Both the position numbers and the translations under genes were made by a program. A stretch of DNA of 64,000 bases, from NCBI RefSeq assembly GCF_006912135.1, contig NZ_VIRS01000004.1, positions 1 to 64,000 of the forward strand. Reading direction: 5' to 3'. Numbering within the stretch: the first letter of the stretch is position 1; each line of letters begins with the position of its first letter. Below the pieces are notes generated by a model. It did no database searches, was not told the origin of the DNA, and saw nothing but the letters and a program-made list of their open reading frames with translations. This stretch comes from Cryptosporangium phraense. GTDB taxonomy: Bacteria > Actinomycetota > Actinomycetes > Mycobacteriales > Cryptosporangiaceae. This document shows positions 1 to 64,000 of this stretch, piece after piece.

Positions 1-46
1 CGGCCCCGGCCCGCCAGCCCAGCCCCGGCCGGCCGGTCGGCGAGGC

Positions 47-1102
47 TCAGTTCGGGCGCTCGGCTGCCCGGACCTCTTCGGCGAACTTCCGGGCCGTGGC
101 CCGCAGAGCCGCCTCCGCGTCCACACCCGGCTCCCCACTGGCCGCGACCAGCGCGAACAACAACTCCCCCACCGCATCCTCGTCACCCGGCGCCACCAGC
201 CCCGGCGGCAGGGCCGGCGGCGTCACCGGCACTCCGGCCCGGCGGGCCCGGCTCAGGTACTTCGCGGCCAGTGATAGCGCAGGCTGCGACTGCGCGACCC
301 CGTCCAGCGCCGAATCGCGCTTCTTCTCGGCCTTCTTGATCGCTTCCCAGTTGGTATCGACCTCGTCCGCGCCCGACACCGCGCGGTCGGCGAACACGTG
401 CGGGTGCCTGCGCACGAGTTTCGCCACCAGATCGCCGGCCACGTCGTCGATGTCGAACCCCTCGTCGGGGTTCTCGGACGCGACCCGGGAGTGGAACGCC
501 ACCTGCAACAGGACGTCGCCGAGTTCCTCGCGCAGGGCCTCGAGGTCACCGTCGAGCAGCGCGTCGTAGGCCTCGTACGCCTCCTCCAGCAGGTACGGCC
601 GGAGCGACTCGTGCGTCTGCTCGGCGTCCCACGGGCACCCGCCCGGGGACCGCAGCCGGTCCATCACCGCGGCGACGTCCAGCAGCCGCGCGCCCGGCGG
701 ATCCCACGAGCCGTACAGAATCTCGACCTGGAAGTCGAGCGCCGGGTCGGTCACCAGCCGCTGCGCGAGCAGCGCGGGCACCCCACGGTCGGGCGTATCC
801 CCGTCCCCGGCCAGCCACACAACGGCCCCACCGCCGCCAGCTCCACCACCGCCGGCCACCCCGCCACCAGCCGCCCCGCCGTCGTCGTCAGCACGCGCCG
901 CCGCCTCCAGCAGCCGGCTCAGCGCGTCCTCGGCGTCGTCGCCGACCTCGGTCACCAGGACGCCCGCCGCGCGCAGCGGATCGGCCAGCGGCAGCCACCC
1001 GGCCGCGAACACCGGATGGGCCCGGACCGCGTCCCAGGCGTCGGCGGTCAGCAGACCAGCGGGGAGCCTCGGCGACGTGACCAGGACGACGACCCGGCTC
1101 AA
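47..1102 (-). CDS. mazG: MazG-family nucleoside triphosphate pyrophosphohydrolase
   Basis: House-cleaning hydrolase that converts NTPs and non-canonical dNTPs to the monophosphate plus pyrophosphate. The core MazG domain shows the motif MDRLRSPGGCPWDAEQTHES, then LEEAYEAYDAL and EELGDVLLQVAFHS, which supply the acidic Mg-binding residues. The N-terminal ~150 residues are the longer actinobacterial extension, here with a glycine-rich low-complexity insert. An open frame runs further upstream, but the likely start is TTG at 1102-1100, which overlaps the TGA of the upstream lipoprotein gene by 4 bp and begins MSRVVVLVTS; this gives 351 residues. Co-transcription with the lipoprotein gene is implied by the overlap. 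Family assignment is firm; the start is inferred from the overlap, since the Shine-Dalgarno is weak. Confidence 0.93.
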   Translation of the reverse strand: MSRVVVLVTSPRLPAGLLTADAWDAVRAHPVFAAGWLPLADPLRAAGVLVTEVGDDAEDALSRLLEAAARADDDGGAAGGGVAGGGGAGGGGAVVWLAGDGDTPDRGVPALLAQRLVTDPALDFQVEILYGSWDPPGARLLDVAAVMDRLRSPGGCPWDAEQTHESLRPYLLEEAYEAYDALLDGDLEALREELGDVLLQVAFHSRVASENPDEGFDIDDVAGDLVAKLVRRHPHVFADRAVSGADEVDTNWEAIKKAEKKRDSALDGVAQSQPALSLAAKYLSRARRAGVPVTPPALPPGLVAPGDEDAVGELLFALVAASGEPGVDAEAALRATARKFAEEVRAAERPN

Positions 1103-1677
1103 GACTGGACCGATTTGACCGCGACGTCGGAGCTGACCATCTGCGGGGCCTTGTTGAGGTCGAACTTGCCGTACCGCGGGTTCACGGTGACCGGGTTGGC
1201 CTTCTCGGCGTCCTGCAGCGCCTGGGTGTACTTCTTCGCTGCGGAGTTCTGGTCGGCGACGCCCTCCTTGGCCCAATCGCCCAGCTTGCCCTGGTACGCC
1301 AGAATGTCGGCGAGCTGGTCGAGCGGCAGCAGCGCCAGCTCACCGGTGATCTGCTGCCGCTGCGGCTCGAGCTCGGCCTTGGCCGCGGAGACCTCGGCCG
1401 GCGTGACCGCGGCGCCGACCTTCTCGGTCGCCGAGTGCAGCAGCTGGATGAACACGAGCATGCTGACCAGGTTCGGCTTGGCCGCGCCCGGGTTCTGCTG
1501 GACCTGCTGAGCCGAGACCGGGTCGGCCACGGCTTTCGCGTAGTAGTCATCGATCTGGTCGATGCTGATCACGTCGTCGCCCACATAGGCCGCGACGGTC
1601 GGATCGGACTTGCACGACGACAGCCCGATCAGCAGGAGGGACGCCGCAACGGCGGCCAGCAGACGACGGAACACCAC
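1099..1677 (-). CDS. SurA-like N-terminal domain lipoprotein
   Basis: A 192-residue exported lipoprotein. The signal peptide has an RR n-region, a hydrophobic core and a lipobox LSSC, so Cys22 would be lipidated. The mature part (VAAYVGDDVISIDQIDDYYA...) has the look of the SurA/PrsA N-terminal chaperone domain, but no parvulin-type prolyl isomerase domain follows. Similar short SurA_N lipoproteins lie next to mazG in many actinobacteria, and here the stop overlaps the mazG start. It probably helps fold exported proteins at the membrane surface; substrates are unknown. GTG start at 1677. Its upstream region (1678-1811) is shared with the divergent kinase gene. Confidence 0.8.
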   Translation of the reverse strand: MVFRRLLAAVAASLLLIGLSSCKSDPTVAAYVGDDVISIDQIDDYYAKAVADPVSAQQVQQNPGAAKPNLVSMLVFIQLLHSATEKVGAAVTPAEVSAAKAELEPQRQQITGELALLPLDQLADILAYQGKLGDWAKEGVADQNSAAKKYTQALQDAEKANPVTVNPRYGKFDLNKAPQMVSSDVAVKSVQS

Positions 1678-1811
1678 ACGCTCACAAACGCTCGAGGTCG
1701 GGTCGGTCCGGATCGTTCGACACCTTAGTGCCCTCGGCCGACAGAACGATGATCCGACCCCGGTTACGGGTGTGTTCGCCGGGACGTGTCAACGCATGAC
1801 AACCTTGAGGC

Positions 1812-4349
1812 GTGCTGAGCCCAGGATCTCGCCTCGCGACGTACGAGGTGCGCAAGCGTCTCGCCGTCGGCGGCATGGGCGAGGTCTACCTGTGCCGGCA
1901 CCGTCTGCTCGACCGGGACGACGCGGTCAAGGTGCTCCGCCCCCACCTGGTCGCCGATCAGGCGTTCCGGCGCCGCTTCCTGCGCGAGGCGCTGTCCGCG
2001 GCCCGGCTGCGTCACCCGCACATCGTCACGGTCTACACCGCCGACGAGGTCGACAAGCAGCTCTACCTGGCGATGGAGTACATCCCGGGCGCCGACCTGG
2101 CTGCGATACTCGACCGCGAGCAGGTCCTCGAGCCCAAGCGCGCGGTCCGCCTGCTCGACCAGGTCGCCGACGCGCTGGACGCCGCCCACCGGCTCCAGAT
2201 GACCCACCGCGACGTGAAGCCGAGCAACGTGCTGGTCGAGCGTCCGGGCTCGCCCGACCTCGAGCCCGGCGGTCCGCACGGCGGGCCCGAGCATGCTTAC
2301 CTGGTGGACTTCGGCCTGTCCAAGAGCGCCCAGGCGATGGACCAGGACATCACGATGACCGGCCAGGTCCTCGGCACGGTCGCGTACATCGCGCCGGAGC
2401 AGTTGCAGGGCGCGGTCACCGACGGTCGCTGCGATCAGTACTCGCTCGGCTGCATGGCGTTCGAGGTCCTGACCGGCCAGTTGCCGTTCCCCCGCGACAA
2501 CCAGGTCGCGGTGATCACCGCGCACCTCACCGCTCCGCCGCCGTCCGCGGTCGCGCTCCAGCCGTCGCTGCCCCGCGCGGTCGACCGCGTGCTCGCGATG
2601 GCGATGGCCAAGACCCCGCAGGAGCGGTTCGGCACCTGCAAGGAGTTCATCGACGCGCTGCGCTCGGCCGTCGAGACCGGCGAGACCACTGTGGTCCAGA
2701 AGCCGCCGCCGCGGCTCGACCGGCGCACCCCGAGCGGCGCCGAGGCCCGTCAGGAACACGCCTGGGCGAACCCGGCGAACCAGGGCGCGGCGGTCGTCGC
2801 CGACGGCGAGTCCCGCCGGTCCCGCCGGTCGGCCGACCGCACCCCGCCTCCGCCGCCGTCGGCTCCGGTCGGAGCGCCCGCGCCCCCGTCGCACAGCGAC
2901 GCGCCGGACGACCCGCCGTCGGCGGCCAACCCTCTCGATCAGCCGTTGGCGGACGTAGAACCCGCGGCCGGAAAACACGGCGCGGACGCCGAGCAGGCCG
3001 GCAGCGGGGGCGGACGGCACGCCGCCGAGCCGAGCGTGCCCGTCGCCGAGGAGACCGAGGCGCCGCCGAAGCCGGTCAGCTCCGACCCGGCTGCCCCGCC
3101 CGGGTTCACGCTGCCCGACGACACCCCGTTCGGGCTCGGTCACCTGCAGGAACTGCCCCCGGAGCGGGGCGGCAACCCGTACGGCACCACGCGCAGGCCG
3201 ACGCCGTCCGGGTCGGCGCCGGTCTCGCCGTCCGGCCCGGCGCCGGTCTCCGGCGGGGGCTACCGGCCGTACACCGCGACCTACCCGGCCGGGGCCCCGC
3301 TGCCGACCAGCGCGCCCCCCGCGGCCGGGCGCGCACCGGAGAGCCGGCTCTACCTCGCGGTCGTCGGCGGCCCGGACGCCGGGCGGTTGATACCGCTGCC
3401 CGACGGCGAGCGGACGGTCCCGATCGGCCGGGTCGCGATCGGCTTCACCGTGACCGGCTGGACCGTGCAGGTCGCCGGCGACGCCGACACCCAGATCAAC
3501 GGCGAGCCGCTGCACGGCGTCCGGCAGTTGGCGCCAGGCGACCTGGTCACGGCCGGGCCGTCGCTGATGGAGGTCCGGTCGGCCCGCCACCTGGCCCGGC
3601 TGGCCCCGAACGCTCCCCCGCCCGACCCGGTGACGCTCGACCGCGTGGCCCGCGACCGGCTGGCCGGCGCGGTGCGCGGCCCGCAGCATCCGCAGACGCT
3701 GGTGACGCGGATCGGGTGGCTGGCCCGGCGTCCCCCGGTGCCGATCGCGGTGCCGGTGGGCAGCGCAGGCGGGATCGCGATCCGGGGGCCGTTGCCGGCC
3801 GCGGTGCCGCTGGTGCGCTGGATCCTGACCCAGGCCGCGGTGCTGCACGACGCCCGTGACCTGTCGATCGCGCTGGCCGCCGGGCCGACCGACGACGAGC
3901 GCTGGGCCTGGGTGCCGTCGCTGCCGCACGCCCGGCCGGCCACGCCCCCGCTGTCGGGCACGCATGTCGCGACGACGCGGGACGGCGCGCTCGACCTGAC
4001 GACCCGGCTGCGACAGTTGGTCGAGGTGCGGCGGGCGGCCGCGGGTGACCCGCGGGCACGCCAGTTGCTCGCGCTGCCCCGGGTCGTGGCCGTGCTCGAC
4101 GACCGGCTCGGCGGCCCGGACTCCGAGTTCGTGACCGCAGCGGGCGGGAGCCTCGGCGTGCACGTCGTCCGGCTGCTGCCGCCGGAGGCCCGGCCCCCGG
4201 CGAGCTGCCGGCTCTGCATCGACCTCGACCCGCGCGGCCAGACGCTGACCGTCTGGGTCGCCGGGCGCAACGGCGCTCAGAGCGGGGTCCCCGACGGCGT
4301 CAGCGCGCTGTACGTCCGGGAGGTGGCGGACCTGCTGGCCGACAGCTAG
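1812..4349 (+). CDS. Ser/Thr protein kinase fused to FHA-like and EccC/EssC-like regions
   Basis: An 845-residue protein. The kinase domain (about residues 8-275) is complete: glycine loop GGMGEVY near 20-26, lysine K39 in DDAVKVLRP, HRDVKPSN near 131, DFG near 166 and an APEQ motif. A proline-rich linker (about 290-510) follows. Residues ~511-600 look like an FHA-type sandwich (GRLIPLPDGE, VPIGR, TQINGEPL) but lack the SxxH phosphopeptide-binding motif. Residues ~630-845 resemble the stretch that precedes the first ATPase domain in type VII secretion ATPases EccC/EssC (PPVPIAVPVG, LVRWILTQAAVLHDARDL, WAWVPSLPHARP), yet no Walker A follows. No membrane segment is evident, unlike classical Pkn receptors. 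GTG start at 1812. It converges on a TetR gene and the two share a CTAG stop. The kinase call is firm; the C-terminal relationship is read by eye. Confidence 0.88.
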   Translation: MLSPGSRLATYEVRKRLAVGGMGEVYLCRHRLLDRDDAVKVLRPHLVADQAFRRRFLREALSAARLRHPHIVTVYTADEVDKQLYLAMEYIPGADLAAILDREQVLEPKRAVRLLDQVADALDAAHRLQMTHRDVKPSNVLVERPGSPDLEPGGPHGGPEHAYLVDFGLSKSAQAMDQDITMTGQVLGTVAYIAPEQLQGAVTDGRCDQYSLGCMAFEVLTGQLPFPRDNQVAVITAHLTAPPPSAVALQPSLPRAVDRVLAMAMAKTPQERFGTCKEFIDALRSAVETGETTVVQKPPPRLDRRTPSGAEARQEHAWANPANQGAAVVADGESRRSRRSADRTPPPPPSAPVGAPAPPSHSDAPDDPPSAANPLDQPLADVEPAAGKHGADAEQAGSGGGRHAAEPSVPVAEETEAPPKPVSSDPAAPPGFTLPDDTPFGLGHLQELPPERGGNPYGTTRRPTPSGSAPVSPSGPAPVSGGGYRPYTATYPAGAPLPTSAPPAAGRAPESRLYLAVVGGPDAGRLIPLPDGERTVPIGRVAIGFTVTGWTVQVAGDADTQINGEPLHGVRQLAPGDLVTAGPSLMEVRSARHLARLAPNAPPPDPVTLDRVARDRLAGAVRGPQHPQTLVTRIGWLARRPPVPIAVPVGSAGGIAIRGPLPAAVPLVRWILTQAAVLHDARDLSIALAAGPTDDERWAWVPSLPHARPATPPLSGTHVATTRDGALDLTTRLRQLVEVRRAAAGDPRARQLLALPRVVAVLDDRLGGPDSEFVTAAGGSLGVHVVRLLPPEARPPASCRLCIDLDPRGQTLTVWVAGRNGAQSGVPDGVSALYVREVADLLADS

Positions 4350-4927
4350 CCGGCGACCGCGAGGCGGGCCACCAGCAGGTCGGTCCGCCGCTCGACGTCT
4401 TCCGGACGCAACCGGCCCGCTCGGGTCAGCGTGACCAGTCCGTGCAGGGCGGCCCAGAACACCTCGGTGAACAGCCCCGGGTCGACGCCGTCCCCGGCGA
4501 CCTCGCCCAGGCATTCGAGCAGGGCGGAGAACGCGTCTTTCAGCGGTTCCGGGGTGTCGTCGCGGGCGAACGCCAGGCCGCCGTCGAGCCGGAACATCGC
4601 GTCGTAGACGGCCGGGTTCCGGTCGGCGAAGTCGAGGTAGGCGCGGGCGAGCGCGGTGGCCCGGCCGCGCGGGTCGTCGGCGGCGGCGGTCGCGGCTCGT
4701 AGCTCTCCGGCCATCTCGGTGGCGCCCTCGAGGGTGACGGCGCCGATGATCTCGCGCTTGCCGCGGAAGTGGCTGTAGAGCACGGGCTGGCTGTATTCGA
4801 TGCGCTCGGCGAGCAGCCGGGTGGTGACCGCGTCCCAGCCCTGTTGCTCGGCGAGTTCGCGGGCGGTCGCCACGATCAGGCGCTCGCGCTCCGCCCGTTC
4901 GCGCTGCTTGCGTTCCTGAACCGACAT
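4346..4927 (-). CDS. TetR-family repressor of the divergent DUF1772 gene
   Basis: A TetR regulator of about 193 residues. The N-terminal helix-turn-helix is typical (IVATARELAEQQGWDAVTTR, then LAERIEYSQPVLYSHFRGKR), followed by an all-helical ligand domain. The chosen start is the ATG at 4927 (MSVQERKQ) rather than a codon 27 bp upstream, because the latter would sit inside the predicted operator. The gene is divergent from the DUF1772 gene, and three CTAGCG-type inverted repeats fill the 89 bp between them, so it likely represses both. Its 3' end overlaps the kinase gene by a shared CTAG tetranucleotide. Ligand unknown. Confidence 0.88.
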   Translation of the reverse strand: MSVQERKQRERAERERLIVATARELAEQQGWDAVTTRLLAERIEYSQPVLYSHFRGKREIIGAVTLEGATEMAGELRAATAAADDPRGRATALARAYLDFADRNPAVYDAMFRLDGGLAFARDDTPEPLKDAFSALLECLGEVAGDGVDPGLFTEVFWAALHGLVTLTRAGRLRPEDVERRTDLLVARLAVAG

Positions 4928-4936
4928 GCTCGGAAT

Positions 4937-5001
4937 TCTAGCGCCGCTAGACAACCGAGCGACAGTAGGTCTAGCGTTGATTTATCCGCTAGCAACGCTA
5001 G
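4937..5001. promoter_or_regulatory. Cluster of CTAGCG inverted repeats, probable TetR operators
   Basis: The divergent intergenic region holds TCTAGCG-C-CGCTAGA at 4937-4951 (perfect 7-bp arms) and CTAGCGTTG at 4971-4979 facing CAACGCTAG at 4993-5001, with a further CGCTAG at 4988-4993 between them. The same half-site recurs at least four times. Position between divergent promoters and palindromic form fit binding of a TetR dimer pair; the binding itself is inference. Confidence 0.7.
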
Positions 5002-5016
5002 GAACGAGGCACTGCC

Positions 5017-5463
5017 ATGCTCGAGGCACTCGAGGTCGTCACGATCGTGCTCGTCGGCCTGATGGTGGGCGTAGAGCTCGCTGTCGCTTTTGTACTGAAT
5101 CCGATCCTCTACGGACTGCCCGGCGACAGCGGGTTGATCGGTCGCGCCCACGGCGGCCGGATGCTCGGCGCGCTGATGCCGTTCTGGTACGTCGGCTCGC
5201 TCGTGCTGGCCGCGATCTGGGCGGTGGCGGCCTGGCGCGACCCCGGGATCGAGCTCGTCGTCGTCGCGGCCGGGTTACTGATCGTGAGCGTCGTGATGTC
5301 GGTGCTGCTGCTCGTTCCGATCAACAACCGGAGCAAGACGTGGACGCCGGAGAACCGGCCCGCGGACTGGAAAGAACAGTCGCAGCGCTGGGACCGCTTC
5401 CACTACGTGCGCGTCGCGGTCATCGTCGCCGCCTTCGCTCTGCTGGCGACAGCCCTCGCCTGA
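5017..5463 (+). CDS. DUF1772 (anthrone oxygenase-like) membrane protein
   Basis: A 148-residue integral membrane protein with about four hydrophobic segments (near 7-30, 48-70, 78-100 and 128-146). The sequence NNRSKTWTPENRPADWKEQ followed by RWDRFHYVRV is the usual signature of the DUF1772 family. Some members are called anthrone oxygenase-like or noduliporin-cluster proteins, but the bacterial members have no settled biochemical role. The ATG at 5017 lies just after the operator cluster, so expression is probably relieved by the ligand of the divergent TetR protein. A hairpin directly at the stop codon may terminate transcription. Confidence 0.85.
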   Translation: MLEALEVVTIVLVGLMVGVELAVAFVLNPILYGLPGDSGLIGRAHGGRMLGALMPFWYVGSLVLAAIWAVAAWRDPGIELVVVAAGLLIVSVVMSVLLLVPINNRSKTWTPENRPADWKEQSQRWDRFHYVRVAVIVAAFALLATALA

Positions 5464-5495
5464 GCCGCCGCACTGGACCGTTCCTGCGGTGGCTC
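5462..5495. terminator. Hairpin terminator between convergent DUF1772 and kinase genes
   Basis: GAGCCGCCGCA at 5462-5472 pairs with TGCGGTGGCTC at 5485-5495: 11 bp including one G-U when read on the plus strand, 12-nt loop. It starts inside the TGA stop of the DUF1772 gene and lies 17 bp past the end of the convergent kinase gene. No U-tract, as is common in actinobacteria. Confidence 0.5.
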
Positions 5496-5512
5496 GCCGG
5501 GAAGCGTAAAAA

Positions 5513-6313
5513 TCAGGCAGTCACCAGTGATTCGAGACGTTCGGCAACGGCGAGCGCGCTCGACGGGCGTTCCGTGCGGTCGGCGGCGATCGTCCAACGG
5601 ACGATGTCGGCGAGGGTCTCGTCGAGGCCGGGCGCGATGGTCGGGGGCGAGGAGAGGACCTTGCGGAGCGCCAGGACCGGGTCGTGGTCCGGGAGCTCGC
5701 CGTGGAGGCCCTGCTGGGTGAGCGCATAGTGCAGCGTGACGCCGAGGGAGTACACGTCGCTGGCCCGGGACGGGGGCTCGCCGTGCAGCACGTCGGGGTC
5801 GACGAACTCGATCGAACCCAGGGAACCCATGCCGGTCAGCGTCATGCCGGGGGCGAGCACCTGGGAGAGGCCGAGGTCGGAGAGGCGACCGCCCTCGGGG
5901 TGCAGCAGGACGTTGCCGGGCTTGATGTCGCGGTGGACGATGCCGGCCTCGTGCAGCGCGTGCGCGGCCCGGGCCGCGTGGGCGACGGCCCGCAGGGTCG
6001 CGGACTCGTCGAGCAGGTACGCGGGCTCGGCCAGCGAGCCGTCGGGCAGGTACTCCATCGAGTAGTAGAAGACACCGCCCTGCTGGCCCGCGTCGTACAG
6101 CGTGACCAGGAACTCGGAGCGGACGGCGGCGAAGGCCGCGAGCTCGCGCGTGGCGCGGCGGAAGACCTCCTGAGTGGTCGAGCCGGACAGCACTTTCACG
6201 GCGACCAGTTCGGCCTCGACCGGAAGGCGGGACGGAGTCTTGGCGAGGAAGAACTCACCGTGGTTGCCGTCGCCCAGGGACCGGACGAACTCGTAATCGG
6301 CGATTCCTTCCAC
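5513..6313 (-). CDS. Small Ser/Thr protein kinase with DLG in place of DFG
   Basis: A 266-residue kinase consisting of little more than the catalytic domain. The GTG start at 6313 is preceded by the strong ribosome site AAAGGAGAGG; an open frame extends further upstream without such support. Visible motifs are the glycine loop LGDGNHGEFFLAK (13-25), K40 in VAVKVLS, HRDIKPGN (127-134) and DLG (146-148) in place of DFG. The APE segment is also altered (FVDPDVLHG). The metal-binding aspartate is kept, so activity is plausible. There is no transmembrane segment or sensor domain, suggesting a soluble kinase. It is divergent from the antiporter gene, 121 bp apart. Substrate unknown. Confidence 0.88.
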   Translation of the reverse strand: MEGIADYEFVRSLGDGNHGEFFLAKTPSRLPVEAELVAVKVLSGSTTQEVFRRATRELAAFAAVRSEFLVTLYDAGQQGGVFYYSMEYLPDGSLAEPAYLLDESATLRAVAHAARAAHALHEAGIVHRDIKPGNVLLHPEGGRLSDLGLSQVLAPGMTLTGMGSLGSIEFVDPDVLHGEPPSRASDVYSLGVTLHYALTQQGLHGELPDHDPVLALRKVLSSPPTIAPGLDETLADIVRWTIAADRTERPSSALAVAERLESLVTA

Positions 6314-6434
6314 GTGCCTCTCCTTTAAGTCCGTTTCCCGACGAACCCTCACTTCGGTCGGTCGGCGATGTGAAACTACCGGCCGGAGCCCACTGGATAG
6401 GTCGGCTACCGGACTCAGGACAGGAGCGACGCCG

Positions 6435-8420
6435 GTGACTGCGCACGATGTCGGGCTGCTGATGCTCGATCTGGCCCTGATTCTCGTGCTCGCACGGGTC
6501 GGCGGCTGGCTGGCCAGGAAAGTCGGCCAGCCCCCGGTGATCGGCGAGATCATCGCCGGTATCGCCCTCGGCCCGACGATCATCGGCCCGCACCTCTCGA
6601 CGTTACTGGTACCGGTCGATCTCCGAGTGCCGCTCTCGGCGTTGGCGAACGTCGGGCTGGTGCTGTTCATGTTCATCGTCGGCTACGAGCTGGACCACAC
6701 GCTGATCCGCGGGCGGGAGCGGGTGGCGGTCAGCGTCTCGGTCGGATCGATCATCCTGCCGTCGGTTCTGGGGATCACGCTGGCGCTGTGGCTGGCTGAC
6801 CGGCACGGGGTCTCGGCCGACGACCGGCTGCCGTTCGTGCTGTTCCTGGGCGCGGCGATGTCGATCACGGCGTTCCCGGTGCTGGCCCGGATCCTGACCG
6901 ACCGGGGTATGCACCGCACCCGGCTGGGCGGGCTGGCGCTGGCCAGCGCCGCGGTCGACGACGTGATCGCGTGGTCGCTGCTGGCGGTCGTCGTGACGGT
7001 GGCCGGGGCGTCGGCCGAGGCGCAGTGGCACGTGCTGCTCGCGCTGCCGTTCGTCGCGCTGATGTTCTTCGTCGTGCGTCCGCTGCTGCGCCGGTTGCTG
7101 CCGGTGCACGCGCGGGCGGGCCGGCTGACGCCTCCGGTGCTCGCGGTGATCCTGATCGGGCTATTGCTCTCGGCGTACGCGGCCGAGTGGCTGGGCGTGC
7201 ACGTGATCTTCGGGGCGTTCATCTTCGGCGCGGTGATGCCCCGGGAGGGCGGCGAGGCGCTCCGGCAAGACATCCTGGAGAAGCTCGAGCAGGTATCGGT
7301 CCTGCTGCTGCTCCCGGTGTTCTTCTTCGTCTCCGGCATCAAGGTGGACCTGCGGAACGTCGGGCTGTCCGGGCTCGGCGAGCTGGCGCTGATCCTGGTG
7401 GTGGCGATCAGCGGCAAGTTCGTCGGGGCGTTCGTCGGGGCCCGGCTGCAGCGGGTGCCCCTGCGTCAGTCGTTCGCGCTGGCCACGCTGATGAACACCC
7501 GTGGGCTGACCGAGATCGTGATCCTGACCGTCGGGCTGCAGCTGGGGATCCTGGACTCGTCGCTGTTCTCGCTGATGGTCGTGATGGCGATCGTGACGAC
7601 GGTGATGGCCGGCCCGCTGCTCTCGGCGTTCTACTCGAAGCGCCGGATCGAGCGGGACATCGCCGAGGCCGAGCGGGCGTCGCTGGGGACGGTGGCGGCT
7701 CGTCGCGTGTTCGCGGTCGTGGACGACCCGGCGACGCAGAAGGCGGACGTCGAGTTGGCGGCGGCGCTGGTCGGGGCGCAGCGGCCGGCCGAGGTCGTGC
7801 TGTCGCGGCTGCTGCCGTACCGGTCGCCGGCGTTGGAGGTCGGAACCGGGCTGTCGGGGGAACTGGCCGAGATGGCGCGCTCGCTGGAGGAGACCGAGCG
7901 GTTGGCGGCGCGGGTCCGGCGGGACGATCTGCCGGTGCCGGTCCTGTCGCGGTTCTCGAGCGACGTGGAGCACGACCTGGCGCTGCAGATCGAGGCGTCG
8001 GGGCCGGACGTGGTGGTTTTTCGTTCGTCCCGGCCCGGGATGGGTCCGGTGGTGGCCGGTGAGCTGGTGACGGTGGCGTCCGGGTTGCCGGAGCGGCCTT
8101 CGGCGGTGGGGGTTGGGTGGGGCACCGATGCCGATTCGGTGGCCGCGTTGCGGGCGGCGGCGTTGATCGCGGCCGCGCGGCGGTTGCCGTTGGTGATCTC
8201 GGATTCCGGGCGGCGGGCCTCGGCGGCGGCGACGGAGTTGACCCGGCACGGGGTGGCGACGTCGGTGGGGGCGGTGCCGTCGGATGCGTTGGTCGTGGCA
8301 GGTGGGGTGGAGTTGGCGGAGGGGGAGCACGTGGCGGTTCGGGCGGCGCTGGACGCGGATGCCTCTCCGATCGGGGACTGGATCGGGATGGTGCCGGTGG
8401 AGGTGCCGGTTCCGGCCTGA
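6435..8420 (+). CDS. CPA2-type cation:proton antiporter with Usp-like C-terminal region
   Basis: A 661-residue protein. Residues ~1-395 form a 12-13 helix Na+/H+ exchanger domain of the KefB/GerN type (GQPPVIGEIIAGIALGPTI near the start; SITAFPVLARILTDRG; MNTRGLTEIVIL near 355). It should exchange K+ or Na+ for protons across the plasma membrane. The C-terminal ~260 residues are soluble and alanine-rich with UspA-like alternation rather than a TrkA-N domain, so gating by NAD is not evident. GTG start at 6435 with GGAG upstream. The gene is divergent from the DLG kinase and upstream of the 8501 gene in the same direction; phosphorylation of the soluble part by that kinase is only a guess. Confidence 0.88.
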   Translation: MTAHDVGLLMLDLALILVLARVGGWLARKVGQPPVIGEIIAGIALGPTIIGPHLSTLLVPVDLRVPLSALANVGLVLFMFIVGYELDHTLIRGRERVAVSVSVGSIILPSVLGITLALWLADRHGVSADDRLPFVLFLGAAMSITAFPVLARILTDRGMHRTRLGGLALASAAVDDVIAWSLLAVVVTVAGASAEAQWHVLLALPFVALMFFVVRPLLRRLLPVHARAGRLTPPVLAVILIGLLLSAYAAEWLGVHVIFGAFIFGAVMPREGGEALRQDILEKLEQVSVLLLLPVFFFVSGIKVDLRNVGLSGLGELALILVVAISGKFVGAFVGARLQRVPLRQSFALATLMNTRGLTEIVILTVGLQLGILDSSLFSLMVVMAIVTTVMAGPLLSAFYSKRRIERDIAEAERASLGTVAARRVFAVVDDPATQKADVELAAALVGAQRPAEVVLSRLLPYRSPALEVGTGLSGELAEMARSLEETERLAARVRRDDLPVPVLSRFSSDVEHDLALQIEASGPDVVVFRSSRPGMGPVVAGELVTVASGLPERPSAVGVGWGTDADSVAALRAAALIAAARRLPLVISDSGRRASAAATELTRHGVATSVGAVPSDALVVAGGVELAEGEHVAVRAALDADASPIGDWIGMVPVEVPVPA

Positions 8421-8500
8421 TTCCGGATCCGGTCGCCGGCTGGCTGCCGGAGGCGGGCTGATCGGTGGAAGCGTCGGGGGGACGCTCTATCGTTCGGGGC

Positions 8501-10384
8501 ATGGCGGAATCGTCGCGGGCGCCGTTGTCGGCTCTTCTCCGGCCGGGAGAGCGGCTCGGCTGGATGTTCCGTGACCGCAAGCTGTTCCGCCGCCCGTTCG
8601 GGCAGCCGCCGCCGACGCTCACCGAGGTGCCGCCCGAGGTGGTGGCGTCGGCCCGGGCGGCGAACCCGCACTTCCTCCGGAACATCGCGATCGCGGTACC
8701 GGCCGCGCTGATCGCCAGCTTCATCGTCGTCTGTGGGCTGAGCCTCGTCGTCTTCCGTGGGAACGGGGGCGGCTGGGGCTTCCTGGTGATGATCGTGCTC
8801 GTGCTGGTGATCTTCGGGCTGGCCGCCGGGGGCGTCTGGCTCGGCGCGCAGAGCGCCCGCACGGCGGCGAACCGGCCGAACGCGATGGCCGCCGAGCAGC
8901 GCGCCCGCTACGACCGCGAACTGGCCGACTGGCACTCCCGCAAGGCCCAGTTCGAGCAGCAGGAGCAGCAGCGCAGCGAGCAGTTCCCGGAGTGGTCACC
9001 GGCCGCTCCCCCGCCGCAGACCCGTCGAATCGACATCGTCGGCGGCACGCTCTGGGGCTGGGAGGGGCTGCTCACGGTCTTCGGTTCGTCCACTCTGGCC
9101 GGCGGCGGCCAGCTCACCGTGCTCGACCTGACCGGCGAGGGCGTCGTCCGCGAGCTGGCCGAGGTGGCCGGCGAGGCCGGCCTCTCCACCGACGTGCAAC
9201 TGTTCCCGGCCGACCTGGCCTCGGCCGACGTGCTGGCCGGCCTCGACGAGCGTCAGTTCGTCGACGTGCTGGTCGAGGCGGTCCACGGTGGAGAGGGTGG
9301 CGACCGGTTCGAGCGTTCGGCCGACGACCGCGTGCTCGGCGCCGTCTGCGCGGTGCTGGCGCCGGGCGGGCTGACGGTGGCCCGGGTGCTGGCGTCCCTG
9401 CAGGTGCTGCTCGGGGAGGCGGCTGATCTCCCGGCCGAGGAGCAGGCGCGCGTTCTCGGGGCCTTCTCGGAGCAGTACCGGCACGAGATCGGGCCGCGGT
9501 TGCGTCAACTGGAGTCGCTGCTGCACCCGCTGGCACCCCTCGGCAGCGCGGCCCAGCCCCGGCCGCCGGCCCAGCTGTCGTGCATCGCGACGCTGAGCAC
9601 CGGCAGCACCGCGCGCGACGAGGTGCTGGGTGACCTGGTGGTGCAGCGGCTGACCCGGGGCGCGGCCACCGGCGAGGCCGGCGGTGCCCCGCGCACGATC
9701 GCCGTGGTCGGGGCCGACGAGATCGCCCGCCGGCACCTGGAACGGTTGTCGGACGTGTGCGAGCGACGGGGCATCCGGCTGCTGTACCTGTTCCGGCACC
9801 TGCGGGGGACGTCGCTGCAGGTGCTCGGGGCCGGGGCGGTCGGCGTGATGCGGCTCGGCAATCACCAGGAGGCGAACGAGGCCGCGGAGTTCATCGGCCG
9901 CCAGCAGCGGTTCGTGCTGAGCCGGTTGACCCGTCAGCTCGGCGGGGCCGAGACGCACACGACCGGCGAGTCGGAGACGCTGACCAGGGGTAGTCGTCCG
10001 ATGCCGTCGGTGCGCCGGCCGTGGCAGGCGCTGTCCGGGCTGGTGGGCAACTCGTCGCGCTCGTGGCGGACGACCGAGGGGCACGCCGAGGGCACGAACT
10101 GGAACAACGCCGAGACCTACGAGCGGGCGTCGGAGTTCACGGTGGAGCCGCGGACCCTGCAGGGGTTGCCCGACTATGCGATGTTGCTGGTGACGGCCGG
10201 GCAGCAGGGGCCGGTGGTGACGGCGGTCGAGTGCAACCCCGACATCGTCTCGTTGCCCCGGGTGGCGATGGAGCCGCTGCCTTCTTCGGGGGGTGGGTCG
10301 CCGATCGGGCAGGTGGCGCCGCCGATGGCGCTGCCCCGGCCGCCGACCCCGCCTCGGGGGCCGGGAAGCCCGCCCGCGCCGTAG
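8501..10384 (+). CDS. Two-TM protein resembling a TraG/VirD4-type coupling ATPase without a P-loop
   Basis: A 627-residue protein that I cannot assign firmly. It has a short cytosolic N-terminus, two membrane helices (about 62-85 and 92-114), a charged helical stretch with Gln/Glu-rich sequence (~125-165), then a large soluble domain. The order of motifs recalls type IV coupling proteins: a strand-turn at VFGSSTLAGGGQLTVLDLTG where the nucleotide site would be, PRTIAVVGADEIARRHLERL in the Walker B position, then RGIRLLYLFRHLRG and a terminal region ending QGLPDYAMLLVTA. No GxxxxGK[ST] is present. ATG at 8501 is preferred over one 36 bp upstream. It is convergent with the FHA gene 23 bp away. 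Possible roles are a scaffold or secretion-associated membrane protein. Confidence 0.6.
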   Translation: MAESSRAPLSALLRPGERLGWMFRDRKLFRRPFGQPPPTLTEVPPEVVASARAANPHFLRNIAIAVPAALIASFIVVCGLSLVVFRGNGGGWGFLVMIVLVLVIFGLAAGGVWLGAQSARTAANRPNAMAAEQRARYDRELADWHSRKAQFEQQEQQRSEQFPEWSPAAPPPQTRRIDIVGGTLWGWEGLLTVFGSSTLAGGGQLTVLDLTGEGVVRELAEVAGEAGLSTDVQLFPADLASADVLAGLDERQFVDVLVEAVHGGEGGDRFERSADDRVLGAVCAVLAPGGLTVARVLASLQVLLGEAADLPAEEQARVLGAFSEQYRHEIGPRLRQLESLLHPLAPLGSAAQPRPPAQLSCIATLSTGSTARDEVLGDLVVQRLTRGAATGEAGGAPRTIAVVGADEIARRHLERLSDVCERRGIRLLYLFRHLRGTSLQVLGAGAVGVMRLGNHQEANEAAEFIGRQQRFVLSRLTRQLGGAETHTTGESETLTRGSRPMPSVRRPWQALSGLVGNSSRSWRTTEGHAEGTNWNNAETYERASEFTVEPRTLQGLPDYAMLLVTAGQQGPVVTAVECNPDIVSLPRVAMEPLPSSGGGSPIGQVAPPMALPRPPTPPRGPGSPPAP

Positions 10385-10407
10385 GGCGATCGGGCGGGCG
10401 TCGGCGG

Positions 10408-12636
10408 TTACGGGTTGCGGTGGGACTCGTAGCGGAAGCCCCGGCGGCCGAAGACCACCCGGGTGCCCGGGGTCAGCGTCACTTTCTGGTTCGGGTCCAG
10501 GCGGGTCCAGGACTCGCTGTTCGGGGGCGCTATGTGCGTCCCGTTGGCCGACGCCAGATCGATGACGTTGACGTCCCAGCCGTCGAGTTCGATCCTCGCG
10601 TGGATTCGCGAGACCACGCCCTTCGGGTCGTCGATCCGGAGGGCTCGGGCCCGGCCCTGGAGGACGGCCTCGTCGCGTTCCGGCTCGCGTCCGACGACGT
10701 AGTCGGTGTCGAGGCGGAACGTTGCTCCGTCGTCGAGGACCAGGAGGCCCAGCGGCGGACGGGGACCCGTGCGCGAGACGTGCGTGAGCTGCGCCATCGA
10801 GATGCCGCAGACCGCGCAGTACGGCACGCGCGGATCGTTGAAGTGGTCGTTCTTGCAGTAGATGCCCAGCACGATCGGGCGGGCGTCCGCCTCCTCGGCC
10901 CCGTCGGCGGGAACCGGGCCCGGCGGCGGCTGGACGTCGGCCGGCGGCAGGGGGCCGGACGTCTGCGTCGGCTCGGCGTCGTCGCCGATGAGCAGGACCG
11001 CCTCGAAGGGGGCGCCCGGGTCGAAACCGGCCGGTCGCGGCGCGGCCGGTGGGGCCGACGACGGCTGGAGGGCCGGGTCGGGGACCGGCTGGTCCGGAAG
11101 TACCGGTGAGGGTCCGGTGGGCGAGTACGCCCCCGGGGCCGGGGGCGCATCGAACGGTGGCGCGCTGGACGGCGCCGCGCTCGACGGCGGGGCGCTGAAC
11201 GGGGCCGGGGGCGCGCTGAACGGAGCCGGGGGCGCGCTGAACGGGGCCGGGGGCGGGCCGTCGGGGGCCGGGGGCATGGGGCGGTCGCCGTACGGCGCGT
11301 CCCCGTACGGCGGAGGCGGCGGGAGCGCCGGGTCGCCGTAGGATGCCGGGCTTCCGAACGGGGCGGGAGGAGCGGGCGGCGCGTCGCCGAACGGCGCCGG
11401 CTCCCCGAACGGCGCCGGCGGCGCGGACGACGGGGAGACCCCGTACGGCGCTGGCGGCGCGTCCCCGAACGCCTGCGGCGCAGGCGGCGGCGATTCGTCG
11501 CCGAACGGCCGTGGCGCAGGCGGCGGTTCGTCGCCGAGCGGCCGCGGCGGAGCGGAGTCGCCGAACGGAGAAGGCGGCGCGGAGTCGCCGAACGGCGCGG
11601 CGGGCGGCCGGTCACCGTGCGGCTCGGAGTCCCCGAACGGCACCGGCGGCGCGGATGCCGGAGAGTCGCCGAACGGCGCCGGCGGCGCCGATGACGGTGA
11701 GTCGCCGAACGACGGCCGGTCACCGAACGGAGCAGGCGGCGCCGAAGCCGGCGAATCGCCGAACGGCGCGGGCGGCGCGGGCGGCGCGGAATCGTCAGCC
11801 GGCGGCAGCAGCGGAGCGGACTCCGCCGGAGCCGAGAACGACGCCGGCGGCTCGTAGCCACTCCGCGACACCGCCGCCGCCCCCCGAGGCGGCACCGCGT
11901 CCGACTCCACCGACCCCGGCCTCGGAACGAACTCCGAATCCCCGTCGAACGGCGTGAACGCCTCCGTCCGCTGCAACGGCTCGTCGTCAACGTCGTCGTC
12001 GTCATCCACCGCCACGAGCGACGGCCGCACCCCGGAAGACACCGCCGTCGCGGTGACCGAAGGCGCCGAAACCTCAGAAACCACCACCGGAGCCACAGCC
12101 GGCGCCGGAGCCACGGCCGGCGCCGGACCCGGAGCCACGGCCGACGGAGGCCCGAACACGAACCCACCCGCCCGGACGACCCCACCATCGAGCCGCAACC
12201 ACGGGTCAGCCGAACCCGCCCCGAGCGCGTCGAGCTCACCGCGGATCACCCGAGCCGGCGCCGCGATCATCCGGTCGACCCACGTCAACGCGTCCCGGCC
12301 GTCGAGCACGATCTCGCCGTCGTCGGTCACGACCGCGACCTGCACGTCCCCGTGCAGGATCACCGCCACGCCGTCGCCGACCGGACCGAACGCGGCCAGC
12401 GCCGGGAACTCGTCGGCCGCCGAGATCAGCAGCGACGCCAACCGGCGCCCGAGACGACGCCCGTCGCCGCCGGCCGCCGACGCGATCACATCGAGGATCG
12501 ACGCCGTCCGCTCGTCGTCGCCCTCGGGCGCCGCGTAGAGCAGCACGAGATCGCCGTACCGGGCCAGCAGGCCGGAGCCGGCGACCGGCGCGAGCGTCCG
12601 GTCGTCGGGCTTCTCATCGGTGTTACCTGTGGTCAC
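10408..12636 (-). CDS. Zinc-ribbon and FHA domain protein with long proline-rich repeat region
   Basis: A 742-residue cytosolic protein, last gene of a three-gene operon. The GTG start at 12636 overlaps the TGA of the upstream gene (GTGA) and follows GGGAGG. The N-terminal ~190 residues are an unrecognised globular domain (RYGDLVLLYAAP..., DGVAVILHGDVQ). Residues ~245-510 are a low-complexity region of PFGD and PPAPFS repeats. A possible zinc ribbon follows near 590-612 (YCKN...YCAVCG). The C-terminal FHA domain (~630-742) keeps its binding motifs: VVGRE, SRIHAR and ANGTHI. It should bind phosphothreonine, for example on the kinases encoded nearby. Links to those kinases are inference from position. 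Confidence 0.85.
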   Translation of the reverse strand: MTTGNTDEKPDDRTLAPVAGSGLLARYGDLVLLYAAPEGDDERTASILDVIASAAGGDGRRLGRRLASLLISAADEFPALAAFGPVGDGVAVILHGDVQVAVVTDDGEIVLDGRDALTWVDRMIAAPARVIRGELDALGAGSADPWLRLDGGVVRAGGFVFGPPSAVAPGPAPAVAPAPAVAPVVVSEVSAPSVTATAVSSGVRPSLVAVDDDDDVDDEPLQRTEAFTPFDGDSEFVPRPGSVESDAVPPRGAAAVSRSGYEPPASFSAPAESAPLLPPADDSAPPAPPAPFGDSPASAPPAPFGDRPSFGDSPSSAPPAPFGDSPASAPPVPFGDSEPHGDRPPAAPFGDSAPPSPFGDSAPPRPLGDEPPPAPRPFGDESPPPAPQAFGDAPPAPYGVSPSSAPPAPFGEPAPFGDAPPAPPAPFGSPASYGDPALPPPPPYGDAPYGDRPMPPAPDGPPPAPFSAPPAPFSAPPAPFSAPPSSAAPSSAPPFDAPPAPGAYSPTGPSPVLPDQPVPDPALQPSSAPPAAPRPAGFDPGAPFEAVLLIGDDAEPTQTSGPLPPADVQPPPGPVPADGAEEADARPIVLGIYCKNDHFNDPRVPYCAVCGISMAQLTHVSRTGPRPPLGLLVLDDGATFRLDTDYVVGREPERDEAVLQGRARALRIDDPKGVVSRIHARIELDGWDVNVIDLASANGTHIAPPNSESWTRLDPNQKVTLTPGTRVVFGRRGFRYESHRNP
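11190..11252. repeat. 21-bp tandem repeat inside the FHA gene
   Basis: About three near-identical 21-bp units (core GGGGGCGCGCTGAACGG) encode three copies of APPAPFS in the proline-rich linker. Looser 24- to 36-bp repeats encoding APPAPFGD-type units continue to about 11780. The period is a multiple of three, so copy number can vary without breaking the frame. Confidence 0.7.
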
Positions 12637-13076
12637 ACGAACCTCCCACCCCGGAACCGCCAGTGGATCGAGAACACCCTCATCGGGCCGTTCGCGAAGG
12701 CCCAGACTGCCATCCAAACCAGGATGAAGAGAATCCAGTAGGAAAGTGACTGCAATCCGGTGAGCCCGTCGATGCCCGGGACGACGCCCGACAGCAGCAG
12801 CGCCCAGACGAGCAGCCCCTCGTTCACCAGCGTCAGCAGGCCGAACAGCGTCGGCCAGTCCTTCTCCCACCGCCACTGCATGAGGAAGTGGTACAGCAGC
12901 TCCCAGAGCACGCCGACGACCGTCACGGTCACGATCACGGTGTAGGCGATCCGGTATTTACTGCCGAGAGCCACCCCGAGCGGCAGGAACGGCGTCACGA
13001 CCAGCGCCACCAGCCCGCCGATGACCAGCGTGAACACGATCCGCGACTGGATCCGGCCCCATAACGTGGGCAACAT
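12633..13076 (-). CDS. Small four-helix membrane protein of the FHA operon
   Basis: A 147-residue protein with about four predicted membrane helices (near 14-34, 42-64, 78-98 and 112-130), a basic N-terminus (LPTLWGRIQSRIVF) and a short basic C-terminal tail (FSIHWRFRGGRFV). I do not recognise a named family. It lies 13 bp after the flavoprotein gene and overlaps the FHA gene by GTGA, so the three are surely co-transcribed. It could anchor the FHA protein or the flavoprotein at the membrane; nothing in the sequence shows a catalytic site. Confidence 0.75.
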   Translation of the reverse strand: MLPTLWGRIQSRIVFTLVIGGLVALVVTPFLPLGVALGSKYRIAYTVIVTVTVVGVLWELLYHFLMQWRWEKDWPTLFGLLTLVNEGLLVWALLLSGVVPGIDGLTGLQSLSYWILFILVWMAVWAFANGPMRVFSIHWRFRGGRFV

Positions 13077-13089
13077 GTGAACAATCCCC

Positions 13090-14694
13090 TCAGATCTGCT
13101 TGTTTCGTGCCCACTTGAGCCACTGACTCACCGATCGAGCCGGCCCGATGCGACGAGCGAAGCCCCGCCGTGCGAGGTCGTCGGCGATCTCCTGCGCGGC
13201 CACCTGCAGGCCGAGGAACGTGTCCACACCCGGGAAGTACCCGCCCAGCGTCGGCGACCCGGACGCGTACATCCGGCCCTCGCCGTTCGCCGTGCCCTTC
13301 AGCTCGAACGACCGCTCCACGTCCAGGCGCCCGACCGGGTTGCGGCCGACACCGCTGTGGTCCATCAGGTCGGCCAGCAGCCGGTGCTCGCGGATGTCGG
13401 CCTCCAGGCCGGTGCAGTCGATGATGAAGTCGGCGGCGATGTCGGTGAACTGTCCGTTCCCGAGCTTCACGCGACTCGTCGTGCGCCCGTCCGGGCCCAC
13501 CGACACCGCCTCCGCCGTGCCTTCGAGCGTGTGGTACCAGTTCTGCGCCCGGCCGGCGTTCATCTGGGCCTGCCAGCGCCGCCGCCACGGGGTGTTGGTG
13601 CCTCCCATGTCCTTGTAGGCCTGAGCCCGGTCGGCGCCCTCCAACTTCCGGACGCGCGCCTTGAGCTGACCGCCCCACACCGACTTCGGGTAGTTGAAGC
13701 CCTGATAAGCGAAGCCGTTGCCGCCCTTGCGACGCAGCCACGGCCCCTTGCCGTGCGATCCGCGGATGTAGGTGCGGAACAGGTGCACGATCTGCGTCTG
13801 CAGGCCGTACCTCTCCCGGTCGTCCATCAACCGCTGGAGAACCCGCGACGCGACGATGCCACCCCCGCGCACCAGCACGGTTCCTGGTCGCGAGCGCAGG
13901 AACGTATAGACGTGCTCGTGGTCCTCGTACGCGTTGACCACGTGGTGGAAGTCCTGGTGCTTCGTCCGGAAGTCCTGTAGCTCGGGCAGGAACTTCAGGC
14001 CCGGGTAGCCGACGCCGACGTGCACGTACTGCGACCGGTAGGCGATGCGCTTGGTCGCGGTGGCGCCGTCGGGGGGCGTCAGGATCGTGAAGTAACCGCC
14101 ACCGTGACGGCGGCGCACCATCCGCACCTGGCCCTTGACCAGCATCTCCCACCAGCGGATGCGCTTGGCCTCCCGCTCCAGGTTCTCGAACACCATCCCG
14201 GCCCGCGGGGTGTAGTAGTCCGCGAACAGCGGCTCGACCAGGACTTGCCAGGCCGCCTTGAGCGATTTGTCGCGGAGGGTCTCCTCCATCGCGTACGACG
14301 GAAAGCCCCAGATGTTGTCGGGCCGCGACGCCGAGTCGGACCGGATGCGCTCCGGGCGGGGGATCTGCGAGACCCGGGTCAGGTACTCGTAGGTCTGCCA
14401 CGGGGTGTCGATGTTGGACAGGATGCGGATCTGCTCGGTCGGGACGCCGGCGATGCGCAGGTAGTCCACCGTGACGAACGACCCGATACCCCCACCGATC
14501 GTGATGAACGGAACATCGACGATCGGGATGCCGGCCGCGGCCACCATCTGGTCCGACCAGATGCTGGTCTCGAGTAACTGCGGAGTGAGGTCGCCCCCGC
14601 CGGTCGGGGGGACCGACCTCGGCGGTGCGGCAACGGGGCCGGCCGCGTACCCGGGCCCCACACCGGGCGTCTGACCGGGATACGGACTGCTCAT
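13090..14694 (-). CDS. FAD/NAD(P)-binding oxidoreductase-like protein
   Basis: A 534-residue protein, first gene of the operon with the 4-TM and FHA genes. After a proline/glycine-rich N-terminal tail (1-35) comes a dinucleotide-binding motif TIGGGIGSFVTVDYLRIAG (about 64-82). A second Rossmann-like segment, VLVRGGGIVASRVLQRL, lies midway, and DFIIDCTGLEADI near the C-terminus is the ATG-like motif seen in flavoprotein monooxygenases and lysine/ornithine hydroxylase relatives. The fold is therefore a two-dinucleotide flavoprotein, probably using FAD and NADPH. Substrate is unknown. Pairing with an FHA protein and kinases suggests a phospho-controlled redox step rather than a biosynthetic one, but this is inference. 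Confidence 0.72.
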   Translation of the reverse strand: MSSPYPGQTPGVGPGYAAGPVAAPPRSVPPTGGGDLTPQLLETSIWSDQMVAAAGIPIVDVPFITIGGGIGSFVTVDYLRIAGVPTEQIRILSNIDTPWQTYEYLTRVSQIPRPERIRSDSASRPDNIWGFPSYAMEETLRDKSLKAAWQVLVEPLFADYYTPRAGMVFENLEREAKRIRWWEMLVKGQVRMVRRRHGGGYFTILTPPDGATATKRIAYRSQYVHVGVGYPGLKFLPELQDFRTKHQDFHHVVNAYEDHEHVYTFLRSRPGTVLVRGGGIVASRVLQRLMDDRERYGLQTQIVHLFRTYIRGSHGKGPWLRRKGGNGFAYQGFNYPKSVWGGQLKARVRKLEGADRAQAYKDMGGTNTPWRRRWQAQMNAGRAQNWYHTLEGTAEAVSVGPDGRTTSRVKLGNGQFTDIAADFIIDCTGLEADIREHRLLADLMDHSGVGRNPVGRLDVERSFELKGTANGEGRMYASGSPTLGGYFPGVDTFLGLQVAAQEIADDLARRGFARRIGPARSVSQWLKWARNKQI

Positions 14695-14726
14695 GACCCC
14701 TCACCATCTCGTTCGCAGCAACAAGA

Positions 14727-14754
14727 ACCGCAGCGGGCAGGAGCCCGCTGCGGT
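14727..14754 (-). terminator. Perfect hairpin terminator after mfd
   Basis: ACCGCAGCGGGC (14727-14738) and GCCCGCTGCGGT (14743-14754) form a 12-bp perfect stem with loop AGGA. It sits 64 bp beyond the mfd stop and 33 bp upstream of the next gene start on the same strand, so it most likely separates mfd from the flavoprotein operon. No U-tract. Confidence 0.75.
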
Positions 14755-14817
14755 CGGAACGCTAGGGGACGGAAGTCGCTCCCCGCCTGCTGTGACGCCT
14801 ATGCGACTGGACCTTTG

Positions 14818-17800
14818 CTAGACCTTGGCCGGCTCCGGCGTCATCGCATCGAGAAAATCGGACGCCCAGTCAAGCAGAGCCGTGTCACGCAGCGGCTGGC
14901 CCCCCACCCGGGCGGTCGCCGGCCGGGGCACCAGCACCGCGTCCACCGCCTGCTTGTACATCGCGCCGGGGTAGAGCCGCTGCAGCCGCATGACCTTCGA
15001 CTCCGGCAGCCGGAGCGGCGCGAACCGCACCTGCCGCCCCTGCAGCGACACCTCGGTCACCGAGGCCAGCCGGGCGCGCACCCGGAATGCGGCCACCGCG
15101 AACAGGTTCTCCACCGCCTCCGGCGGGTTGCCGTACCGGTCGCGGATCTCGTCACGCACGGCTTCCAGCTCCGACGCCGTCGTCACGCCGGCCAGCTTCC
15201 GGTAGGCCTCGAGCCGCAGCCGCTCCCCCGGGATGTAGTCGTGCGGCAGGTGGGCGTCGACCGGCAGGTCGACCTTCACCTCGGACTCGATCTCCGGCTT
15301 CTCGCCCTTGTACTCGGCGACCGCCTCGCCGACCAGCCGGACGTAGAGGTCGAAACCGACGTTCGCGATGTGCCCGGACTGCTCGCCGCCGAGCAGGTTG
15401 CCCGACCCGCGGATCTCCAGGTCTTTCATCGCGACGGCCATGCCGGCGCCGAGGTCGGAGTTCTGCGCGATCGTGGCCAGCCGGTCGTGCGCGGTCTCGG
15501 TGAGCGGCCGCTCCGGCGGGTACAGGAAGTACGCGTAGGCCCGCTCGCGCCCACGCCCGACCCGGCCCCGGATCTGGTGCAGCTGGGAGAGGCCCAGCAC
15601 GTCGGCCCGCTCGACGATCAGCGTGTTCGCGTTCGGGATGTCCAGACCGGACTCGACGATCGTGGTCGAAACCAGGACGTCGTACTCCTTCTCGTCGAAA
15701 CCGAGCATCACGCGTTCGAGCGCGTCCTCGTTCATCTGCCCGTGGGCCACCGCCACCCGGGCCTCGGGCACCAGCGACCGCAGCCGGGCCGCCGCCCGCT
15801 CGATCGACTCCACCCGGTTGTGCAGGTAGAACACCTGACCGTCGCGGAGCAGCTCGCGGCGCACGGCCGCACCGATCTGCTTCTCCTCGTACGGGCCGAC
15901 GAACGTCAGCACCGGGTGCCGCTCCTCCGGCGGCGTGAGGATCGTCGACATCTCGCGGATGCCGGTCAGCGACATCTCCAGCGTCCGCGGGATCGGCGTC
16001 GCCGACATCGTCAGCACGTCGACGGCCGTCCGCATCTGCTTGAGCTGTTCCTTGTGCTCGACGCCGAACCGCTGTTCCTCGTCGACGATGACCAGCCCGA
16101 GGTCCTTGAACCGGGTCGAGGGCTGCAGCAGCCGGTGGGTGCCGACCACGATGTCGACTTCGCCCGACGCCAGCTTCGCCACCGTTTCGGAGGCCTCGGC
16201 GTCGGTCTGGAAACGGGAGAGCTGCGCAATGGAAACAGGGAACTGCGCCATCCGCTCGGAGAACGTCGTGAAGTGCTGCTTGGCCAGGATCGTGGTCGGG
16301 ACCAGCACCGCGACCTGCTTGCCGTCCTGCACGGCCTTGAAGGCCGCCCGGACCGCGATCTCGGTCTTGCCGTAGCCGACGTCGCCACAGATCACGCGGT
16401 CCATCGGGTAGGGCTTCTCCATGTCGCCCTTGACCTCGTTGATCGCCTCCAGCTGGTCGGGCGTCTCCACGTACGGGAACGCGTCTTCCAGCTCGCGCTG
16501 CCAGGGCGTGTCGGCGTTGAACGCGAAGCCCTTCGTGCTGGTGCGGGCCGCGTAGAGACGGATCAGCTCACCGGCGATCTCCTTGACCGCCTTGCGGGCC
16601 CGGCCCTTGGCCTTCTGCCAGTCGGCCCCGCCCATCTTGTGCAGCGCGGGCTGCTCGCCGCCGACGTAGCGGGTCAGCTGCTCCAGCGCGTCGGTGGGCA
16701 CGAACAGCCGGTCGCCCGGCTGCCCCCGCTTGCTCGGCGCGTACTCCAGGACCAGGTACTCACGCTCGCCGCCGTTGATCGTCCGTTTGATCATTTCGAC
16801 GTAGCGCCCGACGCCGTGCTGCTCGTGCACGACGTAATCGCCCGGCTGGAGCTGCAGCGGGTCGACCGCGTTGCGCCGGCGCGAGGGCATGCGGCCCCGC
16901 TCGCGCCCGGAGCCGGCCCGGGCGCCGGTGAGGTCGGACTCGGTGAAGAGCAGCAGCCGGGCGCTCTCCAGCACGAACCCGCCGGCCAACTGCCCGGTGG
17001 TCACCAGTACCGACTGCGCCGACGGCTCGGCGTCGACGTCGGAGACCAGTTGCGCGCCGATCTCGGCCTCGCGCAGCGTCTCGGCGGCCCGCTGCGCGGA
17101 CCCCGGCCCCTCGAAGACCAGCGCGACCCGCCAGCCTTCGGAGCTGCGCCTGCGCACCTCTTCGATGGCCCGCGCCGTGTCTCCGCGGAACGCGTCGACC
17201 GGCTTCGCGTCGATGGCCAGCGACTCCCGGGCTGCGCCCGGATCGTCCACCGTGGGGATCTGCACGTCGGTCGCGTCGTCCGCGTCGAACGATTCGGACG
17301 CGACGGGAGCCGCGGCCGTGCCGAACGGCGCCACGGTCCACCAGGGCAACCCACGACCGACGGCGGCCGAGCGCACGTCGGCGAGGCTGCGGAACGCGGC
17401 CGCGCCGAGATCGATCGGAGCCTCGCCACCACCGGCCGCGGCGGCCCACGAGGCGGCCAGGAACTCGGCGCTGGTCGCGACCAGGTCGCGGGCCCGAGCG
17501 CGGATGCGCTCGGGGTCGCAGAGCAGCACGTGGGTGCCGCCCGGCATCGCCTCGACCAGCAGCTGGAGCTGGCCCGAGCCTTCGAGCAGCGCCGGGGTCA
17601 GCGACTCCATGCCCTCGACCGGAATGCCGTCGGCCACCTTGTCGAGCATCTCGGCCAGCGCCGGGTGGTCCTTGGCCAGCTGGACCGCCCGCTCCCGGAC
17701 CTCCGGGGTGAGCAGCAGCTCGCGGCAGGGCGGCGCCCAGAGGCCGTGGGTGGCGATCTCCAGCGAGCGCTGGTCGGCCACCGCGAAGTACCGCACCTCC

Positions 17801-18441
17801 TCGACCTCGTCGCCCCAGAACTCGACCCGGACCGGGTGCTCCTCGGTCGGCGGGAACACGTCGAGGATGCCGCCGCGGACCGCGAACTCGCCCCGCTTCT
17901 CGACCAGGTCGACCCGGGCGTAGGCGATGGCGACCAGCCGCTCGACGACCTCGTCGAGCGGAGCGGTGTCACCGGCCTGCAGGCCGACCGGTTCGAGGTC
18001 GCCCAGGCCGGAGAGCTGCGGCTGCAGGACGCTGCGGACCGGGGCGATCACGACGTCGAGCGGGCCGGTGGTCGGGTCGTCCTTCGACGGGTGCGCGAGC
18101 CGGCGCAGCACGGCGAGCCGACGGCCGATCGTGTCGGCGCGCGGCGAGAGCTTCTCGTGCGGCAGCGTCTCCCAGGCCGGGTACACCGCGATCCGGTCGG
18201 GCGGCAGCAGGCAGGTGAGGGCCGCGGCCAGGTCGTCGGCTTCGCGGCCGGTCGCGGTGACGGCCAGCACCGGCGCGCCGGCCGCGGCCCGGGCCTCGGC
18301 CAGCGCGGCGACGACGAACGGGCGCAGCGACTCGGGAGCGGTGAGGTCGAGCTCCCCGGCGTCGGGCCCGGCGGCGCGGGCGGCGGCCTGGGAAAGAGCG
18401 GGATCGGAGCGGGCAGCGGTGAGCAGACCACTGAGGCTCAT
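14818..18441 (-). CDS. mfd: Transcription-repair coupling factor Mfd
   Basis: A 1207-residue superfamily 2 translocase that removes stalled RNA polymerase and recruits UvrA to lesions. Domains in order: UvrB-like N-terminal region, RNA polymerase-interaction domain ([17 protein letters not shown]), RecG-like helicase with [16 protein letters not shown] (Walker A), DEEQRFGV (DEEQ box), [15 protein letters not shown] and the [11 protein letters not shown] motif, then the C-terminal TRCF domain. Length matches the family. ATG at 18441 is preceded by GGAAGG at good spacing; a TTG 15 bp upstream is less likely. In many actinobacteria mfd is next to mazG; here 13 kb of signalling genes separate them. 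Confidence 0.97.
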
Positions 18442-18616
18442 GCAGATGCCTTCCAATTGCTAATGGACAGCACGAAGCCCCCGATCAGGAGAATCGGGAG
18501 GCGTGCCGTGCGTCTACAAGCCTACGCCGAGCGTCCGACAAAACGGATGGCCACGGGTCGGTCGCTGTGACCACGACCATCGTTTCCACCCGGGGTAGCC
18601 GGGCACCTGCGTAAGC

Positions 18617-19594
18617 GTGACGGAATGGCGGTCGTACGTGCGTCCGGGCCTGCTCATGGTGGGCGCGTTGGGCATCCAGCTGGCGTTCATCCTGTCGTAC
18701 GTCGGCGCCTGGCACGCCCCGGAGGCCGACGGGTTACCGGTCGCGACCGTGTCGTCGGCCGCCGTCGAGGACTTCCAGGCCCAGGTCGACGCGAAGAGCG
18801 ACGCGGTCGCCGCCCACGCGTACTCCCGCCGCGCCGACGCGATCGCCGCACTGAACGACCAGGACGTCTACGCGGTGCTGCTCTCCGGCCGGGACGGGCT
18901 CGAACTGCACCTCGCCTCGGCGAGCAACGGCGCGGCCGCGGAGGCGCTCACCCAGGTCTACGGCCGGGTCTCGACCGTAACCGGCACCGCGGTCAGCGTG
19001 TACGACGACCGCCCGCTGCCGGCCACCGACAACCGCGGGATCTCGCCGTTCTACCTGGTCGTCGGCTGGGTCGTCGGCGGGTACCTGGTGTCGACGCTGC
19101 TCTCGTTCATCGCCGGCGCGCATCCGGCCGCGCAGCGGGGCCGGATCCGGGTGCTGGCGCTGCTGCTCTACGCGGTGGCGTCGGGCGTCGGCGGCGCGGT
19201 GGTCGTCGGGCCGGTGCTCGGGATCTGGCACTCCAACCTGGTGCCGCTGGCCACGCTCGGGATCGTCGTGGTGTTCGGCGCCTCGATCACCTCGGCCGCG
19301 CTGTCGGCGCTGCTCGGCGCGGTCGGGACCGGGCTGACGATCCTTCTGCTGGTCGTGCTGGGCAACCCGGGGTCGGGCGGCCCGTTCGCGCCGGAGATGC
19401 TGCCCGGGCCGTTCCGCGAGCTGCACACCTGGCTGCTCACCGGCGCGGCCACCCAGGCGACCAGGGCCGTCGTCTACTTCTCCGGCCGCGGTCTGGCCGC
19501 CGACTACCTCGTGCTGTTGCTCTGGTGCGGGATCGGGACGCTGCTGTACCTGCTCGCGATCACCGTCCGCGGTCGTCGGCGTCCCACTACTTGA
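18617..19594 (+). CDS. ABC-2/YhgE-like membrane protein
   Basis: A 325-residue membrane protein: one N-terminal helix (about 9-31), an extracellular domain of ~110 residues, then about five to six helices from residue ~150 on. This layout and the sequence [21 protein letters not shown] resemble the YhgE/Pip and DUF3533 group, whose fold is that of ABC-2 permeases. No ATP-binding partner is adjacent, which is normal for that group. GTG start at 18617. The gene is divergent from mfd, with 175 bp between them holding a weak 6-bp hairpin and nothing else I can name. Function unknown; transport or cell-surface assembly is possible. Confidence 0.72.
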
Positions 19595-19601
19595 TCGATG
19601 C

Positions 19602-19643
19602 GGGGTCGACCCCTCAAATCGTCGGATCCAGCCTCTAGGCTGG
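19602..19643. promoter_or_regulatory. Two palindromes upstream of ppc
   Basis: GGGGTCGACCCC at 19602-19613 and CCAGCCTCTAGGCTGG at 19628-19643 are perfect palindromes in the 106-bp gap between the YhgE-like gene and ppc. They may be regulator sites for ppc or part of a terminator for the upstream gene; the loops are too short for good RNA hairpins. Function not shown. Confidence 0.35.
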
Positions 19644-19700
19644 GTGAACACAGGACACCGCCGTCCTGCGCCAATCCCTCCAGAGAGCCGGGGAGCCGTC

Positions 19701-22493
19701 ATGTCCGAAGCCGAGGCCGTGCCGTCCGACCTGTGGGGTCTGGGCAGCGTGACGCCCGACGCGGCGAACGAGGCCGATCGGGTGCTGCGGGCCGACATCC
19801 GGCGCATCGGCAACCTGCTCGGCGAGACGCTCGTCCGCCAGGAGGGGCCCGACCTGCTGGAGCTGGTCGAGAAGGTCCGGGCCGCGGCCCGCACCGACGC
19901 GGCGGCCGCCGCCGACGCGCTGTCGGGCACCGACATCCCGACCGCGATCCGGCTGGTCCGTGCGTTCGCGACCTACTTCCACCTGGCCAACATCACCGAG
20001 CAGGCGCACCGCGGCCGTGATCTGCGCCGCCGCCGGGTGACGCAGGGCGGCTGGCTCGACGGCGCGGCCCGCCGCATCAAGGACCGCGGGCTCACCGCCG
20101 ACGAGATCGCGAACGGCGCCGAGCAGCTGGCGATCCGGCCGGTCTTCACCGCGCACCCCACCGAGGCGGCCCGCCGGTCGACGCTGGCCAAGCTTCGCCG
20201 CGTCGCCGACCTGCTCGACGCCGAGGCCACCGAGGCCGCGGTGTCCGGCCTGCCCGAGGGCACGGTCAGCGCCCAGACCAACCGCGAGCTCGCCGAGGTC
20301 GTCGACCTGCTCTGGCAGACCGACGAGCTGCGGCTGGAGAAGCCCGAGCCCACCGACGAGGCCCGCAACGCGATCTACTACCTGAACGACCTGCACGCCG
20401 ACGCGGCGCCCGCGGTGCTCACCAAGCTCGCCGACATCCTGGGCGACCTCGGCGCCGAGGTGCCCCCCACCGCCACCCCGCTGACGTTCGGCAGCTGGAT
20501 CGGCGGCGACCGCGACGGCAACCCGTTCGTGACGCCGCAGGTCACCCGGGACGTACTGAAGCTCCAGTACGAGTACGGCATCCGCGACACCGACGCCGAT
20601 CTGGCCGCGCTGGTCGAGGAGCTGTCGATCTCCGACCACGTGGTCGACGTCTCCCCCGCCCTGCTCGAGAGCGTCGATCAAGACCTCGCGAACCTCCCCG
20701 AGCTGGAGGGGCGGTACCGGCGGGTCAACGGCGCCGAGCCCTACCGGCTGAAGATCCGGCTCATGCGGGCCAAGCTGGCCAACACCCGCACCCGGCTGGC
20801 CCGGAACACCCCGCACCAGCCCGGGCGCGACTACCTGGGCACCACCGACCTGCTGGCCGATCTCGAGCTGATGCGCCGCTCGCTGCTCGAGCACCGGGGC
20901 GAGCTGATCGCGAACGGCCGGCTCACCCAGCTGATCCGCACGGTGGCCGCGTTCGGCCTGCACCTGGCCACGCTCGACGTCCGCGAGCACGCCGAAGCGC
21001 ACCACCAGGCGCTGGCGCAGTTCGTCGACCGGGTGGGCGAGCTGTACGAGCCGTACGCCAACCTGAGCCGCGAGGCCCGCACCGAGTACCTGGCCCGCGA
21101 GCTGGCCGGGCGCCGTCCGCTGGGCGGTCCGGATGCGCAGCTCGACGCGGCCGGCGCTAAGACGTTCGGCGTGTTCGGGGCGATCCGCGACATCCTCGAC
21201 CAGTTCGGCCCCGAGGTGATCGAGTCCTACATCATCTCGATGACCGAGGGCGTCGACGACGTGCTGGCCGCGGCCGTGCTGGCCCGCGAGGCCGGGCTGG
21301 TCGACGTCCCCGGCGGCACCGCCCGCATCGGGTTCGTGCCGCTGCTCGAGCAGGTCGCTGAGCTCAACGTCGCGGGCGAGATCCTCGACCGGCTGCTCTC
21401 GATCCCGGCCTACCGGGCGATCGTCACCTCGCGTGGCGACGTTCAGGAGGTCATGCTCGGGTACTCCGACTCGAACAAGGACGCCGGCATCACGTCCAGC
21501 CAGTGGCAGATCCACCGGGCCCAGCGGGCGCTGCGTGACGTCGCCCAGCGCCACGGCGTCCGCCTGCGGCTGTTCCACGGCCGCGGAGGGACCGTCGGCC
21601 GCGGCGGCGGCCCGACGCACGAGGCCATCCTGGCCCAGCCGTACGGCACGCTCGACGGCGCGATCAAGGTGACCGAGCAGGGCGAGGTCATCTCCGACAA
21701 GTACGCGGTGCCGTCGCTGGCCCGGGAGAACCTCGAGCTCACGGTGGCCGCCGTGCTGCAGGCGACGCTGCTGCACACGACGCCCCGGCAGCCACAGGAA
21801 GACCTCGATCGCTGGTCGGACCTGATGGACCGGGTCGCCGCACCGGCGCAGCAGGCCTACCGCGACCTGATCCACGACCCCGACCTGCCCCGCTACTTCT
21901 GGGCCTCGACGCCGGCCGAGCTGCTCGGCGCGCTGAACATCGGGTCGCGGCCGTCGAAGCGGCCCGACACCGGGTCGGGGCTGGCCGGGCTGCGGGCGAT
22001 CCCGTGGGTGTTCGGCTGGACGCAGTCCCGGCAGATCGTGCCGGGCTGGTACGGGGTGGGCACCGGGCTGGCCGCGGCCCGCGAGGCCGGGTTCGACGAC
22101 CTGCTGGCCGACGCCTACGAGCGCTGGCACTTCTTCCGGGCGTTCGTATCGAACGTCGAGATGACGCTGGTCAAGACCGACCTGTCGATCGCCCGCCGGT
22201 ACGTGGAGCGGCTGGTCGACCCGGGGCTGCGGCACATCTTCGACCTGATCGTCGCCGAGCACGAGCGCACGGTCGCGCAGATCCTGCAGGTCACCGGGGA
22301 AACCGCGCTGCTCGACGCGCAGCCGGTGCTGCAGCGGACGCTGGCCGTGCGCGACACGTACCTGCAGCCGTTGCACCACCTGCAGATCGAGCTGCTGGCC
22401 CGGTACCGGGCCAACGAGGAGGACCCGCAGCTCCAGCGGGCCCTCCTGCTCACGATCAACGGCGTAGCCGCCGGCATGCGCAACACCGGCTGA
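19701..22493 (+). CDS. ppc: Phosphoenolpyruvate carboxylase
   Basis: A 930-residue bacterial-type PEPC that carboxylates phosphoenolpyruvate to oxaloacetate, the anaplerotic supply for the TCA cycle. The catalytic His lies in [12 protein letters not shown] (about 150-161). The [11 protein letters not shown] motif is near 268, the active-site loop [17 protein letters not shown] near 628-645, and the protein ends in the invariant RNTG. Length is typical. The ATG at 19701 follows GGGGAG; an in-frame codon 57 bp upstream would add an atypical tail. A strong TTCG-loop terminator follows the stop codon. It is a single-gene unit. Confidence 0.98.
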
Positions 22494-22515
22494 AAACTCT
22501 GTGTTAACAGGCCTC

Positions 22516-22545
22516 CGCAGGCGATCGGTTCGCCGATCGCCTGCG
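22516..22545 (+). terminator. ppc terminator with TTCG tetraloop
   Basis: CGCAGGCGATCGG (22516-22528), loop TTCG, CCGATCGCCTGCG (22533-22545): a perfect 13-bp stem capped by a stable tetraloop 22 bp after the ppc stop codon. No U-run follows. Confidence 0.9.
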
Positions 22546-22616
22546 TAGGGTCGAATAACCCCCGTTCGGTCAGTGGCGATCGTGCGGTCCCCGTCCGGCC
22601 CGACGGAGGACAGCTC

Positions 22617-23471
22617 ATGAGATCGAGACAACTCGGTGCCGACGGCCCGAACGTCAGCGCGGTCGGGCTCGGCTGCCTGGCCCTGAGCTGGACCCAGGAC
22701 GACGACGTGTCGATCGCCGTGATCCGCTCGGCACTCGACCACGGCGTCACGTTCTTCGACACGGCCGACGTGTACGGCTCAGGGCACAACGAGGAGATCG
22801 TCGGGCGGGCGTTACGGCGGCACCGCTCCGAGGTGACGCTGGCCAGCAAGGTCGGGTTGCTGCCCGACCCGATGCGCACCGAGGGCTCCCCGCAGCACAT
22901 CGAGACCGCGATCGACGCCAGCCTCTACCGGCTCGGCGACGACGTCATCGACCTCTACTACCTGCACCGGGTCGACCCGCTGGTCCCGCTGGCGGAGACC
23001 TGGGGCGCGCTGGCCGACCTGGTCGAGAAGGGCAAGGTCCGGCACCTCGGCCTGTGCGAGGTCACGCCCGAGCAGGCGGCCGAGGCGCACGCGATCCACC
23101 CGGTCTCCGCGGTCCAGTCCGAGTTCTCGCTGTGGATGCGCGATCCGCTCGACAGCGGCGTGATCGACTGGTGCGCCCGCCACGGCGCCGCCTTCGTGCC
23201 GTACGCGCCGCTCGGCCGCGGGCCGCTGACCGGCGCGGTCACCGCGGCCGACACCGACGACGGCGCGCTGAGCGCGATCCGGCTGGTGGCCGCGCGGCAC
23301 CGCGCCACCCCGGCCCAGGTCGCGATCGCCTGGGCGCTGGCCCAGGGCGAGCACGTGATCCCGATCCCGGGCACCAAGCACCGCCGCTACCTGCAGGAGA
23401 ACGTCGGGGCGGCCCGGCTCGCGCTCGAGCCCGACGACCTACACGCGCTGGAACCCCTGCTCCACCGCTGA
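22617..23471 (+). CDS. Aldo/keto reductase
   Basis: A 284-residue NADPH-dependent oxidoreductase of the AKR superfamily. The catalytic residues are visible: Asp and Tyr in FFDTADVYGSG, Lys in VTLASKVG and His in LYYLHRVDP. The C-terminal cofactor site PIPGTKHRRYLQENVGA is also typical. Length is slightly short of the usual 300-340 because of a compact loop region. ATG at 22617 with GGAGG upstream. Its last 33 bp overlap the convergent chain-length-determinant gene. Substrate cannot be read from sequence; it marks the left border of the polysaccharide locus. Confidence 0.93.
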   Translation: MRSRQLGADGPNVSAVGLGCLALSWTQDDDVSIAVIRSALDHGVTFFDTADVYGSGHNEEIVGRALRRHRSEVTLASKVGLLPDPMRTEGSPQHIETAIDASLYRLGDDVIDLYYLHRVDPLVPLAETWGALADLVEKGKVRHLGLCEVTPEQAAEAHAIHPVSAVQSEFSLWMRDPLDSGVIDWCARHGAAFVPYAPLGRGPLTGAVTAADTDDGALSAIRLVAARHRATPAQVAIAWALAQGEHVIPIPGTKHRRYLQENVGAARLALEPDDLHALEPLLHR

Positions 23472-24005
23472 CCGGCGGAAGTACCCCAGGGCCAGCACCG
23501 CGAGGATCCCCAGGCAGAGCGCGCCGACTCCGCCGACCAGGTACAGCAGCGTCCGCGGCGGTCCGCTCGGCGCCACCGGCACCATCGCGGGCACGATCAG
23601 CTCGGCGACGACCTGGGGATCGTCGACGCTCTGGCGCACCCCGGCCCGGGCCAGCGCGTTGGCGACGTCGGCGCCGGCCTCGGCGTCCGGACCGCTCACC
23701 ACGACCCGGATGTTCACGGTGGCCGGCTGCTGGGCCACCGTGGTGCTCTTGGCGACCGCGGACGGACGCTCGCCCAGCACCGTGGCGACGTCGTCGAGCG
23801 TCGCCGGGGCGGACAGGTACGCCACGTACCGGCTGGTCGCAAGCGTCAGGTCGTCGGAGCCGACCTCGCCGGGGTCGCGCGGCGAGAGGCTGAGCACGGC
23901 CGTGCTCGTGTACATGTCGGGCTGCGCGCGCACGTAGCCGACGGTCGTCGCGGCCAGGCACAGGATCAGCGCGACGACCAGCGCGAACGGTGACCCCCGG
24001 TTCAT
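23439..24005 (-). CDS. Wzz/YveK-like polysaccharide chain-length determinant protein (short)
   Basis: A 188-residue protein with an N-terminal membrane helix (about 7-28), an extracytoplasmic domain (MYTSTAVLSLSPRD, ANALARAGVRQ) and a second helix near 155-177, then a short basic tail. This is the two-helix layout of Wzz-type polysaccharide co-polymerases that set polymer length. No tyrosine-kinase domain or tyrosine-rich tail is present. It overlaps the upstream propeller-like gene by ATGA. A second, divergent paralogue lies at 26830-27600; both share the YVAYxxxP motif in the periplasmic part. Which one acts on chain length is unknown. Confidence 0.75.
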   Translation of the reverse strand: MNRGSPFALVVALILCLAATTVGYVRAQPDMYTSTAVLSLSPRDPGEVGSDDLTLATSRYVAYLSAPATLDDVATVLGERPSAVAKSTTVAQQPATVNIRVVVSGPDAEAGADVANALARAGVRQSVDDPQVVAELIVPAMVPVAPSGPPRTLLYLVGGVGALCLGILAVLALGYFRRSAVEQGFQRV

Positions 24006-25156
24006 CGCGCGACCGCCCCCTCCAGAGGCCGCTCCACGGCGTCGGCCGGTGGCGCCTCCGGTGGGGAGGCCGGGCGCCGACGGCGGGCCGCCACCAGCCC
24101 GATGGCCGCCACCAGCAGCGCACTCACGCCGGCCCCGGCCAGCACCAGGGGCGGGAACACCGGCCCGAACACCGGGGCCGCGCCCGGCCGCCGGGTCACC
24201 GCCACCGACCCGAGCGGCGTCGGCACCTGTTCACCGGCCGTGAGCAGCGCCGACCCGTCGTCGGAGTAGGTGATCGCCTCGCCCTGCGGGGCGCGGCCGA
24301 GCGCGAGCCGCCGCGGAACGCCGTTACGCAGGGCCTGGACCACGTCCCCGTCGGGCGCGTCCCACTCCAGCGCCGCGCCGTGGGTCCGCACGACGAACCG
24401 GACGCCGTCCGGCGAGACCGCGCCGCCGGTGATCGCGAGCGCGGCGCCGGTGCGGCCGGGCAGCCACGGGCGGAGGTCGAGCGAGCCGGCCCGGCGCAGC
24501 GTCGTGACCGGCTGCAGCGGGGCGTCGGCCTCGTAGACCGGCGCGACCCCGGAGGTCGTCTTGCCGATCAGGACGATCTGCCCGGTCAGCGTCACCAGCA
24601 TCGCCTCGACGTCGTGGGTGCCGTCCGGGTAGCGCAGGTCGTACCGGCTGACCGCGTTGACGGTCGGGATCGGGTTCTGGCGGGTCACCGGGATGCCGGC
24701 CCGGGCCGAGTCGAGCGTCCGCCCCGGTACCCAGCGGTAGAGCGAGACGGCCAGGCGCGGGCTGGTGTTGCCGCCGATGTCGCCGAGCCAGAGCGCGCCG
24801 TCGGCGGCCACTCCGACGTCCTCGAGGTCGACGGCCTTCTCGCCGTACCCGCGCAGGGTGGCGGCGGGATCGTGCGCGGCGGGCAGCGTGAGGATCGTCT
24901 GCCGGATCGCCCGGCACTGCGCGTCGAGCTGCCAGACCGTGACCGGCGCGGTGTCGTTGACGACGAACAGCGCGCCGCGGCTGGCCGCCATCCCGCTGAT
25001 CTGGTCGAGCCGGGGATCGGTGACCGTGCAGCGCGTCGCGGGCCGGCCGTACGTCGTGTGCGTGTCGTCGGCGTGGGCCGGGGCCGGCAGCAGAGCCGGC
25101 AGGGCCATCAGCGAGGCGGCGACGAGCGACGTCAGGCGCCTTCCCGGAACGACCAT
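24002..25156 (-). CDS. Exported, C-terminally anchored propeller-like protein
   Basis: A 384-residue protein with a signal peptide (cleavage after PAHA, about residue 28), a large extracellular domain and a C-terminal helix (about 327-348) followed by an RRRR stop-transfer and a cytosolic proline-rich tail. The extracellular part contains blade-like repeats (GALFVVNDTAPVTVWQLD, DGALWLGDIGGNTSPR, AMLVTLTGQIVLIGK) that look like a beta-propeller. It is co-transcribed with the Wzz-like gene by an ATGA overlap. It may bind or sense the exported polysaccharide, but I recognise no enzyme motif. Confidence 0.65.
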   Translation of the reverse strand: MVVPGRRLTSLVAASLMALPALLPAPAHADDTHTTYGRPATRCTVTDPRLDQISGMAASRGALFVVNDTAPVTVWQLDAQCRAIRQTILTLPAAHDPAATLRGYGEKAVDLEDVGVAADGALWLGDIGGNTSPRLAVSLYRWVPGRTLDSARAGIPVTRQNPIPTVNAVSRYDLRYPDGTHDVEAMLVTLTGQIVLIGKTTSGVAPVYEADAPLQPVTTLRRAGSLDLRPWLPGRTGAALAITGGAVSPDGVRFVVRTHGAALEWDAPDGDVVQALRNGVPRRLALGRAPQGEAITYSDDGSALLTAGEQVPTPLGSVAVTRRPGAAPVFGPVFPPLVLAGAGVSALLVAAIGLVAARRRRPASPPEAPPADAVERPLEGAVAR

Positions 25157-25381
25157 CCGCGCGTTGCCTCCACGTGCCCGCGCCGGGCACGCCCGGCTAC
25201 CCCTGGTGCGCCGCCAGGCTACCGTCTTCAGCCGTTTAGTGTTGCCCCGTACCTAAAAACGTATTTATGCGTTTGACTGTCCGAGTAGTACCAGTTCGTC
25301 ACGTTTTGCGGCGGGGGGACGGATGATCGACCGGGGCGTCCGCAGGTCCAGCTGTGCCGAGGTGAAGCCGGGAGTCGGCAG

Positions 25382-26833
25382 ATGACCGCTGAGCAGGTCA
25401 CCGACACCCTCGTACTCTCCAGAATCGCGGAATCGCTCGATGCTCCATCGGTCGCCATCGCCGCCGACCGCCAAGACGCTCTGCGGCGGGCCGCGGTCGC
25501 GGCCTGCGACGCCGCCGCCGCCGTGGCCACCGCGCTGGTGCTGGGTTGGCTCGTCGACTCGCTGCCGCTGCGCGAGGCGCTGGCCGTGCCGGCCGCGTGG
25601 ACGCTCACGGCCTGGTCGATCGGCGCGTACCACCGCCGTCGACTGAAGATCCGGCTGTCCGACGTGCGGGCGCTGCTGCTCACGACCGTGGTCCTGTGGG
25701 CGCTGATCGGCGTCTGCTCGGCCGCGCTGCCGCTGACCGGCACGCGTCCGCTGATGCTGATCGCCGTCCCGGTGACCGCGCTCGGGGTCGGCGTCGGCCG
25801 GACCGCCCTGACCCGGCTGACGCCGGTCGGGAGCGCTCTCGCGGCCGCGCCGGTCGTCGTCTACGGCCCGCAGGAGGCGGTCGGCCGGTACTGCGCGGCG
25901 GTCAGCCGCGACCCGCGGGCACCGATCGTCGCGGCCGCCTGCGTGACCGACCGGGAGTGGGGATCGCTCCCGCCCGGCCTGCCGGCCATCGACGTGGACC
26001 CCGATCGAGCGGTCGACGCCGTCGTGGAGGCGGTCCGGTCGACCGGCGCCGACACCGTCGTGGTGGCCGGCGCCTGCGATCCGGACGCTCTGCGCCGGCT
26101 CTCCTGGCGGCTCGAGGAGCACGCGGTCGGCCTCGCCGTCACCCCGCTGTGGCCGGTCAGCCCCGATCGGGTGACCGTCCGGGCCTACGGGGACGCCACG
26201 CTGGTCGAGGTCGCACCGCCCCGGTACGACGGAGCCCGGCTGGCCGTGCGCTCGCTCGCCGACCGGCTGATCGCCGCGACCGCCCTGATCGCGCTCTCGC
26301 CGCTGATCCTGGGCCTGGCCGCGACCGTGAAGCTGACCAGCCCGGGGCCGGTCTTCTTCAGCCAGCTGCGCACCGGCCGGGGCGGCCGCCGCTTCCGGCT
26401 GCTCAAGTTCCGGACGATGGTCGCGGAGGCCGAGCAGCTCAAGGACGCGCTGGCGGACGCCAACCAGTACACCGCCGGGACGCTGTTCAAGGTGCGCGAC
26501 GACCCCCGGGTGACCCCGATCGGCACCGTGCTGCGGGCGCTCTCCCTGGACGAACTCCCGCAGCTGGTGAACGTCGTCCGGGGCGAGATGGCGCTGGTCG
26601 GGCCCCGGCCCACGGCGACACCGCCGGAGCAGATGCCGTCGGACTACCGGCGCCGGATGCTGGTGAAGCCCGGGCTGACCGGGCTGTGGCAGGTCAGCGG
26701 GCGGTCGAACCTGCCTTGGGAGGAAGCCGTCCGGCTCGACCTGCGCTACGTCGAGAACCGGTCGCTGGCGATGGACTTCGACATCGCCTGCCGGACGCTT
26801 CCGGCCGTGCTGTCCCGGGACGGGGCGTACTAG
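25382..26833 (+). CDS. Polyprenyl-phosphate phosphoglycosyl transferase starting the EPS repeat unit
   Basis: A 483-residue enzyme that moves a sugar-1-phosphate from a nucleotide sugar to undecaprenyl phosphate, the first step of polymer assembly. The N-terminal half has about four to five membrane helices and a CoA-binding-like domain. The C-terminal catalytic domain (289-483) is the bacterial sugar transferase type: SPLILGLAATVKLTSPGPVF, RRFRLLKFRTM, DELPQLVNVVRGEMALVGPR and KPGLTGLWQVSGRS. These are the marks of the WbaP/GumD/CpsE family. ATG at 25382 follows GGGAG. It shares a CTAG stop with the convergent Wzz-like gene. Sugar identity cannot be read. Confidence 0.92.
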   Translation: MTAEQVTDTLVLSRIAESLDAPSVAIAADRQDALRRAAVAACDAAAAVATALVLGWLVDSLPLREALAVPAAWTLTAWSIGAYHRRRLKIRLSDVRALLLTTVVLWALIGVCSAALPLTGTRPLMLIAVPVTALGVGVGRTALTRLTPVGSALAAAPVVVYGPQEAVGRYCAAVSRDPRAPIVAAACVTDREWGSLPPGLPAIDVDPDRAVDAVVEAVRSTGADTVVVAGACDPDALRRLSWRLEEHAVGLAVTPLWPVSPDRVTVRAYGDATLVEVAPPRYDGARLAVRSLADRLIAATALIALSPLILGLAATVKLTSPGPVFFSQLRTGRGGRRFRLLKFRTMVAEAEQLKDALADANQYTAGTLFKVRDDPRVTPIGTVLRALSLDELPQLVNVVRGEMALVGPRPTATPPEQMPSDYRRRMLVKPGLTGLWQVSGRSNLPWEEAVRLDLRYVENRSLAMDFDIACRTLPAVLSRDGAY

Positions 26834-27600
26834 CGGCTGCTCGGGGAGATCGACCGGGCGATGACCGCGGCCGGGTCGAACGGCACGGTCACCTCGTCGT
26901 CGAAGGGGTCGTCCAACGACGCCATCTCGACCGTGTCCTCGGGCGGGATCGGCCGGGGCAGTGCGGCCGTCGCCAGCAGGGTGCCCGGCATCGAGCCGGG
27001 CATCGGCCGGGGCCCCGCCACCGGCGCCGGAGCGGCCGGATACCGGCGACGGACGTACCAGCGCACCCCGGCCGCGGCCAGCAGCCCGACCACGATCGCC
27101 GCCACCGCGGCCCCGCCGAGCAGCGTCGCCTGGCTCGGCCCGGCCGGGCTGGTCGGCACCGTCGCCCTGGCCAGCATCCGCCCGGCCAGCACCGGGTCGG
27201 CCGACGCCCGCTCGATCACCAGCGCCGCGATCCGGTTGGCGGCCTGCGCCGCGGTCGCCGCAGCCGTCGAGGAGACCGTGATCGCGACGTTCGCGGTCGT
27301 CGCCGGCATCGTCACGCTCAGGCCGTTCTGCAGGTCGGTGGAGGGCACCCCGGCCGTCGCCGCGGCCTGGCGCACCACGTACGGCGACGCCGCGTACGCG
27401 ACGTAACGGGGCACCATCAGCGTCACCGACGTCGCACTGACCGGCCGCTCCCCCACCGGGACGAACGCGATGACCGCCTGGGCCGACCAGGCCACCGGCC
27501 TGGTCACCACGTGCGCGGCCGACCCGGCCAGCACGGCCAGGGCGGCGACCAGGAAGAACAGCCAGCCGCGCAGCAGGAGCGGCGGATGGGGGTGGGGCAC
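26830..27600 (-). CDS. Wzz-like protein with cytosolic proline-rich acidic tail
   Basis: A 256-residue protein. Helix one is at about 12-31, a periplasmic domain follows (VTLMVPRYVAYAASPYVV, ANRIAALVIERASADP) and helix two is near 160-180. Unlike its paralogue at 23439, it carries a ~75-residue cytosolic tail with prolines and an acidic segment (TVEMASLDDPFDDEVTVPFD) containing threonines and serines. Such tails can be kinase targets, though no tyrosine cluster is present. GTG start at 27600. The last 4 bp overlap the convergent transferase gene. Confidence 0.72.
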   Translation of the reverse strand: MPHPHPPLLLRGWLFFLVAALAVLAGSAAHVVTRPVAWSAQAVIAFVPVGERPVSATSVTLMVPRYVAYAASPYVVRQAAATAGVPSTDLQNGLSVTMPATTANVAITVSSTAAATAAQAANRIAALVIERASADPVLAGRMLARATVPTSPAGPSQATLLGGAAVAAIVVGLLAAAGVRWYVRRRYPAAPAPVAGPRPMPGSMPGTLLATAALPRPIPPEDTVEMASLDDPFDDEVTVPFDPAAVIARSISPSSR

Positions 27601-27690
27601 GTCAGCGGTCCTCTCGGTAATCGAGACTCGATGTCCCTTTTACGCCTTTTCAGTAGTTTGACTCATCTTTGTCATTTAGGCTGCCGACCC

Positions 27691-28590
27691 GTGGCACCGT
27701 TCCTCTCGTCCGGGACCGCTGGATCGGTCACAACGTCGGATCTCCCCGTGGCTGCGCTGGATGCGCTGGCCGGCCTGGGCGTCCGGCCGGAGTCGCTCGC
27801 GCCGGGCACGTTCGCCGGGCCGCAGCGCCCGCTCCGGCGCTTCCTCGGCGCCGGGCTCGTGCTGGAGGTGGCGACCGGCGAGTCCGGGCGGCTCCGCCTG
27901 GCCCGGGAGCTCTGGGGCCGCGGCTGGGCCCGCCAGGTCGGCGTCCCGACCGTTCCGGTGCTCGACGCCGGCGAGGACGGCAGCTGGCTGATCGCGGAGT
28001 GGTGGAAGCCGTCGCCACCATCCGGCGAGGACTTCCTCGACGAGGCGCTGACGGCCGCGCTCCGGATCGCCGGGTCGCCGCCGCCGGAGCCCGGTCCGCC
28101 GCAGGCGCTCTGGGTCTCCGACCGGCGGGCCGCTCCGATCCGGCTGGCCCGCGGGGTGATCGGCGGGGTTCCGACCCGGCCCTGGCTGGCCGCCCGGCGG
28201 GCCGCCGCCGCGCTGCCGACCGTGCCGGTCGCGCACGGCGACTTCTACCACCGCAACGCGCTCTGGTGCCCCGAGCGCGGCGGGCTGCACGTCGTCGACT
28301 GGGAGTACCTCGGGCCCGGGCCGCGCCACGGCGACCTGGTACGGCTCTGGACGCTGCTGCCCAGCCGGTCCGACCGGGACGCGCTGCTGACCCGGATCCT
28401 GGCGCTGGCGCCGGAGGCCGAGCACCGCGAGATCGGCGTGCTGGCGCTGTACCTGGCCCTCCGGCTGCTGGGCGAGAACGTCAAGGGGCCGCGCCGGGAC
28501 CGGCACCGCGCGGACATCGACCATGCCCGCGCGATCCAGCCCGAGGCCCGGGCCCTTCACAACGCGCTGAGCTGCAGCACCTCGCCGTAA
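27691..28590 (+). CDS. Aminoglycoside phosphotransferase-fold small-molecule kinase
   Basis: A protein of about 299 residues with the Brenner motif VAHGDFYHRNALW (catalytic Asp and metal-binding Asn) and the following VVDWEYLGPGPRHGDLVRL, equivalent to the DFG aspartate of the APH/choline kinase/fructosamine kinase fold. The N-lobe is short with no obvious glycine loop. GTG at 27691 is the most reasonable start; a GTG near 27748 is an alternative. Located inside the polysaccharide locus, it may phosphorylate a sugar or a choline-like decoration rather than an antibiotic. The last 34 bp overlap the convergent GT4 gene. Confidence 0.78.
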   Translation: MAPFLSSGTAGSVTTSDLPVAALDALAGLGVRPESLAPGTFAGPQRPLRRFLGAGLVLEVATGESGRLRLARELWGRGWARQVGVPTVPVLDAGEDGSWLIAEWWKPSPPSGEDFLDEALTAALRIAGSPPPEPGPPQALWVSDRRAAPIRLARGVIGGVPTRPWLAARRAAAALPTVPVAHGDFYHRNALWCPERGGLHVVDWEYLGPGPRHGDLVRLWTLLPSRSDRDALLTRILALAPEAEHREIGVLALYLALRLLGENVKGPRRDRHRADIDHARAIQPEARALHNALSCSTSP

Positions 28591-29684
28591 AGATCGAGCA
28601 GCCGGGACGCCGAGTCGTCGCCGATCGTCAGCGACGCCCGGCGGCGGCCGGCGTCGGCGGCGGCGCGGGCCGCCTCGGTGTCGCTGAGCACGGTCACGAC
28701 CGCGCCGGCCAGCGCGGCCGGGTCCTCCGGCGGCACGATCCAGCCGGTGCCCGGCGGCACCGCCTCGGCCATCCCGTCCACGGCCGTGACGACGAGCGGC
28801 CGGCCCAGCGCCATCGCCTCCAGCGGCACCAGCGACATGCCCTCCCAGCGCGACGGGCAGACGACCACGTCGGACGCGTACATCCAGCTCAGCGCCGTCT
28901 CCCGGTCCACCGGGCCGGTGAACTGGACGCCCTCGGCACCGGCCCGCTCGACCGCCGCCTCCAGGGCCGGGCGGGCCACCCCGTCGCCGACCAGCACGAG
29001 CCGCGCGCCCGGCACCGCGGCCCGGACCGCCGGCCAGGCGTCGATCAGCACGTCCTGGCCCTTCTGCCGGGCCAGCCGGGCCGCGCACACCGCCACCGGA
29101 ACGCCGTTCTCCAGGCCGAGTTCTTCGCGCACGGAAACACGCGGCCGGGCCCGGATCGGCTCCACCGACCCCGGCAGCACCGCGTTCGGCAGCACCTCCA
29201 TCCGGCCGCTCAGGCCGTGCGCGATGCCCGTGTCCCGCTCCGCCGCGCTGACGCACACGACGACGTCGGTCCAGCGCAGCGCGTACCGCTCCCAGGCCAG
29301 CACCGCGCGCCGCAGGGCCCCGTCGACGGCCTGGAACGACCAGGCGTGCGGGCTGAACACGGTCGGCACCCGGCCGCGCAGCACCATCCGGCCGATCAGC
29401 CCGGCCTTCGCGCAGTGCAGGTGGACGACGTCGGGGCGGACGTCCTCGAGGATCCGCCGGAACTGCTGCGCCTCGGCGAGCATCCCCGGGCCCGGGCCGC
29501 GGACCGCCCGCCAGGTGACCACGTCGGCGCCCCGCGCGCCGGCGAGCGCGGCCAGGCGCCCGCCCGGACACGCCACCGTCACGTGGACGCCGTGCTTGGC
29601 CTGGTAGTCGACGTAGTCCCCCACGCAGTGGGCCAACCCGGTGTTCACCGCATGGGACACATGAAGAACCTGGACGGACGACAC
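28557..29684 (-). CDS. GT4 family glycosyltransferase
   Basis: A 375-residue retaining glycosyltransferase with GT-B fold. The N-domain begins QVLHVSHAVNTGLAHCV; the C-domain carries the nucleotide-sugar signature CPSRWEGMSLVPLEAMALGRP with the E(x7)E motif. LARQKGQDVLIDAW is the usual strand-helix after the linker. The chosen start is GTG at 29684, preceded by GGAGGG; an upstream codon 21 bp away has no ribosome site. It should add one sugar to the lipid-linked repeat unit on the cytosolic face. Divergent from the large fusion transferase. Confidence 0.92.
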   Translation of the reverse strand: MSSVQVLHVSHAVNTGLAHCVGDYVDYQAKHGVHVTVACPGGRLAALAGARGADVVTWRAVRGPGPGMLAEAQQFRRILEDVRPDVVHLHCAKAGLIGRMVLRGRVPTVFSPHAWSFQAVDGALRRAVLAWERYALRWTDVVVCVSAAERDTGIAHGLSGRMEVLPNAVLPGSVEPIRARPRVSVREELGLENGVPVAVCAARLARQKGQDVLIDAWPAVRAAVPGARLVLVGDGVARPALEAAVERAGAEGVQFTGPVDRETALSWMYASDVVVCPSRWEGMSLVPLEAMALGRPLVVTAVDGMAEAVPPGTGWIVPPEDPAALAGAVVTVLSDTEAARAAADAGRRRASLTIGDDSASRLLDLYGEVLQLSAL

Positions 29685-29780
29685 TAATAACCCTCCAGAG
29701 CACACAATGAGGTCGTTCTTGCTTTTATCAGCGTAAAGAGACTAAAACGACCCAGGCGACCCTGCCGGGAGGACAACACG

Positions 29781-32351
29781 ATGGCGCTTTCCGCGATCAC
29801 CCCGCCGCTGCGAGCTCTGGTCGTCACGCCCAGCGGCGTCCTCGGTGGAGCGGAGTCGTGGTTGCTGGCGATGCTCGACCACACCGAGCGGCTGGCCCCG
29901 TGGGTGGTGATGCTGGCCGACGGCCCGCTCCGCACCGAGCTGCTCGACCGGCGCGTCCCGACGATCGTCCGGCCGACCGGGCGCACCCCGGGCGCGCTGG
30001 CGACCGGCGCGGTCTGGCTGGCCCGCACGCTGCGCGAGCTCGATCCCGACGTCGTGGTCGGCAACGGCGTGAAGGCCCAGTGCGTCGTGGCACCGGCCGC
30101 GCACGCGGTCGGCGTCCCGTCGGTGTGGGTCAAGCACGACTACAGCTACGACCGGCGGCTGGCGCGCTGGCTGGCCAAGGCGTCCGGCCGGGTGGTGGCG
30201 ACCGCCGAGGACGTCGCGGTCGCGGCCGGGCGGCCGGACACCGTCGTGATCACGCCGCCGCGCCCGGCCGACCCGGTCCCCCGGGCCGAGGCGGTCGACC
30301 ACCTGCGCTCGCTCGACGTGCCGGCCGGCGACCGGTTGCTGCTGGCCATGCCGACGCGGCTGGTGCCGTACAAGGGCGTCGACACCGCGATCCGGGCCCT
30401 GGCGCAGCCGAACGCGGCCGGCTGGGACCTGCTCGCGGTCGGCCCGGACGACCCGACCCGCCCGGACGAGCGCGAGCGGCTGGCCTCGCTGGCGGCCGAC
30501 TGGGGCGTCGCCGACCGGGTGCACCTGCGCCGGAGCATCCCGGCCGTCGGCCGGCTCCTCACCGGCGCGGACGCGGTCGCGGTGCTCACCCGCCCGGACG
30601 GTCCGCGGACCCCCGGGCGCGAGGGATTCGGCCTCACCGCGCTGGAAGCCCAGCTCAGTGGCGTCCCCGTGGTGGCCGTGGACGACGGGGGGCCGGTCGC
30701 CCGGCGGATCGGACCGCAGCCGGTCGGCACGGTCAGCGCGGTCAGCTCCTCGGCCGGGCTCCTGGTGCCGCCGGCCGATCCGACCGCGGTCGCGGGCGCG
30801 CTGGCCGCGCTGTCCGATCCGGCGATCCGGAAGGCGCTCGGCGCCGAGGGTCACCGGCGCTCGGCCGACCACCCCGACGCCGCCACCCAGGCGGCCCGGT
30901 TCGCCGCGCTGCTGGCCCAGGTCGCGCACCGGCCCGGCGCCGGGCTCGGCAGCCCCCCACCGATCAGCGTGGTCAGCCCGGTGCTCGACGAGGCCCGGGT
31001 GATCGACGGCCTGATCGGGACGATGGCCGCCCAGCTCGGCCCGGACGACGAGTACGTGCTGGTCGACGGCGGGTCGGTGGACGGCACCGCGGAGCGGATC
31101 GCGGCCTGGGGCGCCGACGACCGGCGGATCCGGCTGGTCCGGCACGGCGGCGGGACCATCGGGCACTCGCGCAACGTCGGGGTCGCCGCCGCCCGCCACT
31201 CGTTCATCGCCTGCACGGACGCCGGCTGCACGCCGTCGGCGAGCTGGCTGAACGGGTTCCGGGCGGCCGCGGCCGAGACCGCGGCCTCGGCGCAGCGCCT
31301 GCGTTCCGACGGCACCACGTACCCGAGCGAGCTGCCGATCGAGCTGTACGTCGGGGTGTACTCGGCCGCGGTCCGGCCGGGGTCCTGGTTCGAGCCCGCG
31401 ATGGCCGCGATGAACTGGCCCGACCCGGTCGAGCTGCGTCGCCGGACCGCGCTGCGCGCGCTCTACGGACGGCTGTTCGGGCGCGCGTTCTCGGCCGCCC
31501 GGGTCGACGGCCGGTCGGTCGGGTTCACCCGGGACGTCTGGGCCGCCGCGGGCGGCTTCCCCGAGCACCTGCGGACGGCCGAGGACGAGGCGTTCGGCCG
31601 GGCAGTGCGGGAGATCGGGGCCCGGACCGCGCTCACTCTGGACGCCGCGGTGACGTGGTACCAGCGGCAATCGCTGCCGGCCGCGTTCGCGCAGTTCCGG
31701 GGCTACGGCCGGGGCGGCGGCACCGGCGGGTCGGGCTGGCTGCTGCGCCGGGACGCGATCCGGCTGGCCGGCTACGTCGGCGGGGCGGCCGCGGTGACGT
31801 GGGGTGGCCGGCCCGGGCGGGTGCTGACCGCGGTGGGGGCGGCCGCGTACTTCTCGCTGCCGCTGGCGCGGGTGGTTCGTCGGCGGCAGTCGCTGTTGGT
31901 GGTGCCGCTGGTGCCGGTGGCCGCGCTGGTCAAGGACGGCGCCAAGCTCGTCGGCACGGCCGAGGCGCTGGCCGCCCGGTTGCTGCGGCGCCCGCCGATC
32001 GCGCGGTTGCTGGGACGCCCGCCGGCCGCCTGGTTGGGAGGGAGCCCGGTGACCGCGCGGTTGCTGGGGCGCCCGCCGGCCGCGTCCGATCGCGGGGAGA
32101 CCCCGCCGCCGGGGTACCGCGCCCGCCACCGGGCGCACGGGCCGCGGCTGGCCGCGCTTCCGGCCAAGCCGATCTCGAGCGTGGGGCCGATCTCGAGCGG
32201 GGGGCCGATCTCGAGCGGGGGGCCGATCGTGCACGGTGCGCCGATCGCCTCCGACGGATCCGTTTCGCACGGCGGGCCGATCTCCCACGGCCCCGGGCCG
32301 GACGGCCGGATTCCCGCCGCGGCCGGGCGGATCATCGAGGCCGAGCCGTGA
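29781..32351 (+). CDS. GT4-GT2 bifunctional glycosyltransferase fusion with repeat tail
   Basis: An 856-residue protein joining two transferases. Residues 1-~390 are a GT4 domain (VTPSGVLGGAESWLL, PTRLVPYKGVDTAI, GREGFGLTALEAQLSGVPVV). Residues ~392-650 are a GT2 (GT-A) domain: PISVVSPVLDEARVIDGLIG, the nucleotide-binding segment VLVDGGSVDGT, ACTDAGCTP in the DxD position, and TAEDEAFGRAVREIG as the ED base motif. A hydrophobic region (~680-730) could associate with membrane. The last ~125 residues are low-complexity with LLGRPPAA and PISSGG repeats. Two consecutive sugar additions by one chain are likely. GTGA overlap with the polymerase gene starts an operon running to the sulfotransferase gene. 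Confidence 0.9.
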   Translation: MALSAITPPLRALVVTPSGVLGGAESWLLAMLDHTERLAPWVVMLADGPLRTELLDRRVPTIVRPTGRTPGALATGAVWLARTLRELDPDVVVGNGVKAQCVVAPAAHAVGVPSVWVKHDYSYDRRLARWLAKASGRVVATAEDVAVAAGRPDTVVITPPRPADPVPRAEAVDHLRSLDVPAGDRLLLAMPTRLVPYKGVDTAIRALAQPNAAGWDLLAVGPDDPTRPDERERLASLAADWGVADRVHLRRSIPAVGRLLTGADAVAVLTRPDGPRTPGREGFGLTALEAQLSGVPVVAVDDGGPVARRIGPQPVGTVSAVSSSAGLLVPPADPTAVAGALAALSDPAIRKALGAEGHRRSADHPDAATQAARFAALLAQVAHRPGAGLGSPPPISVVSPVLDEARVIDGLIGTMAAQLGPDDEYVLVDGGSVDGTAERIAAWGADDRRIRLVRHGGGTIGHSRNVGVAAARHSFIACTDAGCTPSASWLNGFRAAAAETAASAQRLRSDGTTYPSELPIELYVGVYSAAVRPGSWFEPAMAAMNWPDPVELRRRTALRALYGRLFGRAFSAARVDGRSVGFTRDVWAAAGGFPEHLRTAEDEAFGRAVREIGARTALTLDAAVTWYQRQSLPAAFAQFRGYGRGGGTGGSGWLLRRDAIRLAGYVGGAAAVTWGGRPGRVLTAVGAAAYFSLPLARVVRRRQSLLVVPLVPVAALVKDGAKLVGTAEALAARLLRRPPIARLLGRPPAAWLGGSPVTARLLGRPPAASDRGETPPPGYRARHRAHGPRLAALPAKPISSVGPISSGGPISSGGPIVHGAPIASDGSVSHGGPISHGPGPDGRIPAAAGRIIEAEP
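32171..32224. repeat. 18-bp tandem repeat in the fusion transferase tail
   Basis: Three units beginning GATCTCGAGC at 32171, 32189 and 32207, followed by a degenerate fourth at 32225, encode PISSxG repeats. The period is in frame, so length variation would be tolerated. Confidence 0.85.
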
Positions 32352-33709
32352 GCCTGCTGTCGAAGTTCCGGGCCGATCACCTGCCGATCGCGGCGGTCGC
32401 GCTGGTGTTCGCGGCCCCGGCGGTCGGCGATCGGCCGATTCCCGGGGGCGGCGGCGAACTGCAGGTCGTCCACGTCGTCTGCGTGTCGGCGATCGCGGTC
32501 ACCGGGCTGTGGGTGCTGGCCGGCCGGCTGCCGATCCGGTCGGCGCTGCGCCGGCCCGAGATCCGGCCCCCGCTCTGGTTCGGCGCCGGGCTCGTCGCCG
32601 CGGCCGCCGCGTCCACGTCGATGGCCGCGGACCCGGTCCGCGGTCTCAAGGTCACCGCGACCTATGCCGCCGGGTGGCTGGTGCTACTCGCGATCCTGCT
32701 CGTCGCCAAGTCCCTCGGGCGTCTGCGGACGCTCGTGGGCGCGGCGGTCGTGGGGTCGCTGGCCGTGACGCTCCCGATTCTGAGCCAGGCCGAGCGGTTG
32801 AAGCCGGTCTACGGCGGCGCGGTCGTGCGTAATCGCGCCCAGTCGATCTTCGCCGACCCCAACCAGTTCGGGTGCTACGCGGCGCTGATCGTGCTGCTCG
32901 CGGTCGGGTGGTTCCTGGCCGCGTCGCAGCGGTGGGAACGGGTGCTCGCGGTGGCCGGTGGGTCCGGGGCGCTGGCCGCGCTGGTGCTCTCGTTGAGCCG
33001 CGGGGCCTGGCTCGGTACCGCGGCCGGGCTGGTCACGGTCGCGGTGCTGCACCCGGGGGTACGGCGGGCGCTGGTGGCCGCGGTGGCGGTGAGCGCGACG
33101 CTGCTCGCGGCCGGGCTGCTCGTCTCGCTGACCGCGCCGGCCGAGGTGCGGGGTGGGCCGGCGGCCGGGCTCGTCGAGGTGGTCGTGGATCGGCTCGCGG
33201 TGATCGACGACCGGGCCGCCAACCCGCACGACGTCCGGCCGATCACCTGGCGGGAGGCCGTGCGTCAGTTCCGCGAGCGGCCGGTGCTGGGGAACGGGCC
33301 GGGGTCGTTCAGCCGGCTCGCGGCCGAGTCGCCGTCGGTTCTCCAGTTCGCGCCCCGGCTGCACGCCCACAACGTGTTGCTGCAGCTCGGGGCCGAGACC
33401 GGGGTGGTCGGGCTGGCGGCCGGGGTCTCGTTCGCCGGTAGTTGCGGCCTGGCCGCGCTGGCCGCCGCCCGCGAACTCCGCCGCCGCGCGGATGGCCGAA
33501 CGCTCGGGCTCGTGGCCGGCGCCACCGGCGCCCTGGTGGCCCTGTCGGTGCACCTGATGGTCGACTACCCGATCCGGAACCCGGTGCTGATGATCTTCGC
33601 CTGGTCGGTCGCCGCCCTGCTCCTCGCGGCCCACGCGGGCGTTTGCCGCCAAGAGCCCGCTTCAGCCGGCCATTTGACGTTGACTTCTCGGCAAACGGCG
33701 GACGCATGA
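32348..33709 (+). CDS. O-antigen ligase/polymerase-type (Wzy-like) membrane protein
   Basis: A 453-residue protein with about ten to twelve membrane helices. The Wzy_C signature region is present near 300-350: ITWREAVRQFRERPVLGNGP, then HAHNVLLQLGAETGVVGL, including the conserved HNxxLxxxxExG pattern of O-antigen ligases and polymerases. It should polymerise lipid-linked repeat units on the outer face, or ligate the chain. GTG at 32348 overlaps the TGA of the fusion transferase gene; the 3' end overlaps the flippase gene by ATGA. Polymerase is the likelier role since no other Wzy candidate is in the locus. Confidence 0.88.
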   Translation: MSLLSKFRADHLPIAAVALVFAAPAVGDRPIPGGGGELQVVHVVCVSAIAVTGLWVLAGRLPIRSALRRPEIRPPLWFGAGLVAAAAASTSMAADPVRGLKVTATYAAGWLVLLAILLVAKSLGRLRTLVGAAVVGSLAVTLPILSQAERLKPVYGGAVVRNRAQSIFADPNQFGCYAALIVLLAVGWFLAASQRWERVLAVAGGSGALAALVLSLSRGAWLGTAAGLVTVAVLHPGVRRALVAAVAVSATLLAAGLLVSLTAPAEVRGGPAAGLVEVVVDRLAVIDDRAANPHDVRPITWREAVRQFRERPVLGNGPGSFSRLAAESPSVLQFAPRLHAHNVLLQLGAETGVVGLAAGVSFAGSCGLAALAAARELRRRADGRTLGLVAGATGALVALSVHLMVDYPIRNPVLMIFAWSVAALLLAAHAGVCRQEPASAGHLTLTSRQTADA

Positions 33710-35304
33710 CGGCCACCCTGCCCACGGACGATCTCCGCGGGATCGCGCGGGCCGGGTCGATCAGCCTGGTCGGGTCCGGGGCCTCGGCCGTGCTCGGGTT
33801 CCTGCTCGTCGTGCAGGTCAGCCGGGGGCTCGGGGCGGCCGGGGCCGGGGCGTTCTCGGTCGTCGTCGCGGTGGCGATGACGCTGGCGGTCGCCGGGCGG
33901 TTCGGCACCGACACCGCGCTGGTCCGGATGGCCCCGCGGCTGCGGGCGCTGGGCCGCACCCGCGACATCGGCGCGGCCGCCGTGGCCGCGCTCGCGCCGG
34001 TGTTCGCGGGCACCACGCTGCTGGCCGTGATCGCCTGGTGGGCGGCACCGCACCTGGTCGGCGTCGTGTTCGAGCACCCGGCGCCGCCGGCCGCGGTCTG
34101 GCTGATCCGGATCGCGGTGGCCACGGTCCCGCTCGGCGCGACCGGGTTCGTCGCGCTCTCGCTCACCCGGGGGCTCGGCAGCGTCGTCCCGCTGACCGTC
34201 GTCGAGAGCATCGCCAAGCCGACGCTGCGCTGCGCGTTCGTCGCGGCCGCGCTGGCGATCGCGCACTGGAAGTGGCCCGGCGCGACCGCCGGCCCGGTGA
34301 TCTGGACGACGGTCGCCTGGGCGGTCCCGACCCTGATCGGCGGCGTCTGGTCGGCCGTGCTCGCGTACCGGGCACTGAAGCCGGTCTGGGCCGAGCCCCC
34401 GGTGCCCCCGTCGGACGAGGCCGGCGTGGCGGCGACCTGGCGGGAGCTGTGGCAGTTCGCGACTCCCCGGGCGGCGGCCAGCGCCTGCGAGATCGCCGGC
34501 ATGCACGCCGGGATCGTGCTGGTCAGCGCACTCGCCGGGGTCGCCGACGCCGGCGTCTACAACGCGGCGCTCCGGCTCGCGCTGGCCGGCACGCTGGCCC
34601 TCCAGGCGCTCCGGCTGGCCATCGCCCCCACGCTGGCGCGCCTCCTCACGGTCGGCGACCTGGCCGGCGTCGAGCATCTGCACCGGACCGCCTCGGTCTG
34701 GATCACGGTCGTCTCGTTCCCCCTCTACCTGGTGTTCGTGGCCTGGCCCGGCGAGGTCCTGCGCCTGTTCGGCCCCGGCTTCTCGGCCGGCGCCGTCGCG
34801 CTGGCCATCCTGGCCGGCGCGACGCTGGTCAACCTGGCCACCGGCCCGGTCTCCACGCTCCTGTTGATGAGCGGGCGCTCCACGCTGACCCTCGCGGTCA
34901 CGCTCACGTCGCTGAGCGGCAGCGTCGCGCTCGCCGCCGCGCTGATCCCGCACTTCGGCGTCACCGGGGCCGCGCTCGCCAAGGGTGCGGCCGTCGTCGG
35001 CGAGAACATCGCGGTCACGGTCATCGTCCGCCGGACGGTCGGCGTCCGGACGCTGTCCCGTCCGCTGTGGCTGGCCGCGGCGGGCGGCGCCGGCTGCTTC
35101 GTCGTCCCCGTAGTGCTGTTCGACGTGGTGAACGGACACGCCGCACCCGACTTCGGCGCGGCGGCCGTCCTGGTGCCGCTGGGCACCGTCGCCTACCTCG
35201 GCCTGCTCTGGCGGTGGCGTCGAACGCTCGCGCTGGCCGAACTGGCCGAAGCGCTCCCCCGGAAGTTCCGCCGGACCGCAGCTACCCCCGAGGAGTCCCC
35301 GTGA
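33706..35304 (+). CDS. Wzx-like polysaccharide flippase (MOP superfamily)
   Basis: A 532-residue protein with about 12-14 membrane helices and the oligosaccharidyl-lipid flippase pattern (SISLVGSGASAVLGFLLVVQ at the N-terminus; GVADAGVYNAALRLA in the middle; ARLLTVGDLAGVEHLHRTAS at the start of the second half). It should move the undecaprenyl-linked repeat unit across the membrane. The ATG at 33706 overlaps the polymerase stop; the end overlaps the sulfotransferase start by GTGA. The tail ends in a basic, cytosolic segment. Assignment to Wzx rather than MurJ rests on context. Confidence 0.88.
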   Translation: MTATLPTDDLRGIARAGSISLVGSGASAVLGFLLVVQVSRGLGAAGAGAFSVVVAVAMTLAVAGRFGTDTALVRMAPRLRALGRTRDIGAAAVAALAPVFAGTTLLAVIAWWAAPHLVGVVFEHPAPPAAVWLIRIAVATVPLGATGFVALSLTRGLGSVVPLTVVESIAKPTLRCAFVAAALAIAHWKWPGATAGPVIWTTVAWAVPTLIGGVWSAVLAYRALKPVWAEPPVPPSDEAGVAATWRELWQFATPRAAASACEIAGMHAGIVLVSALAGVADAGVYNAALRLALAGTLALQALRLAIAPTLARLLTVGDLAGVEHLHRTASVWITVVSFPLYLVFVAWPGEVLRLFGPGFSAGAVALAILAGATLVNLATGPVSTLLLMSGRSTLTLAVTLTSLSGSVALAAALIPHFGVTGAALAKGAAVVGENIAVTVIVRRTVGVRTLSRPLWLAAAGGAGCFVVPVVLFDVVNGHAAPDFGAAAVLVPLGTVAYLGLLWRWRRTLALAELAEALPRKFRRTAATPEESP

Positions 35305-36227
35305 ACAGCATCCTGCGCCACGTCGAGGTGCCGGATCCGGTACGCGCCGCCAAGAAACGGATCCCGCGGCCGGTGAAGCGGGCCGTGCGCCGGGCCGTCC
35401 GCCGGTACGGCGAGCACACCGCGGACGCCCGGACGCTGCCGGACTTCCTGATCATCGGGACGAAACGCGGCGGGACGACGTCGGTCTGGAACTGGTTGGT
35501 GCGGCACCCGAACGTCGCCCCGATGTTCCCGGCCCTCCAGCAGATCAAGAGCCCGCACTACTTCGACGTGCACTACCAGCGCGGCGAGCGCTGGTACCGG
35601 TCGCACTTCCCCACCGAGGCCGCGCTCGAACGGGCCGCGCAGCGCACCGGGATCCGGCCGCTGACCGGCGAGGCGAGCCCGTACTACCTGTTCCACCCGC
35701 TGGCTCCGGAGCGGGTGCAGCACACGGTGCCGAAGGCGCGGCTGATCGTCCTGCTGCGCAACCCGGTCGACCGGGCCTACTCGAACTACTGGGAACGGCG
35801 CGGCTCGAACGCCGAGCCCCTCCCGACGTTCGAGGCGGCGATCGACGCCGAGGAGGAGCGGCTGGCCGGCGAGACCGAGCGGATCCTCACCGAACCCGGC
35901 TACCGCTCGTACCACCACGACTGGCACAGCTACCTGGCCCGGGGCCGTTACGTCGAGCAGCTCACCGGCTGGCTCGACCGGTTCGGCCGGGACCAGGTGC
36001 TGGTGCTGCCGTTCGACGACCTGCGCCGGGACGCGAACGGCGCCTACCGGGTGGTCCAGGAGTTTCTCAGCCTGCCGGTGGTGGAGCCACCGCGGCTGGC
36101 GCATCACAACAAGCTCCCGGTGCCCCCGATGGCCCCGGCGACCAGGGCGCGGCTCGTCGAGTACTTCCGCCCCTGGAACGCCCGTCTGACCGAATTGCTC
36201 GAGACCCCCTTCGACTGGGATCGCTGA
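35301..36227 (+). CDS. PAPS-dependent sulfotransferase
   Basis: A 308-residue sulfotransferase of the heparan-sulfate NDST-like type. The 5'-phosphosulfate loop is IIGTKRGGTTSVWNWL (51-66), with a Gly-Gly variation of the usual KxGTT. The 3'-phosphate motif is LRNPVDRAYSNYW near 152-164. A basic N-terminal stretch (17-36, RAAKKR and RRAVRR) may contact membrane or polymer. GTG at 35301 overlaps the flippase stop codon, so it belongs to the same transcript. It should transfer sulfate from PAPS to a hydroxyl of the polysaccharide or its lipid-linked unit. The convergent CysQ-type gene would hydrolyse the PAP by-product. Confidence 0.9.
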   Translation: MNSILRHVEVPDPVRAAKKRIPRPVKRAVRRAVRRYGEHTADARTLPDFLIIGTKRGGTTSVWNWLVRHPNVAPMFPALQQIKSPHYFDVHYQRGERWYRSHFPTEAALERAAQRTGIRPLTGEASPYYLFHPLAPERVQHTVPKARLIVLLRNPVDRAYSNYWERRGSNAEPLPTFEAAIDAEEERLAGETERILTEPGYRSYHHDWHSYLARGRYVEQLTGWLDRFGRDQVLVLPFDDLRRDANGAYRVVQEFLSLPVVEPPRLAHHNKLPVPPMAPATRARLVEYFRPWNARLTELLETPFDWDR

Positions 36228-36248
36228 GCCATCCCCCATAGGAGAAAA

Positions 36249-38000
36249 GTGCGTCCTCCCTCTGCCAGAACCCGCCGCGCGCTCGCCGCGCTCGCGCTCG
36301 TCGGGGCCCTGTTCCCGACCGCGCACCCGGCTGTGGCCGCCGGTACGGCCGCCACCAAGGTCTTCACGGCCGACGCCCAACCGACCTGGCAGACCAACGG
36401 CACGGTCTGGGCGGTCACGATCGTCGGCGGGGTGGTCTACATCGGCGGCAACTTCTCGGCCGTGCGTCCGCCCGGCGCGCCCGCGGGCACCCGCGAGGTG
36501 GCCCGGGACAACCTGGCCGCCTTCGACGCCCGCACCGGCAACCTGCTGCCGCTCTCGCACACGTTCGCGTCGCCGCGCTACGCGTTCAGCGTCTCGAAGC
36601 CGGACGTGTCCTGCGACGTCGACTGGGATTCCGAGTACTACAGCTGCGACACGATCTACCGGATCAAGGCCTCGCCGGACGGGTCGAAGATCTACGTCTC
36701 GGGCGACTTCAGCAGCGTCGACGGGCAGGCCAGGAGCAAGGTCGCGGCCTTCCCGACCGCGGGCGCGGCCAGCGCCAACCTGCCGCTCGACCGCACGTTC
36801 GCCCCGAGTGGCATCAACTCCCGGGTGCGGGCGTTGGCGGTCGGGGCGAACTCGGTCTACGTCGGCGGGATCTTCACCCAGGTGGGCGGTCAGTCCCGGG
36901 AGCGGCTCGCGGCGCTGAGCGCGCGCACCGGCGTCGTCCTGCCGTTCGCCGCCCGCGCGGACGGCGAGGTGCTCGCGCTGTCGCTGGCCGCGAACGGTCA
37001 CCGGCTGGTCGTCGGCGGTAACTACGACACGCTCAACGGCGTCGCCCAGCACGCGCTGGGGGCGGTCGACCCGGCCACCGGGGCGAGCACGGCCTGGGCC
37101 TGGCGGGGCGTCCCCCGGACGTCGTACATCACCGACATGGCGGTGGACCGCAACGCGGTCTACGTCTCGTCCAACGGCGAGGGCACCTGGGACGGCCGGG
37201 CCGCGGTGGATCCGCTGACCGGGGTCCTCAAGTGGTTCGACAGCTGCCTGGGGGCGACCTGGGCGCTGGCGCTGCACGGGGACCTGCTCTACAGCGGGTC
37301 GCACGCGCACAACTGCAACGACACCGCCGGGGGCTTCCCCGAGCAGGCGACCGACCTGCCCGAGCCGCGCTACTACCGGCTGATGGCGCAGACCACCCGC
37401 GGGAGCCGCACGACGATCCAGTACTGGTTCCCGTCGACCAACGGAGGTGACCCGAACGTTCCGGCGACCCGGTCTCCGTCGAAGCTCGGCCCGCGGGCGA
37501 TGGCCAGCGACGGGCGGTCGCTGTGGGTCGGTGGTCAGTTCACGACCGTCAACAACGTGCCGCAGCAGGGCCTGACCCGCTTCACGACGACCGCGACGTC
37601 CAAGGCCCCCTCGACGCCGCTCGCGCCGACGATCGCCAACAGCGGCGCCAACGCGGTGACCGTGACCTGGCGCGGAGTCGAGGACCTGGACGACCCGGTC
37701 GTGACGTACGAGATCTACCGCGGCTCGTCGATGGTGTACCGCGGGCGGGCGTCGGCCAAGCCGTGGGAGACGTCGAAGAGCTACCAGTTCACCGACCGGG
37801 GCCTGACCGCCGGGACGAGCGTGCAGTACCGGGTGCGGGCCGTCGACGGACGGAACACCGCCGGGGCGTTCTCGCCGATCGCCACCGCCACCGTCGGCCA
37901 GAGCGCCGAGCCGGCCGAGACCTGGCCGAACGACCCCTGGACCAACACCGGCTGGCAGCCCCGCCAGCGCGATTCGTGGTTCGACTGGGGCGGCTGGTAG
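36249..38000 (+). CDS. Secreted beta-propeller protein with FN3 domain
   Basis: A 583-residue exported protein, last gene of the polysaccharide operon. The signal peptide contains RTRRALAALALVGALF (Sec, or possibly Tat, given the RR) with cleavage after AVA near residue 30. Blade-like repeats follow (VVYIGGNFSAV, KIYVSGDFSSVDGQ, SVYVGGIFTQVGGQ, SLWVGGQFTTVNN), about six in all, forming a propeller up to ~450. A fibronectin type III domain (about 458-550) and a Trp-rich C-terminus ending DWGGW complete it. GTG at 36249 follows AGGAG. It probably sits in the extracellular matrix and binds polysaccharide. No catalytic motif seen. Confidence 0.8.
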   Translation: MRPPSARTRRALAALALVGALFPTAHPAVAAGTAATKVFTADAQPTWQTNGTVWAVTIVGGVVYIGGNFSAVRPPGAPAGTREVARDNLAAFDARTGNLLPLSHTFASPRYAFSVSKPDVSCDVDWDSEYYSCDTIYRIKASPDGSKIYVSGDFSSVDGQARSKVAAFPTAGAASANLPLDRTFAPSGINSRVRALAVGANSVYVGGIFTQVGGQSRERLAALSARTGVVLPFAARADGEVLALSLAANGHRLVVGGNYDTLNGVAQHALGAVDPATGASTAWAWRGVPRTSYITDMAVDRNAVYVSSNGEGTWDGRAAVDPLTGVLKWFDSCLGATWALALHGDLLYSGSHAHNCNDTAGGFPEQATDLPEPRYYRLMAQTTRGSRTTIQYWFPSTNGGDPNVPATRSPSKLGPRAMASDGRSLWVGGQFTTVNNVPQQGLTRFTTTATSKAPSTPLAPTIANSGANAVTVTWRGVEDLDDPVVTYEIYRGSSMVYRGRASAKPWETSKSYQFTDRGLTAGTSVQYRVRAVDGRNTAGAFSPIATATVGQSAEPAETWPNDPWTNTGWQPRQRDSWFDWGGW

Positions 38001-38005
38001 AAGCC

Positions 38006-38785
38006 CTAGCCCCTGCTGGCAGCGATTGCTGCTAGCAGGGGTTCGGACAGCTCGGGGCGACAGATCAGCAGGTCGGGCTGGTACGGGTTCGGGCGGTTGT
38101 AGGACAGCGGCGAGCCGTCGACCCGGGACGTGTGCAGGCCGGCCGCCCGGGCCACCACCACCGGGGCAGCCGAGTCCCACTCGTACTGGCCGCCGTCGTG
38201 CAGGTAGGCCTCGGCCTGGCCGCGGAGCACCGCCATCGCCTTCGCGCCGGCCGAGCCCATCGGCACCAGCTCGGCGTCGAGCTTCTCGGCCACCGCCTCG
38301 GCGTAGGCCGGCGGGCGGCTGCGGCTGACCAGGATCCGCGGCCGGGCCGGCGCCGGACGCAACGCGGGCGGGTTCTCGCTGCTCAGCGTCGGCCCCAGAC
38401 CGGGCAGCGCGACCGCGCCGGCGGCCAGCTCGCCGTCTTCCCAGAGCGCGACGTGGATGGCCCAGTCGTCGCGGTCGATCTCGGAGTACTCGCGGGTGCC
38501 GTCGAGCGGATCGACGATCCAGACCCGCCGGGCCGTCAGCCGGGCCTCGTCGTCCGTGCCTTCTTCGGAGAGCACCGCGTCGCCGGGGCGGAGCTTGGCC
38601 AGTGCGGCGGCCAGGAAGTCGTGCGAGCGACGGTCACCCTCGGCCTTCAGCCGGCTGGCCGGAACCGGCCGCCGGGTACGCAGACGGAGCAGGATCACGC
38701 CCGCGTGCGTCGCCAGGAGCCGCGCTAACTCGACGTCGGAGTCGCACGTCATTCGCTCCGCGACCGTATCCGCGTCAGTGCTCAC
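38006..38785 (-). CDS. cysQ: 3'(2'),5'-bisphosphate nucleotidase, inositol-monophosphatase family
   Basis: A 259-residue Mg-dependent phosphatase. Metal-binding motifs are clear: SEEG (about 93-96), DPLDGTREYSE (about 112-122) and YEWDSAAPVVVARAAGL near 200. The EYSE after DGT is the pattern of CysQ/PAP phosphatases rather than plain inositol monophosphatases. It would turn PAP into AMP and phosphate, relieving product inhibition of sulfotransferases. It is convergent with the sulfotransferase-containing operon and ends only 5 bp after it, which supports the link. ATG/GTG region at 38785 begins MSTDADTVAERM. Confidence 0.85.
   Translation of the reverse strand: MSTDADTVAERMTCDSDVELARLLATHAGVILLRLRTRRPVPASRLKAEGDRRSHDFLAAALAKLRPGDAVLSEEGTDDEARLTARRVWIVDPLDGTREYSEIDRDDWAIHVALWEDGELAAGAVALPGLGPTLSSENPPALRPAPARPRILVSRSRPPAYAEAVAEKLDAELVPMGSAGAKAMAVLRGQAEAYLHDGGQYEWDSAAPVVVARAAGLHTSRVDGSPLSYNRPNPYQPDLLICRPELSEPLLAAIAASRG
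38010..38041 (+). terminator. Terminator hairpin for the EPS operon, inside the cysQ 3' end
   Basis: CCCCTGCT (38010-38017) pairs with AGCAGGGG (38034-38041), with a further CAGC/GCTG inner stem after a small internal loop. It lies 10 bp past the stop of the propeller/FN3 gene but inside the last codons of the convergent phosphatase gene, so coding and termination share the same DNA. Confidence 0.65.
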
Positions 38786-38885
38786 CTGCGAAACCCCCTG
38801 ACCGGCGCCGTTGGCTCGACCACCCCGAGGCTAGCGGCTGGATCAGCCCGTGAACACCGGGTGGTTCTCCACCGGACGGTTGAGA

Positions 38886-39371
38886 TCACAACCGGACCCA
38901 CGACGTCTGCAGCGGCTTGGCCTGCGGCGAGCGCAGGGGCCGGAGCACCAGGCTGAACAGCCCGATCGGGACGTCGAACTCGGCGTGACCGTCGTCGTCG
39001 GTGGTGACCGTGAACGTCGAGCCGGTACAGCGCACCTCGGCCGAGGCCCGCTGGGCCGGGAGCACCTCGAGGCTGACCCGGCGCCCGTCGCCGGAGTCGG
39101 TGACCCGGAGGTCGGCCCCGCCGTTCCGGTGGCCGAACCGCATCGTGCGGACGGTCGGGTCGGCGGCGGCCCGCCGGTCGTGGTCGAGCACCGAGTCGAA
39201 CATCAGGTCCGCGACGAGCGTGTCGACCGGACGGGCCTCGAATGCACGACGCGCTGCCGCGCGCACCGAATCCGGCACGACGTTCACGGGCCCTCCCTCG
39301 TCCACCCGGACGTCCCACGGGCGGGCGTGCTCCTCGGCGGAGTGGGCCCTGCGCAACGGTTCCGGTGACAC
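38886..39371 (-). CDS. Small uncharacterised protein downstream of an ECF sigma gene
   Basis: A 161-residue soluble protein with no signal peptide or membrane helix. The N-terminal half (VPDSVRAAARRAFEARP, LVADLMFDSVLD) is helical. The C-terminal half is beta-rich (VSLEVLPAQRASAEVRCTG, HAEFDVPIGLFSLVLRPL, ending TSWVRL) and has the look of a carboxypeptidase-regulatory-like sandwich. I recognise no named family. The GTG start at 39371 has a perfect AGGAGGT site overlapping the stop region of the sigma gene, so translation is coupled. Small proteins with this two-part layout accompany sigma factors in other actinobacteria; an anti-sigma or effector role is a guess. Confidence 0.7.
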   Translation of the reverse strand: MSPEPLRRAHSAEEHARPWDVRVDEGGPVNVVPDSVRAAARRAFEARPVDTLVADLMFDSVLDHDRRAAADPTVRTMRFGHRNGGADLRVTDSGDGRRVSLEVLPAQRASAEVRCTGSTFTVTTDDDGHAEFDVPIGLFSLVLRPLRSPQAKPLQTSWVRL

Positions 39372-39380
39372 TGCTACCTC

Positions 39381-40136
39381 CTAGGAAGAGCCGGCAGCAG
39401 CCGGATTGATACCTGCGTCCTCGACGATCGCCCGGAGTTTCTCCAGGCAGCGGCCTCGAGTGGGGCCGATGCTGCCGATCGGGATGTCGAGTGCGGCCGA
39501 GATCTCGTCGTAGCTCGGGGCCGGGTCGAGCAGCAGCAGCTGCAGCAGTTCGCGGCAGCGCGGGGTCAGCCGGCCGAACGCGGTCCGCATCTCGGCGTCG
39601 CGCTCGGCGGCCAGCAGCGCGGCGTCGGCCTCGGGGGTGGCGAGCCGGAGCCGGTCGGAGCCGGGGTCGAGCTCCTCGCCGGAGAGCACCGTGCGCTTGG
39701 ACCGGCCGAGCAGCCGCAGGCACTCGCGGCGGGCGGTGGTCGCGAGCCAGGCGCCGACCCGGCTGGGCTCGCTGAGCCGGTCGATGTTCTCCACCAGCCG
39801 GAGCCAGGTCGTCTGGCTGACGTCACCGGCGTCGCCGGGGCTCAGGCGGTGGTTGCGGGCCACGGTCCAGATCAGGCCACCGTAGGCGTCGACCAGCGCG
39901 TCCCAGGCCGCGTGGTCGCCCCCGGCCGCCGCGCCGACCAGCATCGCGGCCTCGTCGGGCGTCAGCGTGATGCGTCGGCCGGGGATGCGGACCGGGGGTG
40001 CGTCCTCGTCGGCGGCGGGTTCGTCCATCAGGTCGGTCAGGCCGGCGACCTCGTCCGGCTCGAGGATCGGCGGGAGCTCAGCGGGGTCGTCGTCCGGCAG
40101 CGTCGCCGGGCCGATCCGGGAGACCGGCCGGGTCAT
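39381..40136 (-). CDS. ECF-type sigma-70 family factor
   Basis: A 251-residue sigma factor. After an acidic N-terminal extension of ~75 residues, region 2 is present (HAAWDALVDAYGGLIWTVAR, DAGDVSQTTWLRLVENIDRL, GAWLATTARRECLRLLGRSKR). Region 4 follows (LTPRCRELLQLLLLDPAPSYDEISAALDIPIGSIGPTRGRCLEKLRAI). Region 3 is absent, as in ECF factors. The ATG at 40136 overlaps the stop of the region-2-only gene upstream (ATGA). No zinc-binding anti-sigma or membrane anti-sigma gene lies in the operon. It should direct RNA polymerase to a small regulon; target promoters are unknown. Confidence 0.9.
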   Translation of the reverse strand: MTRPVSRIGPATLPDDDPAELPPILEPDEVAGLTDLMDEPAADEDAPPVRIPGRRITLTPDEAAMLVGAAAGGDHAAWDALVDAYGGLIWTVARNHRLSPGDAGDVSQTTWLRLVENIDRLSEPSRVGAWLATTARRECLRLLGRSKRTVLSGEELDPGSDRLRLATPEADAALLAAERDAEMRTAFGRLTPRCRELLQLLLLDPAPSYDEISAALDIPIGSIGPTRGRCLEKLRAIVEDAGINPAAAGSS

Positions 40137-40507
40137 CGGGTGGGGCCGGCCGAGTCGGCCGGAGCGAAGCCCGGGGCGAGTCGGACGACGCCTCCGTCGG
40201 CGAACAGGGACTCGCGGCCGCGGCGCTGCTCGTCGCGGACCCAGGCGTCGACCTCGGAGCGGGCGGTGTGCAGGATCCACTCGTCGACCTGGGTGGTCGG
40301 CTGCTCGACCGGGTGGCGGGCCGGGTCCTTCGCGTTGGCCAGCGCGCGGACGGTGGGCCAGCGCTCGGCCATCCGGAGCCAGGTCAGCTGCGAGACGACC
40401 GCCGCTTCGGTCCGCTCCAGGCCGGCGGTGGTCGCGATGCCCCAGATGCTGTCCATGTGCTCGTCGACCAGCACGTCCCAGAGCTCGTCCCCCGACATAA
40501 GGGACAA
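40133..40507 (-). CDS. Stand-alone sigma region 2-like protein
   Basis: A 124-residue protein whose sequence parallels region 2 of the sigma factor encoded next: LWDVLVDEHMDSIWGIAT against AWDALVDAYGGLIWTVAR, VVSQLTWLRMAERWPTV against DVSQTTWLRLVENIDRL, and VDEWILHTARSEVDAWVRDE against GAWLATTARRECLRLLGRS. A ~20-residue insert separates the second and third blocks. There is no region 4 and the protein ends 40 residues later. ATG at 40507, first gene of a three-gene operon, ATGA-coupled to the sigma gene. It may hold core RNA polymerase or the -10 element without -35 contact, act as a decoy, or work with the full factor. It could instead be a decayed duplicate, although the frame is intact. 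Confidence 0.72.
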   Translation of the reverse strand: MSLMSGDELWDVLVDEHMDSIWGIATTAGLERTEAAVVSQLTWLRMAERWPTVRALANAKDPARHPVEQPTTQVDEWILHTARSEVDAWVRDEQRRGRESLFADGGVVRLAPGFAPADSAGPTR

Positions 40508-40515
40508 TATAGCTG

Positions 40516-41091
40516 TTACTTGGCGTGGAAAGTGTTCTGCGCAGTGGCTAGGTCATTGCTGAACAGCGCTTCCACGGCGTCGGCGGCAGTGTCGACCAGG
40601 AACGGCAGATCCTTGCGCTCGACCGTGCTGAAGTCACGGAGCACGAAGTCGGCCGGATCCTGCCGGCCGGGCGGGCGGCCGATGCCGACCCGCACCCGGA
40701 GGTAGTCCTTCGAACCCAGCGAGCTGGAGATCGAGCGCAGCCCGTTGTGTCCGTTGTCGCCACCGCCCTGCTTGAGGCGCACGGTGTCGAACGGGATGTC
40801 CAGCTCGTCGTGGACGACGATCGTCCGCTCGGGCGGGATGCGGTAGTAGCTGCGCAGTCCGGCGACCGGGCCGCCGGACTCGTTCATGTACGAGAGCGGC
40901 TTGGCCAGGATCACCCGGTGGCCGCTCAGGCGGCCTTCGACGACCTCGGAGCGGGACTTGTGCTTGGCGAAGCGTCCGCCGGCCCGCTCGGCGAGCAGGT
41001 CGACGACCATCTGGCCGACGTTGTGCCGGTTGCCGGCGTATTTCGGGCCGGGGTTGCCCAGCCCGACGACGAGCCACGGGTCGTCGGCCAT
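40516..41091 (-). CDS. pth: Peptidyl-tRNA hydrolase
   Basis: A 191-residue enzyme that frees tRNA from stalled peptidyl-tRNA. Motifs are [19 protein letters not shown] with the catalytic His, [42 protein letters not shown] with the catalytic Asp and substrate-binding Asn residues, and VRVGIGRP. Length matches the family. ATG at 41091. It lies 67 bp downstream of rplY in the common glmU-prs-rplY-pth order. Confidence 0.97.
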
Positions 41092-41158
41092 GTGCCCTTC
41101 CCTCGAGACGAGTCCGGCCGGAGCCCGTGCGGGCCCCGGCCGGATCTACAGCTGATTA

Positions 41159-41782
41159 CTAGGCGTCGGCGGTCTGCTTCTCGTCGCGGACGACGCCGGC
41201 CTCGGCCTCGGCCGCCTCGATCTCGGCCTCGGCCTGCGCGGCGCTCTGCTGGGCGACGACGCCGACGACCGCGGCCTCGGGGTCGGTGACCAGCGTGACG
41301 CCCTTGGGCAGGGCCACGTCCTTGGCCAGCAGCTGCTTGCCGATCTCCAGACCGTCGATGTTGACCTCGACGCCGTCCGGGATGTTGGTGGCCTCGGCCT
41401 CGACCAGGAGCGCGTTCAGGTCCTGGTTGACCAGGCCGCCCCGCTCGACCTCGCCGACCAGGACGATCGGGAGCTCCACGTTCACCTTCTCGCCCTTGCG
41501 GACGAGCAGCAGGTCGACGTGGTCGATGGTGGACTTGATCGGGTCGCGCTGGACGGCCTTGGGGAGCGCGAGCTCCTTGCCGCCATCGATCTCGATCGTG
41601 AGCAGGGTGTTCGCACCGTGCTTGATGGCGTTGGTGAACTCCCGCGCCGGCAGTGCGATGTGCCGAGGCGCCTGCCCGTGCCCGTACAGCACGGCGGGGA
41701 TTTTCCCGGCCCGGCGCGTGCGGCGTGCGCCGCCCTTGCCGAACTCAGTGCGCGGCTCGGCGGCGATTCGGACCTCGGACAC
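41159..41782 (-). CDS. rplY: 50S ribosomal protein L25/general stress protein Ctc
   Basis: A 207-residue protein of the long TL5/CTC type that binds 5S rRNA. The N-terminal L25 domain starts VRIAAEPRTEFGKGGARRTRRAGKIPAVLYG. The C-terminal beta domain includes VELPIVLVGEV and IPDGVEVNIDGLEIGKQLLAKDV, followed by a Glu/Ala-rich tail. GTG at 41782 is preceded by GAGGAG. The 185-bp gap upstream of it holds a long imperfect inverted repeat that may be a leader RNA structure. Confidence 0.96.
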   Translation of the reverse strand: MSEVRIAAEPRTEFGKGGARRTRRAGKIPAVLYGHGQAPRHIALPAREFTNAIKHGANTLLTIEIDGGKELALPKAVQRDPIKSTIDHVDLLLVRKGEKVNVELPIVLVGEVERGGLVNQDLNALLVEAEATNIPDGVEVNIDGLEIGKQLLAKDVALPKGVTLVTDPEAAVVGVVAQQSAAQAEAEIEAAEAEAGVVRDEKQTADA

Positions 41783-41827
41783 GACTTAACTCCTCGAACG
41801 CAAGCGTGAATGTCGATTGGCGTGCTG

Positions 41828-41914
41828 GGCGAGGGGCCGTGTCGTGGGCACCGCAGACGACGCAACCACGAATCAGCGCGTCGATCACGGAGCCTGCGAC
41901 ACAGCCCCCTCGCC
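41828..41914 (-). ncRNA. Candidate structured leader RNA of rplY (or prs terminator)
   Basis: An 87-nt element between prs and rplY. Its ends form a long stem: on the plus strand GGCGAGGGGCCGTGTCG (41828-41844) against CGACACAGCCCCCTCGCC (41897-41914), 17 pairs with one bulge and one G-U when read in gene orientation. Inside, CGACGC (41858-41863) and GCGTCG (41878-41883) form a 6-bp hairpin with a 14-nt loop. The element ends 45 nt before the rplY start codon. It may be an autoregulatory leader bound by L25, or a terminator with a branched top. It matches no RNA family I recognise. Confidence 0.5.
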
Positions 41915-41967
41915 GGGCAACCTGACTATCGTAACGCGACCGGCCACCTTACGACGAACCCGGGGGG

Positions 41968-42945
41968 CTAGCTAGCACCACCGAATAGGGAAGTGACCGA
42001 GCCGTCGTCGAAGACTTCGCGGATCGCCCGGGCGATCAGCGGGGCGATCGACAGCACCGTGAGCTTGTCGAGCTCCTTCTCCGGCGGGATCGGCAGCGTG
42101 TTGGTGAGGATGACCTCGCTGATCGGGCCGTTCTTCAGCCGCTCGGTCGCCGGGTCGGACAGCACCCCGTGCGTCGCCGCGACCACGACGTCGGCCGCGC
42201 CCTCGGCCTTGAGCGCATCCGCGGCCTTGGCGATCGTGCCGCCGGTGTCGATCATGTCGTCGACGAGGATGCAGGTACGGCCCTCGACCTCACCCACGAC
42301 CCGGTTCATGACGACCTGGTTCGGCACCAGCGGGTCCCGCGTCTTGTGGATGAACGCCAGCGGCGTCCCGCCGAGGACGTCGGTCCACCGCTCGGCCACC
42401 CGCACCCGCCCGGAGTCCGGGGCGACGACGGTCAGCTCCCGGCCCGCGTACCGCTCCTTGACGTAGTCGGCCAGGAGCGACAGCGCGAACAGGTGATCGA
42501 CCGGGCCGTCGAAGAAGCCCTGGATCTGGGCGGTGTGCAGGTCCACGGTGAGGATCCGGTCGGCGCCCGCGGTCTTGAGCAGGTCGGCGACCAGCCGGGC
42601 CGAGATCGGTTCGCGGCCCTGGTGCTTCTTGTCCTGCCGCGCGTACGGATAGAACGGCACGACGACCGTGATCCGCTTCGCCGAGCCGCGCTTGGCCGCG
42701 TCCAGCATCAGCAGCAGTTCCATCAGGTGGTGGTTCACCGGCGCGCACATGCTCTGGACGATGAACGCGTCCGAACCGCGGACGGACTCCTCGAACCGGA
42801 CGAACAGCTCGCCCGATGCGAACTCCACGGCCCGGGTCGGCGTCACCTCGGTTTCGAGATCGACAGCGATCTCCGCGGCCAGCTCCGGAGCTGCCCGACC
42901 GCTCAGGAGCACCAAGCTCTTCCGGCTCTTGGCGTGAATTGCCAT
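41968..42945 (-). CDS. prs: Ribose-phosphate pyrophosphokinase
   Basis: A 325-residue class I PRPP synthase that makes PRPP from ribose-5-phosphate and ATP. Visible motifs include FVRFEESVRGSDAFIVQS, the ATP loop region VVPFYPYARQDKKHQGREPI, DLHTAQIQGFF, and the PRPP loop CILVDDMIDTGGTI. The ATG at 42945 (MAIHAKSRKSLVLLSG) is the accepted family start; the frame is open further upstream but unsupported. Immediately downstream of glmU, as in other actinobacteria. Confidence 0.97.
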   Translation of the reverse strand: MAIHAKSRKSLVLLSGRAAPELAAEIAVDLETEVTPTRAVEFASGELFVRFEESVRGSDAFIVQSMCAPVNHHLMELLLMLDAAKRGSAKRITVVVPFYPYARQDKKHQGREPISARLVADLLKTAGADRILTVDLHTAQIQGFFDGPVDHLFALSLLADYVKERYAGRELTVVAPDSGRVRVAERWTDVLGGTPLAFIHKTRDPLVPNQVVMNRVVGEVEGRTCILVDDMIDTGGTIAKAADALKAEGAADVVVAATHGVLSDPATERLKNGPISEVILTNTLPIPPEKELDKLTVLSIAPLIARAIREVFDDGSVTSLFGGAS

Positions 42946-43013
42946 CGGTTCTGCGTCGCTTTCAGTGCGCCGGGCGGCAGCGGTCCGACCGGTGAGGGGG
43001 ACGTTCCGGAAAT

Positions 43014-44519
43014 CTAGTGGTCGCTGCCCGTTCCGGGGATTTCGGTCGTGGCAGGAGGTATCGACGATTCGACGGTACCCTCCTCGGACGCGACGCGCCG
43101 AGCAGCCGCCGCCGCTTCCGCCGCGGGCGTGCCGGGACGGCGCCGCTCGACCCAACCTTCGATGTTCCGCTGCCGGGACCGGGCCACCGCCATCGCGCCC
43201 GGAGGCACGTCTTCGGTGATCACCGAGCCGGCCGCGGTGTAGGCGCCGTCGCCCACGCTCACCGGAGCGACGAACATCGTGTCGGACCCGGTCCTGGCGT
43301 GGTCGCCGATCACGGTGTGGTACTTCTTCACGCCGTCGTAGTTGACGAAGACGCTCGAGGCGCCGATGTTCGACTGCTCGCCGATCGTGGCGTCCCCCAC
43401 GTACGTGAGATGCGGCACCTTCGAGCCTTCGCCGATCGTCGCGTTCTTCGTTTCGACGTACGTCCCGACCTTGGCCTTGCGGGCGAGGACCGACCCGGGC
43501 CGGAGGTAGGCGTACGGGCCGACGGAGGCCTCCGGGCCGATCTCGGCCTGGAGCGCGTGCGCGCGGACGACCGACGCGCCGGTGCCGACGCGGGTGTCGA
43601 CGAGCGTGGTGTCCGGGCCGACCTCGGCGCGGTCCTCGATCACGGTCGCGCCGCGCAGCTGCACGTTGGGGTGCACGACGACGTCCCGGCCGAGCCGCAC
43701 GTCGACGTCGAACCAGACGCTGGCCGGGTCGACGACCGTCGCACCGGCGCGCATCGCCGCGGTGACCAGCCGGTCGCGGAGCAGCGCGCGCAGGCCGGCC
43801 AGCTCGACCCGGTCGTTGCAGCCGAGCGTCTCGCGGTAGTCGGGCGCGACCATCGCGGCGACCGGGTGGCCGTCTTCGACGAGCAGCCCGAGCACGTCGG
43901 TCAGGTACTCCTGGCCCTGGTCGTTGTCGGTCGTGAGCCGGTCGAGCATCGCGTGCAGGTGCTTGGCGTCGAACGCGAACATGCCCGAGTTGATCTCGGC
44001 GATCGTCCGCTCCTCGGGCGTCGCGTCGCGGTGCTCGACGATGCGGCGCACGTGCCCGTCGGCGTCCCGGACGATCCGGCCCAGGCCGGTGGGGTCGGGC
44101 ACCGACGCGGTGAGCACGGTGGCCGCGTTGCCTTTTTCGACGTGGGTGGCGACCAGGGCCTGCAGCGTCTCGCCGGTGAGCAGCGGGGTGTCGCCGTTCA
44201 GCACGACGACCGGACCGTCCAGGTCGGGCAGTTCGGCCAGCGCGCAGCGGACCGCGTGACCGGTGCCGAGCTGCTGGTCCTGGACCGCGGTGACGACCCG
44301 CGGATCCTGCTCGGTGACGTGCGCGGCGACGCGGTCACGCTGGTAGCCGACGACGACCGCGAGGTGGGCCGGCTCGAGCGCACCGGCGGCCGCGAGCACG
44401 TGCCCCACCAGGCTGCGTCCGCACAGCTCGTGGAGGACCTTGGGGGTGTCGGACTTCATCCGGGTTCCCTCGCCGGCGGCGAGGATCACGACGGCAGCCG
44501 GGCGGGCCGGGCTCGTCAC
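43014..44519 (-). CDS. glmU: Bifunctional UDP-GlcNAc pyrophosphorylase/GlcN-1-P acetyltransferase
   Basis: A 501-residue enzyme making UDP-GlcNAc for peptidoglycan and other polymers. The N-terminal nucleotidyltransferase domain has [20 protein letters not shown] (13-32), QLGTGHAV and [10 protein letters not shown]. The C-terminal left-handed beta-helix shows hexapeptide repeats and the acetyltransferase site around [18 protein letters not shown] and [15 protein letters not shown]. The disordered tail of ~45 residues is usual in actinobacteria. GTG at 44519 with CAGGAG upstream. A tRNA-Gln gene lies 71 bp upstream on the same strand. Confidence 0.97.
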
Positions 44520-44590
44520 AACGGTCTCCTGAGGAATAGGCGGGTGCGTACCTGCCGCATGTTAATGAGGCATCCGCAGAAGAGGAAAAG

Positions 44591-44662
44591 CTCGGCCGCC
44601 AGGACTCGAACCCGGACAAGCGACACCAAAAGACGCTGTGCTGCCTATTACACCACGGCCGA
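44591..44662 (-). tRNA. tRNA-Gln (anticodon UUG)
   Basis: A 72-nt cloverleaf read on the minus strand. The acceptor stem TCGGCCG/CGGCCGA is perfect, with discriminator G. The D arm is GTGT-8-GCAC, the anticodon loop TTTTGGT gives UUG, and the T arm is CCGGG-TTCGAGT-CCTGG with one G-U. CCA is not encoded. The anticodon stem GCGTC/GTCGC has a U-U mismatch at the fourth pair. Position just upstream of glmU is conserved in actinobacteria. Confidence 0.9.
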
Positions 44663-44723
44663 AGACAGTTCGATTCTTCCACAAGCGCGCTCGCGCAATC
44701 CTTCCGCGCGGAGACTTGCCAAA

Positions 44724-44754
44724 CTTACGGGTGCGTAGGTTACGCTTCCGTAAG
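44724..44754. promoter_or_regulatory. 31-bp near-perfect palindrome upstream of the desaturase gene
   Basis: Left arm CTTACGGGTGCGTA (44724-44737) and right arm TACGCTTCCGTAAG (44741-44754) are inverted repeats differing at two positions, separated by GGT. It comprises an outer CTTACGG/CCGTAAG and an inner GCGTA/TACGC. It lies 42 bp before the start codon in a likely promoter, fitting an operator for a TetR- or FadR-type lipid regulator. The TetR gene downstream of the desaturase is one candidate. Confidence 0.75.
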
Positions 44755-44796
44755 CGTCGGTTTCATCGACGCGACCCGATGCTGAAGGGATGATCC

Positions 44797-45786
44797 ATGA
44801 CTCCGACGACCGCCGCGGCCGCGGAAGCGGCGACTCCGGCCCCGGAGACCCCGGACACCAAACGTGCCGGGCAGCGCCCGATCACGTTCGGGCGTAAGGG
44901 CAACATCGAGATCGCGTTCCTGTGGTTCTTCGTCGTCGTCCCGTTCGTCGCGGTGATCGCCGCCGTGCCGTGGGCCTGGGGCTGGGGCCTCACCTGGGTC
45001 GACGTGGCGCTGTTCGCCGTCTTCTACGTCGTCACCGGCTTCGGGGTGACCGTGGGCTTCCACCGGTACCTCACGCACGGTGCGTTCAAGGCCAAGCGCT
45101 GGCTGCGGATCGCGCTGACGGTCGCGGGCACGATGTCGGTCGAGGGTGCGCCGATCCGCTGGGTCGCCGACCACCGCCGGCACCACCAGTACTCCGACCA
45201 GGAGGGTGACCCGCACTCGCCGTGGCGTTTCGGCGAGTCGACCAAGGGGCTGTTCAAGGGCCTGGTCTGGGCGCACGTCGGCTGGCTGTTCGAGCGCGAC
45301 AACTCCAACGCGCGCCGGTTCGCGCCCGACCTGATCCGCGACAAGGACATCCGCCGGATCCAGCAGAACTTCGTGCCGATCATGCTGTTCTCGCTGTTCG
45401 GCCCGGCCGTCATCGGCGGGCTGGTCACCTGGTCGTGGTGGGGCGCGCTGACCGCGTACTTCTGGGCCGGGCTGGTGCGGGTCGCGCTGGTGCACCACGT
45501 CACCTGGGCGGTGAACTCGGTCTGCCACGTGGTGGGTGAGCAGCCGTACCGCTCGAACGACAAGGCCCACAACTTCTGGCCGCTGGCGATCCTGAGCTTC
45601 GGCGAGTCGTGGCACAACTCCCACCACGCCGACCCGACCTGCGCGCGGCACGGCGTCGACAAGGGTCAGATCGACACGTCGGCCCGGCTGATCTGGCTGT
45701 TCGAGAAGGCCGGCTGGGTCTGGGACGTCCGCTGGCCCAAGCGCGAGCGCTTCGAGGCGCGACGCGTCGAGAAGGTCGCCGCCTGA
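44797..45786 (+). CDS. Acyl-CoA/acyl-lipid delta-9 fatty acid desaturase
   Basis: A 329-residue membrane di-iron desaturase. The three histidine boxes are HRYLTH (about 89-94), HRRHH (about 126-130) and HNSHH near 274, and membrane segments lie between them (about 40-62, 68-86, 190-210 and 215-235). It introduces a cis double bond into saturated acyl chains, controlling membrane fluidity. Length and motif spacing match the stearoyl-CoA desaturase group. ATG at 44797. A strong terminator follows. Control through the palindrome upstream is likely. It is an insertion relative to the usual glmU/Rv1019-like neighbourhood. Confidence 0.93.
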   Translation: MTPTTAAAAEAATPAPETPDTKRAGQRPITFGRKGNIEIAFLWFFVVVPFVAVIAAVPWAWGWGLTWVDVALFAVFYVVTGFGVTVGFHRYLTHGAFKAKRWLRIALTVAGTMSVEGAPIRWVADHRRHHQYSDQEGDPHSPWRFGESTKGLFKGLVWAHVGWLFERDNSNARRFAPDLIRDKDIRRIQQNFVPIMLFSLFGPAVIGGLVTWSWWGALTAYFWAGLVRVALVHHVTWAVNSVCHVVGEQPYRSNDKAHNFWPLAILSFGESWHNSHHADPTCARHGVDKGQIDTSARLIWLFEKAGWVWDVRWPKRERFEARRVEKVAA

Positions 45787-45795
45787 CGTTCCTGA

Positions 45796-45821
45796 ACGGC
45801 CCCCGCCACGGCGGGGGCCGT
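45796..45821 (+). terminator. Desaturase terminator
   Basis: ACGGCCCCCGC (45796-45806), loop CACG, GCGGGGGCCGT (45811-45821): 11 perfect pairs followed by TTCTG, 10 bp after the stop codon. A classic intrinsic terminator. Confidence 0.92.
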
Positions 45822-45880
45822 TTCTGTGACGGTGCGCGCGGTCCGTATGACTCGCTGGGCGATCCTGACAGGATGCAAAG

Positions 45881-46525
45881 GTGAGTGACGACGAACGCAG
45901 GCCCTCCGGCCGCGGATCCCGGGTCCGGATGACCGGCAAGGAGCGCCGCGAACAGCTGCTCGCGATCGCCCGCAAGCTCTTCGCCGACCGGGGTTTCGAA
46001 GCCACGTCGATCGAGGAGATCGCCACCAGAGCGAGCGTCAGCAAGCCGGTGGTCTACGAGCATTTCGGCGGCAAGGAGGGCCTGTACGCCGTCGTCGTCG
46101 ACCGCGAGATGCGCCACCTGCTCGACAGCATCACGAACGCGCTCACCGGCGGCCACCCGCGCGTCCTGCTGGAACAGGCCGCGCTGGCGCTGCTCACCTA
46201 CATCGAGGACGAGACCGACGGCTTCCGGATCCTCGTCCGGGACTCCCCCGTCGCCACCTCGGCCGGCACGTTCTCGAGCCTGATCAGCGACATCGCCAGC
46301 CAGGCCGAGTACATCCTGGCCGGTGAGTTCAAGCGCCGGGGCTACGAGAGCAAACTCGCCGGGCTGTACTCGCAGGCACTCGTCGGCATGGTCGCACTGA
46401 CCGGTCAGTGGTGGCTGGAGGCGCGGAAGCCCAACAAGGAAGAGGTCGCCGCGCACCTGGTGAACCTGGCCTGGAACGGGTTGTCCAACCTCGAGACCAA
46501 ACCGCGGATCCGCGGCAAGGAATGA
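45881..46525 (+). CDS. TetR-family regulator, Rv1019-like
   Basis: A 214-residue TetR regulator. The helix-turn-helix lies in LLAIARKLFADRGFEATSIEEI and RASVSKPVVYEHFGGKEGLY. The C-terminal domain (RILVRDSPVATSAGTFSSLI, YSQALVGMVALTGQWWLE) is that of the well-conserved regulator near glmU in mycobacteria (Rv1019), and the tRNA-Gln/glmU context agrees. GTG start at 45881. A palindrome ATCCTGACAGGAT at 45862-45874, 6 bp before the start codon, could be an autoregulatory site. Whether it also controls the desaturase gene upstream is open, since the 31-bp palindrome there has a different sequence. Confidence 0.88.
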   Translation: MSDDERRPSGRGSRVRMTGKERREQLLAIARKLFADRGFEATSIEEIATRASVSKPVVYEHFGGKEGLYAVVVDREMRHLLDSITNALTGGHPRVLLEQAALALLTYIEDETDGFRILVRDSPVATSAGTFSSLISDIASQAEYILAGEFKRRGYESKLAGLYSQALVGMVALTGQWWLEARKPNKEEVAAHLVNLAWNGLSNLETKPRIRGKE

Positions 46526-46557
46526 CGAAGGCCCGGCTCTTCCGAGCCGGGCCTTCG
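46526..46557. terminator. Bidirectional terminator between TetR and DUF4383 genes
   Basis: CGAAGGCCCGGCTC (46526-46539), loop TTCC, GAGCCGGGCCTTCG (46544-46557): 14 perfect base pairs between two convergent genes, directly after the TetR stop codon and 7 bp from the other. Confidence 0.92.
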
Positions 46558-46564
46558 AGAAGGT

Positions 46565-47044
46565 TCAGTGCGCGGCCGCGACCTTCTCCTTGGTGGAGTC
46601 GGACGACGACGGGCGAGCCACCGGCGTCGCCGTGCTCACCGAGCTGTACAGGCCGCCGGTGAACCAGAGCGTGCCCAGCAGGTACATCGCGCAGACGCTG
46701 GTCACCGAGAACGCGAGGAAGTTGTCGCCGTTCCGGATCAGGATCAGGCCGACGGTGCCGACCACCCAGAGCACCGGCCCGACGACCACGTTGATCTTGG
46801 CATCGACGTTGCGGCCGATCAGCGAGGTCAGCACGACGATCGCGCCGACGACGATCCAGAAGACGCCCTGCGCCGGGTTGGCCGTCATCAGGCCCCAGAC
46901 CTTCTCGCCGACGTTGTCGGTGAAGCCGTTGCCCGACGTCGTGGCGAGCGCGGTGCCGCCGAACGCGATGCACGCGGCGCCGGTGACGATCGTCAGGCCC
47001 CGGTACAGGCCACGAAGAGGATGGTCGACCGGTAGGTGGGACAT
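46565..47044 (-). CDS. DUF4383 four-helix membrane protein
   Basis: A 159-residue membrane protein with four hydrophobic helices (about 14-34, 55-76, 84-105 and 112-135). The N-terminal HLPVDHPLRGLYRGLTIV and the GIAFGG-like first helix fit the actinobacterial DUF4383 family, function unknown. The ATG at 47044 follows GGGAGGCC; the frame stays open upstream but lacks a ribosome site. The C-terminal tail is Ser/Thr-rich and cytosolic. It is convergent with the TetR gene. Confidence 0.8.
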   Translation of the reverse strand: MSHLPVDHPLRGLYRGLTIVTGAACIAFGGTALATTSGNGFTDNVGEKVWGLMTANPAQGVFWIVVGAIVVLTSLIGRNVDAKINVVVGPVLWVVGTVGLILIRNGDNFLAFSVTSVCAMYLLGTLWFTGGLYSSVSTATPVARPSSSDSTKEKVAAAH

Positions 47045-47153
47045 TGGGGGGCCTCCCTGTGATACGGCCGAACGGTCGTCGGCCAGATTCTGCCCGAACA
47101 CATCGGCGGACCGACGACCAGGTGTCGACAATCCGGTGAACCCGTGCGGTGGA

Positions 47154-48932
47154 TCACACCTGTTCGGAGAGCTCCAGCCAGGATTCTTCGGCGGCTTCCC
47201 GCTCAGATTGAACGGTACGCAGCTCGGAGTCCAGCTCAGCGACCTTCGCGAAGTCCGTGGCATTGGCCGCGAGCTGGTCGTGCAGTGTCTTCTCCCGGCC
47301 TTCCAGCTTGGCGATCTGCCGTTCGAGCCGGGTCAGTTCCTTCTTCGCCGCCCGCGCGTCGGCGGCCGACAATCCGCTCTCGGTGGGCGTCGCGCCGACT
47401 GCCGGGGAGACGGCCGGGGCGCGTTCGGCGGTCGCCGCCGCCCGGCGGGCCAGGTACTCGTCGATGCCGCCGGTCAGCATCCGTAGCGCACCGTCGCCGA
47501 ACAGCGCGTACACCTGGTCGGTGACCCGCTCGACCAGGTAGCGGTCGTGGCTGACCACCACCAGCGTCCCCGGCCAGCTGTCGAGGAGGTCCTCCAGCGA
47601 CTGGAGAGTGTCGATGTCGAGGTCGTTCGTCGGCTCGTCCAGGAGCAGCACGTTCGGCCCGGTCATCAGCAGCCGCAGGAGCTGCAGCCGCCGCCGCTCC
47701 CCGCCCGAGAGGTCGCCCACCGGCGTCCACTGCCGGGTCGAGGAGAATCCGAACATCTCGGCCAGCTGGGACGCGGTCAGGTCGCGGTCGCCGACGGTCA
47801 GCCGCTGCGCGACCTCCTGCACCGCCTCCAGCACCCGCTTGGTGGGCGGCAGCTCGGTGACCTCCTGGGAGAGGTAGGCCGCCTTCACGGTCTTGCCGAC
47901 CTTCACCTCGCCCGCGTCGGGGTGCCCTTGCTCGGCGAGCAGCCGGAGGAGGGTGGTTTTGCCGGCCCCGTTGACGCCGACCAGCGCGTACCGGTCGCCG
48001 GGGCCGATCCGCCAGGTGACCCGGTCGAGGATCTTCCGGTCGCCGAAGCTCAACGACACGTTCTCGACGTCGTAGACCTGCTTGCCGATCCGGGTGCCGG
48101 CCAGCCGCTTGAGCGAGACCGTGTCGCGCGGCTCGGGGACATCGGCGATCAGCGCGTTGGCCGCCTCGATCCGGAACCGGGGCTTGCTGGTGCGGGCCGG
48201 CGCACCGCGGCGCAGCCAGGCCAGCTCCTTGCGCATCAGGTTCTGCCTGCGCTCCTCGGACGCGGCCGCCTGGCGCGACCGCTCGGCCCGAGCCAGCACC
48301 CAGGCCGCGTAGCCGCCGTCGTACTGCTCGACCTGACCGTCGGTGACCTCCCAGGTCCGGGTGCACACCGCGTCGAGGAACCAGCGGTCGTGGGTGACGA
48401 CCAGCAGCCCACCGCGCCGGTCGACCAGGTACCCGGCCAGCCAGGCGACGCCCTCGACGTCCAGATGGTTAGTCGGCTCGTCGAGGACCAGCAGGTCGGA
48501 GTCGCGGATCAGCAGCGCGGCCAGCGCCACCCGGCGGCGCTCGCCACCCGACAGCGGCTTCACCGGAGCGTCCAGACCGATCGTGTGCAGGCCGAGGCCG
48601 TCGAGGACGGCGCGGATCCCGGCGTCGCCGGCCCATTCGTGCTCGGCGCCGAAGGCGTCGCCCAGGACGATGTCGCGGACGACCGCGTCGTCGGGGAAGG
48701 TGACCGTCTGGGTCAGGTGACCCAGACGGAGACCACCGCGGTGGGTGACCCGACCGGAGTCGGGTTCCTCCTCCTTCGTGAGGACGCGGAGGAGGGTCGA
48801 CTTGCCCGCGCCGTTGAGTCCGACGACGCCGATCCGCATGCCTTCGCCGAGGCCGAGCGAGACCTGGTCGAGCAGGGTGCGGGTGCCGAACGTGACGCTG
48901 ACGTTCTCGACGTTGACGAGGTTCACGGACAC
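47154..48932 (-). CDS. ABC-F family ATPase (Uup/EttA-like)
   Basis: A 592-residue soluble protein with two ABC domains and no membrane segments. The first Walker A is GLNGAGKST (38-46) with LSGGERRRVALAALL and LLVLDEPTNHLD; the second is GVNGAGKTT with LSGGERRRLQLLRLL and LLLDEPTNDLD. The linker between them (~230-280) is the ABC-F arm, and the C-terminal ~65 residues form a coiled coil as in Uup. ABC-F proteins act on the ribosome E site or confer antibiotic protection; the housekeeping location after ispE favours a general role. GTG at 48932 overlaps ispE by 10 bp. Confidence 0.94.
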   Translation of the reverse strand: MSVNLVNVENVSVTFGTRTLLDQVSLGLGEGMRIGVVGLNGAGKSTLLRVLTKEEEPDSGRVTHRGGLRLGHLTQTVTFPDDAVVRDIVLGDAFGAEHEWAGDAGIRAVLDGLGLHTIGLDAPVKPLSGGERRRVALAALLIRDSDLLVLDEPTNHLDVEGVAWLAGYLVDRRGGLLVVTHDRWFLDAVCTRTWEVTDGQVEQYDGGYAAWVLARAERSRQAAASEERRQNLMRKELAWLRRGAPARTSKPRFRIEAANALIADVPEPRDTVSLKRLAGTRIGKQVYDVENVSLSFGDRKILDRVTWRIGPGDRYALVGVNGAGKTTLLRLLAEQGHPDAGEVKVGKTVKAAYLSQEVTELPPTKRVLEAVQEVAQRLTVGDRDLTASQLAEMFGFSSTRQWTPVGDLSGGERRRLQLLRLLMTGPNVLLLDEPTNDLDIDTLQSLEDLLDSWPGTLVVVSHDRYLVERVTDQVYALFGDGALRMLTGGIDEYLARRAAATAERAPAVSPAVGATPTESGLSAADARAAKKELTRLERQIAKLEGREKTLHDQLAANATDFAKVAELDSELRTVQSEREAAEESWLELSEQV

Positions 48933-49831
48933 AAGCGTGCGCCTTCTACCGAGCCGTGCGCGACGCGGACGGCGCTGACGCCGGGCACTTCGGCGATCCG
49001 GAGCCGGTTGGCGATGTGTTCCGCGCGCTCCGGGTCGGGGGCGAGGAACGCGCAGGTCGGGCCGGAGCCGGAGACGATGCCCTGGAGCGCGCCGGCTTGT
49101 TTTCCGGCTTTCAGGACCTGCTGCAATCCGGGACGGAGCGAGAGTGCGGCGTCCTGCAGGTCGTTGGTGAGCGCGTCGGCCAGCGCGTTCGGGTCGGGGT
49201 CGTCGAGCGCCTTGATGACCGCGGCCGGGTCGGAGGCGGTCGTCCTTCCGCCGCGGTCGAACTCGGCATAGACGGCCGGGGTCGACAGTCCCTCGCGGGC
49301 GGTGGCCAGCACCCAGTGGCGGCGGTAGGGGTGGGTGAGCGGGGTCAGCTGCTCGCCCCGGCCGAGGCCGAGCGCGTCGCCGCCGTGGAGCGCGAACGGC
49401 ACGTCGGAGCCGAGTCGGGCCGCGAGCGCGTGGAGCGTCTCGGGCGGGAGCGCGAGGTTCCAGAGCGCGTCGCCGGCGACCAGCGCCGCGGCCGCGTCGG
49501 CGGAGCCACCGGCCATGCCGCCGGCCACCGGGATGCCCTTGCGCAGCCGGATCGTGACCGCGGGCTCGATGTTGACGTGGTCGGCCAGCATCTGGACAGC
49601 CCTTGCCGCCAAGTTCGTGCGGTCGACGGGGACGCCGGTGTGGGGTTGCTCGAGGATCAGCCGGATGCCGGGCGGGCCGGGCTCCAGGGTCAGCTCGTCG
49701 ACGAGTGACACCGCGTGGAAGACGGACGCCACATCGTGGAAGTTGTCATCGCGGAGCGGCCCGACGCCCAAGTGCAGGTTGATCTTGGCCGGGACCCGCA
49801 CGCGAACCGCGGAACGGGACGAAACGGTCAG
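48923..49831 (-). CDS. ispE: 4-diphosphocytidyl-2-C-methyl-D-erythritol kinase
   Basis: GHMP kinase of the MEP isoprenoid pathway, phosphorylating CDP-methylerythritol at the 2-hydroxyl. Motifs are VRVPAKINLHLGVG, the ATP loop PVAGGMAGGSADAAAAL and SGSGPTCAFL. I prefer a CTG start at 49831, which has GGAGGA eight bases upstream and gives MTVSSRSAVRVRVPAKINLHLG, as in relatives. The GTG at 49801 would begin right at the core strand and has no ribosome site. Length is then 302 residues. It overlaps the ABC-F start. In many actinobacteria ksgA directly precedes ispE; here secreted Ig-repeat genes lie between. Confidence 0.94.
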   Translation of the reverse strand: MTVSSRSAVRVRVPAKINLHLGVGPLRDDNFHDVASVFHAVSLVDELTLEPGPPGIRLILEQPHTGVPVDRTNLAARAVQMLADHVNIEPAVTIRLRKGIPVAGGMAGGSADAAAALVAGDALWNLALPPETLHALAARLGSDVPFALHGGDALGLGRGEQLTPLTHPYRRHWVLATAREGLSTPAVYAEFDRGGRTTASDPAAVIKALDDPDPNALADALTNDLQDAALSLRPGLQQVLKAGKQAGALQGIVSGSGPTCAFLAPDPERAEHIANRLRIAEVPGVSAVRVAHGSVEGARLCP

Positions 49832-50005
49832 CGGAACACTCCTCCATCAAACGAACGCACGCCCCCAGGCTACCGAAAGGCGCTGCACGCTAGTTGCCGG
49901 GAAGTCGCCGGGTCCAATGGGGTGGCACCCGACAGCGTCCCGGCGGTCCGCGCGCCTGTGGATGACCGGAGCGGCTCCGGCGCCGCGGAGACCATCCTCG
50001 CGATC

Positions 50006-50446
50006 ATGAGGGCAACGATCGCGCCCGAGCTCCGCGGGCGGGTGTTCCGGGGCTCGGACGCCGTCCGCGCCGGGGTGGCGACCCCCGGCCGTCTACGGAG
50101 CAAGGCCTACCGCCGTCTCTACCGCGACATCTATGCGGACGCAGCGCTGCTGGACACGCACAAGCTGCGCAGTGAAGGCGCGATTCTCCTGGGAGATCGC
50201 GCGCGAGCCGGATCTCGTCGAGTCGGTGGCCGCGCTGGACGTGCTGCTGAGGCATCGGCACGTTCGGGCGGGGATGCTTCGCGCCCTGGCCGCCGAGCAC
50301 CCGCGCAGCCGGGCCTCGACGGCGATCCGGCTGGCCGACGGACGGGCGGAGTCCCCGTGTTGCACGCGACGGCCGCAGATCTGGCCGATCCGACGGCGTT
50401 CGAGCGGCTGGTCGGGCAGCTCCGCGGCGCACTCGGCGCGAAGTGA
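50006..50446 (+). pseudogene. Decayed AbiEi/DUF559-type protein gene
   Basis: Fragments of one protein lie in two frames. Frame 1 from ATG 50006 to about 50205 gives ELRGRVFRGSDAVRAGVATP and SKAYRRLYRDIYADAALLDT, the typical N-terminus of actinobacterial AbiEi-like/DUF559 proteins. The next frame gives LVESVAALDVLLRHRHVRAG and RASTAIRLADGRAESP (about 50205-50355). Frame 1 resumes to the stop at 50446 with LADPTAFERLVGQLRGALG. The middle nuclease part is much shortened. Intact relatives are about 280-320 residues. At least two frameshifts and internal deletions make a functional product unlikely. Confidence 0.7.
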
Positions 50447-50504
50447 CGGGAAGTCGTCGGGTGGCACCGCGGTGAACCCGACTGCTTCCCGGTAAGACGT
50501 GAAC

Positions 50505-50532
50505 GGGGCCCACCCCCAAGAGGGTGGGCCCC
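50505..50532. terminator. Terminator hairpin after the secreted Ig/FG-GAP gene
   Basis: GGGGCCCACCC (50505-50515), loop CCAAGA, GGGTGGGCCCC (50522-50532): 11 perfect pairs, 26 bp after the stop of the minus-strand gene. It may also end the pseudogene transcript. Confidence 0.9.
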
Positions 50533-50558
50533 GCGTGGACTAGCTCAGCGTCGTTTCA

Positions 50559-53500
50559 TCAACGAGGCAGCGGCCAGTCGCCGGTCTTGCCGAACTGCAC
50601 GGTGTCCATCTCCGCGAAGTACCACTTGTTCTCCGAGGGACGGAAGAGGGCCAGGTCGTTCTGGCCGTCACCGTCGAAGTCACCGGCGAGCGGGATGTCG
50701 GAGCCACGGCCCCAACGGACGCTCTTGCCGCCGTAGAAGTACCAGGTGGCGTTCGACGGACGGAACACGACCATGTCGTCGTTCCCGTCGCCGTTCCAGT
50801 CGCCCCGCAGGACGATGTCACCCTTGGCACCCCACTTGAAGCTGCCGACGCCCTTCACGTACCAGGTGGTGTTCGACGGACGCCAGACCGCGAAGTCGTC
50901 CTTGCCGTCACCGTTGTAGTCGGCCACGACCGGGACGTCGCCCGCCGCGCCGTACTGGACGCCGGCCGCCGGGCCGCCCTTCCAGTACCAGGTGCCGTTC
51001 GACGAACGGAAGACCGCGATGTCGGTCTTGCCGTCACCGTCGAAGTCGCCCGAGACCGGAGTGTCGGTCGACTTGCCGAACGCGACCGCAGCCTCGTGGT
51101 CGATCACCCAGGTGTTGCCCCGGACGACGGCCATGTCGGACGCCTTGTCGTCGTCGAAGTTGCCGACGATCGCGCGGTCACCGGCCTTGCCGAACATCTC
51201 CTGCTTGCTCATCCAGTTGAACGAGCCGTCGGAGGGCCGGAAGGTCGCGATGTCCGACTTGCCGTCACCGTCGTAGTCGGCCCAGGCGACGTTCGTCGGA
51301 GTCGGGTGGCCGGCCACCTTCACCGTGAGCTTGGCCTTCGTCGAATACTCGACGTTGTTGGCGGCGTCGGTGATCTTCACCTGGAAGACGGTCCCGTCCT
51401 GGGACGCCTTGGCGTCGTGCAACGTGTACGACGCGCTGGTCGCACCCGGGATCGACTCGAACGAGGCGTCGGCGCCGGTCTTGCTCCACTGCCACTGGTA
51501 GGACAGCGCGCTGTTGCCGGTCGCCATCACCGCGAAGGTGGCGTTGCCACCCTCGTCGACGGTCTGGTCCTCAGGCTGCTTGGTGACGTTGATGACCTGC
51601 GGCGTGACGGTCAGCGTGGCGACGTTGCTGGTCGCCGTGCCGTTGGAGTTCGTCAGCACCGCACGGTACTGGTAACCGCTCATGTCGAGCATCGGCTTCG
51701 GGACGGTCAGCGTGGCCTTCGTCGCGTCCGGGATGTTGGTCCAGGTCGCGCCGCTGGCCGGGCTGAGTCCCTGCCACTGGACGGTAGCGTCCGGCTCACC
51801 GGCCCAGGCCACGGTGAACGACACCGGGCTGTTCACCGAAACCGTCTTGCTGTCCGGGTTCGTCGTGACGACCGGGGCGCCCGCATAAACGGTCACGACC
51901 GTGGTCGGCGTGCTGGTCGCGCTCTGCCCGTAGGCGTTGGTCACGACCGCCCGGTACTGGTAACCGGACCGCGCCAGCGAGGCCCGGAACTGGTAGGTCG
52001 ATGCCGTCGCGTCCGGGATGTTGGTGAAGTTGGTGCCGTTGTAGGGCGCCCACTGCCACTGCACGGTCGGGGCAGGCACGCCGCCGATCGTCGCCGTCAG
52101 CGTGACCGACGTACCGGAGGTCACGGCGCTCGAGCTCGACGCGACCGTCACCGTCGGCGCCGTCGGCACGACGGCTTGACCGCTGGAGACGTCGGTTCCA
52201 CTGGTGTTCCAGGCACCGAAGTTCAGGCCGGTGGCGGACGCCATCAGCGGCCGCGCGTTGACCGGAATGTCCGGCGACCAGACCGCCGATCCGTTGTTGA
52301 ACGTCGTGTCCGCGAGACCGTTGACGCCGTACCGGACGAACTCCGGCTTGCTGCCCGCGCAGGTCCGGTCGACCGCGAGGTAGTACCGCGTCGGCGTCGT
52401 GGCATTGTCCAGCGCGATCTGCGGTGCCCCACTGGCGCACGATGCCGTCACCGGCTGGCCGATGCCCTGGGTACCGAACGTGGTGTCCAGTGTGGTGGCC
52501 GTGTTCGCGCCGACCCGGGTCAGGAAGTAGCTCGAGCTGGTCCGACCGGCGACCAGGAACTGGGCGCTGCCGGTGCCCGCACCGAGCTCGACGATGTCGC
52601 TCAGCATTTCATTCGACATGCCCGCCGTGTCCGACGCGGTCTCGAATGACGTGACCGGGTAGGCGGTGACACCGGTCGGCGCAGCCGCGACGGGGCTGAC
52701 CTGGAACAGCTGCGACTGGGTGTCGGCGCCGGTCGTGTTCTCCGGAGCCAGCGTCATCGTTCCGACGATGCCGGTCGGGTTCACCGTGTCGGTGGTCCCG
52801 CGGACGACGATGCCGCCGACCATCGTTGCCGGTGTCGCGCCGCTCATCACCTGCCAACGACCCGCCGTGCCGAAGTTCGTGTCGAGGTTGCCGGCTGTCG
52901 TGGTGCCGGTGGCCCGTAGCAGCCAGGCGGTGTTCGTCGTCGTCGTGCCGGAGACCGTGGTCACGTTGATCGCGACGACGACACCGTTCGCGTCGTCGGC
53001 CGCCGCGCCGGTACCGCCGGTCGCCGCGTCCGAGCCCAGCGACGAGTGGAGCTTCGCGTCCGCGATCGTGAACGTGGTACCGGTTCCGCTCAGGCCGGTC
53101 GACAGCGTGGCGATGCCCGTTGACCCGTAGGTCGCCGCCGCGCCGGTGGCGTCCACCTTCGCGATGATGACGTTGAAGCCGTTCTGCCCAACGACGTACA
53201 GGTTCGTACCGTCGGTGAGAAGCCGGCTGACCACCGTGTTCGCCGGGAGGCCGGTGAGTACGACCTTGCCGTTACCACCGCCGAACGCGGTGTCGGCAAC
53301 GCCGGTCGGCAGTAGACGCACGAGCGTGACCGGCCAGGTGCCCGACTTCTGCTGCGCCAGGACGTAGCGGTAGGTGATGCTCGGCGTGCCGGTGGCCAAG
53401 GTGACCGCATCTACACCGGGCGTGTTGGTGAGGCCGGCGGTGGCAACGCCCTTTACTGCAGCGTTGGCACCCCCGTAGTTCGGGTCGAGGACGAACGCGG

Positions 53501-53618
53501 GCGCTGCGGCGGATGCGGGCAGCGGGCCAGCGAGCATCGCCGCGACCGTGCCCATACCCGCCGCGGCCGCTACCAACGGCGCTGTGCGGCGGGCGGCACG
53601 GCGTGCGTGTACCCCCAT
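50559..53618 (-). CDS. Large secreted protein: propeller-like region, three Ig-like domains, FG-GAP/VCBS repeats
   Basis: A 1019-residue exported protein. The signal peptide (RRAARRTAPLVAAAAGMGTV) is cut near PASA. Residues ~35-450 contain delta-60-like units (LPTGVADTAFGGGNGKVVL, LDTTFGTQGIGQPV, GLADTTFNNGSAVW), probably a propeller. Three Ig-like domains follow (about 460-730), each with a VQWQW- or YQWQW-type core Trp and SGYQYRAVVTN. The C-terminal ~290 residues hold six FG-GAP/VCBS repeats with calcium-binding DxDGDGxxD loops and the FRPSNGTWYW motif. The ATG at 53618 follows GGGGGGAA. Adhesin or matrix protein is the likely role. No sortase motif or membrane anchor seen. Confidence 0.85.
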   Translation of the reverse strand: MGVHARRAARRTAPLVAAAAGMGTVAAMLAGPLPASAAAPAFVLDPNYGGANAAVKGVATAGLTNTPGVDAVTLATGTPSITYRYVLAQQKSGTWPVTLVRLLPTGVADTAFGGGNGKVVLTGLPANTVVSRLLTDGTNLYVVGQNGFNVIIAKVDATGAAATYGSTGIATLSTGLSGTGTTFTIADAKLHSSLGSDAATGGTGAAADDANGVVVAINVTTVSGTTTTNTAWLLRATGTTTAGNLDTNFGTAGRWQVMSGATPATMVGGIVVRGTTDTVNPTGIVGTMTLAPENTTGADTQSQLFQVSPVAAAPTGVTAYPVTSFETASDTAGMSNEMLSDIVELGAGTGSAQFLVAGRTSSSYFLTRVGANTATTLDTTFGTQGIGQPVTASCASGAPQIALDNATTPTRYYLAVDRTCAGSKPEFVRYGVNGLADTTFNNGSAVWSPDIPVNARPLMASATGLNFGAWNTSGTDVSSGQAVVPTAPTVTVASSSSAVTSGTSVTLTATIGGVPAPTVQWQWAPYNGTNFTNIPDATASTYQFRASLARSGYQYRAVVTNAYGQSATSTPTTVVTVYAGAPVVTTNPDSKTVSVNSPVSFTVAWAGEPDATVQWQGLSPASGATWTNIPDATKATLTVPKPMLDMSGYQYRAVLTNSNGTATSNVATLTVTPQVINVTKQPEDQTVDEGGNATFAVMATGNSALSYQWQWSKTGADASFESIPGATSASYTLHDAKASQDGTVFQVKITDAANNVEYSTKAKLTVKVAGHPTPTNVAWADYDGDGKSDIATFRPSDGSFNWMSKQEMFGKAGDRAIVGNFDDDKASDMAVVRGNTWVIDHEAAVAFGKSTDTPVSGDFDGDGKTDIAVFRSSNGTWYWKGGPAAGVQYGAAGDVPVVADYNGDGKDDFAVWRPSNTTWYVKGVGSFKWGAKGDIVLRGDWNGDGNDDMVVFRPSNATWYFYGGKSVRWGRGSDIPLAGDFDGDGQNDLALFRPSENKWYFAEMDTVQFGKTGDWPLPR

Positions 53619-53781
53619 GCTGTTTCCCCCCAAATCGTGTAACCCCCCTCCCGACGGTGATCGGGAGTTCTGGTCGCACGCTAGCATCATCCGGACATAA
53701 GTGACTTATAGGATTCTTACGCCACGCATATCCGTCTATTTCGCTACGGCAGTTCGTTTGAGTCAACGCCGTTAAGCAGAC

Positions 53782-53813
53782 GGCCCGGTTCCGACGATCG
53801 TCGGAACCGGGCC
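53782..53813 (-). terminator. Perfect 32-bp palindrome terminator
   Basis: GGCCCGGTTCCGAC (53782-53795), loop GATC, GTCGGAACCGGGCC (53800-53813): 14 perfect pairs, 14 bp beyond the stop of the Ig-repeat gene on the minus strand. Confidence 0.92.
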
Positions 53814-53827
53814 TCTAGCAGCAGGAA

Positions 53828-56059
53828 CTACAGGACCGTCAACAGCGACGGCTGTGACGTCGCGGTCTCGGAGCCGTTCGTCGCTACCGCCCGGTAGCGG
53901 TAGCCGGTCAACGAGGAAACCAGGCCCGACAGCGTCAGCTTCGGCGTCGTCGCGCCGCTCACCGTGCTGCTGTTGGTGACCGGCGTCCAGGTCGCCCCCA
54001 GCGCCGGAGCCAACTGCTGCCACTGGACCGTCGGCGCCGGATCGCCACCGAGGGTCACCGACAGCGATACCGCTCCGTTCGTCGCTCCGGTCACGGTCGA
54101 CGTCGGGTTCGTGATCGACAGCGGGCTACCGGCCACGGTCAGCAGCGCCGAGTCCGACACCGCGGGCGTGTCCACACCGTTGGTCGCCACGACCCGGTAC
54201 CGGTTGCCGTTCTGGTCCTTGGTCAGACCGGTCAGCGTCAGCGTCGCCAGGTTGCCGACCTGCGCGGCCAGCGCACCGGAGCCGAGAGCGACGTTCGCCC
54301 AGCGGGCGTTCGACCCGGTCCCCAGCACCTGCCAGCGGGTCGTCGGCGTCGGGTCACCGGACACCGTCGCCGAGAACGTCGCCGCCCCGAGCGCCGCGGT
54401 CTGCGCCGTCGGGTTGGAGACGTCGGCCGCGGTGCCCACGGTCAGCGTCGCCGCGTCGGACACGACCTGGCCGACCGTGTTCTTCACGACCGCCCGGTAG
54501 CGGGCGGCGTTGGCCGCGGACGTCAAACCGGACAGCGGCAGCGTCGCCACCCCGGCCGACACCGAGCCCGAGGCGGCCGGCAGATCCTCCCACGTGGACC
54601 CACCCGGCGAGCGCCGCTGCCAGGTCACGGTCGGCACCGGGTCACCGGTCACGTTCACCGAGAACGACGTCGCGCCGGACGAGGCGATCTTGTCGACCGG
54701 GTTGGTGACGGTCGGCACCGCCCCCACGGTCACGGTCGCCGCGTCGGAGACCACCGTGTCGATCGCGTTCTTCACGACCGCCCGGTAGCGGGAGCCGCTC
54801 AGCACCGACGTCAGGCCGGAGAGCGGCAGCGAGGCCGTCACGCCGGACGAGCCGGCCGACGCGGTGGTCCCGAGGCCCGGCAGGTCCTCCCACTGCGACC
54901 CGGTGGCCGGCGAACGCCGCTGCCAGGTCACGACCGGCGTCGGGTCTCCGGTCGCGGTGACCGACAGCGTGACGCCGCCGCCGATCGCCAGCTTGTCCAC
55001 CGGGTTCGTGACCGTCGGCTTGGAGCCGGCGACGGTCAGTGTGGCCGGGTCGGACTGCGCGTTCTCGCCGTAGACGTTCGACGCGACGACCCGGTACTGG
55101 GCCCCGCTGTCCGCGGTCGTCAGCTTGGACAGCTTCAGCGTGGCGACGCCGTCCGCGAAGCTCGTCGCCGCGTTCTCCGAGGCCACGTCCAGCCACAGGC
55201 CACCGACCGAGACCCGCCGTTGCCAGCGCACCGTCGGCACCGGGTTACCGGTGATCGTCGAGGTCAGCGTCGCGTTCCCGTCGACCGCGGTCTGATCGGC
55301 CGGGTTGGTGACGGTCGGCTTCACCCCGACGTCGATCTTGACCGGGTCGGAGATGTCGACGCCGACCTGGTTCGTCACGACCAGCCGGTACGAGTTCTTG
55401 GCGACGTCTGTCGTCAGGTTCGAGAGCAGCAGGGTGCCGGTGCGCGCGCCGGAGACCGTCGAGCTGTTGGTCAGCGACGCCCAGCGCGGCACGACCAGGC
55501 CCGAGGCCGGTCGCAGCAGCTGCCAGCTGTAGGTCAGCGGCGTCATCCCGACCGGGACGGTGGACGTCAGATGGACGCTCCCACCGGTCACGACCCGCGA
55601 CTCGGACTGCGAGACGTTGCTGATCAGCGGTGGGTCACCGACGACCGGTGTGACCGAGTCCGACGTCGTCGACCCGCCGTTGGTACTGCTGACGACGACG
55701 CGCAGCCCGATGTTGTTCAGCGCGGACGTCGCGTTCTTGATCGTCAGCGTGTTCGAGTCGGCGCCGGTGTAGCCGAGGCCGAGGATGTCGGCCGAGCCCA
55801 GCGCGGGCAGCCAGAGACCCGAGCCCTTGAGCAGCTCGTACTGCCACTGGTAGGTGAGGGACCCGTCGTCGGTCGGCGTCGCCGACACGGACAGTTGGAC
55901 GTCGGAGCCGGTCGGCGTGGCCTCGACGGTTGGTGCGACGGTGATCGTGGGCGGCGACGCCAGTGCCGGTGTCGGTACCCCGACGAGCGCGACGGCGAGG
56001 GCGGTTCCGGCCGCTAGGGCCAGCCCTCGGCGCGCCCGATCGGACGCCAGTCTTTGCAT
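53828..56059 (-). CDS. Secreted protein of seven Ig-like repeats
   Basis: A 743-residue exported protein. The signal peptide (RARRGLALAAGTALAVALVG) is cut near ALAS, followed by seven Ig-like modules of about 95-100 residues up to the C-terminus. Each module starts with a PTVTNP-type linker and has a VTWQRR/VQWQ core Trp, a LPLSGLTS strand and a YRAVVKN/YRVVATN end. Modules 4 and 5 are the closest pair and share long DNA identity. No catalytic domain or anchor motif is visible. ATG at 56059 with GGGGGGAA upstream, like its neighbour at 53618. Probably a surface or matrix protein that binds carbohydrate or other cells. Confidence 0.85.
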   Translation of the reverse strand: MQRLASDRARRGLALAAGTALAVALVGVPTPALASPPTITVAPTVEATPTGSDVQLSVSATPTDDGSLTYQWQYELLKGSGLWLPALGSADILGLGYTGADSNTLTIKNATSALNNIGLRVVVSSTNGGSTTSDSVTPVVGDPPLISNVSQSESRVVTGGSVHLTSTVPVGMTPLTYSWQLLRPASGLVVPRWASLTNSSTVSGARTGTLLLSNLTTDVAKNSYRLVVTNQVGVDISDPVKIDVGVKPTVTNPADQTAVDGNATLTSTITGNPVPTVRWQRRVSVGGLWLDVASENAATSFADGVATLKLSKLTTADSGAQYRVVASNVYGENAQSDPATLTVAGSKPTVTNPVDKLAIGGGVTLSVTATGDPTPVVTWQRRSPATGSQWEDLPGLGTTASAGSSGVTASLPLSGLTSVLSGSRYRAVVKNAIDTVVSDAATVTVGAVPTVTNPVDKIASSGATSFSVNVTGDPVPTVTWQRRSPGGSTWEDLPAASGSVSAGVATLPLSGLTSAANAARYRAVVKNTVGQVVSDAATLTVGTAADVSNPTAQTAALGAATFSATVSGDPTPTTRWQVLGTGSNARWANVALGSGALAAQVGNLATLTLTGLTKDQNGNRYRVVATNGVDTPAVSDSALLTVAGSPLSITNPTSTVTGATNGAVSLSVTLGGDPAPTVQWQQLAPALGATWTPVTNSSTVSGATTPKLTLSGLVSSLTGYRYRAVATNGSETATSQPSLLTVL

Positions 56060-56134
56060 GCTTCTTCCCCCCGAAAGCGGTCATATAGACACACACTTCG
56101 GGCGAAGGTTAGCACTGTATGCTCTTTTAACAGA

Positions 56135-56971
56135 TTATGCCCTATTGGCGGCAATACGAGCGAACGTCGCTATGTCGACCGTCTCACCGCGCGCCGTCGG
56201 TGGCACCCCGGCCGCGACCAGCGCCTGCTCGGCCCGGTCGGCCCCGCCGGCCCACCCCGCCAGCGCTGCGCGCAGCGTCTTCCGCCGCTGCGCGAACGCC
56301 GCGTCCACGACCGCGAACGTCTCTTCGCGCGACGCCCCCGTCGGCGGTTCCCGACGCACCATGCGGACGAGTCCCGAGTCGACATTGGGCACCGGCCAGA
56401 ACACCGCCCGCGGAACGGCGCCGGCCTTCGTCACCGCGCAGTACCAGGCCGCCTTGGCGCTCGGCACCCCGTAGGTGCGCGAGCCGGGCGGGGCCGCCAG
56501 CCGGTCGGCCACCTCGGCCTGCACCATGACCAGCCCGGTCCGCAACGTCGGCACGGTCTCGAGCAGGTGCAGGACGACCGGCACCGCGACGTTGTACGGC
56601 AGATTGGCCACCAGCGCCGTCGGGCCGGGCTTTATCGTCGCTCGGAGAGCGTCCGCATGAAGGACCGTGAGCCGATCGGCGAGGTGCGGCAGGCGCTCGG
56701 AGACCGTGGCGGGCAGCGCCCCGGCGAGAACCGGGTCGATCTCGACCGCAACCACCGCCCCGGCCGCCCCGAGCAGGCCGAGCGTGAGCGACCCCAGCCC
56801 CGGACCGACCTCCAGCACGACATCGTCCGGACCGACTTCGGCGGTCCGGACGATGCGTCGAATCGTGTTCGGGTCGTGCAGGAAGTTCTGCCCCAGGGTC
56901 TTGGTGGGACGAACCTCGAGGCGCTCGGCCAGCGCGCGAATCTCAGCCGGGCCGAGCAGGTCGTTGGGCAC
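56135..56971 (-). CDS. ksgA: 16S rRNA (A1518/A1519-N6) dimethyltransferase
   Basis: A 278-residue SAM-dependent enzyme that dimethylates two adenines in helix 45 of 16S rRNA. Motifs are [20 protein letters not shown], the SAM site [25 protein letters not shown], and the catalytic [15 protein letters not shown]. The GTG at 56971 ([14 protein letters not shown]) matches family starts; the frame is open a little further into rpfB. It ends close to the Ig-repeat gene. In the usual rpfB-ksgA order, 10 bp after the rpfB stop. Confidence 0.96.
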
Positions 56972-56981
56972 GCCAGCGACC

Positions 56982-58097
56982 CTAACTGAATAAGCGGGAC
57001 CCACAGACCGGCCACTGACCGGCGCCGGACCGGGCGTAGAGCATCTGCGCCCGCATCGTCTGCTCCGACGACGAGGCCTGACTGGGCAGACCCGAGCCGC
57101 CCATCGACTGCCAGGTGCCCACGCTGAACTGGTAGAGCCCGTGGTAGGTGCCGCCGGGCGAGACCGCGCCGGGGTTGCCGCCGGACTCGCACTTGGCCAG
57201 CGCGGCCCAGTTCAGGCTACCGCCGCCGGTCGGGTACGACTTCGTGACGGCCTTCTTGGTGCCCTTGACCACGACGGTCGTCGTGGCCGCGGTGACCACG
57301 GTCTTGGAGACGACCTTCTTGCTGGTCACCTTGCCGTCGGTGTAGACGACCCGGACGACCTGCCGGGCGCTCCCGTCGCGGCCCTGCGTCACCGTGCGCC
57401 GGGTTCCGGCGGTCATGCTCGAGTCGGTGCGCGTCTTCACCGGCGACGGGACCGCGACGGTCTGCGTCACGTTCCTCGTGAGGATCCGCTGCACGGTCAC
57501 CTTCTGGCCTTCGGCCAGGATCGTCGCGACCGCGGGCGTCGCCTTGTCGTCGGCGTCCAGTGTGAGTCCGCGCTCGTCGAGCAGTTCGTCCACGGTCGCC
57601 GCGTACGTGGTGGCGGTGGTCGTCCGGCCGTCCGCGGTCAGCGTCACCTGCTTCGGTGTATTGACGCTGAGCACGGCGCCGTTCAGCGGAAGGCGCGAGC
57701 TCCTGGACGCGGACAGTTTGACGTCGCGCCGTCCCATGCTCAGTTCGTCGAGCGCCTCGTCCACAGTGGGCGCGGTGACCCAGACCTCGCGGGTCTCACC
57801 GTCCACGGTGACCTTGAGCTTGCGGGCCCGGTCGATCTCGATCGTGTCGCCCTTGCGGACCTCGGAGTCCAGCGCCGGGATGACCTCGTCGCGGTCGCCG
57901 ACCTTCACGTCGGCGGCGGCCAGCACACCACGGACGTCGTCCGCGTGGGTGTGCACGGTCTGCTGCTCTCCGTCTACACGGAGGGTCACGGCGCGATCGG
58001 TGGCTACCCAGGCACCTCCTCCGACGAGTAAGGCCGCGACCGAGGCGATCTTGATACCGGTAGCTACTTTTTTCGCGCGTGGCGAGCGGTCCTGCAC
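56982..58097 (-). CDS. rpfB: Resuscitation-promoting factor RpfB-like muralytic enzyme
   Basis: A 371-residue exported peptidoglycan hydrolase linked to regrowth from dormancy. The N-terminal membrane helix (about 15-32) is followed by three DUF348 modules (~35-215: [60 protein letters not shown]). A G5 domain (~215-285) comes next, then the transglycosylase-like RPF domain (~295-371: [18 protein letters not shown] with the catalytic Glu, [13 protein letters not shown]). This is the full RpfB layout. GTG start at 58097. A leader of about 140 nt separates it from the predicted promoter. Confidence 0.96.
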
Positions 58098-58243
58098 CCT
58101 GCTCCAGACCTCTGAGTACCCGGGCAGGACGGTGATGCGAACTGCGGTCCACCCCGGCTATCCGGGCCGCTGGGCGACCCGACGGGCCACCATACGTGGG
58201 GTTCTTCCACGCGGCCACCCGCACAAGCAGGGATTAATACGAC

Positions 58244-58272
58244 ATACAATCCGTGTGAGGTCCGATTTGTAA
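58244..58272 (-). promoter_or_regulatory. Predicted rpfB promoter
   Basis: On the minus strand TTACAA (58272-58267) and TTGTAT (58249-58244) are 17 bp apart, resembling -35 and -10 boxes, in a locally AT-rich patch. Transcription from here gives a ~140-nt leader with a small hairpin CCCGG/CCGGG (58153-58166), so riboregulation is possible. Confidence 0.45.
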
Positions 58273-58302
58273 CGGGGTTCCGGGGTGTTTTCGTGGCGGT
58301 GA

Positions 58303-59334
<1,032 letters not shown>

Positions 59335-59350
59335 GGTTCTCCCTCCTAAG

Positions 59351-59399
59351 GGAACTAGAGTTCCGTTAGGAACCGTAACACTAACGGAACTGGAGTTCC
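59351..59399. promoter_or_regulatory. Paired TetR operators between aldo/keto reductase and TetR genes
   Basis: GGAACTAGAGTTCC (59351-59364) and GGAACTGGAGTTCC (59386-59399) are two palindromes that also face each other within a larger inverted repeat, extended by CCGTTAG and CTAACGG. The right copy contains the GGAG that serves as the TetR gene's ribosome site, which suits tight autoregulation. Confidence 0.78.
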
Positions 59400-59403
59400 A
59401 TTA

Positions 59404-60027
59404 ATGGAGTTTCGCCCTGGGGGACGCACGGCCCGGGTGCGCGCTGCCGTGCTGCGGGCGGCCGAGGACGCGCTGATCGAGAACGGGTTCGCGGGCCTCG
59501 ACCTGGCGGACGTCGCCCGCCGGGCGGTCGTGGGCAAGACGACCGTGTACCGGCGCTGGGGGACGGTGCCCGCGCTGGTCGCGGAATTGTTGACCGAGAT
59601 GGCGGCGTCCTCGTCGCCCCGGACCGAGTCCGGGTGGCTGGACGAGGATCTGCGGGCGAACGCCCGGCTGGTACAGCGGACGCTGACCGATGCCCGGCAG
59701 GGGCCGCTGTTCCGGTCGATCCTGGCCGCGGCGCTCACGGACGCCGGGACCGCGGCCGCACTGCGGGACTTCTACGAGGTGCGGGTCGCGGAGTGGGCGC
59801 CGGTCGTGGAGGCCGCGGTCGCGCGGGGCGAGCTGCCGGCCGGGACGGATCCGGAGAAGGTGATCCGGGCGGTGTCGGCGCCGCTGTACTACCGCCTGCT
59901 GACGGCGGCCGGTCCGGAGGAAGCCGACGCCGACGCCGCGGCATCCGTAGCGGCCGCCGCCGCCCGAGCGGGGGCCTTCCGAAGCCCTGGCCCGCCGGTT
60001 CGGGGAGCTGACCGTTCGGCGGGGTGA
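59404..60027 (+). CDS. TetR-family regulator of the divergent aldo/keto reductase
   Basis: A 207-residue TetR regulator. The DNA-binding domain is VLRAAEDALIENGFAGLDLA with RRAVVGKTTVYRRWGTVPAL. The helical ligand domain (TetR_C type) runs to about 170, and the last ~30 residues are Ala/Gly/Pro-rich and atypical. The ATG at 59404 lies 4 bp after the right operator. The C-terminal 15 residues read more like a TetR tail in another frame, so a late frameshift is possible but unproven. Confidence 0.87.
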   Translation: MEFRPGGRTARVRAAVLRAAEDALIENGFAGLDLADVARRAVVGKTTVYRRWGTVPALVAELLTEMAASSSPRTESGWLDEDLRANARLVQRTLTDARQGPLFRSILAAALTDAGTAAALRDFYEVRVAEWAPVVEAAVARGELPAGTDPEKVIRAVSAPLYYRLLTAAGPEEADADAAASVAAAAARAGAFRSPGPPVRGADRSAG

Positions 60028-60370
60028 GGCGGTGGGGAACGAGCCCTTGGCGGGGCCCTACCGCCGTCCCGGGCCGTCGGCCGCCGCGTCCGCGACGGCG
60101 CGGTCGACGATGCGATCGATGGCGGTGCTGACCGGCAGGACGCGCCGGAAGGGATGCCTCGACGGAGACCGCCCACGGACAATGGAGCGCGGACCGCGTC
60201 AGGCAGTTCCGCCGGGGAGGGCCGAGGCCCGTGCTCGACCGAGCAGCGGAGGCCAGTCAGCGCCGCGAGCGGTTGCTGATCACCGCCGGCCCAGCCGGCG
60301 AGCCACGTCCCCGCGCCGAAGCCGATACAGCCACCGGCCGCGACGGGGTCTGGCTAGCACGGGGCGCGGC

Positions 60371-60970
60371 CGTCCCGGAAGCACAGCCACCCCGAAGACA
60401 CAGCCGACACGGCCGCAGCCACCCCGAAGGCACAGCCGACGCGGCCGCAGCCGTCGCGGGCGCGCAACCGTCGCGGGCACGCAACCGTCGCGGGGGCGCG
60501 GCCATCCCGGGCCGCAGCCGTCGTGGAGGCGCACCCGTCGCCGCGGGGCGCAGCCATCACGGGAGCTGCAGCCGTCCCGGGGGCGTAGCTAGCGCGGGGC
60601 ACAGCTGGCGCGGAGGCGCACCCGTCGCCGCGGGGGCGCAGCCATCACGGGAGCTGCAGCCGTCCCGGGGGCGTAGCTAGCGCGGGGCACAGCTGGCGCG
60701 GAGGCGCAGCTGGCGCGGGGGCGTAGCTGGCGCGGGGGCGTAGCTGGCGCGGGGGCGTAGCTGGCGCGGGGGCGTAGCTGGCGCGGGGCGCGGCCATCCA
60801 GGGGCGCAGCCGTCGTGGAGGCGCACCCGTCGCCGCGGGGGCGCAGCCATCGCGGGAGCTGCAGCCGTCCCGGGGCGCGGCTGGCGCGGGGGCGCGGCCG
60901 TCCCCGGGGGCGCGGCTGGGGCGCCCCTCCCAGAGGCGCTGCCGTCCAGAGGCACGGCCCGCGCACGACC
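60371..60970. repeat. Degenerate 17-bp minisatellite with higher-order 87-bp repeat
   Basis: Most of the span can be cut into ~17-bp units of the form GGCGCAGCCRTCRCGGG or CGTAGCTGGCGCGGGGG. The cleanest array is 60672-60788: seven units, the last four near-identical at 60722, 60739, 60756 and 60773. A unit block of 87-88 bp is duplicated in tandem at 60527-60613 and 60614-60701, with a third partial copy at 60818-60889. The 17-bp period does not preserve reading frame, arguing against coding. It is not CRISPR: there are no unique spacers. Confidence 0.85.
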
Positions 60971-61008
60971 TGGCCCGCGCACGACCTGGCCCGCGCACGA
61001 CCTGGCCC
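60961..61008. repeat. Three perfect 16-bp tandem repeats
   Basis: GCGCACGACCTGGCCC occurs at 60961-60976, 60977-60992 and 60993-61008 without a single change, next to the minisatellite. Recent amplification by slippage is likely. Confidence 0.92.
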
Positions 61009-61287
61009 GCGAGCCACCTGCGTTGCTGCGCAATCGGCGCCACCGTCCCGACCCCATCGCCGCCGCCGCGGCCGGCCCCGGCACTCGACACCGAGACCCA
61101 CGACCGGCATCACACCGCCGAATGCAGCATCAACCGCGCCACGCGCCCCACGCAGTCGCCTCCGCCGCGACCAAGACCCGCCCCTCGACCCTGCGCATCG
61201 CCGCGATCAGCTCAGCACACCCGACGGTGCGTCCGCCCGGCGCAAACCGACGAGCCGCCCAGCGCAAACCGGCCGGGCACGCGCCCC

Positions 61288-62103
61288 TCAGCCGGCCGGG
61301 CCGAAGATTCGATCTCCCGTGGCCATCATCGTGGCCGCCAATTCGTCGACGTCCTCGCCGCGGTATTCGGCGATCGCCCGCAGCGTCAACGGGATCAGGT
61401 ACGGCGCATTCGGGCGCCCCCGGTACGGCATCGGCGTCAAGTACGGCGCATCCGTCTCCACCAGCAACAACTCCCGCGGCGCGACCGCCACCGCATCGCG
61501 CAGATTCTGCGCGTTCTTGAACGTCACCGTCCCGGCGAAACTCATCACGTACCCGAGCGACGCACACCGACGCGCCATCTCCGCGTCGCCCGAGTAGCAG
61601 TGGAACACCACGCGATCGGGCGCGCCCTCCGACTCGAGCACCCGGAAGATGTCCGAGTGCGCGTCCCGGTCGTGGATCACCAGCGCCTTGTCGTACTGCT
61701 TGGCCAGCTGGATGTGCGCCCGGAACGAGTACTCCTGGGCCTTCACGCCGTCGGGACCGGTGCGGAAGTAGTCGAGCCCCGTCTCGCCGATCCCGCGCAC
61801 CTCCGGCCGCGCCGCCAGCGCCTCGATCTCGCGCAGCGAAGCGTCCAGATCAGAGACGTCCGGAGCCTCGTTCGGATGCAGCGCAACGGTGGCCGACACC
61901 GACGGATGGACCGCGGCCAAGTCCGCGGCCCACACCGACGACGGGACGTCACAACCGACCTGGATCACCCGGGTGACGCCCACCGCCGCGGCCCGGGCCA
62001 GGGCCGCGGCGGGGTCGCCGCCCACGATGTCGAGGTGGGTGTGGCTGTCGAGAACGGGTGTCCTCAGCGGCGGCGGGTCAGGTGGGGCCTCGCCCCGACT
62101 CAC
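61288..62103 (-). CDS. tatD: TatD-family metal-dependent deoxyribonuclease
   Basis: A 271-residue TIM-barrel hydrolase. Metal ligands are visible in [37 protein letters not shown] and [12 protein letters not shown]. TatD enzymes act as 3'-5' exonucleases in DNA repair. The GTG at 62103 overlaps the metG stop (GTGA); the frame stays open into metG but the extension is not family-like. The gene ends at the border of the repeat-rich stretch, which separates it from rpfB by 3 kb instead of the usual direct adjacency. Confidence 0.95.
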
Positions 62104-63890
62104 TCCCCCTCCAACCGCTTGATCTCGTCCTCCACGATCGACTCGTCGAGCTTCTTGAACACCGGCTTCGGCGGCGCGAGCGGCCGGCCGACCTCGATCG
62201 GCCGCGACGCCCACCGGGCCTGCGCGGCCGCGTAGTCGCCCTGGATCACCGGGTAGTCGGGTCCGCCTTCTTCAGAAACCTCGCGGATCTCCGGCGACCC
62301 CGACCACACCCCGCTCTCCCCCAGCAACTCGTGGATCTTCTGCGCCGAGTGCGGCAGGAACGGCGTCAGCATGGCCTTGCAGTCGTCGACGACCTGCAGC
62401 GCGGTGTACAGAACCGTGTCCCGCCGCTCGTGCGTCGAAGGATCCTTGAGCGCCCACGGCGCCTGGTCCGACAGGTACTTGTTCGCGTCCCCGACGACCC
62501 GCATCGCCTCGCCGAGCGCCGCCTTGAAACGCGACCGTTCGAGCAGCCCACCCACCGTGGCGAACGCGGCTTTGGACGAGTCGAGCAGCGCCGCGTCGGC
62601 CTCGGTGAGCGTCCCGGGAGTGGGCACCGCCCCGACGTTCTTGGCCGCCAGCGAGATCGACCGGTTGACGAGGTTTCCCCAGCCCGCGACCAGCTCGTCG
62701 TTGTTGCGGCGCCGGAACTCCGTCCAGGTGAAGTCGGTGTCCTGGTTCTCCGGCCCGGCGGCGGCGATGAAGTACCGCAGCGAGTCGGCGTCGTACCGGG
62801 ACAGGAAGTCGTTCACGTAGATGACGACCCGGCGCGACGACGAGAACTTCTTGCCCTCCATCGTGAGGAACTCGCTGGAGACGACCTCGGTCGGCAGCTC
62901 GAGCGTGCCGTACTCACCCGGGCTGCCCCCGTGCGCGCCGAGCCCGTTGTAGCCCAGGAGCTCAGCCGGCCAGATCTGCGAGTGGAACGTGATGTTGTCC
63001 TTGCCCATGAAGTAGAACGAGGACGACTCGGGGTTGCACCACCACGACTTCCACGCGTCGGGCTCCCCGGACCGGCGGGCCCACTCGATCGACGCCGAGA
63101 GGTACCCGATCACCGCGTCGAACCAGACGTAGAGCCGCTTGTTGGCGTTGTTCTCCCAGCCGGGCAGCGGCACCGGGACGCCCCAGTCGATGTCCCGCGT
63201 CATCGCCCGCGGCTTGAGGTCGTCGAGCAGGTTCAGCGAGAACTTGAGGACGTTCGGCCGCCAGTCGGTGCGGGTCTGCAGCCAGGACCCGAGCGCCTCG
63301 GCCAGCGCGGGCAGGTCGAGGAAGAAGTGCTCGGTCTCGACGAACTTCGGCACCTCACCGTTGATGCGCGACTTCGGGTCGATGAGGTCGGTGGGGTCGA
63401 GCTGGTTGCCGCAGTTGTCGCACTGGTCGCCGCGGGCGCTCGGGTAGCCGCAGATCGGGCAGGTGCCCTCGATGTAGCGGTCGGGCAGCGTCCGGCCGGT
63501 GGACGGGCTGATCGCACCCTTCGTCGTCTTCTCGATCATGTACCCGTTGCGGTGGAGCGTCTTGAACAGCTCCTGCGCCACCGCGTAGTGGTTACGGGTG
63601 GTGGTGCGGGTGAACAGGTCGTACGACAGCCCGAGGCCTTGCAGGTCGTCGACGATCACCCGGTTGTAGCGGTCGGCGAGCTCGCGGGGAGTCACGCCCT
63701 CCTGCTCGGCCTGGACCAGGATCGGCGTCCCGTGCTCGTCGGTGCCCGAGACCATCAGTACCTTGTTGCCCGCCATGCGCTGGTACCGGCTGAAGACGTC
63801 GGAAGGAACGCCGAATCCGGAGACGTGGCCGATGTGCCGCGGGCCGTTTGCGTAAGGCCACGCGACCGCGGTGAGGATGTGACGGGTCAT
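62100..63890 (-). CDS. metG: Methionyl-tRNA synthetase
   Basis: A 596-residue class I aminoacyl-tRNA synthetase. The HIGH motif is [14 protein letters not shown] (about 12-25). One zinc knuckle, CPICG with CDNCG, is near 145-165. The KMSKS position reads KKFSSSR (about 350), as in other actinobacterial enzymes. A helical anticodon-binding domain follows and there is no C-terminal EMAP domain. Length is usual. ATG at 63890. The region 63891-64000 upstream holds no recognisable gene before the window ends. Confidence 0.97.
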
Positions 63891-64000
63891 GCATCTACCC
63901 TAGGCCGTCGGTAGGAAAGCATTTCCTCCCCAGGGCGGCACGCCGAACGCGGGGCGGTGCGACAAATCGGACACCGCGCGCGGTCCAATGGATCCGTGGG

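Follow-up and report, generated by a model that had tools for sequence, protein, structure and literature searches.

Why would a serine/threonine kinase carry, at its C terminus, a piece of a type VII secretion ATPase? The question is raised by the open reading frame 1812–4349 of the window, by which we mean the whole 64,000-nucleotide stretch of Cryptosporangium phraense DNA analyzed here. This frame has a strong third-position GC signal (0.95) and is a single gene, encoding a Hanks-type Ser/Thr kinase, a variable proline-rich linker, an FHA-like domain, and a DUF domain—the degenerate ATPase domain of EssC and EccC (Table 1). A sequence-only reading had claimed a kinase, an FHA-like fold, and a P-loop–less EccC/EssC-like region here, and Pfam (kinase), NCBIfam (EccC-like part), and hhalign (FHA-like and EccC/EssC-like parts) bear it out; we regard the anatomy and the homology as very nearly certain. 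What is new is the combination of domains, since its components belong to known kinds, and a literature search, mostly outside subscription journals, found no described kinase–EssC/EccC fusion. Only kinase-type Pfam families match the 845-residue protein, with no match to Pfam FHA or FtsK_SpoIIIE. A convergent TetR-type gene on the opposite strand overlaps the TAG stop codon by four bases; thus, no ATPase domain follows residue 845. We considered a truncated or frameshifted full-length EssC and rejected it, because the next gene is this opposite-strand TetR gene and all six orthologs found (see below) share the same end point.

Table 1. Features of the kinase–FHA–DUF gene, in window coordinates
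Feature	Coordinates	Strand	Basis or detail
Whole gene	1812..4349	+	845 aa; GTG start at 1812, TAG at 4347-4349
Hanks-type Ser/Thr kinase domain, residues ~8-290	1833..2681	+	Pfam PF00069 Pkinase, residues 11-274, E 7.5e-43
Pro-rich variable linker, residues 291-509	2682..3338	+	Identity 34% (44 sites) to the G004 copy, 29% (154 sites) to the G008 copy
FHA-like domain of EssC type, residues 510-592	3339..3587	+	hhalign with EssC-type ATPases, HMM match, Foldseek, alignment
Connector, residues 593-640 (EssC counterpart: TM helices and stalk)	3588..3731	+	Gap structure in hhalign; no TM segment
DUF / degenerate ATPase domain of EssC/EccC, residues 641-845	3732..4346	+	TIGR03924, hmmsearch, hhalign, tree
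Degenerate Walker A position, residues 657-667	3780..3812	+	Alignment of 67 DUF rows
Walker B-like strand ending Asp-Asp, residues 757-764	4080..4103	+	Alignment of 67 DUF rows

Does the N-terminal part look like a working kinase? It has the glycine loop, a VAIK-like lysine, and the HRD, DFG, and APE elements (GGMGEVY, HRDVKPSN, DFG, and APE in the window's copy), and the catalytic motifs are intact in all six fusions; phosphotransfer activity is putative. Several threonines lie in the activation loop (TMTGQVLGT), and the best matches among solved structures are 7naa, PknE, and PknB. The NF033483 profile is covered only from position 9 to 299 of 563, with 290.2 bits against a cut-off of 450, and the protein is not a full-length PASTA kinase of the PknB/Stk1 type. 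Beyond the kinase domain, the linker differs greatly in length from those of the G004 and G008 copies. A Kyte–Doolittle scan found no transmembrane (TM) segment in the window's fusion protein or in four of the other five; the G004 copy has one marginal segment (1.64). The same scan found TM helices in 10 of 10 EssC-type proteins.

The FHA-like fold that the sequence-only reading had put forward after the linker stands on three concordant results: the hhalign alignment to the FHA domains of EssC-type ATPases described below, HMM matches, and Foldseek hits to FHA proteins. Used by itself as an HMM, the FHA part hit 28 frames at i-E<1e-3, with 4.1e-11 as the lowest value. These frames include repeats of a single protein, and every one of them bears the DUF. 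An AlphaFold model of residues 510–845, made from a two-row alignment (the window's copy and locus L059), was of low confidence (mean pLDDT 39.4); block means reached 50–73 in the first ~80 residues only, and the DUF part stayed at about 25–45. With this model, Foldseek returned 304 matches at E<=10, including 21 at E<=0.001 that are all FHA domains or FHA-bearing proteins, the best being the Rv0020c FHA (4.7e-5). The best 50 of the 304, GarA and OdhI among them, were FHA domains, FHA-bearing proteins, and FHA-like secretion domains; EccC is absent among these 50, the query model being informative for the FHA part only. FHA domains bind phosphothreonine through GR, SxxH, and NG residues. This set is incomplete in the four own-genus copies, which are shortened by about 20 residues and lack SxxH, and the G004 FHA retains VGRS and an SHL (SxxH-like) stretch. 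Several EssC FHA domains have a similarly degenerate appearance.

To which secretion ATPases does the C-terminal part belong? Residues 643–843 match NCBIfam TIGR03924 (EccCa) on profile positions 182–377 of 673 (E 5.9e-14), a partial match that scores 51.8 bits where the whole-protein cut-off is 509, and the matched stretch precedes the first true ATPase domain; TIGR03928 (EssC) matches at E 0.0015. A profile of residues 510–845 from the six orthologs (336 residues) recovered, among solved chains, 4nh0 (1e-5) and EccC3 (8.3e-5 to 1.4e-4) by hmmsearch, and EccC5 chains at 0.012 and 0.053 only, with unrelated matches starting at 0.03. Aligned by hhalign with a profile of eight EssC-type ATPases, the same six-ortholog profile gave a single collinear alignment (E 7.2e-35, 345 columns, query 6–351 to template 108–597): FHA falls on FHA, the TM helices and stalk form a large template insertion, DUF falls on DUF, and the alignment ends before the Walker A motif of the first ATPase domain, D1. 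Residues 510–845 therefore align upstream of the first ATPase domain, which was the check proposed with the sequence-only reading, and its homology claim is supported. Against the two EccC proteins of the C. phraense genome, only the DUF part aligned (E 8.5e-9). By homology the domain is the DUF of EccC/EssC; missing are both the TM helices that would precede it and the Walker-bearing FtsK/SpoIIIE domains.

The absence of a Walker motif, which the sequence-only reading had treated as odd, proved to be the normal state of this domain: no GxxxxGK[ST] was found in any of the 67 aligned DUF rows (nor anywhere in the six fusion proteins), and the EccC5 DUF, whose crystal structure (taken to be PDB 8rin) is described in passages of PMC11154593, has no P-loop and is reported neither to bind nor to hydrolyze ATP. 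The unusual points are instead that the true ATPase domains and TM helices are absent and that a kinase is placed N-terminally. At the Walker B position all six fusions read Asp-Asp, compared with DG in 34 and DD in 2 of the 43 other EssC-side rows, and DG in 17 and DD in none of the 18 EccC-side rows. The fusion pair aligns with the LDD of EccC3 in the PDB, which seems to correspond to D319/D320, two residues whose replacement by alanine stops secretion (as retold in part of PMC11154593). Because only 2 of 61 EssC/EccC rows read DD, the Asp-Asp of the fusion may be a separate change rather than a retained secretion feature.

A tree of the 67 DUF rows (246 columns, IQ-TREE, midpoint root only) unites the six fusion DUFs (100/98) and puts them on the EssC side. 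The 18 EccC-side rows, including both C. phraense EccC proteins, split from the EssC side at 97/94, and descent of the fusion from the EccC of its own genome was rejected on this placement. The position of the fusion group within the EssC side is not fixed by the tree, and its stem is long (1.02). Rows were labeled EssC if they had any match to the FHA part at E<=10 (36 rows) and "U" otherwise (25 rows); 7 U rows lie inside the EssC side. The C. phraense genome itself holds two full EccC genes, on contigs C11 and C37, surrounded by genes of WXG100 size (judged by size only), and no FHA-bearing EssC was detected in it. Genome G004 encodes two ATPases on the EssC side of the tree.

How widespread is this architecture? 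We found it in six genomes (C. phraense, G001–G004, and G008) spanning three genera and two families. Among 61 relatives' genomes, the C-terminal 336 residues had some match in 45 and a near full-length match in 6, with identities of 87–88% within the genus and of 49% and 45% beyond it; in the other genomes, the match mostly starts at about query position 100–135 and mostly lies in frames of about 1,000–2,100 residues. Larger samples, which overlap and in which the best five candidates per genome were scored, gave the same picture: matches in 53 of 397 genomes of the order (E<=1e-15), full length again only in those six; in 12 of 394 of the class (E<=1e-20); and in 3 of 396 of the phylum (E<=1e-22), the last two with full-length matches only in C. 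phraense. All five genomes examined in its own family carry the fusion, as does one of three in the family of G008, another of the three (G035) being 74% complete. A total of 101 of the frames of at least 250 residues in 110 loci bear the DUF (E<1e-5). Kinase and DUF occur together in 17 of them, several being duplicate loci (L059, of equal contig and protein length, is apparently the G004 copy on contig C218), and all 17 come from the six fusion proteins; the survey took mostly 1,500 bases of flank and the best loci per search, so that upstream kinases or fusions in unsampled genomes could escape it. Six DUF frames below 880 residues, representing four distinct proteins, have no kinase. As stand-alone short DUF proteins, L022/L054 and L094 were rejected, because their frames reach the end of the contig and resemble a cut EssC; L038/L109 and L110 belong to the incomplete G035 and fall on the EccC side, L038 on a very long branch. 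Of two scans of genome contigs, the first found no relative and the second only L059, and scans of viral contigs found no fusion relative. Two IMG/VR contigs (L111 and L112) encode proteins distantly related (33–35% identity) to EssC in its first FtsK/SpoIIIE-type ATPase domain; they were left out of the alignments. In a plasmid collection, FtsK/SpoIIIE-annotated genes of three Streptomyces records gave matches with 32% identity that cover 43% of the query.

The surroundings of the gene are shared as well. In all six loci, a single gene separates a MazG gene from the fusion; this intervening gene is small and lipoprotein-like by its N terminus in the own genus and G004 (in the window, with a SurA-like domain below cut-off) and of no recognized kind in G008. 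An antiporter gene (6435–8420) is also near the fusion in the genus and in G008. Neighbors with a family match are MazG, the below-cut-off SurA-like lipoprotein, TetR, a second kinase, the cation antiporter, and an FHA protein, and no type VII secretion gene was recognized beside the fusion. The second kinase gene (5513–6676, minus strand; Pkinase E 1.5e-30), within 9 kb of the fusion, recurs in the G001–G003 loci. Within the same distance, a long proline-rich protein (10408–12876, minus strand) ends in an FHA domain (E 5.4e-8); it is found also in G001, G002, and G008 (62% over 206 residues), the G003 stretch being too short. The frame 8465–10384 (plus strand) encodes a 639-residue membrane protein in which two hydrophobic segments can be seen by eye near the N terminus. 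It has no Pfam or NCBIfam family over cut-off, and 6 of 61 genomes have a match to it (four of the own genus, G018 at 41%, and fragments in G035); its candidacy as a second EssC derivative was rejected (hhalign probability 1.6%). We also asked whether a kinase is a regular neighbor at EssC loci and rejected the idea: the kinase domain of the fusion (E<=1e-5) matched in 1 of 11 EssC-type loci (L056), some of them short or cut at contig ends, and in neither of the two C. phraense EccC loci. In L056 (4463–11774), an unfused kinase gene (849 residues, Pkinase E 3.9e-56) adjoins the ATPase and a WXG100 gene. At another EssC-type locus (L044, 4335–7837), the ATPase gene adjoins DUF58 and transglutaminase-core (TgpA-like) genes, and a DUF58 gene is present in L056 too.

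Is the C-terminal cassette maintained by selection? In four own-genus pairs (Nei–Gojobori), dN/dS was 0.13–0.16 for the kinase, 0.09–0.23 for the FHA, 0.10–0.14 for the connector and DUF, and 0.20–0.62 for the linker. Judged by these ratios, purifying selection within the genus acts on the DUF as it does on the kinase. Between genera, the FHA and DUF diverge faster than the kinase by sequence comparison, with identities to the G004 and G008 copies of 74 and 64% (kinase), 46 and 40% (FHA), and 48 and 45% (DUF). Because own-genus dN/dS is low, the cassette is, on this measure, kept by selection and not a relic. An error in assembly or gene calling, or a relic that is decaying beside a lost ATPase, would account for the odd architecture, which is all that speaks for it; six genomes with the same architecture and shared synteny, dN/dS well below 1, and the opposite-strand TetR gene starting in overlap with the stop leave that explanation a negligible chance.

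What might the cassette do for the kinase? According to passages of PMC9600267, YukB/EssC contacts YukC/EssB in Bacillus subtilis through its FHA region, which binds the partner's kinase-like domain independently of phosphorylation. The EccC5 DUF is described as forming monomer, trimer, and hexamer species (part of PMC11154593), so that it may assemble with itself into rings, and as bound to the cytosolic domains of EccD (part of PMC8131196). Because such interactions are reported elsewhere for the YukB FHA and the EccC5 DUF, the cassette is best read, by analogy, as a binding or multimerizing module, and we consider this probable. As a docking and oligomerization module rather than an enzyme, it would cluster the kinase, promoting trans-autophosphorylation, and/or place it on a cytoplasmic partner; the leading candidate partner would be a type VII secretion complex, namely, the EccC machines of the same genome, and the kinase would then phosphorylate that complex or its partners. 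This explanation, taken whole, seems to us evenly balanced between right and wrong, and a type VII machine as the target of the kinase is a tentative suggestion that may well fail. The idea put forward in the sequence-only reading, that the tethered kinase could sense or mimic a secretion ATPase, is likewise conjectural. Counting against docking are the lack of an adjacent secretion gene, the own-genus FHA domains without SxxH, and the faster divergence of the cassette between genera. A partner of the parental, FHA-EssC type may also be absent from the genome, as only two EccC were detected there.

Two other readings accept the same anatomy. A domesticated oligomerization scaffold, in which the cassette serves solely to cluster or autoregulate the kinase and the link to secretion is lost, would fit a genome with no detectable FHA-EssC, family-matched neighbors that are not secretion genes, and the trimers and hexamers of the EccC5 DUF (PMC11154593, in part); yet the partners reported for the parent domains are secretion parts (in sections of PMC9600267 and PMC8131196), and self-association of the fusion DUF is only putative, so that we see this scaffold as a serious contender, though a somewhat doubtful one. 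A phospho-switch is improbable. Here the FHA would regulate the kinase by binding its activation loop or linker once phosphorylated, or else by binding a substrate, with the DUF as a spacer; the VGRS and SHL stretch of the G004 copy and the activation-loop threonines favor it, but four own-genus copies have no SxxH, the YukB FHA contact is described as phosphorylation independent (PMC9600267, in part), and within the genus the constraint on the DUF matches that on the kinase, beyond the need of a spacer. A bolder version of the docking reading starts from an active kinase joined to the domain type of EssC that binds the EssB pseudokinase: the fusion could act as a decoy ATPase subunit in the cytoplasmic ring, gating secretion by phosphorylation. 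We think this unlikely; if true, it would be a natural record of a direct signaling axis from a kinase to a secretion ATPase.

The conserved fusion suggests either that the kinase signals directly to type VII secretion machines or that parts of such machines have been put to a new use. The roles in type VII secretion of the EccC/EssC DUF and of the EssC FHA domains are stated as open questions in passages of PMC11154593 and PMC9600267, respectively. That the two domains are under selection while attached to a kinase suggests a self-standing module, and the fusion cassette offers a soluble construct for probing FHA and DUF binding partners. If the target is indeed the secretion complex, the fusion would feed a kinase signal directly into type VII secretion.

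How does the fusion compare with known systems? With EssC/YukB of T7SSb-type systems, and with the actinobacterial EssC-type proteins that have an FHA, it shares the collinear order of FHA then DUF; unlike them, it has no TM helices and no D1–D3 ATPase domains, and it carries a kinase in front. With EccC of ESX systems (T7SSa) it shares the DUF domain, but no FHA aligns in EccC, and the fusion DUF lies on the opposite side of the tree, without motor domains or TM helices. PknB/Stk1-type PASTA kinases have the kinase domain in common with it, whereas the fusion lacks a TM segment and its C-terminal part is EssC-like. The pseudokinase EssB/YukC has a kinase fold, and YukC binds the FHA region of YukB (PMC9600267, in part), so that the fusion joins both kinds of domain in one chain; EssB/YukC, however, combines a degenerate kinase with a TM helix and an extracellular domain, whereas the fusion kinase keeps its motifs intact and has no TM segment.

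Follow-up and report, generated by a model that had tools for sequence, protein, structure and literature searches.

A degenerate sigma2-only protein encoded in overlap with a complete ECF sigma factor of Cryptosporangium phraense, a putative sigma mimic

Sigma factors of the ECF type carry regions 2 and 4 in one protein. In Cryptosporangium phraense, a small gene located directly upstream of a complete ECF sigma gene appears to encode region 2 only, which raises the question of what a single sigma domain does beside a sigma factor that already possesses its own. The locus lies in a stretch of 64,000 nucleotides (contig NZ_VIRS01000004.1, positions 1 to 64,000, referred to as the window), and its features are collected in Table 1. 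An earlier, sequence-only reading of this DNA described the small protein as a stand-alone region 2 translated just before the sigma, and left it undecided between one half of a two-part sigma, a decoy and a regulator of the full factor.

Table 1. Coordinates of the sigma2-only module in the window and of the orphan relatives found in other genomes.
Feature	Position	Strand	Basis
161-aa P0003 protein, N-terminal helix and Ig/FnIII-like beta sandwich, candidate sigma regulator	38886..39371	-	position, model
Complete ECF sigma, 251 aa, ECF54-like, N-terminal extension of about 60 aa	39381..40136	-	Pfam, NCBIfam
ATGA, sigma2-only stop overlapping sigma start	40133..40136	-	5/5 family genomes
Sigma2-only protein of 121 aa with a degenerate region 2 and no region 4	40133..40498	-	BLASTP, profile-profile, predicted fold, conservation
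TATATT + 7 nt + ATG, candidate leaderless promoter with TATATT as -10 element	40499..40511	-	4 congeners
Orphan sigma2-only proteins	L211:3708-4010, L212:1633-2172 (G067); L213:247-951 (G178)	-	profile search

The open reading frame is located downstream of pth and contains 124 codons when read from a TTG at 40507, or 121 codons when read from an ATG at 40498. The latter is very likely the start of the protein, because the block TATATT-N7-ATGTCGG, which includes this ATG, is kept in all four congeners; the remaining part of the gap between pth and the small gene diverges, and the TTG is the less likely start. The 124-residue frame of the earlier reading is therefore a real ORF whose product very likely has 121 residues. 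Seen against the promoters of actinobacteria, the spacing of TATATT and ATG suggests a leaderless mRNA that begins at ATG 40498, with TATATT as its putative -10 element. The ATGA overlap with the sigma start, also noted earlier, is borne out, recurs throughout the family genomes and suggests that the translation of the two proteins is linked; their amounts, as the earlier reading implied, may be matched. A frameshift fusion of the two frames is less likely, as no slippery sequence common to the junctions was seen.

The small ORF is a real gene under purifying selection. It occupies the same place in all genomes of the genus that were examined (4/4), where the proteins are 75-85% identical to that of the window; in the other genus of the family, the corresponding position holds a gene whose product is about 30% identical. 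The gene order rplY-pth-small-sigma-161 aa is kept in 5/5 family genomes, so the pair is conserved, which the sequence-only reading had named as a check. Within the genus, the NG86 estimates for the small gene are dN 0.10-0.12 and dS 0.36-0.61, with dN/dS of about 0.18-0.32; the corresponding values for the neighbouring sigma are dN 0.05-0.13 and dS 0.48-0.57. Pairwise differences of the small gene at codon positions 1, 2 and 3 amount to 100, 53 and 226, and the core of the protein is near-invariant in the genus. Between genera, the small protein diverges faster than the sigma. The pseudogene-like rates that were to count against the earlier reading are not found, and a pseudogene is ruled out by the NG86 rates, the codon-position differences and the conservation in the genus.

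The relation of the small protein to its neighbour is detected by direct comparison. BLASTP aligns the two over 77 aa with 34% identity (E 3e-8), and the Smith-Waterman score of 100 lies above all of 2000 shuffles (maximum 68, mean 33.9, sd 6.1), which excludes chance similarity. The profile of four congeneric small proteins matches that of 23 sigma region-2 sequences with a profile-profile E of 4e-13. The general libraries respond differently: Pfam Sigma70_r2 (PF04542) gives no match to the 121-aa protein even at E 10 and its gathering score is not reached, and no NCBIfam model matches it. The protein has thus diverged beyond the reach of the general models. Its relatives in genomes G632 and G178 obtain only 14-15 bits with Sigma70_r2, for which the cut-off is 24. 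The comparison with Sigma70_r2 proposed earlier thus fails with the Pfam model and succeeds with region 2 of the subfamily. Taken literally, the Pfam miss is the outcome that was to count against the earlier reading; it is outweighed by the comparisons within the subfamily, together with the predicted fold and the conservation of the protein. Region 4 was looked for in the sigma2-only ORFs and was not found, so that none of them joins regions 2 and 4 in one protein as an ECF sigma does. The claimed similarity to region 2 of the neighbour, with no region 4, is therefore upheld.

The AlphaFold2 model of the small protein (29 aligned rows) has four helices and a mean pLDDT of 81.6. VIA-align matches it to ECF sigma2 domains with Z of about 9-10, mostly over 72-96 residues, and the Foldseek E-values, taken alone, are weak. 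The alignment used for the model contained sigma region-2 sequences, and the model agrees with the homology rather than being independent of it. Judged from sequence and model, the 121-aa protein is a homologue of the sigma2 domain by descent, with a predicted sigma2 fold.

Which of the sigma functions could be preserved was read by aligning 25 distinct sigma region-2 sequences together with six putative mimics. The acids of the DAxD motif are needed for core binding by ECF sigmas (PMC8999054). The second D of this motif is D in 24 of the 25 sigmas, and is replaced in the putative mimics, by V in the genus and by E in G004 and G632; in a separate alignment, the proteins of G379, G067 and G178 also have no D at this position. 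In sigmaH, it is the residues following W81, numbered here as W+n, that read the -10 element and melt it (PMC6411747). At W+7, 24/25 sigmas have R, where the putative mimics have S, R or D, and W+10, hydrophobic in the sigmas (L in 22/25), is D, G or A. The DNA-facing W+7, W+10 and W+11 are mostly lost in the aligned sigma2-only proteins, with the exceptions of R at W+7 in G004 and R at W+11 in G632. The residues that define the fold, W, L-R and E (W+8), are retained, and the key Q is present in the genus and in G632 and is E in G004. The length of the specificity loop is altered, and the genus has 15 additional residues in the loop between region 2.2 and the W. The degeneracy of core and promoter contact positions that characterizes PhyR is thereby found in these proteins, partly as conservative changes in G004 and G632. 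Such changes argue against a working sigma subunit, short of proof. Residual core binding is possible, because E at the second acid is a mild change (G004, G632) and the Q is kept (genus, G632).

The neighbouring 251-aa sigma is of the complete type. It matches Pfam Sigma70_r2 with E 2.9e-13 and Sigma70_r4 weakly, exceeds the cut-off of the NCBIfam sigma70-ECF model, and has an intact region 2 with the DAGD, Q and R-R motifs. In the genus, its acidic N-terminal extension of ~60 aa (39960-40136, minus strand) carries a conserved motif like LEPDEVAGLTDL; the extension is absent in the G004 and G632 sigmas.

The sigma is followed in 5/5 family genomes by the 161-aa protein (P0003), relatives of which come after many related sigmas. 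Its model has a mean pLDDT of 80.2, a weak CarboxypepD_reg match was obtained (E 0.029), and the libraries used name no function for it. A known anti-sigma fold was rejected for P0003, since the similarity of the model to Ig/FnIII-like sandwiches reaches no more than a middling Z (8 at most), and no known anti-sigma was identified at the locus. A protein of 150-160 aa often comes after members of the sigma subfamily, and elsewhere TPR-CHAT proteins do. Next to the window sigma, neither a CHAT nor a subtilase gene was seen; CHAT neighbours occur at related loci. PADLOC gave no match for the small protein, the sigma or the 161-aa protein. In genome G013, a single 310-aa ORF (L073:4999-5928, minus strand) consists of a degenerate ECF54-like sigma, with region 2 and region 4-like parts, and a P0003-like domain, and a TPR-CHAT protein comes next. 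This fusion hints that sigma-like and P0003-like proteins may touch. The module is adjoined by a gene (36249-38000, plus strand) that is kept in the genus and encodes a beta-propeller protein (DUF5122, Rax2-like) whose C-terminal domain is of the fibronectin type III kind.

The sigma2-only proteins were traced by a first profile scan for region 2 without region 4 among an initial set of related loci, and by wider searches comprising 2000 scans of genomes, in which samples overlapped and few candidates were scored for each genome; their distribution is at least as wide as found. Genome G632, which belongs to another family of the class, encodes a sigma2-only protein of 109 aa; its gene overlaps that of the sigma by 11 nt, and a P0003-like protein follows. 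The wider profile searches revealed the succession sigma2-only, ATGA, sigma, P0003-like in G379, from a third family, so that this overlapping order is present in two genera of the window's family, in G632 and in G379. Sigma2-only proteins with no adjacent sigma are encoded in G067 (two) and G178, from a fourth family of the class; one of these orphans has a C-terminal extension and one a Cys-containing N-terminal part. The other region-2 matches are joined to region 4, save fragments in two genomes, G053 and G160, and an antisense ECF of another type in G004. A different-type ECF sigma of G004 (L074:5655-6593, minus strand) has a Cys/His-containing C-terminal part and is convergent to an ECF54-like sigma. 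The fragment G053:C31:23777-24040 is an ECF54-like region 2 with intact DAxD and a stop before region 4, which may represent a truncated sigma gene; G053:C31 and G160:C331 were left out of the member count. Genome-contig scans with the small protein and with the genus alignment gave no match, nor did a plasmid search. In the tree, a short region with long branches, the G004 and G632 proteins group together (91/83, not starred). For the six sigma2-only proteins covered by the AU test, monophyly is neither established nor rejected (p 0.10), and one origin or several would fit.

The reading preferred here, with a probability of about one half, is that the small protein is a sigma2 mimic, with a region-2 domain akin to that of ECF54-like sigmas, which has kept the fold, has apparently lost the sigma function, and would regulate the co-translated sigma by contact. 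It is more likely a look-alike regulator than a working sigma factor, and is predicted not to be a working subunit of RNA polymerase. The mimic would take the surface normally bound by the sigma's own region 2. As the partner offering this surface, the 161-aa protein encoded next is the strongest candidate; its family goes together with this sigma subfamily, and one genome encodes a member joined to a sigma-like protein. In that case the mimic would titrate a regulator of the sigma, as PhyR titrates NepR. PhyR, from the alphaproteobacterial general stress response, is likewise a sigma-like domain with degenerate promoter and core contacts that acts by protein-protein binding (PMC8103513). It differs in that its full ECF-like domain is joined to a receiver and binds the anti-sigma NepR, whereas the small protein is a single sigma2 domain and a predicted mimic; no receiver domain was found in the 121-aa protein. 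In the main variant, the mimic would restrain the sigma by packing directly against it, with region 4 as one conceivable site. The G067 and G178 orphans have no adjoining sigma or P0003-like gene and must therefore act otherwise. A wider proposal can be offered only tentatively and is rather doubtful: that sigma2-only mimics derived from ECF54-like sigmas make up a recurrent family in actinobacteria, and that mimic, sigma and beta-sandwich protein form a three-gene switch in which the one degenerate sigma domain, through titration of a partner, frees or restrains the sigma co-translated with it.

Next after a mimic binding a region-2 partner ranks competition for core RNA polymerase, an unlikely explanation in which the region 2.2-like helix binds the beta' coiled coil and lowers the holoenzyme of its own or other sigmas. 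Within the genus, conservation is indeed highest in the region 2.2 helix (SQLTWLRMAERW), and the Q and W-L-R are retained in most sigma2-only members; however, every putative mimic is without one or both DAxD acids, the Q is E in G004, and ECFs that have no DAxD acids bind core only if phosphorylated (PMC8999054). An example of the latter is EcfP of ECF43, inactive until phosphorylated, which resembles the small protein in a region 2.2 with no complete DAED and in intrinsically poor core binding (PMC8999054). As a complete sigma that phosphorylation activates, EcfP differs from the small protein, which has no region 4.

The ORF might also serve as a translational leader, whose main effect is to tie synthesis of the sigma to a start further upstream, while the protein itself matters little. 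The start/stop overlap in all lineages of the module and the faster divergence between genera would fit such a role, but selection at the amino-acid level is near that of the sigma, the core hardly varies in the genus, and the orphan copies have no downstream sigma to couple, which makes this account improbable. A two-part sigma, with the small protein as the second region 2 of an unusual holoenzyme, is very improbable. Its precedent is SigO-RsoA of Bacillus subtilis, where a stand-alone sigma2-like protein is likewise made beside its sigma partner (PMC8103513), and the overlap of the two genes in the window agrees with it. In SigO-RsoA, however, the sigma2 and sigma4 functions are split and the partner is without its own region 2, whereas the partner here is a complete ECF whose intact region 2 leaves nothing to supply, and the small protein is altered where a sigma contacts core and DNA. 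Of the three roles left side by side by the earlier reading, the two-part sigma is accordingly disfavoured, and a decoy or regulator is favoured.

Stand-alone sigma2 proteins, such as RsoA, and sigma mimics, such as PhyR, are already known (PMC8103513). In the literature searched, of which the coverage is incomplete, no description was found of a degenerate sigma2 protein of ECF origin that is co-translated with a complete ECF sigma. The related loci, in which the sigmas are followed by the small protein with the weak CarboxypepD_reg match and by TPR-CHAT proteins, fit the context reported for ECF54 (PMC8999054). The window sigma differs from it in having no CHAT or subtilase neighbour and in being preceded by a sigma2-only gene. 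For ECF54, the review consulted gives only a proposed proteolytic control; a mimic would make the control of ECF54-like sigmas directly testable. If true, the co-translated sigma2 mimic would represent regulation by the duplication and degeneration of one sigma domain.
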